This document shows positions 1 through 64,000 of a stretch of 64,000 bases of DNA, one piece after another. Source of the DNA: Thermaerobacter sp. FW80 (lineage in GTDB: Bacteria > Bacillota > Sulfobacillia > Thermaerobacterales > Thermaerobacteraceae). The translations under genes were made by a program, and so were the position numbers. The DNA is taken from contig NZ_CP037895.1 of assembly GCF_004634385.1 (NCBI RefSeq), forward strand, positions 719,245 through 783,244. The letters run 5' to 3'. The notes beneath the pieces are model-generated. The model worked only from the letters and a program-made list of their open reading frames with translations. It searched no databases and was not told where the DNA came from. The stretch's first letter is position 1, and every line of letters begins with the position of its first letter.

Positions 1-385
1 CCGGGTCGTTGGCCGTCTCCCCGGGGTGGAAGCGGAGGTTCTCCAGCAGCGCCACCTGACCGGGCGCGAGTCCCTGGAGGCGCCGCTCCACCTCCGGTCC
101 CACCACCTCGCGCAGCGCCAGCACCGGGCGGCCCAACAGCTCCTCCAGCCGCCGCGCCACCGGTTCCAGGCGCAGCTCCTCCACCACCTGGCCCTTGGGC
201 CGCCCCAGGTGCGAGCAGAGGATGACGGCCGCCCCGCGCTCCAGCAGGTGGCGGATGGTCGGCAGCGCCGCCCGGATGCGGGTGTCGTCGGTGACGCGAC
301 CGCCCTCCAGGGGCACGTTGAAGTCGGCGCGGACCAGGACCCGCTTGCCGCGCACGTCCAGATCCCGGATCGATCGCTTCCGCAA
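1..385 (-). CDS. pgk: Phosphoglycerate kinase, N-terminal part (runs off window)
   Basis: About 128 residues of phosphoglycerate kinase, which transfers phosphate from 1,3-bisphosphoglycerate to ADP in glycolysis. Family motifs are visible in order: VRADFNVPL, then SHLGRPKG in the substrate-binding region, then [11 protein letters not shown] close to the window edge. The start is read as TTG at 385, because an AAGGAGG ribosome site lies just upstream at a normal distance and the next residues ([22 protein letters not shown]) follow the family pattern. It lies downstream of gap on the same strand with a 235-bp spacer, the usual glycolytic pairing. The gene continues beyond position 1. Confidence 0.95.
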
Positions 386-620
386 GACCGGGCCTCCTTT
401 CCGGAACCGCCGCGCCCCGTCCGGCACCGCCGGGGTCGGACCGTCCGGCCCGCACCCCACGCCCACGGCGCCCGGCTGCCCGCCGCGTCCCCGGCGGGCG
501 AGACAGGGCCCTTGGCGGCCGCGGGGGCCGGCCGGAGCGGCGGGCGGCGCCGGGGCCCCGCGCCGCCGATCGGCCCTCGCCAGCCGAACCCGCCGCCGCC
601 CGCCGGTCATCCCGTCCCGT

Positions 621-1658
<1,038 letters not shown>

Positions 1659-2750
1659 CTACGCGTCCATGATAGCAGTTTCCCCGCCGGGGACACGGCG
1701 CCCCCCGTCGCCGGCGCCCCGCTCCGCCGCCGTCGCCGCAGGGGTGGCGGACGAACCGGCCGCGCCCGTCGGCCCGGGCGTACCTGGGGAGCCTGGGGAG
1801 CGGGCCGTCCCGGCCGCCCCCGCGGGCGGTGCCCCAGGGCCACCCTCCACCTCCCGGGCCGCCGCCCGTCCCCCTCCCTGCGCCGCCGCACCCGGTGCCG
1901 GAGGTCCCGGTCCGCGGGCACCCCGCGCCGGCCGGGCCAGGCGCCTGGCCACCACGTCCACCGCCACCACGTTGAGGGCGGTCATGTGCTCGACCGCCTG
2001 CAGCGCCTGCCGCTGCGCCGAGGCCAGCACCGCCCGCAGCGGGCGGCCGGGCTCCACCGCCACGTCCAGGGCGATGGCCACCCCCTCGTCCCCCTCCGTC
2101 ACCGCGGCTCGCAGCACCTCCGCCACCCCGCTGACGCGACCGGCGGCGTACGCCGCGATGCTGCCCACCACCTGGCGGGTGATGTAGAACCGGCCCAGGG
2201 AGCTGTAGGTCGGGCGGACCATGGTCTTCTCGATCACCTGGCCCGGCCCCGCCTGGGGCCGGTTCTTCCCGCGGTAGAACAGGCGCAGGGGGTCCAGCAG
2301 GTAGCCGGAGAAGCTGCGCTTGACCTCGAAGGTGGGGGCGGGGATCACGTGGCGCCCCTGGGTGCGGCGGATCAGCTGGGCGCGCCGGATCTCCGCGGGG
2401 GTGGCCACCTCCTCGATGTGGACGTACCGCGACGGGGCGGGGAGGCCCAGGGCGGCGGCGATGCGGTCCACCATCTCGCGGGACGTGCCGAGGATCAGCA
2501 CCCGATGGGGCCGGATCGCCTGGAGGGCGCGCCGCACCTCCTCGCGGTGGGCGGGGTCGGCGAACAGCGCCCGGCGGATGGCCCCGATCTTGGTGCTCTC
2601 GCGCTTGGCCGACACCCCCGCGACGATGCGGCTCTCCTGGATCAGGAGGCCGTCGTCGATCAGCGCGTCGGCCTCGACCTCCCGGGCCACGGCGGCGGCC
2701 CGATGGCTCTTGCCGGTCCCGCTGGGTCCCACCAGGGCGACGACGTCCAT
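1659..2750 (-). CDS. P-loop NTPase fused to Asp23/Gls24-like domain
   Basis: 363 residues from the ATG at 2750. Residues 8-15 are a Walker A motif (GPSGTGKS). A middle segment (about 80-150) resembles a small kinase-like fold. Residues about 186-272 resemble the Asp23/Gls24 domain found in cell-envelope stress proteins of Firmicutes (GRFYITRQVVGSIAAYAA onward). The last ~90 residues are a Pro/Gly/Ala tail of low complexity that carries one copy of the dispersed 12-bp word (1749-1760). The substrate is unknown. It sits just upstream of gap on the same strand. I am confident of the domains but not of a function. Confidence 0.8.
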   Translation of the reverse strand: MDVVALVGPSGTGKSHRAAAVAREVEADALIDDGLLIQESRIVAGVSAKRESTKIGAIRRALFADPAHREEVRRALQAIRPHRVLILGTSREMVDRIAAALGLPAPSRYVHIEEVATPAEIRRAQLIRRTQGRHVIPAPTFEVKRSFSGYLLDPLRLFYRGKNRPQAGPGQVIEKTMVRPTYSSLGRFYITRQVVGSIAAYAAGRVSGVAEVLRAAVTEGDEGVAIALDVAVEPGRPLRAVLASAQRQALQAVEHMTALNVVAVDVVARRLARPARGARGPGPPAPGAAAQGGGRAAAREVEGGPGAPPAGAAGTARSPGSPGTPGPTGAAGSSATPAATAAERGAGDGGRRVPGGETAIMDA

Positions 2751-2961
2751 GCTGGCCTCCCTTGCCCGCGCCCGGCGGCGCCGGCGGGCCGCCACCGTGG
2801 GGCAGCCCGCCCGGATGGGGCGCCGCGCCCGTGGGCTCGCGCCGGCCCCGTCCGCTCGCCGGCGCCCCCGGCCGGCCGCCCGCCGGCGGCGGTCCGAGCG
2901 CCACGACCCGCGACCGCCCGCGCGACGGCGGGGGGTGGCGGACCGCCCCAGCGCCTGGCGC

Positions 2962-4287
<1,326 letters not shown>

Positions 4288-4310
4288 CGGCGCCCTCCTT
4301 TCGGGATGAA

Positions 4311-4319
4311 TGGTACAAT
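4311..4319 (+). promoter_or_regulatory. Extended -10 promoter element for lgt
   Basis: TGGTACAAT, an extended -10 box (TGn plus TACAAT), lies 43 bp before the lgt start in the hemL-lgt divergent spacer. No good -35 is present at 17 bp, which is acceptable for extended -10 promoters. A copy of the dispersed 12-bp word (4323-4334) sits directly downstream. Confidence 0.5.
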
Positions 4320-4361
4320 GACGCCGGTTCGTCCGCCAGCGCAGCGGGAGGAGGGCGCCCC

Positions 4362-5366
4362 GTGGAGGTCAACTGGGATCCCGTGTTGATCCAGATCGGC
4401 CCGCTGGCCATCCGCTGGTACGGCTTCTTCATGGCCGTCTCCATGGCCGCGGGCCTCTACGTCCTGGTGCGGGACGGCACGCGCCGGGGCTACGACGAGG
4501 ACTTCCTCTACAACGTCAGCGCGCTGATGATCGTCGGCGGGATCGTGGGGGCGCGGCTGGTCTACGTCCTGACGAACCCGGCCGACTACTTCGCCCCCGG
4601 CCGCTACGGCGAGATCATCCGCGTGGACCACGGCGGGTTGTCGCTGCACGGCGCCCTGCTGGGCGGCGCCCTGGCGGGGTGGTGGTACGTCCGCCGGCGC
4701 CTCCCGGACGCGCCCTGGGCCCACTTCCAGCGCCTCCTCGACCTGGCGGTGCCGGGCGTGGCCATCGGCTACATGCTGGTGCGGATCGGCAACATCTTCA
4801 ACGGCGAGGTGCTGGGCAACCCGACCACCGCGCTGCCGTTCCCCCGGCACCCCGTGCAGCTGTACGCCTCCGCGGCGGGCCTGGGGCTGCTGCTGGTGCA
4901 CAACCGGCTGGCGCGGCGCCGGCCGCCGGCGGGCTACCTGTTCTGGAGCTTCCTCTACTACTATCAGTGGTGGCGCGTGGCCGTCGAGGAGACGGTGCGC
5001 GACGCGCCCATCGCCATCCCCGTCTACGCCAATCCCGCCTACGGCATCGAGCTGCTGACGGTCACCCAGGTCACCACCTGGCCGCTGCTGATCCTGGCGT
5101 GGTGGATGCGCCGGCGGGCCCTGGAGGACGGCCTCGCCCCCGCCGTGCCCGCGGCCGCGGCGGACACCGCGGAAGCGGTGGGGGACGAGGCGGCGGGCCC
5201 GGAGGCGGGCGGCAAGGCCTCCGTCCCCGCAGGCGGGCCCCCCACCCTGGAGGACGCGCCGGAGGGAACCGGGGGCCGCCGGGCACCGGAGGAGGACGCC
5301 GGCCCCGGGGTCGCGGAGGGGCACCCGTCGGATCGGCCCGGGGACGAACCCGCACGGCCGCGATGA
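4362..5366 (+). CDS. lgt: Prolipoprotein diacylglyceryl transferase
   Basis: 334 residues from a GTG start with GGGAGGAGGG upstream. This integral membrane enzyme transfers diacylglycerol from phosphatidylglycerol to the lipobox cysteine of prolipoproteins. Several hydrophobic segments are visible. Family motifs are IRWYGFFMA near the N-terminus, GGLSLHGALLGG, RIGNIFNGEVLG (the Lgt signature) and HPVQLYAS. After the last membrane segment (about residue 250) comes a ~75-residue Ala/Gly/Glu/Pro tail absent from typical Lgt. The tail ends in DEPARPR, which carries a variant of the dispersed word (5342-5353). Confidence 0.95.
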   Translation: MEVNWDPVLIQIGPLAIRWYGFFMAVSMAAGLYVLVRDGTRRGYDEDFLYNVSALMIVGGIVGARLVYVLTNPADYFAPGRYGEIIRVDHGGLSLHGALLGGALAGWWYVRRRLPDAPWAHFQRLLDLAVPGVAIGYMLVRIGNIFNGEVLGNPTTALPFPRHPVQLYASAAGLGLLLVHNRLARRRPPAGYLFWSFLYYYQWWRVAVEETVRDAPIAIPVYANPAYGIELLTVTQVTTWPLLILAWWMRRRALEDGLAPAVPAAAADTAEAVGDEAAGPEAGGKASVPAGGPPTLEDAPEGTGGRRAPEEDAGPGVAEGHPSDRPGDEPARPR

Positions 5367-5440
5367 TCCGGGGCCAAACGGCGCCGTCGCGATGCACCGG
5401 GGCCGAATCCCCACGGCCGCGATGCGCGCCCCGGCCGACC
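5353..5440. repeat. Imperfect ~30-bp tandem repeat, three units
   Basis: Three successive ~30-bp units each contain a core close to ACGGCCGCGATG followed by a CCGGGGCC-like block (starting about 5353, 5383 and 5413). The array covers the end of lgt and the spacer to the convergent HTH gene. It may be replication slippage in low-complexity DNA. I see no coding role. Confidence 0.55.
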
Positions 5441-5443
5441 ACC

Positions 5444-6100
5444 TCAGCGGCCGGCATCCCCGCCGCGGTCCCGGCGGGTCGGATGGGCCTGGGGGTCGCC
5501 GTCACCGGGTCCCGCCTCGCCGTGGGGGACCGCCTGTCCGCGCCCGTCGCCTTCCGGGGAGCGCCCGGCCCCGCCGCCTTCCGGGGAGCGCCCGTCGCCC
5601 CCTGCGGGGCCGGCATCGGCCGCCGTCCCGGCGGCCGATGCCGGCCGCTGCTCGCGTCCGACGGGCTCGGGCGTCGGCGGCCGGGGGCGCGGGTAGGCCG
5701 AGCCGCCCGACCGCTGCCGGCCGCCCGCTCCCGCCCGGGTCCGCCGGGTGAGGCCGATCCGGTCGAGGAACTCGGTCAGGGCGAGGATCTGGCGGTCGTC
5801 CAGGGTGACCAGCCGCTCGCACGCCTCCACCAGCGCCGGCCGGTCCAGCAGCTGGCGGGCCAGGGCCGCCAGCCGCGGGGGCAGCACCGCCTCCAGGTCC
5901 AGCTCGTCCGCCAGGAAGGCGGTGACCGGCACCTGGTAGAGCGCCGCCAGCTCCCGGAGGGCATCGAGGCTGGGCTGGCGCTCGCCGCGCTCATACTTGC
6001 TGATGGTGCTGAAGTGGAGCCCCGTGCGCCGCTCCACCTCGTAGATGCTGAGGTTCCGGCTCTCCCGGATGCGACGCAACCGCCCTCCCAGGTCGTCCAC
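5444..6100 (-). CDS. XRE-family helix-turn-helix regulator with low-complexity tail
   Basis: 218 residues from GTG at 6100, chosen over GTG at 6103 because the GGAGG site is then about 7 nt away. Residues about 5-60 form a Cro/CI-type HTH ([20 protein letters not shown], then [14 protein letters not shown]). The next ~70 residues are helical ([24 protein letters not shown] and on), a likely dimer or sensing region. The last ~85 residues are a Gly/Pro/Ala/Arg tail with a repeated GRSPEG. It probably represses or activates an unknown promoter, perhaps its own or that of the divergent dehydrogenase gene. Confidence 0.75.
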
Positions 6101-6719
6101 CACGGTCCCTCCAGCGCCGCGCCGCGGTCGTCGGGGCGCCGACGTCGTCCCGGTTCCGGCGCCGGTTGCCGGTCGAGCCCGCTCGCCCGGCGCGGACGGC
6201 TCTGGCCCCGGACCCCGCGCCGCGGGATGGGATCCGCTGCCGGCCGGCGCTCCCTGCCAACGATTCCGGTTGCCCCGGGGGCTTCCTATAGCCGGATCGG
6301 ATACCTTGGATCCGTCCATATCCGCCCAGGCTATCCCGTACGGACGCCCATGCCCGGCGGGCCGTCCCCCGCCGGGCCGGTACCGGGGGCGCGCGGGCGC
6401 GCCGGCGGCGGTCGCGGGAGATCCAGCCCGGACCCCGGGAGGCCGGTTCGTCCGGCTCCGTCCCGGCCACCGGGCCGTCCTGCGCATCGCCCCGGCAGCC
6501 CTGCGGCAGGGATGGCACCGCGCCCTGTCAAAGGGGTTGCGCGGCTCGCATAGCGCGGCCCCGCGGCCCGCCCACCGTCCGGACCGCGCCTTGTCGAAGG
6601 GGTTTCGCGGCCCCGGACGCCGGCGAGGCTGCCGAACCCCGCCCCGGGGCGGGGGGCGTCCCGCGCATCGACCGTGGCGGCGGATTGGCAAGGTATCGAC
6701 GGAAGGAGGAGGGGACGCG
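6101..6719. other. 619-bp divergent spacer with direct repeats
   Basis: No convincing gene. It contains two copies of a ~28-bp direct repeat with only a few mismatches (about 6517-6544 and 6583-6610, core GTCRAAGGGGTTNCGCGG), spaced 66 bp apart and 110-200 bp before the dehydrogenase gene. It also holds one exact copy of the dispersed 12-bp word (6442-6453) and a less GC-rich patch around 6285-6325. The paired repeats could be operators or a duplicated remnant. No clear -35/-10 pair was found. Confidence 0.5.
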
Positions 6720-8270
6720 ATGGCGGTGCCGGAGTTCCGCAACGAGCCGCTGACGGACTTCTCCCAGCCGGCGGCCCACCAGGCGATGACCGAGGCCCTG
6801 GCCCAGGTACGGGCCCAGTTCGGCCGGCACTATCCCCTGTGGATCGGCGGCCGGGCGGTGGACACGCCGGAGCGCATCGTCTCGTACAACCCGGGCCGCA
6901 AGACGGAAGTGGTGGGGACGGTGGCCCGCGCCACCCGCGAGCACGCCGAGCAGGCCCTGGCCGCGGCGTGGGAGGCCTTCGGCCCGTGGAGCCGGCTGCC
7001 CGCGTCGGCCCGGGCGGCGGTGCTGTTCCGCGCGGCGGCCATCATGCGCCGGCGCAAGCTGGAGCTGGCGGCGTGGGAGGTGTACGAGGCGGGGAAGACG
7101 TGGCCGGAGGCCGACGCCGACGTGGCCGAGGCCATCGACTTCCTCGAGTACTACGGGCGCCAGGCGCTGCGGCTGGCCGAGCCCCAGCCGGTGACGCCGC
7201 TGGCCGGCGAGTTCAACGAGACCTTCTACATCCCGTTGGGCGCCGGCCTGGTGATCCCGCCGTGGAACTTCCCGCTGGCGATCCTCACCGGGACCACCGT
7301 GGGCCCGGTGGTGGCGGGCAACACGGTGATCCTCAAGCCGGCCAGCAACACCCCGGTGATCGGCGCCAAGTTCATGGAGATCATGATCGAGGCCGGCATC
7401 CCGGCGGGCGTGATCAACTTCCTGCCCGGCCCCGGCCCCGAGGTGGGCGACTACCTGGTCGCGCACCCGCGCACCCGGTTCGTCAACTTCACCGGCTCCA
7501 TGGAGGTGGGCCTGCGCATCTACGAGCAGGCGGCACGGCGGCAGCCCGGCCAGATCTGGCTGAAGCGGGTGGTCGCCGAGATGGGCGGCAAGGACGCCAT
7601 CGTCGTCGACGAGAGCGCCGACCTGGAGGAGGCGGCCAACGGCATCGTGGTCTCCGCCTTCGGCTTCCAGGGCCAGAAGTGCTCCGCCTGCTCGCGGGCC
7701 ATCGTGGTGGACGGCGTCTACGACGAGGTCCTGCAGCGCGTGGTGGAGAAGACCCGGCAGCTGCGGGTCGGCCAGGCGGACGACCCGGCCACCCAGGTGG
7801 GGCCCGTCATCGACCAGGCCGCCTTCCAGAAGATCATGCGCTACATCGAGATCGGCCGTGGCGAGGGCCGGCTGGTGGTGGGCGGCCAGGGCGACGACCG
7901 GGAGGGCTACTTCATCCAGCCCACCGTCTTCGCCGACGTGGACGGCCGCGCCACCATCGCCCAGGAGGAGATCTTCGGGCCCGTGGTGGCCTTCATCCGC
8001 GCCCGCGACTTCGACCACGCCCTGGCCCTGGCCAACGACACCATGTACGGCCTAACGGGGTCGGTCTACGCCCGCGACCGCTACAAGCTGGAGCGGGCCA
8101 AGCGCGAGTTCCACGTGGGCAACCTGTACTTCAACCGCAAGTGCACCGGCGCCCTGGTGGGCGTCCACCCCTTCGGCGGGTGGAACATGTCGGGCACCGA
8201 CGCCAAGGCGGGCGGGCCGGACTACCTGTTGTGGTTCATGCAGCCCAAGTCGGTGTCGGAGAAGCTGTAG
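6720..8270 (+). CDS. pruA: L-glutamate gamma-semialdehyde dehydrogenase (P5C dehydrogenase)
   Basis: 516 residues, the length of the stand-alone bacterial enzyme (RocA/PruA type). It oxidises glutamate-5-semialdehyde from proline or arginine breakdown to glutamate with NAD+. The catalytic Cys321 lies in [11 protein letters not shown] and the general-base Glu287 in [19 protein letters not shown] and EEIFGPVVA are also present. The start is ATG at 6720, after GGAAGGAGGAGGGG. No proline dehydrogenase gene is adjacent. The upstream direct repeats and the divergent HTH gene suggest local regulation, which is inferred only. Confidence 0.95.
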
Positions 8271-8421
8271 CGCCGGGGAGACCGCGCGGCGGGGCGCACG
8301 GTCCGCGACGGGCGGCGGCGGCGAAGCGCCGGGGCGGGGGCGACGGCGGTCCGGCGGACGCCGGCCGGGGCCGGCAACCGGGACGCGCGCCCTCGCCCCG
8401 TCCCGCTGGCGCGGTCCGCTT

Positions 8422-8451
8422 TTGACGGGGGATCGCCGGGACGCCTATAAT
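8422..8451 (+). promoter_or_regulatory. SigA-type promoter of the Fur-family gene
   Basis: TTGACG (8422-8427), an 18-bp spacer and a perfect TATAAT (8446-8451), 87 bp before the likely start of the Fur-family gene. The following 60 bp are less GC-rich than their surroundings and could hold an operator, but I could not define one. Confidence 0.85.
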
Positions 8452-8537
8452 GACGATACCGGTTGTCTCTTTAGAATGGCTATCGAATACGGGGACAAAC
8501 GGGGGCGGCGCCCCCGCCGGATCCAGGGGTGAGCCCG

Positions 8538-9029
8538 GTGACCATCCGCAAGATCCTGGAGACGCTGGCCCAGCACCGCTACCGGCTGACGTGGCAGCGG
8601 TGGGCGGTGGCGGCCGCGGTGGTGGTGAACCAGGACCGGCTGCTGACGGCGGAAGAGCTCTACGCCCAGTTGAAGAAGGACTATCCCGACATCGGCCTGG
8701 CCACGGTCTACCGGACCCTGGACCTGCTGGTGGACCTGGGGCTGGTGGACCGGGTCCAGGTGGGCGAGGGCCCGACCAAGTACAGCCTGCGCAACGCCGA
8801 CGTGGAGGTCCACCAGCACCTGGTCTGCGAGTGCTGCGGCGAGGAGACGCCGCTGGACGACAAGCACCTGGAGCCGCTTTGCAAGCATCTCTCGCACATC
8901 AGCGGCTACCAGATCTCGGAGATCCACGTCAGGGTCACGGGGATCTGCCCTCGCTGCCGGACGGCGGCGCGCCAGGGCGCGGGCAGGTCCGCCACCGGCG
9001 GCGATCAGGCCGCCACCGCCGCCCGATGA
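8538..9029 (+). CDS. Fur-family metal-responsive repressor
   Basis: 163 residues from GTG at 8538, preferred over the in-frame GTG at 8529 because AGGGGTGAG then sits at a proper distance. The N-terminal winged helix has LTWQRWAVAAAVV, then LTAEELYAQLKKDYPDIGLA and TVYRTLDLLVDLGLV. The C-terminal dimer domain has HQHLVCECC and CPRC, a four-cysteine structural zinc site. Whether it senses iron (Fur), peroxide (PerR) or zinc (Zur) cannot be decided from sequence alone. A strong promoter precedes it, and its own operator is likely nearby. Confidence 0.92.
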   Translation: MTIRKILETLAQHRYRLTWQRWAVAAAVVVNQDRLLTAEELYAQLKKDYPDIGLATVYRTLDLLVDLGLVDRVQVGEGPTKYSLRNADVEVHQHLVCECCGEETPLDDKHLEPLCKHLSHISGYQISEIHVRVTGICPRCRTAARQGAGRSATGGDQAATAAR

Positions 9030-9039
9030 GGGCCCCGGT

Positions 9040-9981
9040 TCAGGACGCCGAGGCCAGACGCGGGATCTCCTCCACGGGGAACTCCAGCTCGATCAGCTCG
9101 CCGCCGCGGAGGATGGTCAATTTGGCGCGCTCGCCCGGACGCCGGTAGGCGAGCACCTTGCGGATGCTGCCGGCGTGGACCACGGGCTGGTCGTCGGCGC
9201 GCACCACCATGTCGAAGGGCTTGATGCCCGCACGCTTGCCCGGTCCGTTGTCCGCCACGTGCCCGACCACCAGGCCGCGATCGACCGGCAAGGCGAACAG
9301 CTGCGCCAGCGCGGGATCGACGACGTCCGGCTGGCCGGAGAAGCCCAGCCACGGATGGGTGGCCCGTCCGAACTCGATGATCTGGTTGACCACCCGCCGC
9401 ACCACGTCGCCCTGCACCGCCAGGTTCAGCCCGTGGGACCAGGGGATGCCGTTGATGCCGGCCACGCTCCCATCCAGCAACACCAGCGGTCCGCCCGTGT
9501 TGCCCGGGTGCATCGGCGCCTGGGTGACGATCAGGCCGTCCACCGGGATCCGGTCCGGACGGTACAGCGTCATGTCCACCGTGCTGATGATGCCCAGGGT
9601 GGCGTTGATCTGCAGGTTGAGGGGATATCCCACCGCCACCACGAACTGCCCCACCTGCAGGTCCGCCGTCGGCCGCCAGGCCGGCAGGGGTCCGGGGAAG
9701 CGCTCGGCGAGGCGCAGGACGGCGATGAAGTAGACGGGATCGCTGCCCACCACGTCGGCGTCGACCTTGGTCCCGCCGGGGAGCGTGACCACCACCTCGG
9801 CCGCGTCGTCCACCGTCTGGGCATTGCAGATGACGTGCCAGTGGTCGAAGACCAGGCCGGTGCCGAAGGCCGTGGTCTGCCGCTTGCGGTCGGTCCCCGC
9901 CACGTGGACCAGGAAGGGCCGGACCTGCTCCAGCACGCGGACGATGGTGGTATCCCATGCCAGGGGCTGCATCATGTCCAT
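9040..9981 (-). CDS. HtrA-like protein with PDZ domain, catalytic triad lost
   Basis: 313 residues. The fold is that of the S1C (HtrA/Deg) family: a trypsin-like domain (about 25-205) followed by a PDZ domain (about 218-305, with HPWLGFSG, then GPGKRAGIKPFDMVV). All three catalytic positions are changed. The His of the usual TNxHVV is Gln55 (CNAQTV). The Asp of TDLAVL is Phe85 (VYFIAVL). The Ser of GNSGGPL is Thr162 (GNTGGPL). There is no signal peptide or membrane segment, so it is probably cytosolic. It is likely a non-proteolytic binding protein. It converges with the Fur-family gene, 10 bp apart, with tRNA-Arg upstream. Confidence 0.85.
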   Translation of the reverse strand: MDMMQPLAWDTTIVRVLEQVRPFLVHVAGTDRKRQTTAFGTGLVFDHWHVICNAQTVDDAAEVVVTLPGGTKVDADVVGSDPVYFIAVLRLAERFPGPLPAWRPTADLQVGQFVVAVGYPLNLQINATLGIISTVDMTLYRPDRIPVDGLIVTQAPMHPGNTGGPLVLLDGSVAGINGIPWSHGLNLAVQGDVVRRVVNQIIEFGRATHPWLGFSGQPDVVDPALAQLFALPVDRGLVVGHVADNGPGKRAGIKPFDMVVRADDQPVVHAGSIRKVLAYRRPGERAKLTILRGGELIELEFPVEEIPRLASAS

Positions 9982-10085
9982 CGCCTCGACCCCGATCGGG
10001 CTCCCAGGCCTCCGATGGCCTCCGACGGCCGCCAATGAACCAAGGGGCGGCGCCCGGCCTCTCGTACCGGTCACCGCCCCGGATG

Positions 10086-10160
10086 TGCGCCCGGCAGGAA
10101 TCGAACCTGCGCAAGACGTGGCTCCGGAGGCCACCGCTCTATCCGCTGAGCTACGGGCGC
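10086..10160 (-). tRNA. tRNA-Arg (anticodon CCG)
   Basis: A 75-nt cloverleaf: acceptor stem GCGCCCG with CGGGCGC, D arm TAGCTCAGCGGATAGAGC, anticodon stem GTGGC/GCCAC around loop CTCCGGA (anticodon CCG), and T arm with GGTTCGATTCC. CCA is not encoded. It decodes CGG, a common arginine codon in this GC-rich DNA. Confidence 0.96.
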
Positions 10161-10192
10161 ATGCGCGCCGCCGCGCGCTCGTCGCACCTGTG

Positions 10193-10221
10193 ATTATACT
10201 GCGCGCGGCGCGCCCTGCCAA
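10193..10221 (-). promoter_or_regulatory. SigA-type promoter of tRNA-Arg
   Basis: On the minus strand, TTGGCA (10216-10221), a 17-bp spacer and a perfect TATAAT (10193-10198), about 33 bp before the mature tRNA 5' end. Confidence 0.9.
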
Positions 10222-10989
10222 GGGCTCGCGGTCCCTCGGCCGCTACCGGTCCGGCGCGCGCGGCACGCCGGCGAGGACCGCCTCCCAGGGCACTCACGGC
10301 ATCCCCGACGGCGCCGCAACCGGTCCGGCGGTGCGCGGCACGCCGGCGGGTGACGCCCAGGGACCTGCCCGGGACGGTGCGGACGCGGGGCCCCGCGACC
10401 GCGGTCGCACCGGCCGGCACCGCCCGCCGCGGCCGGGCACGGGCCGGTGGCTGAGCCCCTGACGCCCGCAGATCTCGCAAACAGGCAGCTTGTGGTGCCA
10501 GCCGCGGCCGGGCACGGAGCGGCGGGTGAGCCGCCACGGGGCCCAGCCGGTGCCTTGCACGGGCCCACAGCGCCCGCCGCGGTGGATCGATGCCGCGGTC
10601 TCGGAGCACCGGTCCACGCGCTCTCGCCTGGGGCTGCAGGGAGAGGAGGGACGACCGCCGAATCCCTCCCCACGCGCCGGGCGGCGGCACGCGCCGGCCG
10701 CGGCCCAGCGGGCCGCGGCCGGCTGGCGTGGTCACGTCGCCCGCCGAGTGCGCGCAGCCGCCTCGCGGCAGGTGCGAGCGCCGCCGGTGGAGCCGGGCTG
10801 GGCGCCTCCGGGCGGTCCAGGGGGGCCGCCACCGGACAGCGTCCGGCGCACCCGACGTCCGGTCCGGGCGGCGTCCGGCCCGCCCCTCGCGGGCCGGGTC
10901 CGGCCGGCCGCCGTCCGGCGTGGGCGCCGCGTCCGTCGCTCCACGGATGCACCCCGGGGGCGCGCACCGCGGTCAGGAGCGTGGGTGCC
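10222..10989. other. 768-bp spacer with internal direct repeats, no gene seen
   Basis: No supported gene. Two near-identical ~30-bp blocks containing ACCGGTCCGGCG and GCGCGGCACGCCGGCG occur near 10244 and 10319. Two CCGCGGCCGGGCACGG blocks occur near 10430 and 10501. Open frames here have biased, repetitive composition. It may include the promoter for the MLGIP gene at 10990, but no clear -35/-10 pair was found. Confidence 0.5.
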
Positions 10990-11442
10990 ATGACGGGGAC
11001 GAACGCAGCCCGCTCAGCCCATGGCGCGGCCGACCGCCAGGGAGCGGGGCGGCCCGCCGCCGCCGAGGGCGCGGATCGCGGCGGCGCCGACTCCCACTCG
11101 TCGCACCCCCACGACACCCGAGAGGACGTCCTCTTGCGTCGCTGGGGCGAACCGCGGTTCCACGGTTGGCTCAGCCGTCGCCCCACCCGCTTCTTGGACA
11201 AGGTGAAGCAGTTCCTCTGGGGGTTGCTCTTCTTCGAGTGGTACCACGAGCTGCGCCACGTCCGCTCCCGCTACAACGACGTGATGAACCTGATCCTCTT
11301 TGGCGAGATGCTGGGCATCCCGTTGATGAACTCCTCCATCGGCCTGCGCCTGCTCCCCTACGCGCTGCCCGACCTGCACGCCTGGAAGCACCGCCAGTTG
11401 GAGGAGCTCGTGGTCGAGGAGCATGCGCCGCACATCCACTGA
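10990..11442 (+). CDS. Small MLGIP-family protein, copy A
   Basis: 150 residues from ATG at 10990 with CAGGAG upstream. The first ~50 residues are a polar, low-complexity lead. The conserved part (about 67-140) shares a clear pattern with the gene at 15796-16098: FLxK, then LWG or LYG, then GEMLGIP (GDMLGIP in the other), LRLLPYALP (LRILPYAVP) and WKxR. I do not recognise a named family. It is followed 11 bp later by a membrane protein gene, and both face the ArsA-like cluster. It ends with HAPHIH, which could bind a metal; that is a guess. Confidence 0.75.
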   Translation: MTGTNAARSAHGAADRQGAGRPAAAEGADRGGADSHSSHPHDTREDVLLRRWGEPRFHGWLSRRPTRFLDKVKQFLWGLLFFEWYHELRHVRSRYNDVMNLILFGEMLGIPLMNSSIGLRLLPYALPDLHAWKHRQLEELVVEEHAPHIH

Positions 11443-11453
11443 GGTGACGGACG

Positions 11454-12032
11454 GTGAGCGATCCGCTGCTCGACCGCATTGCCTTCGCCGTCGCGGTGTT
11501 CCTGGTGTTCTGGCTGATCGGCGGCCGGCAGTGGAACCGGCGGCGCGCCGTCCAGCTGGCGCGGGCGGCGCGGGACGCCATGCAGCTCCTGGGCGACGAC
11601 GTCCGCGTGCAGCCCTTGGGCGGCGGCACGGGCGGCTTCCTGATGGAGGTCGGGCGGCCCGGCGCCGGCATCCGTTCCGCCCAGCTGCTCTGCCTCTTGG
11701 AACCCCGCGACTTTCCGCTGGCCTGGGCGTGGACCCGGTGGCGGGGCCGGCGGGACCAGTTCATCCTCAAGGTCGAGGCGGCCCAGCCCCTGCGCCCCGC
11801 CCGCCTCCAGGGACAGGGGCGGCCCGTGGACGGGTTTGGCCTCCGGCGCCTGGTGCTGGCGGCCACCCAGGCGGCGAGCCCCCAGGTCCAGGTGAGCTTC
11901 GGCGTCGCCCCGGGCGAGGAGGGTGACATCGCGCGGGCGGTCGCGCTGGCCGCGGGGCTGGCGAGGGGAGAGCTCCAGCTGGCCGGCCGCGAGGGCGTGC
12001 CCCCTGGCGGCCGGGGCGGCACGGAATCCTGA
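11454..12032 (+). CDS. Uncharacterised one-pass membrane protein
   Basis: 192 residues from GTG at 11454. The GAGGTGA ribosome site overlaps the stop of the preceding gene, so translation is probably coupled. One hydrophobic segment at about residues 8-24 (IAFAVAVFLVFWLIG) is followed by basic residues, giving an N-out/C-in anchor with a soluble, mostly cytoplasmic domain. The soluble part has beta-rich stretches (VRVQPLGGGTGGFLMEVGRP, FILKVEAAQPLRPARL). I recognise no family. Its position beside the MLGIP protein and opposite the ArsA-like genes suggests a shared role. Confidence 0.65.
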   Translation: MSDPLLDRIAFAVAVFLVFWLIGGRQWNRRRAVQLARAARDAMQLLGDDVRVQPLGGGTGGFLMEVGRPGAGIRSAQLLCLLEPRDFPLAWAWTRWRGRRDQFILKVEAAQPLRPARLQGQGRPVDGFGLRRLVLAATQAASPQVQVSFGVAPGEEGDIARAVALAAGLARGELQLAGREGVPPGGRGGTES

Positions 12033-12137
12033 CCCGTGCGGCGGTGGCCGGCGCCAGGCGGCGGTGGCCGGCGCCCGGGCCGCCGTCGGCGCGCGGGCCC
12101 GCCGGGCCTCGGCCACCGCCGCGCGCCGCGCGCGGGC

Positions 12138-12183
12138 GCGGGCCCGCACGCCGCCCACGGGGGTGGGCGGCGTGCGGGCCCGC
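12138..12183. terminator. Bidirectional hairpin between convergent genes
   Basis: A perfect 21-bp inverted repeat with a 4-nt loop lies between two convergent genes. It has no T tract on either side. It probably ends transcription from both directions. Two ~20-bp direct repeats with the core GCGGTGGCCGGCGCC precede it at about 12040-12080. Confidence 0.7.
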
Positions 12184-12197
12184 GCGGACACCTCGGC

Positions 12198-12695
12198 TCA
12201 CGTGCCGCCGTCACGGGCAAGGCATGCCGCCAGCCATCGGTCGAGGACGCCGTAGTCGTCGTCCACCCGCACGCAGCGACCGCCCACCACCACCGCCATC
12301 TCGTCGCTGCGCAGGCGGTGCCGGACCGCCAGCCAGGCACCCCGCAGCGACGGCAGCGGCACCGTCACCGGCTCCACCTGGTCGCCGAAGCGGGCCGCCA
12401 GATGCCGCACCAGCTGCACCAGCCGGCGCTGGCGGTCGCGCTCGGGCGCGGGGTACTCCCGCTCCTGATCCGCCGGCCCCTCGAGCCCGCAGGCCAAGGC
12501 CCATGGCATGGCTCGCGGGCACAGCTTGAAGTACAGGGGGAAGAGCCCGACGATCTCGACCCGCAGCGGTCTCCCCCTGCGCCCTGTCCGCCGCCGGCGT
12601 CCGGTGCGCCCCGCGCCGTGCCGCCCGCGCCGGGCGACATCGGGTGCGACCACGCCCCTCGCCCCCTCCCCGCAAGGATCGCCGGCCGAACCCAC
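12198..12695 (-). CDS. Possible thioredoxin-fold (ArsD-like) small protein
   Basis: The conserved-looking part is about 120 residues and starts at VEIVGLFPLYF. The predicted order (strand, cysteine loop CPRAMPWALAC, helix, strand EPVTVPL, helix, strand MAVVVGGRCV, C-terminal helix) suggests a thioredoxin-like fold, with an end resembling ArsD-type metallochaperones. The ArsD Cys-Cys pair is absent. The start is uncertain: GTG at 12695, GTG at 12653, or a CTG near 12566 after AGGGGGAG. The upstream Arg-rich stretch looks non-coding. It is the last gene of the ArsA-like cluster. The fold is my inference from pattern only. Confidence 0.55.
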   Translation of the reverse strand: MGSAGDPCGEGARGVVAPDVARRGRHGAGRTGRRRRTGRRGRPLRVEIVGLFPLYFKLCPRAMPWALACGLEGPADQEREYPAPERDRQRRLVQLVRHLAARFGDQVEPVTVPLPSLRGAWLAVRHRLRSDEMAVVVGGRCVRVDDDYGVLDRWLAACLARDGGT

Positions 12696-12731
12696 CCCAC
12701 CGGCCCCAGGGCCTGGACGGTGCCCTGGCGT

Positions 12732-13475
12732 TCAGTGGCACCGCCAGCCGCGCACGGCGGCCTCCCAGGCCGCCTCCACCTCCGACTCGCCGCTCCCCGG
12801 CGCCGCCTCCAGCCGCACCGCGATGCGCCGCTTGGTCTCCGGGCAATCGACCACCAGCGCCCGCGCGGGGTGCCATCGTCCAGGGAAGCCCCGTCGCACC
12901 GCCCCCCGCGCCCACCAGCCGCGGTGACCGGCCAGTTCCAGCGTCCCATCGGTCGCGGAACGCGAGAGGAGACGCGCCGCCGGGGACGCCACCGGCCCTT
13001 CGCCAGCGCGATCGACGGCCGCTCGCGGGCGGACGTCCAGGAACAGCTCGACCCGCGCCGGCAGCCGACGCCTGCCGCCTCCCTCCCCGCGTCGCGCGAC
13101 CCGGGGGGACGCCGCCGTCGCGGTCCGCCCCTCGGCCCCCCCGTCCGATCTCCCGTCCCCCGTCCGCTGGACTGGGCGGCCGGCACCGGCGACCTCGGTT
13201 CCCTGTGCCGCCCCGCCCCGGGAATCCCCGGGCCCGGACCCGGTCCCGCCGGCGGTCGCCGCGAGCCACCAGTGACCCCGGGCGGCGGTGGCCCAACTGA
13301 TGCCGTCGCGCACCGCCCAGCGGTCCACCTCGGGCGGAAAGGCGCCGTCCCCCAGCCGCCAGCCGGCCGGTACGCCCAGCAGCAGGAGGTTGCACGTGCC
13401 GAAGACGACGCTCCGCACCGCCAGCAGGTAGGGGCAGACCGCGGACGTCCCCTCCCCCGGGCCCGGGCCGTTCAC
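12732..13475 (-). CDS. Uncharacterised protein coupled to ArsA-like ATPase 1
   Basis: 247 residues. The GTG start at 13475 overlaps the TGA stop of the ATPase gene (GTGA), which shows tight translational coupling. The first ~70 residues look folded (CPYLLAVRSVVFGTCNLLLLGVP, then ISWATAARGHWWLAA). A Gly/Ala/Arg-rich linker follows, then a second region with RVELFLDVRP, LELAGHRGWWARGAV and ALVVDCPETKRRIAVRLEA. No known domain is recognised. The layout suggests a partner or client factor of the ATPase. Confidence 0.65.
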   Translation of the reverse strand: MNGPGPGEGTSAVCPYLLAVRSVVFGTCNLLLLGVPAGWRLGDGAFPPEVDRWAVRDGISWATAARGHWWLAATAGGTGSGPGDSRGGAAQGTEVAGAGRPVQRTGDGRSDGGAEGRTATAASPRVARRGEGGGRRRLPARVELFLDVRPRAAVDRAGEGPVASPAARLLSRSATDGTLELAGHRGWWARGAVRRGFPGRWHPARALVVDCPETKRRIAVRLEAAPGSGESEVEAAWEAAVRGWRCH

Positions 13476-14503
13476 CCCGTCACCTGGGCCAGCGCCCAGT
13501 GCTGGTCGGGGTCGAACAGGTCGTCCACCGCCTGCTTCAGTGCCTCCAGCCCGTGGACCTCGCTCTTGTAGAGGGGCAGGTAGGCGCGAACCAGGTCGCC
13601 CAGCTCCCGCTGGATCTGCTCCAGGTACCCCGCCTGCTCCTCGTACTTGTTGCGCAGGTACTCGTCCTCGCTGGCCCGCTCCACCTCCTCGCCGCGGATG
13701 ACGCCGTTGACCAGCACCCCGCCCACGGGGATGTCGTAGGCCCGCACCATCTTGATGAACCGCGTGACCACGGAGATCGGCAGGGCCAGGGGCAAGGTGA
13801 CGAAGAAGAAGGCGGTCAACCGGGGGTCGACCAGTAGCTTCTTGACCGCCTTGAACCGCTCGTCCATGGCGATCAGGTCCGCCAGCATCGGATCCTTCTT
13901 GACTTCCTCCATCACCTTGTCCTTGCGGAAGCTGAGCTGCACCCGCAGGGAGAGCGCCTCCTTGCGCGACTCGATCATGCGCTGCAGCCACAGCCCGTAG
14001 ATCTTGGACAGGCCGATCAGCCGCACCGCGTTGGCCACCGCCGCCGTGTCGAAGACGACCATGTCGTACTCCTGGCCCTCGCGCAGCATGATGTCGACCA
14101 TCTTGTCGAACATGGCCGACTCCTCGAAGGCGGGGTTGGTCACCGCGATGTCGATGAAGGGCTTCGCGTCCACCGGGATGTCCGCGTACTTCAGGAATTC
14201 TCGCACCCGCTGGGCGATGTTCTCGCGGTAACGGGCCACCACGTCGGAGGCGTCGACCTCCACGGCGTGGAGGTTGGGCACCCCCTGCACCGGCCGCACC
14301 TGGCCACCCGAGAGGTCCTGCCCGAACACCGACGTCAACGAGTGGACGGGGTTCAGGCTGGCCAGCAGCGTGCGCTTGCCTTGTTCGGCGAAGTGGTACG
14401 CCAGCACGGCGGCGCAGATCGTCTTGCCCACGCCGCCCTTGCCCCCGGTGAAGACGAACTTCAGATCGGGATGCCTCTCCAGGAAGGCGCTGATGTGCTC
14501 CAC
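13472..14503 (-). CDS. ArsA/Get3-like ATPase 1 (atypical switch II)
   Basis: 343 residues from GTG at 14503, set by an AAGGGGGG ribosome site 7 nt upstream. It belongs to the SIMIBI class of P-loop ATPases. The deviant Walker A is GGKGGVGKT (about 20-28) with the signature lysine at about 22. Where ArsA/Get3 proteins have DTAPTGH, this protein has DTAAVANAVRLI, so the TGH part is gone. No ArsA metal-site cysteine triad is seen, and the length matches a single-domain Get3-like subunit, not the doubled ArsA. It probably pairs with ATPase 2 upstream. Its role is unknown. Confidence 0.85.
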   Translation of the reverse strand: MEHISAFLERHPDLKFVFTGGKGGVGKTICAAVLAYHFAEQGKRTLLASLNPVHSLTSVFGQDLSGGQVRPVQGVPNLHAVEVDASDVVARYRENIAQRVREFLKYADIPVDAKPFIDIAVTNPAFEESAMFDKMVDIMLREGQEYDMVVFDTAAVANAVRLIGLSKIYGLWLQRMIESRKEALSLRVQLSFRKDKVMEEVKKDPMLADLIAMDERFKAVKKLLVDPRLTAFFFVTLPLALPISVVTRFIKMVRAYDIPVGGVLVNGVIRGEEVERASEDEYLRNKYEEQAGYLEQIQRELGDLVRAYLPLYKSEVHGLEALKQAVDDLFDPDQHWALAQVTG

Positions 14504-14696
14504 CCTCGTTCCCCCCTTGCGGACGAACCGGCCGCGGCCGCACCGGCCGGCGAGGCCCGCCGGGCCCATCGCACCGGGCATCGGCGTTCCCCGGCGGCAC
14601 GGCTGCGGCCGGTGCCGGGTCCGGTCGACAGCGGTGCTGGAGCCACCCCTGCGTCGGGCGCCCCACGGTCCGGCGGGCCGACGCGTCCCGGGCACC
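14504..14696. other. Spacer between the two ArsA-like genes
   Basis: 193 bp without a supported gene. It carries an exact copy of the dispersed word GGACGAACCGGC at 14521-14532, just upstream of the ATPase 1 ribosome site. The frame stays open through it, so an N-terminal extension of ATPase 1 cannot be excluded, but the composition is repetitive. Confidence 0.5.
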
Positions 14697-15713
14697 TCAC
14701 GCCTCCAGGGCGATCTCGCAACGCATCAGGTACCGGGACGCCTGCTCGATCATCGCCAGGCCCTTGGGCTCGCGGGTGAACATCGGCACCACCGCCTGGA
14801 CCCGGTCGCCGAACTTGCGGGCGATCTCCGCCAGGTGCTCCTGCTGCATCAGGACGCGGTTGCGCAGGTACTCGGAGGTGCCCGGCCGGTCCAGGAGCTC
14901 GCGCGGATACACCTGGTTGACCACCAGCCCCGACATCTCCATCCCCAGGGCGTTGAACATCGCCAGGGCCCGCTCCGTGTCCAGGATCGCCATCTTCTCG
15001 GGGATCAGCACCATGAAGAAGGCCGTGCGCCGTCGATCGGTGATCAGATCGGTGAAGGCCTTGATCTTGTTGCGGATGTCGATGAGCTCCTGCATCACCG
15101 CGTCTTCGTGGCCCTTCTCGCCCTTGAGCGTGGCGGCGATGGCGTCGTACTCGGCCACCTTGGAGCGAGCCTCGGTGATCTTCTCCACCCACTTGGAGAG
15201 GATGTCGGCCATGGCCACCATGCGCACGCCGTGGCCGAAGGGCGGCATGTCGAAGATGTAGATGTCGTACTGGTGCGCGGCCACGAGCTCGGCCATGGCG
15301 TCGTAGGTGGCCGACTCGTACATCGCCGGCTCGGCGGAGGTGGAGTCGATGTACTCCTCGATCTCCTTGGGCACGGCGTCGAGGCCGTACATGTCCTTGA
15401 TCTTCTGCTTCACCGACGCCTGGTACTCGGCCACCCGCCGGTCGGCGTCGATCTCCACGACGAACAGGTTGGGAGCCACCTCGATCTCGCCCAGGCCGTA
15501 GAAGTTGCGCTCGAAGATGTCGCTGAGGGACGCCTGGGGATCGGTGCTGAAGAGCAGCGTCCGCTTCTTCTTCACCTGGGACATGTACCAGGCCAGGGAC
15601 GAGCTGGACGTCGTCTTGCCCAGTCCGCCCTTGCCCGCGAAGATGACGACCTCCACGTCGGGGTGCGCCTCGAAGTACGCCTCGAGACCCCGGGGCCGCA
15701 CCAGGGTGGGCAT
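14697..15713 (-). CDS. ArsA/Get3-like ATPase 2 (canonical motifs)
   Basis: 338 residues. The deviant Walker A is AGKGGLGKTT (27-36). Switch I follows the FSTDPQASLSDIF pattern. Switch II is DMPPFGHGVRMV, retaining the GH of the family DTAPTGH. No arsenite-binding Cys triad is visible. The C-terminal half has LVVNQVYPREL, close to the family VVNxVLP motif. It is 193 bp upstream of ATPase 1 and 82 bp downstream of MLGIP protein B. I infer a nucleotide-driven targeting or metallochaperone-like role, with the substrate unknown. Confidence 0.88.
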   Translation of the reverse strand: MPTLVRPRGLEAYFEAHPDVEVVIFAGKGGLGKTTSSSSLAWYMSQVKKKRTLLFSTDPQASLSDIFERNFYGLGEIEVAPNLFVVEIDADRRVAEYQASVKQKIKDMYGLDAVPKEIEEYIDSTSAEPAMYESATYDAMAELVAAHQYDIYIFDMPPFGHGVRMVAMADILSKWVEKITEARSKVAEYDAIAATLKGEKGHEDAVMQELIDIRNKIKAFTDLITDRRRTAFFMVLIPEKMAILDTERALAMFNALGMEMSGLVVNQVYPRELLDRPGTSEYLRNRVLMQQEHLAEIARKFGDRVQAVVPMFTREPKGLAMIEQASRYLMRCEIALEA

Positions 15714-15795
15714 GACCGCTTCCTCCCTCCCGCGTCCCGTCCGCCTTTCGCGACGCCTGCCGCGACGCCCGCGCGGCGATGGCCGCCGGCGCCCC

Positions 15796-16098
15796 TCAGT
15801 AGATGGCGTCGGTGAAGTCGCGCTCGCGGAAGACCCGCTGTTTCCACGACTCGATGTTGGGCACCGCGTAGGGCAGGATCCGCAGGCTGTAGTAGGGCGG
15901 CAGCACGGGGATGCCCAACATGTCGCCCAGGGTGATGAACATGAACAGATGTTCCAGGTGCATGCGCGTGCGCAACGCGGCCGTCACGTTGCCGTGGCTG
16001 GCCATCCCGTAGAGCACGCCGCGCAGCTTGGTGAGGAAGCCGCCCTTCTGCTGCGGACCGCCCGTGTCGGCGCCCGCTGGCCCCTTGCGTCCGAACAT
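15796..16098 (-). CDS. Small MLGIP-family protein, copy B
   Basis: 100 residues from ATG at 16098 (GGAGGGGAAG upstream); an in-frame start at 16131 would add 11 residues. After a polar lead the conserved core reads GGFLTKLRGVLYG, then LFMFITLGDMLGIP, YSLRILPYAVP and WKQRVFRERDF. It is a paralogue of the protein at 10990-11442. It lies between cstA and ATPase 2 on the same strand. No signal peptide. The MLGIP part is moderately hydrophobic and may be the piece the ATPases bind. That is inference. Confidence 0.8.
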   Translation of the reverse strand: MFGRKGPAGADTGGPQQKGGFLTKLRGVLYGMASHGNVTAALRTRMHLEHLFMFITLGDMLGIPVLPPYYSLRILPYAVPNIESWKQRVFRERDFTDAIY

Positions 16099-16200
16099 GC
16101 CTCGCTTCCCCTCCCTCTGCGACCGTCGCAAGCCCCGCCGGGCTGGGCCGGGGTGCCGGCCGCTCGAACGCCGCCAGCCCCCCGGCCCCCCGCGCGCGGG

Positions 16201-17973
16201 TCAGTCGCCCGGGGCCGCCTGCGGCTGGGCCAGCATGCCGGCCTTGGCGCGGCTGTAGGCCTGCAGGGTCAGGACCGCCATGCGCAGGCCCAGGACGAAC
16301 AGCGCCACGCCGATCAGCACCGACGCCCAGTCGATCAGGTTGGCCACGGTGGGCGCCATCGTCTTCAGCGGATCCTGGGTCAGCGTCTTGGCCGGCCCGC
16401 CCAGGGCCGCCTGCAGGAACCGGATCGTCTGCACGGCGATGGCCGCCAGGGTGGTGACGATCATGAACAGCGCCGGGAGCAGCGTGTACCGCGTCGGTGC
16501 CTTCACCCGCGCCAGGTGGATGGTGATCAGCATCAGGGCGAGTCCCGCCAGCAGCTGGTTCGACCCGCCGAAGAACAGCCAGATGTTGTTCCACGAGCCG
16601 CTGACCGCCATGATCCAGGGCAGCAGCAGCCCCACGAAGGTCGACACGTGCTTCTGGGCCAGGATGCCCTCGCCGAACACCTCCACCGACACCAGTCGCC
16701 AGAAGCGGGTGACCAGCGCCTGGACGGTGATGGCGTAGATCACCAGCACCGTCCCGTAGAAGACCTGGATGGCCGCGTCGGACATGAACAGACCGAGGAT
16801 CGGCTCGGTCAGCAGGGTGGCGCCGTAGACCCACGCGCCCACGCTGGCGCCGCCCAGTTCGGCGATCCGCTCGGGGCTCAGCACCATGTACGAGGCCAGG
16901 GACACCAGCGCTAGCAGGCCCTCTCCCAGCATGGCCCCGGCGCCCACCGGATGGGCGTCGGGCTCGACGTCCAGCTGCTTGGCCGTGCTGGACGAGCTGA
17001 CCAGGCTGTGCCAGCCGGAGATGGCGCCGCAGGCGATGGCGGTGAACAGCACGGGCCACATCGGGTTACCCCCGGCGGCGAAGCTGCCCGCCGGACCCCA
17101 GAAGCCCTTCCAGCCGGGCTGCGCCAGGGTCACGCCGGTGATGGGCGTGATCAGCGCGCCGAGCAGGATCACCAGCACGGCGAACATCGCCGGGAAGAAG
17201 GAGACGTAGTTGAAGGGCTGGATGAAGGTCGGCAGCGGCAGGATGGACGCGACGTACAGGATGGCGCAGCACAGCGCCGCCCACACCCAGACGTTGAAGT
17301 TCAGGGCGCCCTGGGCGCCCAGGTTCAGCCGCACGGCGCGGCCGACCTCCGTGGACCCCAGCCAGAAGGACAGGATCATCAGGACGAAGGCGAGGAGGGT
17401 CACGGCGCCCACGTTCATGCGTCGCTTGTACAGCAGCTGGCCGCAGATCACGCCGGTCAGGATGATGCCGACCGTCGCCACGAAGGAGCCCGCGAAGGTG
17501 TTCCAGAAGACGGCGATCAGCTGGATGAAGGTCGCCGAGATGATCAGCAGGTAGAACAGGATGAAGCCCAGCAGCGTGCTGCGCCCCGCGGCGCCGGTGA
17601 ACTCGTAGGTGATGGGGCCGAAGGACCGTCCCTGGTTGCGCACCGACAGCATGATGGACCCGTAGTCCTGGAGCCAGCCGATGAAGAAGTTGCCGAAGAT
17701 GATCCACAGGAGCGCCGGGACCCAGCCGAACTGCAACGCCACGAAGGGCCCCAGGATCGGGCCCAGCGCCGCCACGCTCTTGTACTGGTAGCCCCACAGC
17801 ACGTAGCGGCTGACGGGGAAGTACTCCACCCCGTCGGTGTACATGTGGGCGGGGGTGGTGCGGTTGGCGTCGGGTTGCCAGACCGTGCGGTCGTACCACC
17901 GCCCGTAGACGAAGTAGGCGATGCCGTAGGCGATCAAAGCCAGCACCACGAACATCGCCGGCGAATTCAGCAT
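16201..17973 (-). CDS. cstA: Carbon starvation protein A-type transporter
   Basis: 590 residues with about 15 hydrophobic segments, matching the short CstA type. The N-terminus LALIAYGIAYFVYGRWYDR and the motif GYQYKSVAALGPILGPFVAL are typical, as is GAISGWHSLVSSSSTAKQL. Known relatives are proton-coupled or sodium-coupled importers of peptides or pyruvate. It is the first gene on the strand that leads to MLGIP protein B and the ArsA-like genes, with a 102-bp spacer, so cotranscription is possible. Confidence 0.95.
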   Translation of the reverse strand: MLNSPAMFVVLALIAYGIAYFVYGRWYDRTVWQPDANRTTPAHMYTDGVEYFPVSRYVLWGYQYKSVAALGPILGPFVALQFGWVPALLWIIFGNFFIGWLQDYGSIMLSVRNQGRSFGPITYEFTGAAGRSTLLGFILFYLLIISATFIQLIAVFWNTFAGSFVATVGIILTGVICGQLLYKRRMNVGAVTLLAFVLMILSFWLGSTEVGRAVRLNLGAQGALNFNVWVWAALCCAILYVASILPLPTFIQPFNYVSFFPAMFAVLVILLGALITPITGVTLAQPGWKGFWGPAGSFAAGGNPMWPVLFTAIACGAISGWHSLVSSSSTAKQLDVEPDAHPVGAGAMLGEGLLALVSLASYMVLSPERIAELGGASVGAWVYGATLLTEPILGLFMSDAAIQVFYGTVLVIYAITVQALVTRFWRLVSVEVFGEGILAQKHVSTFVGLLLPWIMAVSGSWNNIWLFFGGSNQLLAGLALMLITIHLARVKAPTRYTLLPALFMIVTTLAAIAVQTIRFLQAALGGPAKTLTQDPLKTMAPTVANLIDWASVLIGVALFVLGLRMAVLTLQAYSRAKAGMLAQPQAAPGD

Positions 17974-18889
17974 GGTCCGCTCCCCTTTCCCCTGCGCAAG
18001 GCCGCTGGGAACGACGGCGTCGGCTCCGGCCCCCGGCGCGGGCGTCGCGCGAAGGGTCCAGCGCGGTCACCCGGGACGAACCCGGCCCGGCGGCACTGGC
18101 GCGTGACCGGAGCGGGTCGGGGGCTATCGCGGCGGACCGTTGGCGGGCACCGGCGGGGGCACCCGTCCGCCCGCCGCGACGCTGCAGAGGGATGCCGGTG
18201 GCGCGACCGCCTTTGGGGTCTGCGGCCGCTGCACCGGCCTGGGATGGGATCCGCTGCGGTCGGGGGATTCGGGACGCCGAGGGGCGGGGCCTGCGTGCCG
18301 CAGGCGGCCCCGCCCGCCGGGTGCACCAGCAAGGCACACCCGCGTCCGGTCCCCCACAAGCCCCACAAGACAGAAGGATGGCTCGGTGATGGCTCGGTGT
18401 GGACGCAGGCCGCCTGCGGCCGGGATCCGTCGGCGCTCCCCATGCTGTGGCGGGCGGTGCTCCCGGACGGCCGGGACCGCACCCCACCGTTGCCGGCTGG
18501 GGCGCGCGGCCTCCACCCGGAGCCCTCCGCCCGACGGCCAGGCGGCCTTCTCACCCCCCGCGCGAGCGGCCGCTCACCAGGCTGTGGTCCCGCCCCAGCC
18601 GGGACCACAGCCTGATCGCTTTCCCCCGCCGACGACGGCCAACCGGCAAGGAAACCGGCGTCGTCGCCCGTTCCCGTGGGGAATTTCGTCGGCCGGTGCC
18701 ACGTTCCTCCTGCCGGCGCCACCGGCTCGGCCGCCACCGGCCCGGGGGCCCGCTGACGAGGGCCGGTCCCGGCGGACGATGGGAGGACCGCGCCGGATTC
18801 ACCAAGAGATGGCCGCGCCGGACCCACGGTGGGACGGCCGCGCCGGGCGGACGGTGGGCCCGACGAGCCGGGCGCCGCCCGACCTGCCC
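17974..18889. other. 916-bp spacer upstream of cstA
   Basis: No supported gene. Contents: a variant of the dispersed word inside CCGGG-acgaa-CCCGG (about 18072-18086), a tandem GATGGCTCGGT pair (about 18377-18398), and a perfect 15-bp inverted repeat (18578-18614). Open frames here are low-complexity. The region on the minus strand would be the leader of cstA, but I found no recognisable riboswitch or T-box consensus. Confidence 0.5.
18578..18614. repeat. Perfect 15-bp inverted repeat, 7-nt loop
   Basis: CAGGCTGTGGTCCCG and its exact complement flank CCCCAGC. No T tract follows on the minus strand. On the plus strand the stem is followed by ATCGCTTTCCC. It could end transcription of the minus-strand gene at 18890-19897, lying about 275 bp past its stop. 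Confidence 0.6.
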
Positions 18890-19897
18890 TCACCCTCCGT
18901 CCACGCCCCGGGGAGGCCACAGCCACCAGACGGGCACCCCCGCCAGCCCGGCCGTCGCCCGGGCGGTCGCCGAGGGCGGGGCGTCGGCCACGGGGATCAC
19001 CACCGGCGCGGGCACGAACTCCTCCAGCTGGCGCAACAGCTCGCTGCGCGCCCGGGTGGCCCCGCGCAGCCAACCCGGTCCCGCCGCGGAGCGGCCGGGC
19101 GCGGCGGGCGAACCGTCCCCGGCGGCCGGCGCGGCCGGCGGCGAGGTCGTCCGCAGGCCGGCCCCGGCCGCCGGTCCACCCGGCCCGGGCCGGCCTCGGC
19201 CGGCCGGGGCCGGTGTCGTCTCGTCCCCGCAGGCCGCCGCCAGGGCCGCCCGGGGCACGATCGCCGGTTGCATCGCTCCGGGCGCCCACTCCACCACCCG
19301 CGCCCAACCGCGCGCCCACAGGCCGGGATGGGCGATCTCGTCCCAGGGGAGCAGGACCCAGCGCGGGCCGCCGCCCGTGGCGCGGCGGCCCGCGCGGGCG
19401 AGGAGGGCCCGCAGGTGGTCGGGGTCCCGAACCAGGACGCCATGGAGCCCCTGCCCCCAGAGGGGGGCCACGGCCTCCGGCTCGGCCACGGCCAGCAACA
19501 CCCGCGGGACGGCGGCGGGCGGCGGGGGCCCGCCGGCCGGGCTGGTGCCGTCCGCCCAGGTGGGCGCCGGGTCGTCCGCCGTGGGGATGCGCGCCCCCGG
19601 GGCCGGTTCGTCCAGGGCGGTGAGGTAAGCTATGGCATGGCGAGAGACGGTCGGCGGCGAGCCGGCGGCCTCCACTCCCGCGGGCGGCCCGCTGCGGCGG
19701 GACGAGGGGTCCGGCAGGTCCGCCGCCCCCTGGGCCCGGTCGACGCCCGGCTCCGCCGGGACCAGCCACCGGTCGCCCGGTTCCCACGGCACCAGCCGCT
19801 CGGAGGGCCGTCCGCGGTCGGCGCTGCCCTCGGGTTGGACGCGTGGGAGAGGGTACGCCATGCCGTCATCCCGTCGGACACCGCCGGAGGACACCAT
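18890..19897 (-). CDS. Hypothetical protein
   Basis: 335 residues from ATG at 19897 (GGAAGGGA upstream); ATG at 19861 is an alternative. A folded-looking segment (about 130-220) contains [55 protein letters not shown] and a helix, a pattern of alternating strands and helices. It is flanked by Pro/Ala/Gly-rich stretches. It encodes DEPAPG from an exact copy of the dispersed word (19602-19613). No family is recognised. Codon bias toward G/C in third positions supports coding, but confidence is moderate. Confidence 0.5.
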
Positions 19898-20418
19898 GGG
19901 TCATCCCTTCCCCGGTCTCCCGAGCCCTCTCCGTGAGGCTCTCCAGCTTCAGCATGGACGGGTGGGCGGCGGAGGACAAGGGCCGGCGGGCGACCCGCCG
20001 GCCGGCGCCGACCGGGGTGCCGGCGCCGGCCGGGTCCTCGTGGCGGGCCTCCCGCCCCCTGGCCGCGATGCGGGCCTGGGCGTGGATTCAAGACCCCGGC
20101 CAGGGCCCTGCGGCGCCGGGCGTCCCGCGCTGCCCACCCCGTGGCGCCCGTCCCCGGTGCCCCTGCGACGTCGGGCCTCCGGCGGTGCCGTCCGGCGACG
20201 GGCGGACGGGCGGGTGGCGACGCCGGCGGGGACAGGCAGGCCACGACGGCAGACCGCGACGGCGGCAACGGCCGACGGTCGGGCAAGGGGGCCAGCGACG
20301 AAGGCCGCAACGGGGGACGGTCGGGCCGGGCCGTCGCGCGGCGGCAGGGGCCCGGGCCGCGGCGGGCGGTGCAGGAGAGACGGCCCGCGCTGCGAACCCT
20401 CCCGGGGAGGTCGAGGCC
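19898..20418. other. 521-bp spacer upstream of accC
   Basis: No supported gene, and no biotin carboxyl carrier gene. A 10-bp perfect hairpin with a CGA loop lies at 19981-20003, and a CCGGCGCC pair follows it. No convincing promoter was identified for accC. Confidence 0.5.
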
Positions 20419-21777
20419 ATGTTCCAGAAGATCCTGATCGCCAACCGGGGCGAGATCGCCGTCCGCATCATCCGTGCCTGCCGCGAGCTGGGCATCCGGA
20501 CCGTGGCGGTGTACTCCGAGGCGGACGCGGATGCGCTGCACGTCGCCATGGCCGACGAGGCCTACTGCATCGGCCCTCCCCCGGCGCCGCGCAGCTACCT
20601 GCACATCCCCAGCCTGATCGAGGCGGCCAGCAAGGCCGGGGTCGACGCCATCCACCCGGGGTACGGCTTCCTCTCGGAGAACGCCCACTTCGCCGCGGTG
20701 TGCAAGACGTGGGGCATCGAGTTCATCGGGCCGTCGCCGGAGGCCATCGAGACCATGGGCCTCAAGTCCCTGGCCCGGGAGGCGATGCGGCGGGCCGGCG
20801 TGCCGGTGGTGCCGGGGAGCGAGGGCACGGTGGACGACGAGGACGAGGCCCTGCGGATCGCCCGCGACATCGGCTACCCCGTGCTGGTCAAGGCGGCCGC
20901 CGGCGGGGGCGGGCGCGGCATCCGCGTCGCCCGGGACGAGCAGGAGCTGGTGCAGGCCCTGGCCTCGGCGCGCCGGGAGGCGGAGTCGACCTTCGGCAAC
21001 GGCGCCGTCTACCTGGAGAAGTTCCTGGAGGAGCCGCGGCACATCGAGATCCAGGTGATCGCCGACAAGCACGGTCACACCCTGCACCTGGGCGAGCGCG
21101 AGTGCTCGGTGCAGCGGCGACGGCAGAAGATGATCGAGGAGGCGCCGTCGCCGGCGATGACCCCCGAGCTGCGCCAGCGCATGGCCGAAGCCGCCATCCG
21201 CGCGGCCGAGGCCGTGGAGTACGTCGGCGCAGGCACCGTGGAGTTCCTGGTCGACCGGGACGGCAACTTCTACTTCATCGAGATGAACACGCGGATCCAG
21301 GTGGAGCACCCGGTCACCGAGCTCGTCACGGGGATCGACCTGGTGAAGGAGCAGATCCGCGTGGCGGCGGGCGAGCCGCTCTCCTTCACCCAGGACCAAG
21401 TGGAGTTCCGGGGCTGGGCCATGGAGTGCCGCATCAACGCGGAGGATCCCGGCAATCGCTTCCTGCCGTCGCCGGGGACCATCACCCTCTGGGAGCCGCC
21501 CGGCGGTCCCGGGGTGCGTCTGGACGCCGGCTTCCGCGCAGGCACCACGGTGCAGCCCTTCTACGACTCGCTGGTGGGCAAGCTCATCGTGTGGGGCCGC
21601 GATCGCCAGGAGGCCATCGCCCGCATGCGGCGCGCCCTGGATGAGTTCCGCATCGAGGGGATCCGCACCACCATCCCGCTGTACCGGGAGATCCTGCAGC
21701 GGGACGACTTCCAGCAGGGGCGCTTCCACACCCGCTGGCTCGAGGAGGAGGTGCTGGCCGGGCGGCAGGGCGCCTGA
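20419..21777 (+). CDS. accC: Biotin carboxylase subunit of a carboxylase (acetyl-CoA carboxylase type)
   Basis: 452 residues, the AccC length. It carboxylates biotin on a carrier protein with ATP and bicarbonate. The N-terminus is [23 protein letters not shown]-grasp motifs are [12 protein letters not shown], then [14 protein letters not shown], the active-site region [12 protein letters not shown], and [21 protein letters not shown] precedes the ATG. No carrier (accB) or carboxyltransferase gene is adjacent, so it could serve acetyl-CoA carboxylase or another biotin enzyme such as propionyl-CoA carboxylase. A strong terminator follows. Confidence 0.95.
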
Positions 21778-21815
21778 GGCCACGCGAGGCCACGGATCAC
21801 GGCCGCCAAGGCAAC

Positions 21816-21861
21816 GCGGGGCACCCGGCGGGACGGCGGTCCCGCCGGGTGCCCCGCTTTT
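21816..21861 (+). terminator. Rho-independent terminator of accC
   Basis: A perfect 19-bp GC-rich stem with a GGCG loop, followed by TTTT, 38 bp after the accC stop. Confidence 0.9.
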
Positions 21862-21947
21862 CCCGGGAAATGGCGAGAGCATCGCGGGGAATCGCGAGAG
21901 CGTCGCGGCCGTCGCTGCCTGCGTCGCCGGCATCGCGGCCCGGCGGG

Positions 21948-21985
21948 GTCGACGCCCACAGGAGCGGTCGACGCCCACAGGAGCG
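21948..21985. repeat. Tandem 19-bp duplication
   Basis: Two exact head-to-tail copies of GTCGACGCCCACAGGAGCG lie in the spacer between accC and rpsI. Just upstream (about 21870-21908) is a degenerate pair with the core GCGAGAGCRTCGCGG. Confidence 0.8.
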
Positions 21986-22019
21986 TAGGAACGGCCGCCC
22001 CTCCGGGGCGCCCCATCCC

Positions 22020-22415
22020 TCAGCGCTTGGAGAACTGGGGCGCCTTGCGCGCCTTCTTGAGGCCGTACTTGCGCCGCTCCTTGACCCGCGGATCCCGGGT
22101 CAGCAGGCCGGCCTGCTTCAGCGGCTTCCGGTACGCCTCGTCGACCTTGAGCAGCGCGCGGGCGATGCCGTGGCGGACGGCGCCCGCCTGCCCGGAGATC
22201 CCGCCCCCGGCCACCCGGGCCAGGACGTCGTACTTGCCCAGGGTTCCCGTCACCTTGAGGGGCCGCTCCACCTCGGCCCGTTGGGCGATGGTCGGGAAGT
22301 ACTCCTCGAAGGGGCGGCCGTTGATGACGATGCGCCCGTCGCCGGGGATCAGGCGCACCCGGGCCACGGCCTCCTTGCGCCGACCCGTACCCCAGTACAC
22401 GGCGGTGGTCGCCAC
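22020..22415 (-). CDS. rpsI: Ribosomal protein S9
   Basis: 131 residues from GTG at 22415, set by GAGGTGA a few bases upstream. Small-subunit head protein whose basic C-terminal tail contacts P-site tRNA. Visible features are [16 protein letters not shown], then [19 protein letters not shown] and the family ending [11 protein letters not shown]. It is second in the rplM-rpsI pair, 159 bp after rplM. Confidence 0.97.
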
Positions 22416-22574
22416 CGTCTCACCTCGCTTTCCCAGGCCCGATCGAGTTCCCACGCCCGATCGAGACGCCCGAGCCAGCACCCTACCGCCTCCCCGTGGG
22501 GGCCGGCCGGGACGCAGCCCCGGCGGGCCCCCGTCCGGGTGGGTCGCAGCCGACGTCGAGCCACCTTCGCCCGG

Positions 22575-23063
22575 TCACGCGCCGGGTTCGGTCTGTGCGG
22601 CGGCCTGCTCCCACTGGGGCGTGCCGTCGGGCCGGATGGTCAGCGGCCGGGGACGCTGGGCGGCATGGGGGTGATCCGGCCCGCGGTAGACGTGAAGCTT
22701 GCGGAACTGCCGCCGCCCCAGGGCGTTGCGCGGCAACATGCGGCGCACGGCCAGCTCGATCATGCGCTCGGGACGCGTCTCCAGCAGCCGCCGCGCGGTG
22801 ATGGCCTTCAAGCCGCCGGGGTAACCCGTGTGCCGGTAGTACACCTTCTTGTCCAGCTTCTTGCCAGTCAGGCGCACCTTCTCGGCGTTGACCACGATCA
22901 CGTGGTCCCCCGTGTCCACGTGGGGCGTGTAGATGGGCTTGTGCTTGCCCCGCAGGATCTTCGCCACCTGGCTCGCCAGGCGGCCCAGGGGCACGCCGTC
23001 GGCGTCGATCACGTACCACTGGCGCTGCACGTCCTGGGGGCGGGCCATGAAGGTGGTCCGCAT
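22575..23063 (-). CDS. rplM: Ribosomal protein L13
   Basis: 162 residues from ATG at 23063 with GGGAGG upstream. Family motifs are [43 protein letters not shown] and [10 protein letters not shown]. The C-terminus runs about 15-20 residues past the usual end ([15 protein letters not shown]). It has its own promoter, so rplM-rpsI can be transcribed apart from truA. Confidence 0.97.
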
Positions 23064-23182
23064 GGTGTTGCCTCCCGTCCTCGGGCCCCGGCAGGGGGCC
23101 CGGGTCCGCCAATCAACAAACGGGCCCGCGGCGCGGCCGGGGCCGATGGAACGCCAGCAACCCGATGAAAACAGCATCTCCT

Positions 23183-23211
23183 ATGCTAGACGCTGGATTG
23201 GGGCCTGTCAA
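23183..23211 (-). promoter_or_regulatory. SigA-type promoter of rplM-rpsI
   Basis: On the minus strand, a perfect TTGACA (23206-23211), a 17-bp spacer and TAGCAT (23183-23188), about 120 bp before the rplM start. Confidence 0.88.
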
Positions 23212-23324
23212 GGCGATCCCTGGCCCCCATCGGCCGGCGGGGCGGCGGTCGATGGGATGCCCCGGCCGGCGCCCTGCCCCGTCGGTCCCGTCCGGGCGCG
23301 ACGGGCCTCGCAGGCCCCGCGCCC

Positions 23325-24086
23325 TCACCCCGGCCAGGGCGGCCCCTCGGCCACCCAGTCGTCGTACGCCACCCGCCACAGCACCAGGCCGTGGGCCGGC
23401 GCCGTCGGCCCCACCAGGTCACGCCGCCGCTGGGTCAGCAGGGCATCCAGGTGGTCCAGGGACCAGCGCCCGCGTCCGATCTCCACCAAGGTGCCCACGA
23501 TGCCCCGGGCCATGTGCATGAGGAAGCCGTCCGCCTCCAGGACGAACCGCAGCAGCGGGCCGCGTTCCTCCACCACGCAGCGGTACAGGGTGCGCCGCGT
23601 TCGTCGCACGGCGGAGCCGGAGGCCTTGAAGGCCGCGAAGTCGTGGGTGCCCTCCAGCCGGCGCGCCGCGGCCCGCATGGCCGCCACGTCCAGTTCCAGC
23701 GGCACGTGCCACTGCCAGCGGCGGTGCAGGGGATCGGGGACCGGCCCGCGCGCCAGGTGGTAGACGTAGGTCTTGCGGCGCGCACCATACCGCGCGTGGA
23801 AGCCGGGCGGCGCCTCGTCGGCCGCCACGGCCACCACGTCGGGGGGCAGCAACCCCCGCAGGGCGGGAACCAGACGCTCGGCAGGGAAGGGCCGCGGCGT
23901 GCGCCAGTGGATCACCTGGGCCCGGGCGTGCACGCCGGCATCGGTGCGGCCGGCGGCCGTCACCCGCACCGGATGCCCGAGGAGCCGCGCCAGGGCCTCC
24001 TCGACCACCTGTTGCACCGTCCGGCGCCCGGGCTGGCGCTGCCAGCCGGCGAAGTCCGTGCCGTCGTAGGCGAGGATGGCCCGCAA
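23325..24086 (-). CDS. truA: tRNA pseudouridine(38-40) synthase
   Basis: 253 residues from a TTG at 24086, chosen because GGAGGGG lies 8 nt upstream and the protein then starts at LRAILAYDGTDFAGWQ, as in relatives. The catalytic Asp lies in GRTDAGVHA. HARYGARRKTYVYHL and HDFAAFKASG are also typical. It modifies positions 38-40 of tRNA anticodon arms. It follows the ECF transporter genes after 310 bp, an order common in Firmicutes. Confidence 0.94.
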   Translation of the reverse strand: MRAILAYDGTDFAGWQRQPGRRTVQQVVEEALARLLGHPVRVTAAGRTDAGVHARAQVIHWRTPRPFPAERLVPALRGLLPPDVVAVAADEAPPGFHARYGARRKTYVYHLARGPVPDPLHRRWQWHVPLELDVAAMRAAARRLEGTHDFAAFKASGSAVRRTRRTLYRCVVEERGPLLRFVLEADGFLMHMARGIVGTLVEIGRGRWSLDHLDALLTQRRRDLVGPTAPAHGLVLWRVAYDDWVAEGPPWPG

Positions 24087-24396
24087 GAGGCGCCCCTCCG
24101 CGGCAGCCTCGCCCCGGTCGCGCCCGGGGCCGTCGGCCGCTGGGTTGGGAGCGGCATCTTCCGATGCTGGCAACGCCTCACCGCCTCCCCGACGCGTCCC
24201 AGGTGTCGGCGCCGGTGGCCGTCGCGCCCATCCGCTCGATCGGGGGACCGGGGGCGCGGCCCGCCCCGCCTCGTGGGATCCGCGGGTCGGCGGCACGGCC
24301 CGCGGCGACCGAGGGCCCCTGCGGCCCGCGCGGTGTGAGCCGGCGGCGACGGGGCCCGCGGAGCGCGGTGGGCCGCGCCGGTTCGTCCCATGGGCG
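24087..24396. other. 310-bp spacer between ecfT and truA
   Basis: No supported gene. It contains an exact copy of the dispersed word (24377-24388), 9 bp past the ecfT stop. The truA frame stays open upstream of 24086, but the sequence is low-complexity. Confidence 0.5.
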
Positions 24397-25188
24397 CTAG
24401 CGTCCCCAACGGAGGGCGACGCCCAAGACCAGCGCGGTCAGCAGCACCGCCGCGGCATCCCGGCGACCCACCCGCAGCTCGCGGTAGCGCGTCCGGCCGG
24501 CCCCACCCCGGTAGCCGCGGGCCTCCATGGCCAGGGCCAGCTCGTCGGCGCGCCGGAAGGCGCCGACGAAGAGCGGGACCAGCAGCGGCACCAGCGCCCG
24601 CAGCCGCCGCAGGGGACCGCCCCGGTGGAACTGGGCTCCCCGCGCCATCTGCGCCTTCATGATGCGCTCCGCCTCCTCCGCCAGGGTGGGGATGAAGCGC
24701 AGCGCGATGGTCATCATCATCGCCAGCTCGTGGGCGGGGACCCGGCGCCCCAGCGGCCGGAGCAAGGCCTCGAGGCCGTCGGTCAGGGCGATGGGCGAGG
24801 TGGTCAGCGTGAGCAACGCGGCGGCGGTCACCAGCAGCAGCAGGCGCACGGCCAGGCGCAGCCCCAGCTCCAGGCCCTGTTGCGTCGCCACCAGCGGGCC
24901 CAGGGTCAGGAGCGGGTCACCCGGCACCGCCACCAGGTTGAGGACCAGGGTCAGGCCCACCAGCCACAGCATCGGCCGCATCCCGCCGAGGACACCGGCC
25001 AGGGGCAGCCGCGCCAGGACGGCCGCGCCCAGGACGAACCCGGCCAGCACGCCGTACGCCGCCCACTGTCGCACCAGGAACAGGACGAGGGAGTAGGCGG
25101 CCAGGAGCACCACCTTCGTGCGCGGGTCCAGCCGGTGCAGGGGGCTGTCCCCGGGGACGTACTGGCCCAGCACGGGTTCGGGGATCAC
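24397..25188 (-). CDS. ecfT: ECF transporter transmembrane subunit EcfT
   Basis: 263 residues. The GTG at 25188 overlaps the ecfA2 stop as GTGA, and GGGAGGGG precedes it. It is the membrane scaffold that couples the two ATPases to interchangeable vitamin-binding S subunits. Five or so hydrophobic segments are visible. The start DSPLHRLDPRTKVVLLAAY and the coupling-helix motifs AQMARGAQF and AMEARGYRG (Ala-Arg-Gly) are diagnostic. No S subunit gene is present here. Confidence 0.95.
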   Translation of the reverse strand: MIPEPVLGQYVPGDSPLHRLDPRTKVVLLAAYSLVLFLVRQWAAYGVLAGFVLGAAVLARLPLAGVLGGMRPMLWLVGLTLVLNLVAVPGDPLLTLGPLVATQQGLELGLRLAVRLLLLVTAAALLTLTTSPIALTDGLEALLRPLGRRVPAHELAMMMTIALRFIPTLAEEAERIMKAQMARGAQFHRGGPLRRLRALVPLLVPLFVGAFRRADELALAMEARGYRGGAGRTRYRELRVGRRDAAAVLLTALVLGVALRWGR

Positions 25189-26177
25189 GGCGACCCCTCC
25201 CGCCGCGGCACGCGGTTGCCGTCGTCCCGCGGCGCGGGTGGCGATGCGGGCCCCGAGGGCCCGCGATCCCCCCTCCGGCGCCGCGGCCCGTCCCCCGCAA
25301 CGGGGGGCGCGGCGGGCAGGAAGGGGGCCGCCGCCACCAGCTCCGCCTCGGCCGCGTCCAGGTCGACTCGGGCGCGGTTCACCGGCACCCCCCGGCGGGC
25401 CAGTTCGTCCAGCAGCCGAACGGTGGCCGGCGGGGTCAGGCGGCAGCGGGCGAGCAGGTCGGCATCGGCCAGGACGGCCTCGACGGGCCCGTCGGCCTCG
25501 ATGCGGCCGTCGCGCAGGAGCACCACCCGCTCGGCCACGGCGGCCACCTCGTCCACGTCGTGGGAGACCAGCACCACGGCGATCCCCGATTCCCGGTGGA
25601 GCCGGCGCAACAGCTCGACCAGGGCCTGCCTTCCGCGCGGGTCGAGGCCGGCCGTGGGCTCGTCCAGCACCAGCACCCGCGGCATCATGGCCAGGACCCC
25701 GGCGATGGCCACCCGCCGCATCTGCCCCCCGCTGAGGCTGAAGGGCGAGCGCCGGCCCAGGTCGGGGTCCAGGCCCACCAGCGCCATCGCCCGCTCCACC
25801 CGCGCGGCGACCTCCGCCTCGTCGCAGCCCAGGTTGCGCGGGGCGAAGGCGATGTCGTCCCACACCGTCTCGGCGAACAGCTGCTGCTCGGGGAACTGGA
25901 AGACCAGCCCGACCCGCCGGCGCGCCTCGGCCAGGCGATCGTCGCGATCGGGGCCGGGCGCCCAGAGGTCGATCCCGTCCACCTCCACCCGGCCGCGGGT
26001 CGGGCGCAGCAGGCCGTTGAAGTGTTGCACCAGGGTGGACTTGCCGCTCCCCGTGGGCCCCATGATGGCCACGCGCTCCCCGTCGGCGATGGCGAGGTCG
26101 ACGCCGCGGAGCGCCTCGCGGTGGGCCCACCCGGGGGCGCCGTAGACGTGATGGAGCCCCTCCACCTGGATCCCCAC
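25185..26177 (-). CDS. ecfA2: ECF transporter ATPase EcfA2
   Basis: 330 residues from GTG at 26177. ABC ATPase with Walker A GPTGSGKST (about 40-48), Q loop VFQFPEQQLF, signature LSGGQMRRVAIAG, Walker B VLVLDEPTAGLDP and the switch His in VSHD. The EQQ in the Q loop is typical of EcfA2. A ~35-residue Arg/Pro/Gly tail is extra. The stop overlaps the ecfT start. Confidence 0.95.
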   Translation of the reverse strand: MGIQVEGLHHVYGAPGWAHREALRGVDLAIADGERVAIMGPTGSGKSTLVQHFNGLLRPTRGRVEVDGIDLWAPGPDRDDRLAEARRRVGLVFQFPEQQLFAETVWDDIAFAPRNLGCDEAEVAARVERAMALVGLDPDLGRRSPFSLSGGQMRRVAIAGVLAMMPRVLVLDEPTAGLDPRGRQALVELLRRLHRESGIAVVLVSHDVDEVAAVAERVVLLRDGRIEADGPVEAVLADADLLARCRLTPPATVRLLDELARRGVPVNRARVDLDAAEAELVAAAPFLPAAPPVAGDGPRRRRGDRGPSGPASPPAPRDDGNRVPRREGSP

Positions 26178-26181
26178 GGCC

Positions 26182-27162
26182 TCACCCGCCCCCCACCCCG
26201 CCGGCGGCCGGGTTGCGGGCCGCGGCGGCGGGTCCTCCCCCTCGCTGCCCCATGCCCGGCCCCCCTGACCCGGGCGCTGCCGACCCGCCCCCGAGGTCGC
26301 CGGCGCCGGGCGCCGGCGACCCCGGGCGGAGCAGGGCCGCCACCAGCTGCTCCACGGTGACGATGCCGGAGGGCAGGCGCCACCCGCGGCGACGCAGGCG
26401 GTCGGCCAGGCGCCCCATGGGCGGCGCCGCCAACCCCACGGCCTCCAGCCAGTCGGGGCCGTCGAACGCCTCCGCCGACGGGCCCCCGGCCACCACGCGC
26501 CCCCGGTGCATCACGACGACCCGCTGGGCGCGGGCCGCCTCCTCGAGGAAGTGGGTGATCAGCACCACGGTGATCCCCTGCTCCCGGTGCAGCCGGGTGA
26601 CGGCGTCGAGGACCTCCGCCCGTCCGGCGGGATCCAGCATGGCGGTGGCCTCGTCCAGCACGAGGCACGCCGGTTCCATGGCCAGGACCCCGGCCAGGGC
26701 GACCCGCTGCTTCTGGCCCCCCGAGAGCCGGTGGGGTGGATCGGCGCGCCGCTCCCACAGGCCCACCGCTTCCAGCGCCCGCCGCACGCGGCGGGCGATC
26801 TCGTCCCGCGGCAGCCCGAGGTTCTCCGGCCCGAAGGCCACGTCCTCCTCCACGGTGGGGGCCACCAGCTGGTTGTCGGGATTCTGGAAGACCATGCCCA
26901 CCAGGCGCCGGATCTCTCCCCGGGCCGCGGGATCGGCGGTGGACCGGCCCGCCACCCGCACCTCGCCCCGGGTCGGCAGCAGCAGGCCGTTGAGCAGCCG
27001 CGCGAGGGTCGACTTCCCGGAGCCGTTGGCGCCGACCACGGCCAAAAATTCACCCCGGCGCACCTCCAGGTCGATGCCCCGCAGGGCCTCGACGGCATCC
27101 GGCTGGCCGGGGTGGTACACGAAGTGGACCTGTCGGATCTGGATGAACGCGTCCCCCGTCAC
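26182..27162 (-). CDS. ecfA1: ECF transporter ATPase EcfA1
   Basis: 326 residues from GTG at 27162 with GGAGGG upstream. Walker A GANGSGKST, Q loop VFQNPDNQLVAPTV, signature LSGGQKQRVALAG, Walker B CLVLDEATAMLDP and His in LITHFLEEA. The NPDNQ Q loop identifies the EcfA1 type. About 40 Gly/Pro/Ala-rich residues are added at the C-terminus. It starts 44 bp after rplQ, the standard position of the shared (group II) ECF module. Confidence 0.95.
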   Translation of the reverse strand: MTGDAFIQIRQVHFVYHPGQPDAVEALRGIDLEVRRGEFLAVVGANGSGKSTLARLLNGLLLPTRGEVRVAGRSTADPAARGEIRRLVGMVFQNPDNQLVAPTVEEDVAFGPENLGLPRDEIARRVRRALEAVGLWERRADPPHRLSGGQKQRVALAGVLAMEPACLVLDEATAMLDPAGRAEVLDAVTRLHREQGITVVLITHFLEEAARAQRVVVMHRGRVVAGGPSAEAFDGPDWLEAVGLAAPPMGRLADRLRRRGWRLPSGIVTVEQLVAALLRPGSPAPGAGDLGGGSAAPGSGGPGMGQRGGGPAAAARNPAAGGVGGG

Positions 27163-27206
27163 GGCGCCGGGCCCTCCACCGCCGCGCCGGGCGGGACCGC
27201 CGGGGC

Positions 27207-27548
27207 TCACACCAGCTCCAGCAGCGCCATGGGCGCGCCGTCCCCGCGGCGCGGCTCCAGCTTCAGTACGCGGGTGTAGCCGCCGGGCCGGTCGCTGTAG
27301 CGCGGCCCGATGACGTCGAACAGCTTCTTCAGCACCTGCTTGTCGTAGAGCACCGCGGCCGCCTGGCGGCGAGCGTGCAGGTCGCCGCGGCGGGCCAGGG
27401 TGATCAGGTGCTCCGCCAGGCGCTGGGCCTCCCGCGCCCGGGTCACCGTGGTCTCGATGCGCTCGTGGATGAACAGCGACGTCACCAGGTTGCGCACCAT
27501 GGCCTGCCGCTGATCCGTCGGCCGGTTCAACCGCGACTTGTGGCCCAT
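27207..27548 (-). CDS. rplQ: Ribosomal protein L17
   Basis: 113 residues from ATG at 27548 (GGAGGG upstream). [21 protein letters not shown] is the family N-terminus, followed by [21 protein letters not shown]. It sits near the peptide exit tunnel. The C-terminal end [25 protein letters not shown] is standard. Last ribosomal gene of the alpha operon. Confidence 0.97.
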
Positions 27549-27646
27549 CGCCCATTCCCTCCTGCCGCCTGCCCCGGGCCGGGGCCACGCCTCGGAGCGG
27601 CCGGCCCGCACGCCATCGTGCGGCGCCGCCGCGCCGCCCCCGCTGC

Positions 27647-28594
27647 TCAGTCCTCCGGCTGCTTCAGCGAGAGCCCCAGGGCAGCCAGCTTCTCCTCGAT
27701 CTCCTCCAGCGACTTCTTGCCCAGGTTGCGGACCCGCATCATGTCCTCCGGCGTCTTCTCCACCAGCTCCCCGATGGTGTTGATGCCGGCCCGCTTCAAG
27801 CAGTTGTACGAGCGCACGGAGAGGTCGAGCTCGTCGATGCTCATCTCCAGCAGCTTCGCCCGCTCGTCGTCCTCCTTGGCCGCATCCGCGCCGGCGCCGC
27901 GGGACTGGTCGGTCAGGCCGAGGAACAGCGCCAGGTGGTCGGTCAGGATGCGGGCCGCCTGGCTGGCCGCCTCGTCGGGCGCCACGGTGCCGTTGGTCCA
28001 GATCTCCAGGGTCAGCCGGTCGTAGTCGGTGATCTTGCCGACCCGGGTGTTCTCCACCTGGAAGTTGACCTTGCGGATCGGCGTGAAGATCGAGTCGACG
28101 GGGATCACGCCGATGCTGCGGTCGGGGTCCTTGTTGCGATCGGCGGGGACGTAGCCGCGCCCGCGCTTGACCGTCATCTCCATGAACAGCCGACCGTCGT
28201 GTTCCAGCGTGGCGATCAGGTGGTCCCCGTTGACGATCTCCACCTCGGGAGGCGTGATGATGTCCGCCGCCCGCACCCCCCCCTCACCCTGGGCCTCGAT
28301 GCGCAGGATCTGGGGTTCATCGGTGTGCATCTTGATCGCCAGTTCCTTGAGGTTGAGGATGATCTCCGTCGTGTCCTCCACCACCCCGGGGATCGTGGAG
28401 AACTCGTGCAGCACCCCTTCGATGCGGATGCTGGTCACCGCCGCGCCGGGCAAGGACGAGAGCAGGACCCGACGCATGGCGTTGCCCAGGGTGATGCCGT
28501 ACCCGCGCTCCAGCGGCTCGACCACGAATCGGCCGTACTTGCCGTCGTCGCTGATCTCCGCGGTCTCGATGGTCGGCTTCTCCATCTCGTTCAT
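27647..28594 (-). CDS. rpoA: RNA polymerase alpha subunit
   Basis: 315 residues, normal length. The N-terminal domain (about 1-230) assembles the enzyme: [31 protein letters not shown]. The C-terminal domain (about 250-310) binds UP elements and activators: [22 protein letters not shown] and [20 protein letters not shown]. An acidic linker joins them. It lies between rpsK and rplQ, as usual. Confidence 0.98.
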
Positions 28595-28639
28595 GGCTCC
28601 GCCCTCCTGTCGAGCCGCCGACAGCGGGCTCGCGCCGGC

Positions 28640-29062
28640 CTAGACGCGGCGCCGCTTCGGCGGGCGGCACCCGTTGTGGGGGATGGGGGTGACGTCCTTG
28701 ATGGCGGTCACCTCCAGGCCCGTGGCCTGCAGGGAGCGGATGGCCGCCTCCCGACCCGGCCCCGGACCCTTCACCCACACCTCCACCTCGCGCATGCCGT
28801 GCTCCATGGCCTCGCGCGCCGCCTGCTCGGCGGCGAGCTGGGCGGCGTAGGGCGTGCCCTTCTTCGAGCCCGTGAAGCCGTTGGTCCCGCCCGACCCGGA
28901 GGCGATGGCGTTGCCCTCCACGTCGGTGATGGTGACGATGGTGTTGTTGAACGTGGATCGGATGTGCGCGATACCGCGCTCGACGTGCTTCCGATCCTTG
29001 CGGCGCAGCCGGGTGGCCGCTCCGCGGCGGCCACCCCGGCGCGGTGCGCCCCCTCGTGCCAT
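28640..29062 (-). CDS. rpsK: Ribosomal protein S11
   Basis: 140 residues. The N-terminus has an Arg/Gly-rich lead, then [22 protein letters not shown], the family core. [15 protein letters not shown] is the universal C-terminus. It lines the platform near the mRNA exit. It is 19 bp after rpsM. Confidence 0.98.
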
Positions 29063-29081
29063 GGGTCAGCCTCCTCGCGCC

Positions 29082-29462
29082 TCACTTCTTCCCCGGACGC
29101 TTCTTGCCCGCCACCGTGCGGCGCGGCCCCTTGCGCGTCCGGGCGTTGGTCCTGGTCCGCTGCCCGCGCACCGGCAGACCCCGACGGTGGCGCAAGCCGC
29201 GGTAGCAGCCGATGTCGATCAGCCGCTTGATGTTGCGCTGGACCTCGCTGCGCAACTCGCCCTCCACCTTGTAGTCGCGCTCGATGATGGCGCGCAGGCG
29301 GTTGATCTCATCCTCCGTCAGATCCCGCACCCGGGTGTCGGGGTTGACCCGCGCCTTGGCCAGGATCTCCCGGCTACGAGACAGACCGATGCCATAAATA
29401 TAAGGAAGCGCGTACTCGACGCGCTTGTCGCGCGGCAGGTCGACGCCTGCGATGCGGGCCAT
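29082..29462 (-). CDS. rpsM: Ribosomal protein S13
   Basis: 126 residues. [26 protein letters not shown] is standard, as are [28 protein letters not shown] and a Lys-rich tail that reaches toward the P site. It is 16 bp after rpmJ. Starts with ATG preceded by GGAGG. Confidence 0.98.
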
Positions 29463-29478
29463 CCGAACACCTCCAGGC

Positions 29479-29592
29479 TCAACCCTGCACCTGCTTGTGC
29501 TTGGGGTTCTCGCAGATCACCCGCACCTTGCCCTTGCGGCGGATGATCTTGCACTTGTCGCAGATGCGCTTGACCGACGGACGAACCTTCAT
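29479..29592 (-). CDS. rpmJ: Ribosomal protein L36, zinc type
   Basis: 37 residues, the invariant length. [21 protein letters not shown] carries Cys11 and Cys14. Cys27 and His32 complete the zinc site. GGAGG precedes the ATG. It sits between infA and rpsM as usual. Confidence 0.98.
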
Positions 29593-29685
29593 CGATGGAA
29601 GCCTCCTCGCGGCGCCGCCCCGCCCGGGGGACGGAGCCAGCCCTCGCTGCCCTCCGTTCGCGACCTCGGATCGCAACCGCCCGGG

Positions 29686-29910
29686 TCAACTCCGGTGGCG
29701 ATAGGTGATGCGCCCCCGGGTGAGATCGTACGGGGACAATTCCAGGGTTACCCGGTCGCCGGGCAGGATGCGGATGAAGTGCATGCGGATCTTGCCCGAG
29801 ACGTGGGCCATCACTTTATGGCCATTATCCAATTCTACACGAAACATGCCGTTCGGCAAGGGCTCGACCACCGTCCCCTGGACCTCGACCACGTTCTCCT
29901 TGTGTGCCAC
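29686..29910 (-). CDS. infA: Translation initiation factor IF-1
   Basis: 74 residues, an OB fold that binds the A site during initiation. Core motifs: [20 protein letters not shown], then [20 protein letters not shown] and [12 protein letters not shown]. It starts 4 bp after the KOW-domain gene, so the two are probably translated together. Confidence 0.98.
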
Positions 29911-29914
29911 GGCC

Positions 29915-30232
29915 TCACCCCCCTTGCACCTCCGGCTTCCCGTCCTCGTCTTCCCGCTCCCCGAAGTACGCCTCCACCAGGGCCGTCAGGGCGCGGCGCA
30001 GCTCGGCGTTGGCCGGTCGCTTGCCGGCCGCCAGCTGCTCCCGGATCTCCTGCGCCCAGGCCCGGTGGAAGACCAGGTGACGCACGTTCTTGCGCTTCGG
30101 CCGGTCCACCGGCCGCAGGTCGCCGTCGGCCACCAGGACGAACCGGTCGTCCAGCACGGCCACGACCAGATAGGGGCGGCCGCGGTCGCGCCCAGCACGG
30201 GATGTGACCAGTTGCCCGATGGATTCGTGCAC
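29915..30232 (-). CDS. KOW-domain RNA-binding protein (L14e/L6e-like)
   Basis: 105 residues from GTG at 30232 with GGAGGTG 7 nt upstream. An N-terminal KOW-type barrel is visible ([37 protein letters not shown]), then [14 protein letters not shown], and a charged C-terminal tail. Small genes of this kind lie between map and infA in many Firmicutes and are thought to bind rRNA. Its exact job is unproven. Confidence 0.85.
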
Positions 30233-30252
30233 GGGGCCACCTCCGGCCACAA

Positions 30253-30281
30253 TTTATAGTATCGCCAGTCCAGCGCCTCAA
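30253..30281 (-). promoter_or_regulatory. SigA-type promoter before the KOW-infA group
   Basis: On the minus strand, TTGAGG (30276-30281), a 17-bp spacer and TATAAA (30253-30258). The start codon follows about 20 bp after the -10, so the leader is very short. It would let infA-rpmJ-rpsM-rpsK-rpoA-rplQ-ecf be transcribed apart from the spc operon. Confidence 0.75.
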
Positions 30282-30364
30282 GATTCCGCCCCGACGCCTC
30301 CCCAGGCCGCCCACGCCACCCGTCGGCATCGTCCCCCGCCGGGCGGGTTCGTCCGTCCATGGGC

Positions 30365-31120
30365 CTAGAAGGCGCCGGCGGTCAGCACCTCCGGCTCGCC
30401 CTCGGTGATCAGCACGGTGTGCTCGAAGTGGGCCGACAGGCTGCCGTCCACGGTGCGCACCGTCCAGCCGTCGGGGTCGGTGCGCACGGCGGGACCGCCC
30501 GCGTTGACCATCGGCTCGATGGCCAACACCAGTCCCGGCCGCAGCCGCAGACCCGTCCCGGGCTGGCCGTAGTTGGGCACCTGCGGGTCCTCGTGCATCG
30601 CCCGGCCGATGCCGTGCCCGGCGTAGTCCCGCACCACCGAGAAGCCGGCCGCCTCCACCACCTGCTGGACGGCGTGCCCAACGTCGCCCACCCGGTGCCC
30701 CGGCCGCGCCGCCGCGATGCCGGCCTCCAGCGAGCGGCGCGTGACCTCCAAGAGGCGGCGTGCCTCGGCAGACACCGCCCCGACGGCGAAGGTGGCCGCC
30801 GAGTCGCCGTGATAGCCGTGATAGCGCGCCCCGACGTCGATGGAGACCACGTCGCCCTCCCGGATCACCCGGCGGGGGCTGGGGATGCCATGGACCACCT
30901 CGTCGTTGATCGACGTGCAGATGCTGGCGGGGAACCCCTGATAGCCCTTGAAGGCCGGCTCGGCGCCGGCCTCGCGGATCAGCCGCTCCGCCAAGCGGTC
31001 CAGGTCCGCGGTGGTGATGCCGGGCCGCAGCGCCGACGCCAGCTCCCGCAGCACCGCCGCCACGATGCGTCCCGCCTCGCGCATCAACTCGATCTCCCGC
31101 GGGGACTTGAGCTCGATCAT
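30365..31120 (-). CDS. map: Methionine aminopeptidase, type I
   Basis: 251 residues. It removes the initiator methionine from nascent proteins. Metal ligands lie in [19 protein letters not shown], in GHGIG, in the Glu of AIEPM and the final Glu of [10 protein letters not shown]. The ATG at 31120 overlaps the adk stop as ATGA. Standard secY-adk-map order. Confidence 0.97.
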
Positions 31121-31767
31121 CGACCGACCCCCGTGATCCGCGCGATCTCCGCCTCCACCTCGGCGATGGGGCGGTCGGCCGCCACGGTGTGCAACAGGCC
31201 GGCGTCCCGGTAGTAGTCGACCAGCGGCTGGGTCTGGCGACGGTAGACCTCCAGCCGCTGGCGCACCGTCTCCTCGCGGTCGTCGGGCCGCTGGACCAGC
31301 TCGGCGCCGCAGCGGTCGCAGCGGCCCTCCACCTGCGGCGGATCGAAGCGCACGTGGTAGGTGGCGCCACACGCAGGGCAGACGCGGCGACCGCTCAGGC
31401 GCTCAACCACCACGGCGTCGGGGACGTCGAAGTACAGGACGCCGTCCAGCCCCACGCCCAGCTCGGCCAGCACCGCCTCCAGCCCCTCGGCCTGGGCCAC
31501 CGTGCGCGGAAACCCGTCCAGGAGGAACCCGGCCCGGCAGTCCGGCTGCGCCAGCCGCTCCCGCACCAGGCCCAGGGTCACGTGGTCGGGCACCAGCTGG
31601 CCCGCGTCCATGTACCGCTTGGCCTCGCGGCCCAGAGGCGTCCCCTCGCGCACCGCCGCGCGGAACATGTCGCCCGTGGCGATCTGCGGCACCCCGGCAC
31701 GCTGGGCCAGCCGTGCCGCCTGCGTCCCCTTGCCCGCCCCCGGCGGGCCGAGAAAGATCCAGCGCAC
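31117..31767 (-). CDS. adk: Adenylate kinase, zinc type
   Basis: 216 residues from GTG at 31767 with GGGGAGGGG upstream. P-loop [13 protein letters not shown]-binding region [10 protein letters not shown], and [13 protein letters not shown]. The LID holds a four-cysteine zinc site (CPACG, then CDRCG), typical of Gram-positive and thermophilic enzymes. It interconverts AMP, ADP and ATP. The spacer to secY is 240 bp and carries one exact dispersed word. Confidence 0.97.
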
Positions 31768-32007
31768 GTTACCCCTCCCCACCGCTGGCCGGCGGCCAAC
31801 GCCGCCGGTCCCGGTCGGCCCCGCGGCGGCCGCGGCCGGGCGCGTTGCCGAGCGGTCCGGACCGCCGTCGGCCGCCGCATGGCCGGCCGCGCGGCCCAGC
31901 GCCCGGGGGCCCCGGGGGCGATCCGACGGGAGCAGCGCGCCCCCTGGACCGCGCCGCCGGCCTGGCCCGGACCCCGGCCCGGGGCCGGTTCGTCCGGTCG
32001 GCGGCTC
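31768..32007. other. 240-bp spacer between secY and adk
   Basis: No gene. An exact copy of the dispersed word (31984-31995) lies 12 bp past the secY stop. Otherwise GC-rich low-complexity DNA. Confidence 0.5.
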
Positions 32008-33276
32008 TCACCGCTTCATGAAGCCCTGGTACTGCCGCATCAGCAGGTGGGCCTCGATCTGCTTCATCGTCTCGAGGGCCACGCCGACGACGATCAGCAG
32101 GGCGGTGCCGCCGAAGTACACGGTGGCGATGTGGGTGACCCCGCGGACCAGCAGCGGCAGCACGGAGATCAGCGCCAGGAACAGCGCCCCCGCCACCGTG
32201 ATGCGGGTCACCACGCGGGCCAGGTACTCGGCGGTCGGCCGGCCGGGCCGCAGGCCCGGGATGTAGCCGCCGTACTTGCGCAGGTTGTCGGCGATGTCCT
32301 GGGGGTTGAAGGTGATCGCCGTGTAGAAGAACGTGAACCCCACGATCAGCCAGAAGTAGATGACGGTGTTCAGCGGCGTGCCCCAGCCGAACCAGCGGCC
32401 GATGAATTGCGACCACCCCGCCTGGGGGAAGAACCCGGCCACCGTCAGCGGCAGGGCCACCAGGGAAGCCGCGAAGATCACCGGGATCACGCCCGCCTGG
32501 TTGACCCGGATGGGGATGTGGGTGCTCTGGCCGCCGTAGATCCGTCGCCCCACCACGCGCTTGGCGTACTGCACCGGGATGCGCCGCTGGCCCTCGGTCA
32601 CCCACACCACGGCGACGATCACCGCCAGGCCGAGCACTACCAGCAACAGGATCTGGAACAGCGTCACCGACCCGGCCCGCCACATCTCCGTCAGGGTGAC
32701 CAGGCCATGGGGCAGCCGCGAGACGATGCCGGCGAAGATCAGCAGGCTGATGCCGTTGCCGATGCCGTTCTCCGTGATCTGCTCGCCGATCCACATGAGC
32801 AGCACGGTGCCGGCGGTCAGCGTGATGGCCACCACGGCCATCCCGGGGAAGCCCGGCCACTCCAGGGCCCCGGCCCGGTGCAGGTAGTAGGCGATGCCAC
32901 CCGCCTGCAGCAGCGCCATGACCACGGTGCCGTAGCGGGTCAGCTGGGTCAGCCGGCGGCGCCCCTCCTCGCCCTCCTTGGCCAGTTCCTCCAGCCGCGG
33001 GATCACCACCGTCAGCAGCTGGACGATGATCGACGCGTTGATGTAGGGCGTGATGCTCATGGCGAACACGGACACCGTGGCCAGCGCGCCGCCGGCGAAG
33101 AGGTCCAGCAGCTGGAAGATCGAGCCCGTGGCGAAGAGCGGCGCCACGCGCTCGGGGATCACGCCCGGCGTGGGCACGTGCACCCCCAGGCGGAACACCA
33201 GCAGCATCGCCAGCGTGAAGAGGATGCGGGCGCGCAGGTCGCCGATCTTGATGGCGCGGCCCAGGGTGGCCAGCAT
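32008..33276 (-). CDS. secY: Protein translocase channel subunit SecY
   Basis: 422 residues with ten hydrophobic segments. It forms the Sec channel with SecE (gene at 60311). Family signatures: FRLGVHVPTPGV, GSIFQLLDLFAGGAL, SIMPYINASII-like MSITPYINASIIVQLL, and RGYIPG-like [18 protein letters not shown]. It begins 1 bp after rplO. Confidence 0.98.
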   Translation of the reverse strand: MLATLGRAIKIGDLRARILFTLAMLLVFRLGVHVPTPGVIPERVAPLFATGSIFQLLDLFAGGALATVSVFAMSITPYINASIIVQLLTVVIPRLEELAKEGEEGRRRLTQLTRYGTVVMALLQAGGIAYYLHRAGALEWPGFPGMAVVAITLTAGTVLLMWIGEQITENGIGNGISLLIFAGIVSRLPHGLVTLTEMWRAGSVTLFQILLLVVLGLAVIVAVVWVTEGQRRIPVQYAKRVVGRRIYGGQSTHIPIRVNQAGVIPVIFAASLVALPLTVAGFFPQAGWSQFIGRWFGWGTPLNTVIYFWLIVGFTFFYTAITFNPQDIADNLRKYGGYIPGLRPGRPTAEYLARVVTRITVAGALFLALISVLPLLVRGVTHIATVYFGGTALLIVVGVALETMKQIEAHLLMRQYQGFMKR

Positions 33277-33277
33277 G

Positions 33278-33724
33278 TCAGATCACCTCGGCCCGGCCGC
33301 CCGCCTGCTCGATCTTGGCACGGGCCGAGGCGCTGAACTTGTGGGCCCGCACCGTCAGGGCCACCTTGATCTCGCCGTCGCCGAGCACCTTGACGCCATC
33401 CCGGCCCTTCTTGATCAGGCCGTGCTCCTGGAGGAGCTCGGGGGTCACCTCCGTGCCCGGCTCGAAGCGGTTGAGGTCCTCCACGTTGATCACGGCGTAC
33501 TCCTTGCGGAAGGGCGCGTTGGTGAAGCCGCGCTTGGGGATGCGCCGGTGCAGGGGCATCTGCCCGCCCTCGAAGCCCGGCCCCTTGGCGCCACCCGAGC
33601 GCGCCTTCTGTCCCTTGGTGCCCCGTCCCGCCGTCTTGCCGTGACCGGAGCCGATGCCGCGGCCCACCCGCTTGGGGCGGCGGCGGGCACCCGGCGCCGG
33701 CTTCAGCTGGTGCAAGCCTGCCAT
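33278..33724 (-). CDS. rplO: Ribosomal protein L15
   Basis: 148 residues. [36 protein letters not shown] is the glycine-rich N-terminus that threads into 23S rRNA, and [18 protein letters not shown] follows. It lies only 49 bp after rpsE, because the rpmD gene usually between them is missing. Confidence 0.98.
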
Positions 33725-33773
33725 GCTCCCTACCCCCGTCGTCCGACTCGACCGGCACCCGGCCCAGGCTCCG

Positions 33774-34283
33774 TCAGCCGATGAGCTCCTCCACCGGCTT
33801 GCCCCGCAGCCGGGCCACCTCCTCGGCGCTGCGCAGCGACTTCAGGCCCTCCATGGTGGCGTACACCACGTTGGCCGGGTTGTTGGAGCCCAGCGACTTG
33901 GTCAGCACGTCCCGGATGCCGGCCGCCTCCATCACCGCCCGCACGGGGCCGCCGGCGATGACGCCCGTCCCCGGCGCCGCCGGCTTCATCAGCACCCGCC
34001 CGGCCCCGAACTCGCCCACCACGGGATGGGGGATCGTGGTCCCCACCCGGGGCACCTCGATCATGTTCTTCTTGGCCTTCTGCACGGCCTTGCGGATGGC
34101 ATCCGGGATCTCCGCCGCCTTGCCCATGCCGACGCCCACCCGGCCGTTGCCGTCGCCAACCACCACCAGGGCGTTGAAGTTGAAGCGGCGGCCGCCCTGG
34201 ACCACCTTGGATACGCGATTGATGGCCACCAGCCGCTCCTGCAGCTCGTCACCGTCCTGCTGCCGCCTGCGATGACGCGCCAC
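33774..34283 (-). CDS. rpsE: Ribosomal protein S5
   Basis: 169 residues. The S5 RNA-binding domain has [21 protein letters not shown]; the C-terminal domain has [20 protein letters not shown] and [20 protein letters not shown]. It guards decoding fidelity and helps unwind mRNA. GGAGG precedes the start. Confidence 0.98.
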
Positions 34284-34307
34284 GCCGTCCCCTCCTTCCG
34301 GCTGGGA

Positions 34308-34682
34308 TCAGAACTGCAGACCCGCCTCCCGGGCCGCCTCGGCCAGCGCCTTGACCCGCCCGTGGTACCGGTAGCCCCCGCGATCGAAGACGACCTTGGT
34401 GATGCCGCGCGCCAGCGCCCGCTGGGCGATGGCCCGCCCCACCACCTTGGCCGCCTCCACGTTCCCGCCGTAGCCGCCCACCGCCTCGCGCAGCTCGGGT
34501 TCGACGGTGGACGCGGCCACCAGGGTGACGCCCGCCTCGTCGTCGATCACCTGGGCGTAGATGTGCTTCAGGCTGCGATAGACGTTGAGCCGCGGGCGCT
34601 CCGGCGTCCCGAACACCTTCTTCCGAACCCGCCGGTGCCGGCGCTGGCGGGCTTCCTCCCGCGTCTTGGGCTTCCGCGCCAT
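34308..34682 (-). CDS. rplR: Ribosomal protein L18
   Basis: 124 residues. Binds 5S rRNA in the central protuberance. [35 protein letters not shown] is the family core, and [26 protein letters not shown] is the conserved C-terminus. Confidence 0.98.
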
Positions 34683-34714
34683 GTTCCGGACACCCCGTCC
34701 CTTCGCGACCAGCG

Positions 34715-35263
34715 TTACTTGCCCGTCTTGGCCGGCCGCAGGGCCACCCGTTCGTCGGTGTAGCGGATGCCCCGCGGACCGTCGGCGTAGCGGAACCGGC
34801 TGAGGGGCCGCTTGGCCCGGATGGTCGCCGCCACGTTGCCCACCAGTTCCTTGTCGATGCCCCGCACCACCACGGTGTTGGCCGCCGGCACCTCAATCTC
34901 GATGCCCTCCGGCGGCACGTACTCCACCGGGTGCGAGTAGCCGAGGCTCATGACCAGCTTGCGCCCCTGCTTGGACGCGCGGTAGCCCGCGCCCTCCAGG
35001 GTCAGGGAGCGCTCGTAGCCCTGGGTCACCCCGGTGATCATGTTGGCCACCAGGGTGCGGAACAGGCCGTGCAGGGCGCGACGCTGGCGCTCGTCGTCCT
35101 GACGGCGCACCACCACCTGGCCGTCCTCCACCGCCACCTCCAGGCCGGCGGGGATGGTGCGCTCCAGCTGCCCCTTGGGTCCCTTGACCCGCACCACGTT
35201 GCCCTCGACGGTCACCTGCACCCCCTGGGGGATGGGGATGGGCTTCCTGCCAACCCGCGACAC
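34715..35263 (-). CDS. rplF: Ribosomal protein L6
   Basis: 182 residues from GTG at 35263 with GGAGGTGG upstream. [15 protein letters not shown] is the standard start. Two tandem L6 folds end with [19 protein letters not shown] and [10 protein letters not shown]. Located near the sarcin-ricin loop. Confidence 0.98.
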
Positions 35264-35348
35264 GCGATCCACCTCCCGCTCGGCAGATTCCCGCGCCTCC
35301 CGCGCCCGACCGGTGCCGGCGATCCCGCGGGCCCTCGCCCCGCGGCGC

Positions 35349-35747
35349 TCACCAGATGTAGCACAGCACCTCGCCGCCGACACCCTCCGCGCGGGCCTGC
35401 TTGTCGGTCATGATGCCGCGGGACGTGGACAGCACCGCGATCCCCAGCCCGCCCAGCACGCGGGGGATCTGGTCCTTGCTGGCGTAGATCCGCCGGCCGG
35501 GCTTGGAGATGCGCTTCAGCCCCTGGATGACCCGCTTCTTGCCCGGCCCGTACTTGAGGAAGATGCGGATCACGCCCTGCTTGCCGTCGTCGATCCACTG
35601 GTAGTCGTGGATGTAGCCCTCCTGCTTGAGGATGTCGGCGATGGCCCGCTTGATCTTCGATCCCGGCACGTCGACCCGCTCATGCCCCACCATGTTCGCG
35701 TTCCGGATGCGCGTCAGCATGTCCGCGATGGGGTCGGTCATGGTCAT
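35349..35747 (-). CDS. rpsH: Ribosomal protein S8
   Basis: 132 residues from ATG at 35747 (AAAGGGGG upstream); an ATG two codons on is possible. [21 protein letters not shown] is standard, and the C-terminus has [27 protein letters not shown]. It binds helix 21 of 16S rRNA and, in other bacteria, represses its own operon. Confidence 0.98.
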
Positions 35748-35780
35748 GGGCAGAACCCCCTTTCCCGCCACGCCGGGAGC

Positions 35781-35966
35781 TCACCAGCTGGCCTTCTTGA
35801 CGCCCGGGATCTCGCCGCGATGGGCCAGCTGCCGGAAGCAGTGCCGGCACAGGCCGAAGCGGCGCATGTACGCCCGGGGCCGGCCGCAGATCTTGCAGCG
35901 GTTGCGCTTGCGCACCGCGTACTTCGGCTCCCGGTTGGCCTTGACGATCAGCGCCTTGCGCGCCAT
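35781..35966 (-). CDS. rpsN: Ribosomal protein S14, zinc type
   Basis: 61 residues, the short zinc form. CKIC and CRHC bind zinc around [34 protein letters not shown] is the N-terminus. It is 12 bp after rplE. Confidence 0.98.
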
Positions 35967-35978
35967 GGACCCACCTCC

Positions 35979-36530
35979 TCACTGGCGGAACGGCATGCCC
36001 AGCAGGCGCAGCAACTCGCGGGCCTCCTCGTCGGTCTCGGCCGTGGTGACGATGGTCACGTCCATCCCGCGCACCTTCTCGATGTCGTCGTAGTCGATCT
36101 CCGGGAAGATCAGCTGCTCCCGCAGTCCCAGGGTGTAGTTGCCCCGTCCGTCGAAGCTGTCGGGGTCGAGCCCGCGGAAGTCGCGCACCCGCGGCAGCGC
36201 CAGGAAGATCAGCTTCGTCAAGAAGTCCCACATGCGCTGCTTGCGCAGGGTCACCTTGCAGCCGATGGCCATGCCCTTGCGCACCTTGAAGGCCGAGATC
36301 GACTTCTTCGCCCGGGTGACCATCGGCCGCTGGCCGGTGATCAGCGCCAGCTCCTTGACGGCGCTGTCCAGCAGCTTCGGGTTCTGGATGGCGTCCCCCA
36401 CGCCCATGTTGATGACGATTTTCTCGATCCGGGGGACCTGCATGATGCTGGTGTACCCGAAGCGCTCCATCAGCGCCGGGACCACTTCCTTCTCGTACTT
36501 CTCCTTCAGATTGGTGACCACGGTGGCCAT
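35979..36530 (-). CDS. rplE: Ribosomal protein L5
   Basis: 183 residues. Binds 5S rRNA and contacts P-site t[38 protein letters not shown] is typical, with [22 protein letters not shown] and RDFRGL following. The 113-bp gap to rplX upstream holds a variant of the dispersed word (36614-36625). Confidence 0.98.
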
Positions 36531-36643
36531 GGACTTGCCCTCCCCCGCCGGCGCCGCGCCGGTGGCTCCCGGCCGTTCGCGCCGGCCTCACGATGCCTGC
36601 CGCCCTCCACCGCGGACGAACCCGGCCGGGCCCCGGCAAGGCC

Positions 36644-36970
36644 TCAGCGATCGATGACCTCGCCGCACTTCTTGCACGCCCGGACCCGGCGCCCGTCGTC
36701 CAGCTGCTTCTTGGCCACGCGGGTGGGCCGGCCGCACCGCGGGCAGACCAGCATCACGTTGGACCGGTGGATCGGCGCCTCCTTCTCGATGATGCCGCTC
36801 TGCACCACGCCCGGCCGCGGCCGCTGGTGGCGCTTGACGATGTTGACGCCCTCCACCACCACCCGCTCCTCGGCGGGCAGCGCCCGCAGCACCTTGCCCT
36901 TCTTACCGGCGTCCTTGCCGGAGATGACCAGGACGGTGTCACCCTTGCGAATGCTCATCTTGCGCGCCAT
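36644..36970 (-). CDS. rplX: Ribosomal protein L24
   Basis: 108 residues. The KOW domain is at [24 protein letters not shown]. The C-terminal half has [10 protein letters not shown] and CKKCGEVI, a zinc-ribbon-like cysteine quartet common in Gram-positive L24. An assembly-initiator protein of the large subunit. Confidence 0.98.
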
Positions 36971-37036
36971 GGGGGATCCCCTTCCCGCGCCCTCCCGCGT
37001 GCGCCCGCAGGGCGTCGACCGCCGGCGTCCGCCGGC

Positions 37037-37405
37037 TCACAGCACCTCGGGCGCCAGGGAGATGATGCGCATGAACTGTCGATCCCGCAGCTCGCGGGCC
37101 ACCGGACCGAAGATGCGCGTGCCCCGCGGCTCGTGGGCATCCCGCAGGATCACGGCCGCGTTGTCGTCGAACCGGATGTGCGAACCGTCTTCACGCCGCA
37201 ATCCGTGGCGCGTGCGGACCACCACCGCCCGCACCACGTCGCCCTTCTTGACCACGCCCCCGGGCGTTGCGGACTTGACCGACGCCACCACCACGTCGCC
37301 GATGTTCCCGTACCGCTTCGCCGAACCGCCCAGGACGCGGATGACCATGATCTCCTTGGCGCCGGTGTTGTCCGCGACGACCAGGCGCGACTGGGGCTGG
37401 ATCAT
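37037..37405 (-). CDS. rplN: Ribosomal protein L14
   Basis: 122 residues. [27 protein letters not shown], then [15 protein letters not shown] and [14 protein letters not shown], all standard. It faces the small subunit and binds RsfS in other bacteria. First gene of the classic spc operon here, 37 bp after rpsQ. Confidence 0.98.
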
Positions 37406-37441
37406 CCGCCAACACCTCCTTCCGGCGCCGTCGTGCGGGCC

Positions 37442-37759
37442 TCATGCGGGAGGCTGCTGGTCCTCCACCGGCTCCTCCGCGGCCTCCTCGATGAGGGCCA
37501 GCTTCGGCCGCTCCAGGATCTCCACCACCCGCCACCGCTTGTGCCGGCTCAGCGGACGGGTCTCCATGATCCGCACCTTGTCGCCCACGCGGCACTCGTT
37601 GTTCTCGTCGTGGGCCATGAACTTCTTCGTCCGGCGGATGCGCTTGCCGTAGAGGGGGTGGGGCACCAGCCGCTCCACCGCCACCACCACGGTCTTGTCC
37701 ATCTTGTCGCTCACGACGACGCCGACCCGCGTCTTGCGCTTCCCCCGTTCCTGGGCCAT
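37442..37759 (-). CDS. rpsQ: Ribosomal protein S17
   Basis: 105 residues. [44 protein letters not shown] is the OB-fold core, and [24 protein letters not shown] follows. The C-terminal ~20 residues are acidic and extend past the usual end. Confidence 0.98.
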
Positions 37760-37767
37760 GGACCGGA

Positions 37768-37989
37768 CTACCTCCCTTCGCTACCGGTGTCCCGCAGGGC
37801 GGCCAGCTCCCGCTCGCGCTGGATGGTCTGCACCCGAGCGATGTCCCGCCGCACCTGGCGCAGGCGCATGGGGTTGTCCAGCTGCCCGGTGGCGGCCTGG
37901 AAGCGCAGGTTGAAGAGCTCCTCCTTGAGCTCGCGCAGCTTCTTCGCCAGCTCCTCGTCGGACAGCTCGCGGAGCTCCCTAGCCTTCAT
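37768..37989 (-). CDS. rpmC: Ribosomal protein L29
   Basis: 73 residues from ATG at 37989, overlapping the rplP stop by 11 bp; GGTGAGG lies just upstream. [31 protein letters not shown] is typical. It forms a helical hairpin near the tunnel exit. Confidence 0.96.
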
Positions 37990-38410
37990 GGGCCTCACCA
38001 CCCACCGCGCGGGTGACGAACTTCGTCTTGATGGGCAGCTTGTGGGAGGCCAGCCGCATCGCCTCGCGGGCCGTCTCCTCCGGCACCCCGGCGATCTCGA
38101 AGAGCACGCGCCCGGGCTTGACCACCGCCACCCAGTACTCGGGGCTGCCCTTGCCGCCGCCCATGCGGGTCTCGGCGGGCTTCTTGGTCACCGGCTTGTC
38201 CGGGAAGATCTTGATCCACACCTTGCCGCCGCGCCGGAGGTGACGGGTCATGGCCACGCGCGCCGCCTCGATCTGGCGGTCGGAGACCCAGCCCCGTTCC
38301 AGGGCCTGCAGGCCGTACTCGCCGAAGGTCACCGTGTTGCCGCGCTGGGCCACGCCCCGCATCCGGCCGCGATGCTGCTTGCGCCACTTGACGCGCTTGG
38401 GCATCAACAT
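37979..38410 (-). CDS. rplP: Ribosomal protein L16
   Basis: 143 residues. [36 protein letters not shown] is the family start (the in-frame ATG at 38404 is the more conserved position). [37 protein letters not shown] is also diagnostic. It helps place A-site tRNA. Confidence 0.98.
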
Positions 38411-38413
38411 GGC

Positions 38414-39088
38414 TCATCGGCCTCCCTGGGCGCCCTGCTCGGCCGTGGCCCGCTGGGCCCCCGGCAGGACCTCCCCGCGGTTGATCCACACCTTGACGCC
38501 GATCTGGCCGTAGGTGGTGAACGCCTCGGCCTGGCCGTAGTCGATGTCGGCGCGCAGGGTATGCAGCGGCACGGACCCCTCCGCCGTCCACTCGCTGCGG
38601 GAGATCTCGGCGCCGCCCAGGCGCCCGGAGACGCGGATCTTGCAGCCCTTGGCGCCGGCCCGCATCGCCCGCTGCAGGGCTTGCTTCATCGCCCGCCGCC
38701 AGGAGATGCGTCGCTCGATCTGGGCGGCGATGTTCTCCGCCACCAGCTGGGCGTCCAGCTCAGGCTCCTTGACCTCGACCACGTTGATCGCCACCTGGCG
38801 GCCGGTCATGCGCTCCAGGTCCTGGCGCAGCGCCTCGACGCCGGTACCGCCCTTGCCGATCACCATCCCCGGCTTGCCCGCGTGGATGGTGAGGCGGATG
38901 CGGTTGGCCGCCCGCTCGATCTCCACCCGGGAGATGCCGGCGTCGTACAGGCGCTTCTTGATGTGCTGGCGGATCTTGTGATCCTCCAGGAGCAGGTCGA
39001 CGAACTCCTGGCGCCGCGCATACCAGCGCGAGTCCCAATCCCGGATGATGCCGAGCCGAAACCCCTTCGGGTGCGTCTTCTGCCCCAC
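38414..39088 (-). CDS. rpsC: Ribosomal protein S3
   Basis: 224 residues. [22 protein letters not shown], a KH domain with [18 protein letters not shown], and the C-terminal [20 protein letters not shown]. It lines the mRNA entry. The gene starts 1 bp after rplV. Confidence 0.98.
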
Positions 39089-39089
39089 C

Positions 39090-39431
39090 TTACCCCTCCT
39101 TCCTCTCCGCCACGATCACCGTCACGTGGCTGGTGGGCTTGCGGATGGGGAAGGCCCGTCCCCGGGCCCGCGGGCGCCAGCGCTTGAGGCGCGGCCCCTC
39201 GTCCACGTACGCCTTGGTGATGTACAGCCGATCCTCGTCCATGTCGTGGTTGTTCGTGGCGTTGGCGACCGCCGAGCGCACCACCTTCTCCACGATGCGC
39301 GCAGCCTTCTTCGGTGTGTACCGCAACAACGTCAACGCCTCGCCCACGGGCTTGCCGCGGACGAGGTCGATCACCTGGCGCGCCTTGCGCGGCGACACCC
39401 GGACGAACCGTGCCACCGCCCGGGCCTCCAT
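39090..39431 (-). CDS. rplV: Ribosomal protein L22
   Basis: 113 residues from ATG at 39431 (GAAGGGGGG upstream). [18 protein letters not shown] and the tunnel-lining loop [29 protein letters not shown] are standard. The loop holds macrolide-relevant residues and shows no deletion. Confidence 0.98.
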
Positions 39432-39457
39432 GGCGTTCCCCCCTTCGCGGCTCGCCC

Positions 39458-39742
39458 TCACCGCACCCGGGCCTGCCGCTCCGTCTTGTCGGCGTGGCCG
39501 CGGAAGGTGCGGGTGGGCGCGAACTCACCCAGCTTGTGGCCGATCATGTCCTCCGTGATGTAGACCGGGACGTGCTTGCGGCCGTCGTGGACCGCGATGG
39601 TGTGCCCCACCATCTCGGGCACGATGGTGCTGTCCCGCGACCAGGTGCGGATGACCCGGCGCTGGTTCTTCTCGTTGAGAGCCCGGATCTTCTTCAAGAG
39701 CTTCGGGTCCACGTACGGCCCCTTCTTCAGGGAGCGCCCCAC
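39458..39742 (-). CDS. rpsS: Ribosomal protein S19
   Basis: 94 residues from GTG at 39742 with AAGGAGG upstream. [18 protein letters not shown] is the standard start. [17 protein letters not shown] ends the conserved core. It pairs with S13 in the head. Confidence 0.98.
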
Positions 39743-39857
39743 GCAGACTGCACCTCCTTGTCCGCGGGCCGGACCGCGCCGCCCCGCCACCCTCGGCCGC
39801 CCCAGGGGCGGCGCCGCGGTGCCGCGGCCGCGCCTCCGCCTCCAGCGCACCGGCCGG

Positions 39858-40682
39858 CTACTTCCGCCGCCGGACGATCAGGCGGTCCGAGGGCTTCTTG
39901 CGACGGGTCTTCTTGCCCTGGGCCGGCTTGCCCCACGGGGTCACGGGATGGCGCCCGATGGGGGCCTTGCCCTCGCCGCCGCCGTGGGGATGGTCCACGG
40001 GGTTCATCGCCGAGCCGCGGACCGCAGGCCGGCGCCCCAGCCAACGGCTGCGGCCGGCCTTGCCGATGGTCACGTTCTCGTGGTCCAGGTTGCCGACCTG
40101 ACCGATGGTCGCCTTGCACTCCAGGCGGACCAGGCGCACCTCGCCCGACGGCAGCCGCAGGTGGGCGTAGTCGCCCTCCTTGGCCACCACCTGGACCTCC
40201 GCCCCCGCCGCCCGGGCGATCTGGCCCCCCTTGCCCGGCTTGAGCTCCACGTTGTGCACCGTGGTCCCCACCGGGATGTGGCGCAGGGGCAGGGCGTTGC
40301 CCGGCCGGATGTCCGCGTCGGGACCGGACATCACCGTATCGCCCACCTTCAGCCCGACGGGCGCCAGGATGTAGCGCTTCTCCCCGTCGGCGTAGTGGAG
40401 CAGGGCGATGAAGGCGGTCCGGTTCGGATCGTACTCGATGGACGCCACCTTGGCCGGCACGCCGTCCTTGTCGCGCTTGAAGTCGATGATCCGGTACCGC
40501 CGCTTGTGCCCGCCGCCGCGGTGGCGCACGGTGATGCGCCCCTGGGCGTTGCGGCCGGCCTTCTTCTTCAACGGCGCCAGCAGCGACTTCTCCGGTTCGT
40601 CCCGGGTGATCAGCTGCTTGTAGTCCAGCACCGTCATCTGGCGCCGGCCCGGGGACGTGGGCTTGTACTTGCGGATCGCCAT
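39858..40682 (-). CDS. rplB: Ribosomal protein L2
   Basis: 274 residues. [21 protein letters not shown], then [23 protein letters not shown], and the [16 protein letters not shown]-type motif here [16 protein letters not shown], whose His is needed near the peptidyl transferase centre. Confidence 0.98.
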
Positions 40683-40742
40683 GGCTCGATGCCCCCTTCG
40701 GGCGGCCGGCGTCGCCGGCGCCCGCTCCACCTGGTGCGTCCG

Positions 40743-41039
40743 TCAGGACACGTCCTCGAAGAACTCCTTGATCCGGTGCCCCTCCGCCAGGGTGACGATG
40801 GCCTTCTTGGCGTCGGGCTGGTAGCCGGCGTAGCGACCCACCCGGCGCAGCTTGCCCCGCACCCGGACGGTGTTCACCTTGCGCACCTTGACCTTGAAGA
40901 TCTCCTCCACCGCGCGCTTGATCATGGTCTTGTTGGCCTTCGGGTGCACCAGGAAGGTGTACTTGTTCTGCGCCAGCTGCTCCATGCTCTTCTCCGTGAT
41001 CACCGGGCGCAGGATGATGTCGCGGGGATCGGTGATCAT
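40743..41039 (-). CDS. rplW: Ribosomal protein L23
   Basis: 98 residues. [42 protein letters not shown] is typical. Docking site for SRP and trigger factor at the tunnel exit. Its ATG overlaps the rplD stop (ATGA). Confidence 0.98.
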
Positions 41040-41674
41040 GCCCCCAGCACCTCCTCCACCCGGTCCACCGCCTCCCGGGCGAGCACCACGTGGCCGTGGC
41101 GCAACACCTTGTAGACGTTGAGCCGGTCGACCGTCTCGGTGTCAACCCCCGGCAGGTTGCGCGCGGATAGGTACAGCGTCTTGTCCGGCTCGGCCAGGAC
41201 GAAGAGCGGTCGCTTGCCCTCGAGGTCCAGGCGCCGGATCAGGGCGGCCATCTCCCGCGTCCGCGGCCGCTCCAGACCCAGGTCCTTGAGCCCCTCGAGG
41301 ACGATCAGCTCCCCGTCGGCCACCTTGGCCGACAGGGCGGAGCGCAGCGCCGCCCGCCGCGCCTTCTTGGGCATCGCCTGGCTGTAGTCCCGCGGCTGCG
41401 GGCCGAACACGACGCCGCCCTTGCGCCAGTGGGGCGCCCGGATGCTGCCCTGGCGGGCCCGGCCGGTCCCCTTCTGGCGCCACGGCTTGCGCCCGCCGCC
41501 GGACACCATGCCCCGCGTCTTGGTGGCCGCCGTGCCCCGGCGCTGGTTGGCCAGGTAGCGGACCACCGCCTGGTGCATCAGCGCCTCCCGGATCGGCGCC
41601 CCGAAGACGGTCTCGCTGAGCTCGATCTCCCCGACCCGCTCGCCCTGGGTGTTGTAGACCGCCACCCTCGGCAT
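41036..41674 (-). CDS. rplD: Ribosomal protein L4
   Basis: 212 residues from ATG at 41674 with AAAGGAGG upstream. [16 protein letters not shown], the tunnel loop [40 protein letters not shown], and PRVAVY start are standard. In other bacteria L4 represses the S10 operon. Confidence 0.98.
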
Positions 41675-41706
41675 GGGGTTGTCCTCCTTTCGCCGCCCTC
41701 CCGAGC

Positions 41707-42357
41707 TCAGGCCAACCGCGCCTTGCGCGGCACGTTGGTCTTGCGGATGGCCACCAGGCCACCCCGGGGCCCGGGGACGGCGCCCTTCACCAGCAGCAGG
41801 TTGCGCTCCGGGTCGACCCGCACCACCTGCAGGCCCCGCACCGTCACCCGCTGGTGGCCGGCGCGGCCCGCCATCTTGCGGCCCTTGAAGACCCGCGCGG
41901 GGTCGGTGGAGGGCCCCAGCGAGCCGGGCCCCCGGTGGTACTTGGAGCCGTGACTCATCGGTCCCCGGCCGAAGCCGTGCCGGGCGATGGGCCCCAGGAA
42001 CCCCTTGCCCTTGGAGGTGCCCGTCACGTCCACGTACTCGCCCGCCTTGAACAGGTCCACGGTGACCTGCTGGCCCACCTCCGGCAGCGGCTCGTCGTCG
42101 TCGACCCGGAACTCGCGCAGCACCCGCACCGGTTCGACCCCCGCCTTCCGGAAGTGGCCGGCCATCGGCTTGTTGACCTTGCGCGGCTTGATCTCGCCGA
42201 AGCCCAGCTGCACGGCGCGGTAGCCGTCCCGCTCCTTGGTGCGGGTCTGCACCACCACGCACGGCCCGGCTTGGATGACGGTGACGGGCACCGCCCGGCC
42301 CTCGTCGTCGAAGATCTGCGTCATGCCCAGCTTGCGACCCAACAGGCCGACGCCCAT
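41707..42357 (-). CDS. rplC: Ribosomal protein L3
   Basis: 216 residues from ATG at 42357, since GGAGGTG lies 8 nt upstream and overlaps the earlier in-frame [28 protein letters not shown] is the standard start. [26 protein letters not shown] is the conserved loop near the peptidyl transferase centre. Confidence 0.98.
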
Positions 42358-42415
42358 GGGTTGCACCTCCGTTCGCCGTGCTGTCCCCGACCCGCGGCGC
42401 GGCGCCCGCGACGGC

Positions 42416-42724
42416 TCAGAGCTTGATCTCGATGTCCACGCCGGCGGGCAGGTCGACCCGCCGCAGGGCGTCGATGGTCTTGGGCGTCGGGTCGATGATG
42501 TCGATCAGGCGCTTGTGGGTGCGCATCTCGAACTGCTCGCGGTGGTCCTTCTCCCCGTTGGGCGCGGTCAGCACGGTGAACACGCTGCGCTCCGTGGGCA
42601 GCGGCACGGGGCCGGAGATCTTCGCGCCCGTGCGCCGCGCCGTCTCCACGATCTTCTCGGCCGATTGGTCGAGCACGCTGTGGTCGAACGCCCGCAGCTT
42701 GATCCGGATCTTCTGCCGGGCCAT
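42416..42724 (-). CDS. rpsJ: Ribosomal protein S10
   Basis: 102 residues. [23 protein letters not shown], then [15 protein letters not shown] and [12 protein letters not shown] are standard. It doubles as NusE in antitermination in other bacteria. First gene of the S10 operon, 36 bp after tuf1. Confidence 0.98.
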
Positions 42725-42760
42725 GGTTCATCCCCCCTTGCGTCGCCGGACCAACCGGAC

Positions 42761-43948
<1,188 letters not shown>

Positions 43949-44005
43949 CGCCGGAACGCCTCCCTCGTCGTCGGTTCGTCCGTCACCGCGCCGGCGTGCG
44001 TCGCC

Positions 44006-46102
44006 TCAGCGCGCGGCCCGTGCCCGGTCGCTCCGGGCCTCGATGATCTGATCGGCGATGTTCTTCGGCACCTGCTCGTAGTGGCTGAACTGCATCGTGT
44101 AGGTGCCGCGCCCCTGGGTCTTGGACCGCAGGTCCGTGGCGTAGCCGAACATCTCGGCCAGCGGCACCAGCGCCCGGATCACCTGCAGGCCGCCGGCCTC
44201 GGGCTCCATCCCCTCCACCCGGCCCCGCCGGGCGTTGATGTCGCCGATGACGTCGCCCATGTACGCCTCCGGGACGACGACCTCGACCTTCATGATGGGC
44301 TCCAGCAGCACCGGGCCCGCCTGCAGGGCGGCGTTGCGGAAGCCCATGGAACCGGCGATCTTGAAGGCCATCTCCGAGGAGTCCACCTCGTGGTAGGAGC
44401 CGTCCACCAGCGACACCCGCACATCGAGCACGGGGTAGCCGGCCAGGATGCCGTTCTGCATGGCCTCCCGGACGCCGGCCTCCACCGCCGGGATGTACTC
44501 CTTGGGCACCACGCCGCCGACGATCTTGTTGACGAACTCGAATCCGCCGCCCGGCTCCAGGGGCTCGATCTCCAGGACCACGTGGCCGTACTGGCCGCGG
44601 CCGCCCGTCTGTCGGATGTACTTGCCCTCGGCCCGGGCCGGCCGCGTGATGGTCTCCTTGTACGCCACCTGCGGCTTGCCCACGTTGGCCGCGACCTTGA
44701 ACTCCCGCATGAGCCGGTCGACGATGATCTCCAGGTGCAGCTCGCCCATGCCGGAGATGATGGTCTGGCCCGTCTCCTCGTCGGTGTGGACCCGGAAGGT
44801 CGGGTCCTCCTCCGCCAGCTTGTTGAGGGACTCGCCCAGCTTGTCCTGGTCGGCCTGGGTCTTGGGCTCGATGGCCACCGAGATCACCGGCTCCGGGAAC
44901 TCCATGGACTCCAGCACGATGGGCGCGTTCGGGTCGCACAGCGTCTCGCCGGTGATGGTGTCCTTGAGGCCGACCGCCGCCGCGATGTCGCCGGTCCAGA
45001 CCTCGTCCACCTCTTCGCGGTAGTTGGCGTGCATCCGCACGATGCGGCCGATCCGCTCCTGCCGCCCCTTGTTGCTGTTGTAGACGTAGCTGCCGGCCTT
45101 GAGGTGGCCGGAGTAGACGCGGAAGAAGGCCAGCTTGCCGACGTACGGGTCCGTCATGATCTTGAAGACCAGGGCCGCGAAGGGCTCATCGTCGCTGACC
45201 TTGCGCTCGACCTCCTGGCCGGTCTTCGGGTCGATCCCCCGCACGGCGGCGATGTCCAGGGGCGACGGCAGGTAGTCCACCACCGCATCCAGCAGCGGCT
45301 GCACGCCCTTGTTGCGGTAGGCGGTGCCGCACAGCACCGGCACCAGCTGGAGGTTGATGGTGCCCTGGCGCAGGGCGGCGCGGATCTCCTGGGCGGAGAT
45401 GGGCTCACCCTCCAGGTACTTGACCATCAACCCCTCGTCGATCTCGGCCACGGCCTCCAGCAGCTTCTCCCGGTACTCCTCGGCCTGTTCCCGCATGTCG
45501 GCGGGGATCTCCTCCGCCTCGTAGCGGGTGCCGAGATCGTCCCGGTAGAAGATGGCCTTCATCTCCACCAGGTCGACGATGCCGCGAAAGCTGTCCTCGA
45601 CCCCGATGGGCAGCTGGATGGCCACGGGGTTGGCGCCCAGGCGCTCCCGCATCTGGTCCAGGACCCGGAAGAAGTTGGCGCCCACCACGTCCATCTTGTT
45701 GACGAAGGCGATGCGGGGCACCCGGTACTTGTTGGCCTGGCGCCACACCGTCTCGGACTGCGGCTCGACGCCGCCGCGGGCCGCGAAGATGGCGATCACA
45801 CCATCCAGGACGCGCAGCGACCGCTCCACCTCCACGGTGAAGTCCACGTGCCCGGGCGTATCGATGATGTTGATCCGATGGTCCCGCCAGAAGCAGGTGG
45901 TGGCGGCGCTGGTGATGGTGATGCCGCGCTCCTGCTCCTGCACCATCCAGTCCATGGTGGCGGCGCCTTCGTGGACCTCGCCCATGCGGTGCACGCGACC
46001 GGTGTAGTACAGGATGCGCTCGGTGGTGGTCGTCTTGCCCGCGTCGATGTGGGCGGCGATCCCGATGTTGCGCGTCCGCTCGAGGGGATACTCCCGGGGC
46101 AT
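44006..46102 (-). CDS. fusA: Elongation factor G
   Basis: 698 residues from ATG at 46102 (GGAAGGAGGG upstream). GTPase that drives translocation. [21 protein letters not shown] holds G1; DTPGHVDF G3; NKMD G4. Domain IV has the tip loop, with [14 protein letters not shown] earlier. C-terminal [12 protein letters not shown] is standard. Lies between rpsG and tuf1. Confidence 0.98.
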
Positions 46103-46163
46103 GTCGTCCCTCCTTCCTCCGCCGCGCCCGGCCGTCCGGTCCGCCCCGGACGGCCGCCCCTGC

Positions 46164-46634
46164 TCACCAGCGGTAGTGGGCGAAGGCGCGGTTGGCTTCC
46201 GCCATGCGGTGCACCTCTTCCTTGCGCCGCACGGCACCGCCCGTGTTGTTGGCGGCGTCGATCAGCTCGTTGGCCAGGCGCTCCACCATTGTCCGCTCGT
46301 GGCGCTGGCGCGCGTACTCCACAATCCAGCGCAGCGCCAGGGACAGCCGGCGCTCGGGCCGCACCTCCAGCGGCACCTGGTACGTGGCGCCGCCCACCCG
46401 CCGCGGCCGCACCTCCAGCACCGGCATCGTGTTGCGCACCGCCTGCTCGAACACCTCCAGCGGGTCGCGGCCCGTCTTCTCCTTGACCCGCTCGAAGGCC
46501 TGGTAGACGATGCGCTGCGCCAGGCTCTTCTTGCCGTCCCACATCACCTTGTTGATCAGTCGGGCCACCCGCTCGCTGCCGTACACGGGATCCGGATCGA
46601 TCGGACGCCGTGGCACCCTGCCTCGCCTGGGCAT
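46164..46634 (-). CDS. rpsG: Ribosomal protein S7
   Basis: 156 residues. [44 protein letters not shown] is typical, as is [16 protein letters not shown]. It organises the 30S head. In other bacteria it represses the str operon. The 208-bp gap to rpsL upstream is larger than usual and carries a hairpin. Confidence 0.98.
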
Positions 46635-46710
46635 GCCCCTCCTCCTTTCGTGCCACCCCTCGTGCCACCCGCGGCCCGCCGTGACATGCGGCGACGCCCG
46701 CTCCGGGCGT

Positions 46711-46744
46711 AAAAAATTCCTCGCCGGGTTCGGGGACGAACCCG
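46711..46744 (-). terminator. Hairpin plus T-tract between rpsL and rpsG
   Basis: On the minus strand, an 8-bp stem CGGGTTCG/CGAACCCG with a 4-nt loop (46725-46744) is followed after 8 nt by TTTTTT (46711-46716) and a second hairpin (ACGCCCG/CGGGCGT). The stem includes a variant of the dispersed word. It may be a partial terminator that lowers transcription into rpsG-fusA-tuf. Confidence 0.6.
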
Positions 46745-46842
46745 CCCCGCGCTGGCAGGGCCGCCGGCGGCGAGGATGCGCCCGGAAGCGAGCGCCGGCC
46801 CGGGCCGCCCGCTTCCCGCGAGCCGTGGTTCAGCCGAGAGCG

Positions 46843-47217
46843 TCAGGACTTGGGCCGCTTGGCCCCGTACTTGGACCGCCCCTGGCGGCGCTTCTCCACC
46901 CCGGCCGCATCCAGCGCGCCGCGGATGATCTGATAGCGCACGCCCGGCAGGTCCTTGACGCGACCGCCGTGGACCAGCACCACCGAGTGCTCCTGGAGGT
47001 TGTGGCCCTCGCCAGGGATGTAGGCCGTCACCTCGATGCCGTTGGTCAGGCGCACTCGGGCGATCTTCCGCAAGGCGGAGTTGGGCTTCTTGGGCGTCGT
47101 CGTGCGCACCTGCAGGCACACGCCGCGCTTCTGCGGGTTCCCGCGCAGCGCCGGCGCGCCCGTCCGGCGGACCACCCGCTGTCGTCCCTTGCGCACCAGC
47201 TGGTTGATGGTCGGCAC
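46843..47217 (-). CDS. rpsL: Ribosomal protein S12
   Basis: 124 residues from GTG at 47217 with GAAGGAGGTGA upstream. [11 protein letters not shown], then [19 protein letters not shown] (the Lys of the streptomycin-sensitive type) and [12 protein letters not shown] are wild-type. Decoding-centre protein, first of the classic str operon. Confidence 0.98.
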
Positions 47218-47264
47218 GCCCGTCACCTCCTTCCCATCGGCGATCCCGCGGCCGCAGGCCGCCC

Positions 47265-47516
47265 TCACTCCTCAAGGATGGCGGCGGAGGCGGCCCCGAC
47301 CTTGATCTTGCACGCACTGCCCAGTTCGCGCATGGTGTCGACGTACTCCAGTTCGACGCCGCGCGCCTGGCACGCCTGCACCAAGTCGCGCACCACGTGG
47401 GGCTCGGCGTCCCGGGCCACGTACACCCGCACCGCCTCGCCCCGCAGGACCGCCTTCAGGGTCTGCTTGGTGCCGACGGTGCGGCGCCGGGCCGCCCGCA
47501 GGCGATCCAGGGACAT
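47265..47516 (-). CDS. L7Ae/L30e-family ribosome-associated protein (YbxF-like)
   Basis: 83 residues from ATG at 47516 with GGAGGG upstream. The fold pattern is that of L7Ae: [66 protein letters not shown]. Small proteins of this type lie between rpoC and rpsL in most Firmicutes and bind kink-turn RNA in some. It follows a strong promoter. Confidence 0.92.
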
Positions 47517-47587
47517 CCGCGCTGGCCCTCCTTCGTGCGACCGGCCGCCCGCCGGGCGCGATTCATCAGGCCAAGACACACTCGATA

Positions 47588-47616
47588 AGTGTAGCACCCG
47601 CCCTGGGGCAGGTCAA
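47588..47616 (-). promoter_or_regulatory. SigA-type promoter of the L7Ae-rpsL-rpsG-fusA-tuf group
   Basis: On the minus strand, TTGACC (47611-47616), a 17-bp spacer and TACACT (47588-47593), between rpoC and the L7Ae-like gene. Confidence 0.85.
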
Positions 47617-47664
47617 CGCGGCCCGGCCCCGGCCGGCATCGCCGCCGGGGCAGGGCCGCGCCGG

Positions 47665-51528
<3,864 letters not shown>

Positions 51529-51531
51529 GCC

Positions 51532-55242
<3,711 letters not shown>

Positions 55243-55558
55243 GCCTTGGTTCACACCCCTTCGCCACAGGATCCGCCACCACGCCTCAGAGCCTGCCTCC
55301 GCCTCGGAGCGCCCCCTTGGGCGGACCCGCGCCCCCGCCGGGGGCGGTCCGCCCGCCGGGCCGTCTCGACGGCGGCCCTACGGATCGGGCTGGCCATCCC
55401 AGAGGGAGGGAACCCGGAGAGAGGATCGCCGGAAGAATGGCGTCGCGTTGCAGGAACCATGCATGCCGGCGCCGAACCTCCTGAGCGAAGGCGCCTCTGC
55501 GAGGACGAGGACTCCGGGCGAGCGCCCGGGGCCCGTGGATGTTGGACGCATGGGCACC

Positions 55559-55597
55559 TGCCACTGGCGGCAACCAACAACAGTGGCAAGGTATAAT
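55559..55597 (+). promoter_or_regulatory. 8-bp dyad next to a TATAAT box
   Basis: A perfect dyad TGCCACTG-N14-CAGTGGCA (55559-55588) lies directly before TATAAT (55592-55597) on the plus strand. No good -35 is present at 16-18 bp. The dyad looks like an operator overlapping a promoter that would transcribe antisense to the rpoB leader. Strand and role are uncertain. Confidence 0.45.
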
Positions 55598-56117
55598 GCT
55601 AGCGCAAGCCCACCCCCATGTCAACGCACCCCCCACCCCGGTCGACGCACCGTCCCGTCGCGACGCAGCGCCCGTCGCCGTGCCGGCGCACCCCGGCCCC
55701 TGGCGTGTCATGTCGCCTTGTCGCCGCACGCCGGGTCCTGGGGTGCCGTGGCGCCGTACCGAGGCGCGCCGCCCCTGCGGCGCCGTGGCCCCGGGTGGAC
55801 CGCCCGTCCCGTGCGGTGCCGTGGCGCCTTGTCGGCGCACGCCGACCGCCGCGTGCCGGACGAATCGGATGAGGGCCCACCCGGGCCGTGGGTTGCAGCA
55901 AGGATGACCCTGGCCGGGGGGCCGCGGAGCCCCTTGGCGCGGGACCCGCCCGACGCCGTGGGGACGGACCCCCGGGAAGCCCGTGGCGCCGGTCGCGAGG
56001 GACGCCCCGCACACCCCGCCGTCCCACCTCCCTCCCACCTCCCCGGTGCGGACGTCCGGCCGGGGTCATCCGGCGCCCCGGTAACGGCGCGGTGGGCCGC
56101 CCCTCGGCCCCGGAAGG

Positions 56118-56147
56118 CGCAGGGCCCTCGTCACCGCGAGGGCCCTG
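56118..56147 (-). terminator. Hairpin after rplL
   Basis: A perfect 12-bp stem (GCAGGGCCCTCG and its complement) with a 6-nt loop, 74 bp past the rplL stop. No T tract. Likely a partial terminator or RNA-processing site that sets the ratio of rplL to rpoB mRNA, as known in other bacteria. Confidence 0.6.
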
Positions 56148-56220
56148 CCGATCGCCGTTGCCGTCCTGCCAGCGCCGCGGGGGAAGAGGGACTCCCACGT
56201 CGGCCGCGGGCTGTCCCCAT

Positions 56221-56613
56221 TCACTTGATCTCGACGGTGGCGCCGGCCTCCGCCAGCTTCGCCTTGATCTGCTCCGCCTCTTCCTTGGAGACCCCCTCCT
56301 TGAGCGGCTTGGGGGCGTTGTCCACCAGGTCCTTGGCCTCCTTCAGGCCGAGGCCGGTCAGCTCGCGCACCACCTTGATGACCTGGATCTTGTTGCCGCC
56401 GACCTCCTTGAGGATCACGTCGAACTCCGTCTTCTCCTCCTCCGCCGCAGCGGCGCCGCCGGCGGCCGCCGGCGCACCGGGCGCCGCCACGGCGACGGGG
56501 GCCGCCGCCGACACGCCGAATTCCTCCTCGAACTTCTTCACCAGCTCGGCCAGCTCGAGGACCGTCATGCCCTTGACGATGTCCAGCACCTCTTGGACCT
56601 TGGACATCCCCAT
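56221..56613 (-). CDS. rplL: Ribosomal protein L7/L12
   Basis: 130 residues. Stalk protein that recruits translation GTPases. N-terminal dimer domain [19 protein letters not shown], an Ala/Gly hinge with [14 protein letters not shown], and the C-terminal domain [44 protein letters not shown]. Standard. Confidence 0.98.
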
Positions 56614-56712
56614 CGCCTCCTGTGTCCTGGGATCGCGCGGGCGCCTCGTCCCGCCGGCGTCCGGCGCCCGCTCGCGCTCGCCGCGCCGCAGCGGGTGGCC
56701 GCGGTGCCGCGC

Positions 56713-57240
56713 TCACGCTTGCGCCTCCCGCTGCCGGCGCAGCGCGTCGACGGCGTAGGCGAACGACCGCAGGGTCGCCGCCAGCACGCCGACGAGCCCG
56801 TACAGCGGAGCCTGGATGCCGCCCATCACCTTGGCCAGCAGTTCGTCGCGGGAGGGCAGGTCGGCGAGCCGCTGGATCTCCTCGACCCCGATGACCCGGC
56901 CGGCCAGCAGACCCCCCTTGATCTTCAGCTGGCTGTGGTCCTTGGCGAACTGGGAGAGCTCCTTGGCCGGAGCCACCGGACCGTCGTAGCCGAAGGCCAG
57001 GGCGGTCGGCCCCTCCAGCAGGGGGTCGAGCCCGTCGATGCCGGCCTTGGCAGCCGCCCGCCGGATCAGCGTGTTCTTGACGACGCGGTACTCCACGCCC
57101 TGGGTCCGCAGGCGGCGCCGCAGCTCGTTGGTGTCGGCGACGTTGAGGCCGCGGAAGTCGGTCAGGATGACCCCCTGCGCCCGCTGCAGCTTGCCGGCCA
57201 GCTCCTCCACGAGCGCCTCCTTCTCGGCCCTGGTGAGCAA
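56713..57240 (-). CDS. rplJ: Ribosomal protein L10
   Basis: 175 residues from TTG at 57240; AAGGGGG lies 7 nt upstream and the next residues ([20 protein letters not shown]) match the family. It anchors the L12 stalk. [34 protein letters not shown] is diagnostic. The L10 leader lies upstream and probably controls it. Confidence 0.96.
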
Positions 57241-57282
57241 CCCGTCACCCCCTTCCCGCCGGCCGTCCGGCGCCCGGCCGGG

Positions 57283-57315
57283 AAAGGCAAGACCCCGGCG
57301 CATCCCGCCGGGGTC
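57283..57315 (-). promoter_or_regulatory. Attenuator hairpin before rplJ
   Basis: On the minus strand, a perfect 10-bp stem GACCCCGGCG/CGCCGGGGTC with a 5-nt loop is followed by TTGCCTTT, 43 bp before the rplJ start. It sits downstream of the L10 leader and looks like a terminator that the leader could control. Confidence 0.65.
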
Positions 57316-57524
57316 ACGGCTTCGGTCGACGCCATGGCGACGACGCCAGCGGACGCCTGGGACGCCGCGGGTCACTCCCCGACTGGCCTGCGACTGGCCT
57401 GCGGAGCGGCCGGGCCGACCCGGCGGACCGCGGGTGGGCCTCGTGGGGCGGATCCCGGGGGCGACCGGCACGGCCCCGGCTCCGTCCCGCCGCGGAGGCC
57501 CCGCAAGGCAACCGGCTGGCCTCG

Positions 57525-57610
57525 CCACGATGAGACCGTCACCGTTACCTCGGCAGGCGGGCGTGGACGGCCCTTTAAGCCTTGGCACCTGCTGTCTCTG
57601 GTAACGCGCC
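57525..57610 (-). ncRNA. L10 leader (ribosomal protein autoregulation element)
   Basis: The minus strand reads CCAGAGACAGCAGGTGCC, then GGCTTAA and CCTGCCGAGGTAACGG, the conserved pieces of the Firmicutes L10 leader, to which the L10(L12)4 complex binds to lower rplJL expression. Boundaries are approximate. The attenuator at 57283-57315 follows it. Confidence 0.82.
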
Positions 57611-57755
57611 CGCCCCGCCGGACGAACCCGGCCCTCCGGGACGCGGCCACCCTCCTGGGCCGCACCGGCGCAGCGGGCCCGGGCCCCATGGGCCCGGGAT
57701 ACGACACGACCAAACCGAGAAAAGCAAAAAATCCACGCCAAGACAAGGGGCGGTT

Positions 57756-57797
57756 CGCCCGGCCCCCCGGCGGCGGGCCCGCCGCGGGGGCCGGGCG
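57756..57797 (-). terminator. Terminator-like hairpin at the end of rplA
   Basis: A long GC-rich stem of about 18 bp starts a few bases past the rplA stop. About 25 nt downstream on the minus strand comes TTTTTTGCTTTTC. The distance is long for a simple intrinsic terminator, but the pair likely reduces read-through from rplKA into rplJL. Ends are accurate to within a base or two. Confidence 0.55.
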
Positions 57798-57800
57798 GTG

Positions 57801-58502
57801 TCACGCCACCTGGGCGAAGGCGGTGGGCCGGATGCGGATGCCCGGCCCCATGGTGGACGAGACGGTCACCGACCGGATGTACTGTCCCTTGGCCGCCGCG
57901 GGCTTGGCGCGCACCACCGCCTCCACCAGGGCATCCAGGTTCTCCTTGAGCTGCTCGACGGTGAAGGACACCTTCCCGATGGGCACGTGCACGTTGCCGG
58001 CCTTGTCGGTCCGGAACTCCACCTTGCCCGCCTTGAACTCGCGCACGGCGTCGGCCACCTCGAAGGTGACCGTGCCGGTCTTCGGGTTGGGCATCAGGCC
58101 CCGCGGGCCGAGGATGCGGCCCAGCCGTCCCACCAGGCCCATCATGTCCGGCGTCGCGATGGCCACGTCGAAGTCCACCCAACCCTGTTGGATGCGCTCC
58201 GCCAGCTCCTCCGCCCCGACCACGTCGGCACCCGCCGCCTCCGCGGCCTTGGCGGGCTCGCCCTTGGCGAACACCACCACGCGCACCGGCCTGCCGGTGC
58301 CGTGGGGCAGCGTCACGGTCCCGCGCACCACCTGGTCCGCGTGGCGCGGGTCGACGCCGAGGCGCAGGGCCACCTCCACCGTCTCGTCGAAGCGCGCCGA
58401 CGCCAGCTCCTTGACCTTGGCCAGCGCCTCCTCGGGCTCGTACAGGCGCTGGCGGTCGATCTGGGCCAGTGCGCTCCGGTAGCGCTTCCCGTGCTTCGGC
58501 AT
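57801..58502 (-). CDS. rplA: Ribosomal protein L1
   Basis: 233 residues. [25 protein letters not shown], then [18 protein letters not shown], the signature [15 protein letters not shown], and [18 protein letters not shown]. Forms the L1 stalk. In other bacteria L1 represses its own operon. The 314-bp gap after rplK is larger than usual. Confidence 0.98.
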
Positions 58503-58816
58503 GGCAGCTCCACCTCCGTGGTTCAGGCGACGGCCGGGATGCCGGCCCTTGACGCCGTCCCGGCGCCGGGCCGCGCCGCTGGACCGGGCCCGGCTGGCGG
58601 ATCGTGACGGTCGGCCCCCATGGGCCGCCGCGGGTCCCGGCCGTCTCCCACGCCGTCGGCCGAGCGCCCCGTGGTCTGGGGCGGCGCTCAGCCCTGCGGG
58701 GCCGTCCGGCCCCCCGGCCCGCGCGCCGTCGCCGGCCTGGTCGGCGGGCGGCGCTCAGCCGCGCGGGGGAGTCCGGCCCCCGGCGGGGGCCGGACTCCCC
58801 GCAGGGCTCCAGGTGG
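58503..58816. other. 314-bp rplK-rplA spacer
   Basis: No gene. Very GC-rich, with duplicated blocks around GGCGGCGCTCAGCC and CCCTGCGGGG. It contains the hairpin at 58766-58800. Confidence 0.5.
58766..58800 (-). terminator. Hairpin after rplK
   Basis: A perfect 15-bp stem GGGGAGTCCGGCCCC and its complement with a 5-nt loop, 16 bp past the rplK stop. No T tract on the minus strand. Probably a processing or attenuation site. Confidence 0.6.
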
Positions 58817-59245
58817 TCAGGCTTCGACCACCTCGATGCCCATGCTGCGGGCCGTGCCCTCGATCATGCGCATGGCGGCCTCCACGTCGGACGTGTTGAG
58901 GTCGGGCATCTTCAGCTCGGCGATCTCGCGGATCTGCTTCCGGGTGACGCGCCCGACCTTGTTCTTGTTCGGGGTCCCCGACCCCTTCTCCACCCCGGCC
59001 GCCCGGGCCAGCAGCACCGACGCCGGCGGCGTCTTGGTGACGAAGGTGAAGGAGCGGTCCTGGTAGACCGTGATCTCCACGGGGATGATCAGGCCCACCT
59101 GGTCCTTGGTGCGCTCGTTGAACTCCTTGGTGAAGGCCATGATGTTGATGCCGTGCTGGCCCAGGGCCGGCCCCACGGGCGGGGCCGGGGTCGCCTTGCC
59201 AGCCGGGATCTGCAGCTTGATCTTGGCGATCACCTTCTTCGCCAC
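58817..59245 (-). CDS. rplK: Ribosomal protein L11
   Basis: 142 residues from GTG at 59245 with GGGGGGAGAGG upstream. [34 protein letters not shown] holds the thiostrepton-region prolines; [14 protein letters not shown] follows. It forms the GTPase-associated centre with 23S rRNA. Confidence 0.98.
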
Positions 59246-59341
59246 GTCGCCTCTCCCCCCGCTGCCGCGCAGGCTGGCGCGGCGCCGCGTCCCGCCAGGG
59301 ACCGGGCCGCGGCGGGACGGGCGCGAAGACTGCGCCATCCA

Positions 59342-60094
59342 TTAAATCTTCTCGACCTGCGTGAAGTCCAGCTCCACGGGCGTCTCGCGCCCGAACATGG
59401 ACACCAGGACGCGCAGCTTGCCCTTTTGGTGGTCGATGCTCTCCACCTGGCCGATGAAGCCCTCGAAGGGTCCCTCCGTCACCTTGACCGACTCGCCCAC
59501 CTCGAAGCGGATCAGCGGCCGGGGCTCGTCCACGCCCATCTGGCGCCGGATCTGCTCGACCTCCGACGGCAGCAGCGGCGTGGGCTTGTTGCCCGCCCCC
59601 ACGAAGCCCGTCACGCCTGGCGTGTTGCGGACCACGTACCAGGACTCGTCGGTCATGATCATCTCCACCAGCACGTACCCCGGGAAGACCTTGCGCTGGA
59701 CGGTGCGCCGCTTGCCGTCCTTGACCTCGATGGCCTCCTCCGTCGGCACGAGCACCTCGAAGATCTTGTCCTGCATGCCCATGGTCCGCACGTGCTTCTC
59801 GATGTTCGCCTTGACCTTGTTCTCGTAGCCGGCGTACGTGTGGATGACGTACCACTGCCGGCGGGGATCGCGAGCCGCCTCGGCGGGCCGTCCGCCCTCC
59901 GCCGCCTGCGCACCTTGCTCGCCGGCCTCCTGGGCGACGTCGGCCCCGGCCTCGGCGCGCCCGTTCGCCGCCGCCCCCCGTCCGGTCGAGGCGGCGTCGG
60001 CGGAGCGCGCCGACGCCGCCTCGACCGGATCGGCATGGGCCGCGTCCGAGGCCGGTTCGTCCGGGATGAAGTCCGCCTGCCGCTCGTTCGCCAT
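59342..60094 (-). CDS. nusG: Transcription factor NusG with long N-terminal extension
   Basis: 250 residues. The NGN domain starts at about residue 78 (QWYVIHTYAGYENKVKANIEKHV), with FPGYVLVEMIMTDESWYVVRNTPGVTGFVG; the KOW domain is at EGPFEGFIGQVESIDHQKGKLRVLVSMFGRETPVELDF. The first ~75 residues are an Ala/Glu/Asp-rich extension absent from most NusG. Its DNA contains a 21-bp perfect inverted repeat (59982-60028) and an exact dispersed word (60051-60062, read as DEPAS). NusG binds RNA polymerase and controls pausing and elongation. Confidence 0.97.
   Translation of the reverse strand: MANERQADFIPDEPASDAAHADPVEAASARSADAASTGRGAAANGRAEAGADVAQEAGEQGAQAAEGGRPAEAARDPRRQWYVIHTYAGYENKVKANIEKHVRTMGMQDKIFEVLVPTEEAIEVKDGKRRTVQRKVFPGYVLVEMIMTDESWYVVRNTPGVTGFVGAGNKPTPLLPSEVEQIRRQMGVDEPRPLIRFEVGESVKVTEGPFEGFIGQVESIDHQKGKLRVLVSMFGRETPVELDFTQVEKI
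59982..60028. repeat. 21-bp perfect inverted repeat inside nusG
   Basis: Arms 59982-60002 and 60008-60028 are perfect complements around GAGCG. They encode the PVEAASARSADAASTGR stretch of the NusG extension. In the mRNA this would form a very stable hairpin about 65-110 nt after the start codon. Confidence 0.9.
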
Positions 60095-60240
60095 GGTCGC
60101 GGGTTCCTCGGGAGGAACCCGTCACCCCCTTCGCCACGTCCCGGCATCCACCGCGGGTGCGGGGTCAGTCGCTCCGGGCCCGCGGCGCCCCTCCGTCGAC
60201 GCGGTCGGGCCCCGTCCGGCGGGCGCCGGCACCGGCCCGC

Positions 60241-60269
60241 CACCTCGCCGGCCGGTGGCCGGCGAGGTG
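60241..60269 (-). terminator. Hairpin between secE and nusG
   Basis: A perfect 13-bp stem CACCTCGCCGGCC and its complement with a GGT loop, 42 bp past the secE stop. No T tract follows. Attenuation or processing site. Confidence 0.6.
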
Positions 60270-60310
60270 CAGACGGCCTGGCGGGCGGCCCCCGCGCCAG
60301 GCCATGCGCA

Positions 60311-60526
60311 TCAGCCGGGAAGGATCAACTCCAGGATCTCGCGGATCACGAAGTCGGCCACCCAGATCAGGGCCGCCAGGAAGGCGACGGTGCCCAGCAC
60401 CACCGCCGTGTACGTGACGGTCTGCCGGCGGTCGGGCCAGACCACCCGGCGCAGCTCGGCCCCGGTCTGGCGGAAGAACCGGGCCACCCGCTCCCAGGCC
60501 CCACGCAAGGACGAACCCCTGCGCAT
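60311..60526 (-). CDS. secE: Protein translocase subunit SecE
   Basis: 71 residues from ATG at 60526 with GGAAGGGA upstream. One membrane helix (TYTAVVLGTVAFLAALIWVADFVI) follows the conserved amphipathic segment FFRQTGAELRRVVWPDRRQTV. It braces SecY. Standard single-pass form, next to nusG. Confidence 0.96.
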   Translation of the reverse strand: MRRGSSLRGAWERVARFFRQTGAELRRVVWPDRRQTVTYTAVVLGTVAFLAALIWVADFVIREILELILPG

Positions 60527-61148
60527 CGCCGCATCCCTTCCTGCCGCCCCGGCCGGTCGGCTGCCCGTCGCCGGCGGGAGGGCCGTTCCGCGTTGCCGCA
60601 CCATGGCACCGTCACCTCACACGGGCAAAAAAAGAAAGCCTTCCTGTCAAGCTCGATTTGTCGACTTCAGACCACTACGACCGCTGCGCCACCTCAGGAA
60701 ATCGCCGGGCACCCTGCCCTGGCCACCCGTCGCCGGGACGCCGATCCCAAGCCTGTCGCCGGGACCGCCGCCCCCACACCCCCCGGTGGTCGAAGGCTTC
60801 CCCTGCTTGCCCGGGAGGCTTGCCCGAGACGAGCCCTCCACGAGCCACTGGGCGGCCCGAGCCGCCTGGGCCACGCGAGACACCGGTGGGCGACCAGCGC
60901 CTCGGTCGGGAGCCTCCGCGCCCGGCCCGCGGCCACCGCCCGCGACCACGCCCAACGGCCCACGCGCCGCGCGCCCGCCACGATGCCGTGCAACCCAGCG
61001 CGCGGGCGGGTCTTCGATGTCCACGGCGCCCCCGGGCCGATGCCTACGACACTGGACGAAGGAGCGAACCCCTACGGAGAACCTGGTCGGCCGAACCCCG
61101 TCGGACGGGTCGCGGTGCGACCTCGCACAGCTCGCACAGACAGAAAAT
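60527..61148. other. 622-bp spacer between tRNA-Trp and secE
   Basis: No supported gene. A T-rich run on the minus strand (TTTCTTTTTTTGCC, about 60625-60640) follows a weak stem and may end the tRNA-Trp transcript. A lone TTGACA (60648-60653, minus) has no matching -10. The rest is GC-rich without clear structure. Confidence 0.5.
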
Positions 61149-61226
61149 TGGCAGGCCCGGAGGGATTCGAACCCCCAACCTGCGGATTTGGAGTCCGCCG
61201 CTCTAACCAGTTCGAGCTACGGGCCT
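61149..61226 (-). tRNA. tRNA-Trp (anticodon CCA)
   Basis: Acceptor AGGCCCG with CGGGCCT, D arm TAGCTCGAACTGGTTAGAGC, anticodon stem-loop CGGACTCCAAATCCG (anticodon CCA), T arm GGGGGTTCGAATCCC. G discriminator and an encoded CCA end (61149-61151). It lies between rpmG and secE, as in many bacteria. Confidence 0.97.
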
Positions 61227-61252
61227 GCGTGGTTCCGCTCGCGAGCGGTTTG

Positions 61253-61281
61253 ATTATACCCGGCCGCACCGCGCCGGTCAA
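61253..61281 (-). promoter_or_regulatory. SigA-type promoter of tRNA-Trp (and perhaps secE-nusG)
   Basis: On the minus strand, TTGACC (61276-61281), a 17-bp spacer and a perfect TATAAT (61253-61258), 27 bp before the tRNA. Confidence 0.9.
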
Positions 61282-61311
61282 CGCAGCGCGACCCGCCCCG
61301 GACGCCCCCGG

Positions 61312-61461
61312 TCAGCGGGTCTCGCGATGCACCGTGTGGCGGCGACACCACTTGCAGTACTTGCGCAGCTCGAGCCGCCCGGGATGGGTGCGCTTGTTCT
61401 TCGTGGTCGCGTAGTTGCGCCGCTTGCACTCGCTGCACTCCAGATTGATGACCACCCGCAT
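61312..61461 (-). CDS. rpmG: Ribosomal protein L33, zinc type
   Basis: 49 residues. [24 protein letters not shown], then [25 protein letters not shown] and CKWC form the zinc site. ATG at 61461 with GGAGGAA upstream. It lies between tuf2 and tRNA-Trp. Confidence 0.97.
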
Positions 61462-61552
61462 CGCTCATTCCTCCGTCTGCGACCCTCTGCCAGCGGCGGG
61501 ACCCCTTCCGCCAGGGTCGGATCCCTGTGGCGCAAGCCGGTACGGCGTCAAG

Positions 61553-61581
61553 AATGTAGCACGGGGCAGGGCGCCTGTCAA
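61553..61581 (-). promoter_or_regulatory. SigA-type promoter of rpmG
   Basis: On the minus strand, a perfect TTGACA (61576-61581), a 17-bp spacer and TACATT (61553-61558), about 90 bp before rpmG. Confidence 0.88.
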
Positions 61582-61663
61582 AGCGCCGTCCTGCCCCGCC
61601 CCGTCCAGCCGTCGGATCCCGGCCCGGCCGGCAGGAACCCGACCGCCCGGTCACCCCGCCCGG

Positions 61664-62851
<1,188 letters not shown>

Positions 62852-62913
62852 AGGGCCGACACCCTCCCGATCAGCACGGTGGTTCCAGGCATTCCGCCCA
62901 AACAAGCGGTTCT

Positions 62914-62942
62914 ATTGTACTGATCTGGCTGGGGCGGGACAA
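62914..62942 (-). promoter_or_regulatory. SigA-type promoter of tuf2
   Basis: On the minus strand, TTGTCC (62937-62942), a 17-bp spacer and TACAAT (62914-62919), 63 bp before the start codon. It allows tuf2 expression apart from the tRNA genes. Confidence 0.85.
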
Positions 62943-63158
62943 GCGGCGCCCGCACGCGCCCGCTCCAGCCCAGGCGGCGCCGCAGGCCGAATCGTCCCGC
63001 GCCCCGCGCGGCGCGGACCGCCACCCTCGTCCCGCAGGCGGGGCCGACGGGGTGCCGCTGGATGGGCAGCGCGGCGGGGCGCCGCGGGGCGCCCCGCGGC
63101 CCGGCGCCACGGCCGCCCTGGCGGCCGCCCACGAAGGCGCGGGTGCCGAAGAAGCCAC

Positions 63159-63237
63159 GGGGGCGCAGTCGCCCCGCAGCACGGCGGGGCGACTGCGCCC
63201 CCCCACAATGGAACGGGGCGCCCTCTTCGGCGCCCCG
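63159..63237 (-). terminator. Two hairpins between tRNA-Thr(GGT) and tuf2
   Basis: First (nearest the tRNA): a 9-bp stem CGGGGCGCC with loop CTCTTC (63214-63237). Second: a perfect 19-bp stem with a 6-nt loop (63159-63202). Neither has a T tract on the minus strand. They probably end or process the tRNA transcript before the tuf2 promoter. Confidence 0.65.
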
Positions 63238-63246
63238 ACTGGGCTG

Positions 63247-63319
63247 AGCTGCCGGGCGGAATCGAACCGCCGACACCAGCCTTACCATGGCTGTGCTCTA
63301 CCGACTGAGCTACGGCAGC
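63247..63319 (-). tRNA. tRNA-Thr (anticodon GGT)
   Basis: Acceptor GCTGCCG with CGGCAGC, D arm TAGCTCAGTCGGTAGAGC, anticodon stem CAGCC/GGCTG around ATGGTAA (anticodon GGT), T arm GGCGGTTCGATTCCGCC. CCA not encoded. Confidence 0.97.
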
Positions 63320-63359
63320 CCGGGGCCGTCACAGGCCCGCGATACAGAGACCATCGCAA

Positions 63360-63436
<77 letters not shown>

Positions 63437-63441
63437 TCGTG

Positions 63442-63524
63442 TGGAGAGGGCTGGATTCGAACCAGCGAAGGCATACGCCAGCAGATTTACAGTCTGCCCC
63501 GTTTGGCCGCTTCGGTACCTCTCC
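63442..63524 (-). tRNA. tRNA-Tyr (anticodon GTA)
   Basis: 83 nt with a long variable arm. Acceptor GGAGAGG with CCTCTCC, anticodon stem-loop CAGACTGTAAATCTG (anticodon GTA), T arm GCTGGTTCGAATCCAGC. Six bases separate it from tRNA-fMet. CCA not encoded. Confidence 0.97.
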
Positions 63525-63588
63525 ATGCCTCGGCACGCCGCCGTGACGGCCGCCACCGCGCGGACCGTCGGGCGCGATGCCGCTTCCT

Positions 63589-63597
63589 ATTATAGCA
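63589..63597 (-). promoter_or_regulatory. Extended -10 promoter between tRNA-Thr(TGT) and tRNA-Tyr
   Basis: TGCTATAAT on the minus strand, an extended -10 box, about 65 bp before tRNA-Tyr. No -35 at the right distance (a TTGACA lies only 7 bp upstream). Confidence 0.55.
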
Positions 63598-63637
63598 GGC
63601 CTGTCAAGCGACCCCGGGGCCGGCGATCGGAGATCGG

Positions 63638-63709
63638 AGCTGGCGGACGGATTCGAACCGACAACCTGCCGCTTACAAGGCGGCTGCTCTACCGTTGAGC
63701 TACGCCAGC
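63638..63709 (-). tRNA. tRNA-Thr (anticodon TGT)
   Basis: Acceptor GCTGGCG with CGCCAGC, D arm TAGCTCAACGGTAGAGC, anticodon stem GCCGC/GCGGC around CTTGTAA (anticodon TGT), T arm TCGGTTCGAATCCG. CCA not encoded. Confidence 0.97.
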
Positions 63710-63730
63710 ACGCTCCCGACCGCACCCCCG

Positions 63731-63759
63731 ATGATACCACGGGACGGCGGCGCCCGCAA
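63731..63759 (-). promoter_or_regulatory. Promoter of the tRNA cluster
   Basis: On the minus strand, TTGCGG (63754-63759), a 17-bp spacer and TATCAT (63731-63736), 22 bp before tRNA-Thr(TGT). Confidence 0.7.
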
Positions 63760-63884
63760 CGCCCGGCCGCCGGCCCTGGGCCACCCCGGCTCCCCGCCGC
63801 CGCCATCGTCCTCCTCCCGGCGTCCGCGCGCCGCCGCCTGGCCCACCGCCGGGGGCCCGGCCGGTGCTTCCCCAACCGGACGAA

Positions 63885-63910
63885 CGGCGCCACCGGGGAC
63901 GGTGGCGCCG
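63885..63910 (-). terminator. Hairpin after the sigma factor gene
   Basis: A perfect 10-bp stem CGGCGCCACC/GGTGGCGCCG with a 6-nt loop, 18 bp past the stop of the partial sigma gene. No long T tract. A second palindrome overlaps the stop codon (about 63917-63943). Confidence 0.65.
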
Positions 63911-63927
63911 ACGCGCCGGCCCGGGCG

Positions 63928-64000
63928 TCACGCCCGGGCCGGTTGGTCCAGCTGCTGGTTGCGCGACTCGATGTACCGCTCCAGCTTGCGCTTGACGCGC
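63928..64000 (-). CDS. sigH: C-terminal end of a SigH-like sigma factor (runs off window)
   Basis: Only about 23 residues are inside the window: RVKRKLERYIESRNQQLDQPARA then stop. RVKRKLE-Y matches the end of the SigH (Spo0H) family, which precedes the tRNA-tuf-rpmG-secE-nusG block in many Firmicutes. The call rests on this short piece and on context. Confidence 0.6.
   Translation of the reverse strand, partial: RVKRKLERYIESRNQQLDQPARA

Follow-up and report, generated by a model that had tools for sequence, protein, structure and literature searches.

Can ATPases of the ArsA/Get3 type drive transporters other than ArsB, whose uphill transport is powered by ArsA? This question, raised in 2010, is posed again by eight genes in the window, the whole stretch of 64,000 nucleotides from Thermaerobacter sp. 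FW80 that was analysed here, in which two such ATPases are encoded together with a CstA-family transporter and two small paralogous proteins, MLGIP-A and MLGIP-B. All eight reading frames were found, between positions 10990 and 17973 of the window, on the strands given in the preliminary description (Table 1).

Table 1. Features of the gene cluster, with positions in the window
Feature	Position	Strand	Length	Characteristics
MLGIP-A, second putative linker paralogue	10990..11442	+		NF041419 33.8 bits, below cut-off
One-pass membrane protein (TM1)	11454..12032	+		19-residue hydropathy 2.17; no Pfam family
Perfect GC-rich inverted repeat	12136-12158/12163-12185		23 bp	between the ends of the converging gene sets
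Thioredoxin-fold protein	12198..12695	-		AF2 pLDDT 83, pTM 0.74
Cys-His protein of no assigned family	12732..13475	-		no Pfam match
ATPase 1, ArsA/Get3-type	13472..14503	-	343 aa from GTG 14503	PF02374 E=3.5e-57
ATPase 2, ArsA/Get3-type	14697..15713	-	338 aa	PF02374 E=6e-67; catalytic residues intact
MLGIP-B, small all-helical putative linker	15796..16098	-	100 aa	adjoins CstA
CstA-family transporter	16201..17973	-	590 aa	PF02554 E=1.2e-96

The eight-gene cluster is one real and widely conserved unit. Neighbour-gene clustering identified the recurring block in 104 loci from at least seven phyla, and the recurrence of the same genes in the same order across phyla indicates more than chance. MLGIP is present in all 104 loci, ATPase 2 in 100, and ATPase 1 and CstA in 94 each, with the core order CstA > (MLGIP-A) > MLGIP-B > ATPase 2 > ATPase 1. 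The only further clusters represented in more than 17 loci are those of the one-pass and thioredoxin-like proteins (32 of 104 loci each); the Cys-His protein occurs in 16, and nothing outside the block recurs comparably among the neighbours. Thus, the homologues are not scattered, and the earlier view that all eight genes belong together, the MLGIP paralogues with the ATPase pair and CstA, is borne out. Gene-to-gene pairwise distances are also correlated (Mantel r 0.97 and 0.83), partly through the shared species history of operon genes. A plasmid search found no relatives on plasmids, and an Rfam search for an upstream riboswitch as a clue to the substrate gave only tRNAs in the window and five loci. 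As for the shared terminator proposed between the converging gene sets, the inverted repeat is there and is a candidate bidirectional terminator, but it has no T run and is consequently absent from the list of the intrinsic-terminator scan.

The suggestion of a new system does not hold for the core of the locus, as the cstA-cstX-arsA combination, ATPase pairs included, was published in 2010 (PMC2963123). From 26 operons, Castillo and Saier made the same energising proposal as the one considered here, namely that CstA is energised by the ATPase via CstX; they recorded two ATPases encoded side by side in Symbiobacterium thermophilum and Pyrobaculum arsenaticum, a second copy of CstX in two archaea, and in archaeal operons a single-TMS protein of ~210 aa, CstY (PMC2963123). 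We found no experimental test of their proposal in the literature. Those operons resemble the window in combining cstA with a small protein of ~90 aa and a single-domain ArsA homologue of ~330 aa; MLGIP fits CstX in position and size, and the one-pass protein is possibly CstY, judging by its size and topology. The loci described here go beyond them in the apparently split roles of the ATPase pair, the duplication of CstX (A/B), the thioredoxin-fold, Cys-His and TPR members, and the occurrence in Chloroflexota, Desulfobacterota, Actinomycetota, Spirochaetota, Armatimonadota and Myxococcota. Newly found are the loss of the catalytic residue in ATPase 1, the top conservation of MLGIP-B and the cross-phylum clades formed by CstA, ATPase 1 and ATPase 2.

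The cstA copy in the cluster is the sole CstA gene of this genome, and CstAs of the paired-ATPase type form one clade spanning seven phyla (support 100/100). MLGIP adjoins CstA in 18 of 20 genomes, the two genes lying on separate contigs in the remaining two. Among CstA loci picked regardless of MLGIP, in a Desulfobacterota-centred sample, an ArsA-type ATPase is adjacent in 9/9 cases where MLGIP is present and in 0/33 where it is absent. The 33 CstA loci devoid of an adjacent ATPase imply that the ATPase may regulate or assemble the transporter rather than energise it. CstA is missing from the neighbourhood of some MLGIP-ATPase pairs (L141-L143, L147 and L129). A split Pfam match in CstA, with ~40-50 profile positions missing, was considered as a docking signature and rejected, since it is also seen in CstAs not accompanied by MLGIP.

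Both ATPases score above the TIGR00345 GET3/arsA cut-off and contain one PF02374 domain each; the GTG start of ATPase 1 is preceded by AAGGGGGG. They share with Get3/TRC40 and ArsA a common fold family, the P-loop with the signature lysine and, in ATPase 2, the switch motifs, but differ in being encoded by two separate genes, one of them degenerate. The alignments contain no conserved Cys column in either protein, so that neither the cysteine triad of ArsA nor the zinc CxxC of the Get3 dimer interface is present, in agreement with their initial description as single-domain subunits of this type. Membership in the ArsA_ATPase Pfam family could point to an arsenic or antimonite resistance operon. 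We find this reading hardly credible: the triad and the fused double domain of ArsA are both missing, the ArsA equivalog cut-off of 650 bits is not reached, CstA takes the place of ArsB or Acr3, and no arsenic gene is recurrent among the neighbours of the 104 loci (named from their translations and in part Pfam-scanned), as had been noticed for the vicinity of the two ATPases. Castillo and Saier likewise reported cst operons lacking ars genes (PMC2963123).

The two ATPases are not equivalent. In ATPase 2, which was aligned to the archaeal Get3 structures 3zq6 and 3ug6, the motifs SxDPQASLSD and GH are invariant (99-100 loci). ATPase 1 retains an intact P-loop and has degenerate switch I/II regions: AN replaces GH in 93/93 sequences, and the equivalent of Get3 D57 is N in 94/94 (SxNP motif), as against D in 100/100 ATPase 2 sequences and 14/14 single-ATPase relatives. 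Get3 uses D57 as its catalytic residue, and the D57N change traps ATP (PMC12506534). As read from the alignment, the N residue of ATPase 1 is this laboratory change occurring naturally. With N in one partner and D in the other, the two ATPases probably assemble as an asymmetric heterodimer. ATPase 1 might retain slow ATP hydrolysis. In the tree, the ATPase 1 and ATPase 2 sequences of the paired type fall into two cross-phylum clades, one for each protein and both with full support, and these clades join each other before the single-ATPase relatives.

MLGIP-B is the most conserved member of the cluster, with a mean identity of 80% (82 loci) compared with 50% for CstA, as expected if it acted as a hub. 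It is 33% identical to MLGIP-A, with the common core MLGIP...LPYA.P...WK. An AF2 monomer model of modest confidence (pLDDT 69.5, pTM 0.36) predicts helices at residues 19-61, 69-78 and 83-99; neither profile nor fold searches found MLGIP relatives in the PDB. MLGIP-A ends in HAPHIH (HIH, HID or HLHGV in relatives) and has a His-rich N-terminus in close relatives, while the C-terminus of MLGIP-B is TDAIY or TDALA, free of Cys and His. Selenocysteine in MLGIP was rejected, the TGA reported in some matches being the ordinary stop after TDALA or a match overrunning the end. All 58 aligned MLGIP proteins match the homologous family NF041419 (cory-CC-star); the window's MLGIP-A and MLGIP-B (32 bits) fall below its cut-off of 80 bits, and a relative with 123.9 bits (L145) is flanked by CstA and a single ArsA-type ATPase. 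The terminal CC suggested by the family name is absent in the window (HIH, AIY) and present in relatives L141-L143, L145, L147 and L148.

A single hydrophobic stretch near the C-terminus of MLGIP reaches a maximal 19-residue hydropathy of 1.4-1.6. The usual threshold is 1.6, and the stretch stays under it; prolines and an acidic residue that is conserved in most sequences (GD/GE) interrupt it, and the tail behind it is charged. By these features, MLGIP does not look like a typical tail-anchored protein. This weighs on the possibility that the ATPase pair is a Get3-like targeting machine, which would shield MLGIP, the one-pass protein or CstA and deliver it to the membrane. The clear Get3 homology of the ATPases would fit such a machine, as would the hydrophobic stretch itself, the description of CstX as single-TMS (PMC2963123) and the presence of the one-pass protein in 32 loci. 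However, the membrane segment of the latter is N-terminal and the protein is absent from most loci, and CstA is polytopic, with many relatives that have no adjacent ATPases. Since CstA is the constant partner and MLGIP is atypical as a tail-anchored protein, we give an ATPase coupled to the transporter preference over the targeting or metallochaperone machine envisaged at the outset, and regard targeting as unlikely.

The metallochaperone version would make CstA the client of a redox or metal maturation machine, in which a cofactor is loaded or repaired by the thioredoxin-fold protein, the Cys-His protein and the His-rich MLGIP-A, and the ATPases serve as metallochaperones. The thioredoxin fold, at first a guess, is supported by the AF2 model with its beta-alpha-beta...beta-beta-alpha topology, by thioredoxins as the best PDB profile matches (E=0.002) and by the best fold match, 1v98 (probability 0.97), of modest strength (best E 0.015). 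CxxC occurs in 26 of the 32 thioredoxin-like relatives, and the Cys-His protein, whose gene overlaps that of ATPase 1 by 4 bp (GTGA, 13475-13472), ends in Cys-His and has invariant C201, C236, H237 and H174 (numbering of the first alignment row). Together with the terminal HIH of MLGIP-A and the terminal CC of cory-CC-star relatives, these residues would suit maturation. The two accessory proteins are nevertheless found in a minority of the loci, CxxC is reduced in the window's clade, the window's own protein having lost the second Cys, the ATPases lack conserved cysteines, and Cys and His are missing from the C-terminus of MLGIP-B, the most constant linker. We consider this machine quite improbable. 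The true start of the thioredoxin-fold protein is probably nearer 12605.

In the reading that we prefer, at roughly even chances, an ArsA/Get3-type ATPase heterodimer acts through an MLGIP linker to power or gate a CstA-type membrane transporter. ATPase 1 and ATPase 2 would form an obligate heterodimer docked on CstA at its cytoplasmic face, and each would bind ATP; the complete site of ATPase 2 would receive the signature lysine of ATPase 1, which would hold ATP without hydrolysing it and act as the regulatory half. MLGIP-B (CstX-B) would be the constant linker that relays to CstA whether the dimer opens or closes, and MLGIP-A a second, less constrained one; the thioredoxin-like, Cys-His and one-pass proteins may have roles around this core. 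The cycle could either power uphill transport or open and close CstA according to energy state, and the substrate is probably pyruvate or small peptides, by analogy with E. coli CstA. CstA is known as a secondary carrier. It is possible but doubtful that it belongs here to a primary pump driven by ATP, whose motor would be an obligate heterodimer containing a natural D57N pseudo-ATPase and whose transmission would be an ultraconserved linker of 100 residues. The conserved asymmetry provides an experimental handle, as a single-residue change in each ATPase leads to distinct predictions. Such a system would account for a very conserved small protein, left without a functional annotation, that numerous uncultured members of the Chloroflexota, Desulfobacterota and Bacillota encode.

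It would also show alternative partners of one transporter family: YbdD, cory-CC-star with one ATPase, and MLGIP with two. Pyruvate uptake by E. coli CstA requires the tiny partner YbdD, a likeness to the window, but that system has no ATPases (PMC5847655). No member of the YbdD family (PF04328) was found in the window's genome. Exclusion of YbdD as a sign of replacement was dropped, because its absence is unspecific (0/50 block genomes, but also 0/72 CstA-bearing genomes in a Desulfobacterota-centred sample). Three genomes carry both CstA-YbdD and MLGIP systems at separate loci, and a YbdD relative (L138) ends in CC, like cory-CC-star.

All eight genes of the block lie at the positions assigned to them in the preliminary description. 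Both ATPases have a single domain and belong to the ArsA/Get3 family (PF02374); against TIGR00345, ATPase 1 scores 207 bits and ATPase 2 224 bits, above the cut-off of 135. The large gene encodes a CstA-family transporter (PF02554), the sole CstA of this genome. MLGIP-A and MLGIP-B, small paralogues and putative linkers that by size and position correspond to CstX, matched no Pfam family; both weakly matched the NCBIfam family NF041419 ‘cory-CC-star’ (33.8 and 32 bits; cut-off 80). ATPase 1 and the gene of the Cys-His protein overlap by 4 bases, and a perfect 23-bp inverted repeat without a T run separates the converging gene sets. The HtrA-like gene beside the block is kept within the genus and family and was seen in none of the more distant loci.

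Features of the window and of locus L142, a distant relative from Bacillota
Feature	Sequence	Position	Strand	Remark
MLGIP-A	window	10990-11442	+	
One-pass membrane protein	window	11454-12032	+	
Thioredoxin-like ORF	window	12198-12695	-	
Cys-His protein	window	12732-13475	-	
ATPase 1	window	13472-14503	-	
ATPase 2	window	14697-15713	-	
MLGIP-B	window	15796-16098	-	
CstA	window	16201-17973	-	
HtrA-like trypsin/PDZ protein	window	9040-10221 and 10085-10160	-	frame extends upstream through tRNA-Arg
1416-codon frame	window	42236-46486		ahead of the 3028-codon frame
3028-codon frame	window	46510-55596	+	uninterrupted
ArsR/SmtB-type metal-sensing repressor look-alike	L142	3243-3602		ELCVCD motif, by eye; just after cory-CC-star and ATPase genes

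The preliminary description had called for a search for co-occurrence of the block, and the same genes do recur together over 104 loci. These were selected via MLGIP: the best 80 of 346 related places found with a profile of 16 MLGIP proteins (one genome per species), 23 loci from the window's own class and the window itself. When all their conserved reading frames were clustered, MLGIP was present in all 104 loci, ATPase 2 in 100, ATPase 1 and CstA in 94 each, and the one-pass and thioredoxin-like proteins in 32 each, while 16 loci carried the Cys-His protein and 14 a TPR membrane protein; the remaining clusters reach at most seven loci, except a generic ABC-type ATPase (17 loci). The order CstA, (MLGIP-A), MLGIP-B, ATPase 2, ATPase 1 hardly varies, and contig ends account for several absent genes. 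Conversely, sampling from CstA among 148 genomes drawn around one Desulfobacteraceae genome found CstA in 72, of which 20 carry MLGIP, adjoining CstA in 18 and on a separate contig in the other two. Among 42 distinct CstA loci inspected from this Desulfobacteraceae-centred sample, an ArsA-type ATPase is adjacent in 9/9 with MLGIP versus 0/33 without; for these counts Fisher's test would yield about 2e-9, though the loci are not independent. MLGIP occurs in 18 of 299 genomes sampled from the window's phylum, so the system, though widespread, is not common. At L112 and L185 (genome G517), from one Desulfobacterota branch, CstA and a thioredoxin-like gene lie on the strand opposite to MLGIP, ATPase 2 and ATPase 1; the unit therefore survives rearrangement. 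The TPR protein (about 205 aa, membrane-anchored; alignment A7) is encoded downstream of ATPase 1, mostly in Chloroflexota (L070, L071, L072, L084, L088, L091, L097 and L108 among others).

The two ATPases are asymmetric. ATPase 1 has an intact P-loop and signature lysine (94 loci), and in its switch I the first Asp is replaced by Asn (94/94) and the second by Ser, Asn, Gly or Ala (94/94), while the switch II GH has become AN (93/93). ATPase 2 retains Asp, Asp and GH in all sequences covering them (99-100), and the single ATPases of one-ATPase relatives keep the first Asp in 14/14 cases. In an alignment with archaeal Get3 structures, this position falls on the Asp of S-T-D-P, which, by count along the yeast sequence, we take to be D57 of yeast Get3. 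D57 is the catalytic residue of the yeast protein, and D57N leaves it trapped with ATP (PMC12506534). The simplest reading of these substitutions is that ATPase 1 and ATPase 2 would form an obligate heterodimer with a hydrolysing and an ATP-holding half. Castillo and Saier noted that the SXD-motif Asp of single-domain proteins ‘can be substituted only by N’ (PMC2963123), tying N neither to one member of a pair nor to catalysis.

MLGIP-B is the most conserved component, a pattern expected of a small protein that several partners hold: its mean identity is 80% (82 loci), while ATPase 2 reaches 66%, ATPase 1 64%, CstA 50% and MLGIP-A, in its 46 loci, 46%. AlphaFold2 models MLGIP-B as three helices, with modest confidence (pLDDT 69.5, pTM 0.36), and no PDB relative was found by profile or by fold. 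Unlike that of the one-pass protein (hydropathy 2.17), its hydrophobic stretch (1.4-1.6) is broken up by prolines and by an acidic residue that is conserved in most sequences. We favour a mechanism in which CstA activity would depend on the ATPase heterodimer, transmitted via MLGIP-B, the heterodimer either powering CstA in an ArsA-ArsB-like manner or gating it. The main alternative is Get3-like membrane targeting by the ATPase pair; metal or redox maturation comes second.

The thioredoxin fold suspected for the small ORF gained support from profiles and models. Thioredoxins were the best PDB matches of the family profile (E=0.002), the predicted model has the expected topology (pLDDT 83), and Foldseek again ranked thioredoxins first, with probability 0.97 but E=0.015. 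CxxC is present in 26/32 relatives and lost in the window's clade. Invariant Cys and His residues mark the Cys-His protein, whose last two residues are Cys-His. The one-pass protein, 190-215 aa long, may correspond to the ‘CstY’ found in five archaeal cstA operons (PMC2963123).

CstAs with paired ATPases form one clade (support 100/100) spanning Bacillota, Chloroflexota, Thermodesulfobacteriota, Actinomycetota, Spirochaetota, Myxococcota and Armatimonadota records. The two ATPases likewise make up one clade each (100/99), and these clades group together ahead of the single-ATPase relatives, with some long branches leaving the deeper joins unsure; pairwise distances of ATPase 1 and ATPase 2 correlate at 0.97, and those of either with CstA at 0.83-0.84. 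Farther MLGIP relatives (Bacillota, Desulfobacterota) adjoin one ArsA-type ATPase and usually CstA. Six of these (at L141, L142, L143, L145, L147 and L148) end in Cys-Cys, and the one at L145 scores 123.9 bits on NF041419; MLGIP-A and MLGIP-B are therefore divergent members of the cory-CC-star superfamily. The block with paired ATPases thus represents a single branch within a larger group of CstA-small protein-ATPase systems. At L141, L142, L143 and L147 (Bacillota), cory-CC-star and a single ArsA-type ATPase occur with no CstA within the fetched region, and these loci are thus exceptions to the published claim that CstX never occurs without CstA.

The preliminary description was right in its observation and partly in its interpretation; the kind of system is not new, having been proposed computationally in 2010 (PMC2963123). 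That study listed an ArsA homologue in 26 cstA operons and the small CstX in 24, reported two ATPase genes side by side in Symbiobacterium thermophilum and in Pyrobaculum arsenaticum, and put forward the idea that CstA is energised by ArsA homologues, to which CstX would link it (PMC2963123). We found no experimental test of this proposal in the open-access literature searched. What we would call new, on the literature searched, is the pseudo-ATPase half together with the ultraconserved linker. Escherichia coli CstA imports pyruvate and requires the small protein YbdD (PMC5847655), which was not found in the window's genome. A likeness of C-terminal ends, suggestive only, links one YbdD from a paired-system genome to cory-CC-star, both ending in Cys-Cys. 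A second CstA with adjacent YbdD (PF04328) is present at L138, L139 and L140 (genomes G042, G022 and G057; the L138 YbdD ends GMRCC) besides the paired-ATPase CstA, and two CstA systems therefore coexist in these genomes.

Follow-up and report, generated by a model that had tools for sequence, protein, structure and literature searches.

The window analysed here, a stretch of 64,000 nucleotides from Thermaerobacter sp. FW80, encodes two ArsA/Get3-like ATPases of unequal design. One of them (ATPase 2, A2) retains its catalytic residues; the other (ATPase 1, A1) has lost them from both switch regions and keeps its ATP-binding elements. This asymmetry is fixed among relatives, far beyond chance, and A1 and A2 are descendants of one duplication. 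The kind of operon, adjacent ArsA pairs and a D/N substitution were already described in 2010 (PMC2963123), though not an active/inactive pair. The two proteins probably form a heterodimer in which the A2 site hydrolyses ATP, the A1 site holds it, and the pair works with the small protein cory on a CstA-family transporter.

Results

The two ATPases belong to a previously described type of operon that combines CstA, CstX (taken here as "cory") and an ArsA-like ATPase (Castillo & Saier 2010, PMC2963123). A CstA gene adjoins the ATPases in the window (17973-16201). Both ATPase genes are intact and lie on the minus strand where the preliminary description had placed them. The genes are as follows.

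16201..17973, minus strand: CstA-family transporter, 590 aa, first gene of the operon (Pfam PF02554 CstA, E 1e-96)
15796..16098, minus strand: cory1 (CstX type), small protein of 100 aa, C-terminus DAIY without a CC tail (NF041419 cory-CC-star, E 9e-8, 32 bits)
14697..15713, minus strand: A2, ArsA/Get3-like, 338 aa, catalytic Asp and GH retained (TIGR00345, 223.6 bits; PF02374, E 6e-67)
13472..14503, minus strand: A1, ArsA/Get3-like, 343 aa, GTG start, degenerate catalytic residues (TIGR00345, 206.6 bits)
11176..11442, plus strand: cory2, second cory/CstX paralogue, core domain plus stop (start provisional), C-terminus HIH (NF041419, E 2.5e-8, 33.8 bits)

A1 starts at the GTG at 14503, which is preceded by a AAGGGGGG-like ribosome site; the program-made open reading frame begins at 14695, which is too early. 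A scan for promoters and terminators gave no signal exceeding chance.

Both proteins belong to the TRC40/GET3/ArsA family, scoring 206.6 (A1) and 223.6 bits (A2) against the curated TIGR00345 cut-off of 135 bits. Among solved structures, the archaeal Get3/TRC40 proteins 3zq6 and 3ug6 stand nearest to A2 in sequence, and they rank with the nearest to A1. The mycobacterial BagA/BagB profiles (cut-offs 400 and 521 bits) give only 44.1 and 33.5 bits for A1, and 35 and 27.2 bits for A2. With one Cys each, neither protein has the CXXC of zinc-linked Get3. The Pfam label of PF02374, anion-transporting ATPase, would suit the ATPase of an arsenite pump (ArsA) or membership of an arsenic operon, a reading that we consider highly improbable. 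A1 and A2 do not have the ArsA Cys triad, they lie beside CstA, and the eight window proteins scanned include no arsenic gene. Moreover, they are separate genes, and they reach 105.4 and 94.2 bits with the profile of the arsenite pump with two fused domains (TIGR04291, cut-off 650 bits). Context, Cys content and model scores together led us to reject an arsenic function.

The motifs that distinguish the two ATPases are as follows.

14420..14446, minus strand: A1 P-loop GGKGGVGKT, signature and Walker lysines present
14339..14353, minus strand: A1 switch I NPVHS, Asn51 (codon 14353-14351) replacing the catalytic Asp
14030..14050, minus strand: A1 switch II DTAAVAN (D152-TAAVA-N158), AN replacing GH
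15612..15638, minus strand: A2 P-loop AGKGGLGKT, signature and Walker lysines present
15528..15542, minus strand: A2 switch I DPQAS, catalytic Asp58 retained
15231..15251, minus strand: A2 switch II DMPPFGH (D155-MPPFG-H161), GH retained

The preliminary description had noted a deviant Walker A with its signature lysine in both proteins (GKGGVGKT in A1, GKGGLGKT in A2) and a switch II that differs between them, and both observations hold. DTAAVAN of A1 aligns without gaps onto DTAPTGH of Methanocaldococcus Get3 (3ug6), so that a normal switch II displaced to elsewhere in A1 is excluded. In the same alignment SLNPVHS of A1 stands opposite STDPAHS. The asymmetry extends past switch II to switch I, beyond what had originally been observed, and the switch I change from Asp to Asn, at the position of the catalytic Asp57 of Get3, is the more telling of the two. 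The next switch I Asp is missing from A1 as well. Thus A2 has both the switch I Asp and the switch II GH (Asp58, GH161), and A1 has neither (Asn51, AN). A2 has nevertheless lost conserved residues of its own (switch I AH to QA, and the TA of DTAP) and is therefore not simply canonical.

Among non-identical A1 sequences, Asn occupies the switch I position in 94 of 94 rows; Asp is found there in 89/89 A2 rows and in 63/63 single-copy relatives. The last group includes L121, an Asp-bearing single-copy ATPase first sorted as A1. Switch II is equally one-sided. GH is present in all 91 A2 rows and in none of 93 A1 rows, which have AN (90) or AH (3); the three A1s that retain His in this way are archaeal. 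Signature and Walker lysines are present in every A1 and A2 row that has a residue there. Sequencing error or decay in A1 is excluded, as Asn is fixed in 94/94 rows and the frame is intact.

In the tree, A1, A2, and A1 plus A2 each form one side of a branch (support 100/99). The pair occurs in bacteria and archaea, and A2 adjoins A1 in 74 of 78 A1-carrying genomes, the remaining 4 being interrupted by contig ends. A1 and A2 distances are correlated (r 0.97, 61 loci), as is expected of any two genes inherited en bloc. Columns that are conserved in single-copy relatives have been lost from A1 alone in four cases and from A2 alone in five. A search for natural A2-A1 fusions as evidence of contact found no open reading frame with both P-loops among the loci examined. 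CstA is present in 41/49 related two-ATPase loci (on the same strand in 40) and cory in 47/49; in three of the 49, CstA is absent nearby despite room upstream.

We modelled A2 joined to A1 by an artificial linker, with six aligned rows and in the A2-A1 arrangement only. The model, of moderate confidence (pLDDT 72, pTM 0.59), superposes on both halves of ArsA (1ihu; 518 residues, rmsd 3.6, Z 26.7). The preliminary description had suggested one active and one regulatory site, in an obligate heterodimer unlike homodimeric Get3 or fused ArsA. This reading is partly supported, by the fixed one-sided loss of catalytic residues, the constant pairing, the single duplication and the overlay of the joined model on the ArsA halves. 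The contrast with Get3 and ArsA is too strong because other two-gene ArsA/Get3-like pairs exist (Rv3679/Rv3680; the Alkaliphilus ArsAs, PMC2963123).

The small protein has features of its own. We take the CstX of the earlier work to be the NCBI cory family, and cory1 (16098-15796) agrees with CstX (about 90 aa) in size and position. Cory is small and mostly helical with a hydrophobic stretch, and cory1 is predicted to form a helical hairpin; a fold search with cory returned one match, which was non-significant. Members of NF041419 score above 80 bits and end in CC, and both cory1 (32 bits, DAIY) and cory2 (33.8 bits, HIH) fall outside this definition. The C-terminal CC occurs in 33/38 single-ATPase loci. 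Cory2 is conserved in relatives. A strict match of two cory copies to two ATPases was not upheld, as two cory genes occur in 25/49 two-ATPase loci (a count that omits one spurious 21-bit match in L076). At least two are present in 11 of 20 genomes searched whole, and more than one in 0/51 single-ATPase loci.

Discussion

With its catalytic Asp replaced by Asn and its GH by AN, but with its binding elements kept, A1 is expected to bind ATP without cleaving it. We propose that two genes here encode a dimer of the ArsA/Get3 type, A1 forming one half and A2 the other. The A2 site would hydrolyse ATP using its own Asp58, Asp155 and GH, with the signature lysine of A1 supplied in trans by analogy with Get3. 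The A1 site would bind ATP uncut, as an ATP-loaded clamp or sensor. Together with the cory (CstX) subunits, the dimer may energise, gate or assemble the adjoining CstA-family transporter. This arrangement would have a single origin, in the duplication of one ATPase that was most likely homodimeric.

The trapping role suggested for A1 has precedents. Get3 D57N binds ATP and does not hydrolyse it, and the same D-to-N change is used in laboratories as an ATP trap (PMC12506534). In TRC40, the equivalent D74N mislocalises clients in the same way as the D74E trap (PMC6633398). One alternative is a heterodimer whose sites both work, though not equally, with Asn51 tolerated or another residue substituting for the Asp; ArsA, in which both halves participate in catalysis, would be the precedent. 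The binding residues of A1 are indeed conserved as strictly as those of A2, and NosGet3d (Get3d), with Glu at the same position, still hydrolyses ATP (PMC10248533). However, D-to-N makes a hydrolysis-dead trap of Get3 (PMC12506534), and A1 has lost the switch II GH and the next switch I Asp besides; we think this alternative unlikely.

A second alternative replaces the heterodimer with separate homodimers: A2/A2 would be the functional ATPase, and A1/A1, with ATP bound, would act as a clamp or decoy that competes for the same partner. This would follow the homodimeric Get3 and suit the retention of the catalytic Asp and GH in A2. One-to-one pairing in 74/78 genomes, the matched divergence of A1 and A2 and their partly complementary losses (four columns in A1 only, five in A2 only) all speak against it, and we rate it as quite improbable.

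A third reading, compatible with the heterodimer, makes A1-A2 a Get3-like targeting or assembly chaperone for the insertion of cory or CstA, not a driver or gate of transport. In its favour, archaeal Get3/TRC40 proteins are nearest (A2) or among the nearest (A1) of the solved relatives, as described above, and cory is small and mostly helical, with a hydrophobic stretch. Yet E. coli CstA functions with the small protein YbdD (PMC5847655) at a locus that has no ArsA homologue beside it, and the phylogenies of CstA, CstX and ArsA have been interpreted as co-function in transport (PMC2963123). We regard the chaperone role as possible, if the weaker prospect.

Returning to the heterodimer, a bolder version can be put forward tentatively. 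A1 may be an old, naturally occurring counterpart of Get3 'D57N': a pseudo-ATPase locked with ATP, fixed in both bacteria and archaea as the mandatory partner of its active paralogue. Together with cory, the two would make up an asymmetric motor that uses ATP to drive or gate uptake by the CstA family. If true, a transporter family that is regarded as symporters would have a version coupled to ATP. Get3 and ArsA are models for work by symmetric or near-symmetric ATPase dimers, and engineered mutants are the usual means of asking whether both sites have to fire. The same trap mutation seems to have arisen a single time in evolution and to have been kept in bacteria and archaea beside an intact partner; the one-site question becomes testable in natural proteins. 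The pair also offers a handle on the role of ArsA-like ATPases beside CstA, and the literature searched shows no visible follow-up of the CstA-ArsA link proposed in 2010.

The operons of Castillo & Saier (PMC2963123) contain the same gene set if CstX is cory, as we assume, with CstA, CstX and a single-domain ArsA of about 330 aa. Their cluster 15 has adjacent ArsA pairs in Pyrobaculum arsenaticum, with two CstX copies, and Symbiobacterium thermophilum, and loci labelled Pyrobaculum and Symbiobacterium (L054, L063) fall in the clade found here. Alkaliphilus was also credited with two single-domain ArsAs, single-domain ArsAs were viewed as possible homodimers, and the Asp of SXD was said to be one that 'can be substituted only by N'. 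Sections 3.2 and 3.12, the Discussion and part of section 3.1 of that paper do not assign the Asn to one of two paired ArsAs or connect it with loss of switch II, a single duplication or an inactive partner.

Other relatives differ in instructive ways. M. tuberculosis Rv3679/Rv3680 (BagA/BagB, PDB 6bs3, titled 'Get3-like A and B') are likewise a pair of Get3-like ATPases encoded in a single operon, and they are reported to interact. A1 and A2 are set apart from them by profile scores, which lie far under the NF053622 and NF053621 cut-offs. We know of no link between Rv3679/Rv3680 and CstA. Get3/TRC40 shares with A1/A2 the fold, the deviant Walker A, the positions of switch I and switch II and the A-loop Asn, but it is a homodimer with two equal sites, canonically with the CXXC zinc site that A1 and A2 lack. 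Fused ArsA (E. coli, Leptospirillum) has two non-identical ATPase halves, both overlaid by the predicted A2-A1 model, but is a single polypeptide with arsenic ligands, and no significant difference separates the motifs of its halves (PMC2963123, section 3.12). In E. coli, too, CstA has a small partner, YbdD, with no adjoining ATPase gene. YbdD ends in RCC, which recalls the CC-ending cory of most single-ATPase loci. A profile comparison of YbdD with cory found no similarity (probability 1%).

Results

The two ArsA/Get3-like ATPases encoded in the window, ATPase 1 (A1) and ATPase 2 (A2), differ at both switch regions. They lie in an operon with CstA and a small cory/CstX-type protein, and a second cory paralogue is encoded on the opposite strand:

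17973-16201, minus strand: CstA
16098-15796, minus strand: cory/CstX-type small protein (cory1)
15713-14697, minus strand: A2
14503-13472, minus strand: A1
about 11176-11442, plus strand: second cory paralogue (cory2)

A1 and A2 each score above the curated GET3/ArsA/TRC40 family cut-off. For A2, the nearest solved relatives are archaeal Get3 structures; these also rank among the nearest for A1. Cory1 is predicted to be a helical hairpin, and a fold search with this predicted structure gave no PDB match below E 0.001.

A preliminary description had reported unequal switch II motifs (DTAAVAN in A1, DMPPFGH in A2) and a signature lysine in each protein. Indeed, the motifs match the sequence exactly and both lysines are present. 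It overlooked a second difference: switch I reads SLNPVHS in A1 versus STDPQAS in A2. The switch I Asp of Get3 positions the attacking water (PMC10248533) and is essential for hydrolysis, D57N binding ATP without hydrolysing it (PMC12506534), and the equivalent change in human TRC40, D74N, mislocalizes clients in the same way as the D74E trap (PMC6633398). The switch I Asn of A1 is therefore a natural version of a laboratory-engineered trap substitution.

Relatives came from three sources: 61 genomes (including that of the window), the best 80 of 240 confirmed loci on named genome contigs, and a set of three phylum-wide searches. The resulting 251 rows, with identical and contained rows removed, were assigned to groups by profile score; row L121, sorted elsewhere by profile, was counted among the single-copy relatives. 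The switch I residue is Asn in all 94 A1 rows that have a residue there (95 rows in total), a count that includes close relatives and that profile-based sorting could in principle bias toward Asn. It is Asp in 89 of 89 such A2 rows (93 in total) and in 63 of 63 single-copy relatives. These states stay uniform in a thinned set of 21 A1 and 22 A2 rows. Moreover, full-length A1 rows have far higher profile scores than single-copy rows, whose maximum is about 220 bits. At the GH position, A2 has GH (91/91), and A1 has AN (90/93) or AH (3/93). No A1 or A2 row that covers these positions has lost the signature lysine, the Walker lysine or the Walker Thr. The asymmetry first proposed from the window is real, deeper than originally reported and retained across long evolutionary spans.

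The three AH rows (L053, L080 and L237) are archaeal or archaeal-like A1 proteins with DTAPVAH, keeping the switch II His alongside the switch I Asn. This pattern suggests that the Asp-to-Asn change predates loss of the His, or that the His was regained. Four haloarchaeal single CstA-linked ATPases (L116, L120, L122 and L126) have DTAPTGS in place of DTAPTGH.

A1 occurs with A2 almost throughout. It was found in 22 of the 61 genomes of the first set and, in the phylum-wide searches, in 8 of 398 (3 new), 39 of 400 and 14 of 29, giving 78 genomes. A2 adjoins A1 in 74. In the remaining four (G458, G561, G625 and G655) A1 starts 378-783 bases from the contig start, and in three of these cases (L200, L216 and L208) a truncated A2 fragment lies ahead of it. 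One genome, G689, from the phylum of L057, has two A1-A2 pairs.

An 85-row tree recovers an A1 clade, an A2 clade and an A1+A2 clade set against all single-copy relatives, each with support of 100/99. The A1 and A2 subtrees broadly mirror each other; their distances correlate across 61 loci (r 0.97), as they should for neighbouring genes that are passed on together. Within one locus the two proteins are 24-39% identical. Single-copy relatives have 51 conserved columns, and A1 and A2 both retain 23 of them. Only A1 has lost 4, only A2 has lost 5 and both have lost 6; the other 13 are mixed. The losses exclusive to A1 are the switch I Asp, a subsequent Asp and the GH; those exclusive to A2 include the switch I His and the TA of DTAP.

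At six loci the A2 and A1 reading frames coincide, separated by one or two stops, so a joined A2-A1 chain could be modelled with the stop read as Gly. The joined chain of L066, a relative rather than the window's own pair, gave pLDDT 72 and pTM 0.59. Both halves of this model superpose on the ArsA structures 1ihu (518 residues, 3.6 Å, Z 26.7) and 9nbo (544 residues, 4.1 Å, Z 27.4). The model shows that A1 and A2 could pair face to face in the manner of ArsA; it shows no preference for this over homodimers.

CstA is present at 41 of 49 two-ATPase loci (same strand in 40, upstream in 38); five of the eight loci without it have <500 bases of upstream sequence. A cory gene is present at 47 of the 49. 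Among 51 single-ATPase loci, a group that includes general Get3 and ArsA, 38 have cory and 35 of those also have CstA.

Discussion

In Get3, the signature lysine is placed in the partner subunit's site. If A1 and A2 pair in the Get3-like way, the A2 site would be complete, with its own Asp, its own GH and the A1 lysine; the A1 site would hold ATP and should not cut it. Such a pairing would account for the unchanged lysines of A1 alongside its lost catalytic groups. On balance, we consider the most likely arrangement to be a putative dimer, with a complete A2 site and an ATP-holding A1 site, that acts on CstA through cory. This action could be driving, gating or assembly help.

The operon type is already known; the asymmetric ATPase pair within it is new. 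Castillo & Saier 2010 (PMC2963123) described CstA-CstX-ArsA operons and proposed that ArsA energizes CstA via CstX. Their cluster 15 comprises adjacent ArsA pairs from Pyrobaculum arsenaticum and Symbiobacterium thermophilum. For single-domain ArsAs they suggested homodimers, and noted that the SXD Asp 'can be substituted only by N'. We found no description of an inactive member within an ArsA pair in the sections consulted, and searches of open-licence papers on cory-CC-star, on CstA/CstX with ArsA or Get3, and on Get3/ArsA asymmetry pointed to none. Rv3679/Rv3680 of M. tuberculosis are a known interacting pair of Get3-like ATPases (PMC10597346).

The small CstA partner of E. coli, YbdD, is required for CstA-dependent pyruvate uptake (PMC5847655). 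It ends in RCC, resembling most single-ATPase cory proteins: 33 of 38 end in CC, and none at two-ATPase loci does. A profile comparison found no similarity between YbdD and cory, so the CC tail may be a functional feature common to CstA partners. The CC-tail observation covers the cory genes of loci L081-L132, together with L133:3183-3380. The second cory paralogue is also found in about half of two-ATPase systems, and in most close relatives of the window its tail is His-rich (HIH, HMH, HVH), not CC. At the haloarchaeal loci L116, L120, L122 and L126 the cory tail is YHF, not CC.
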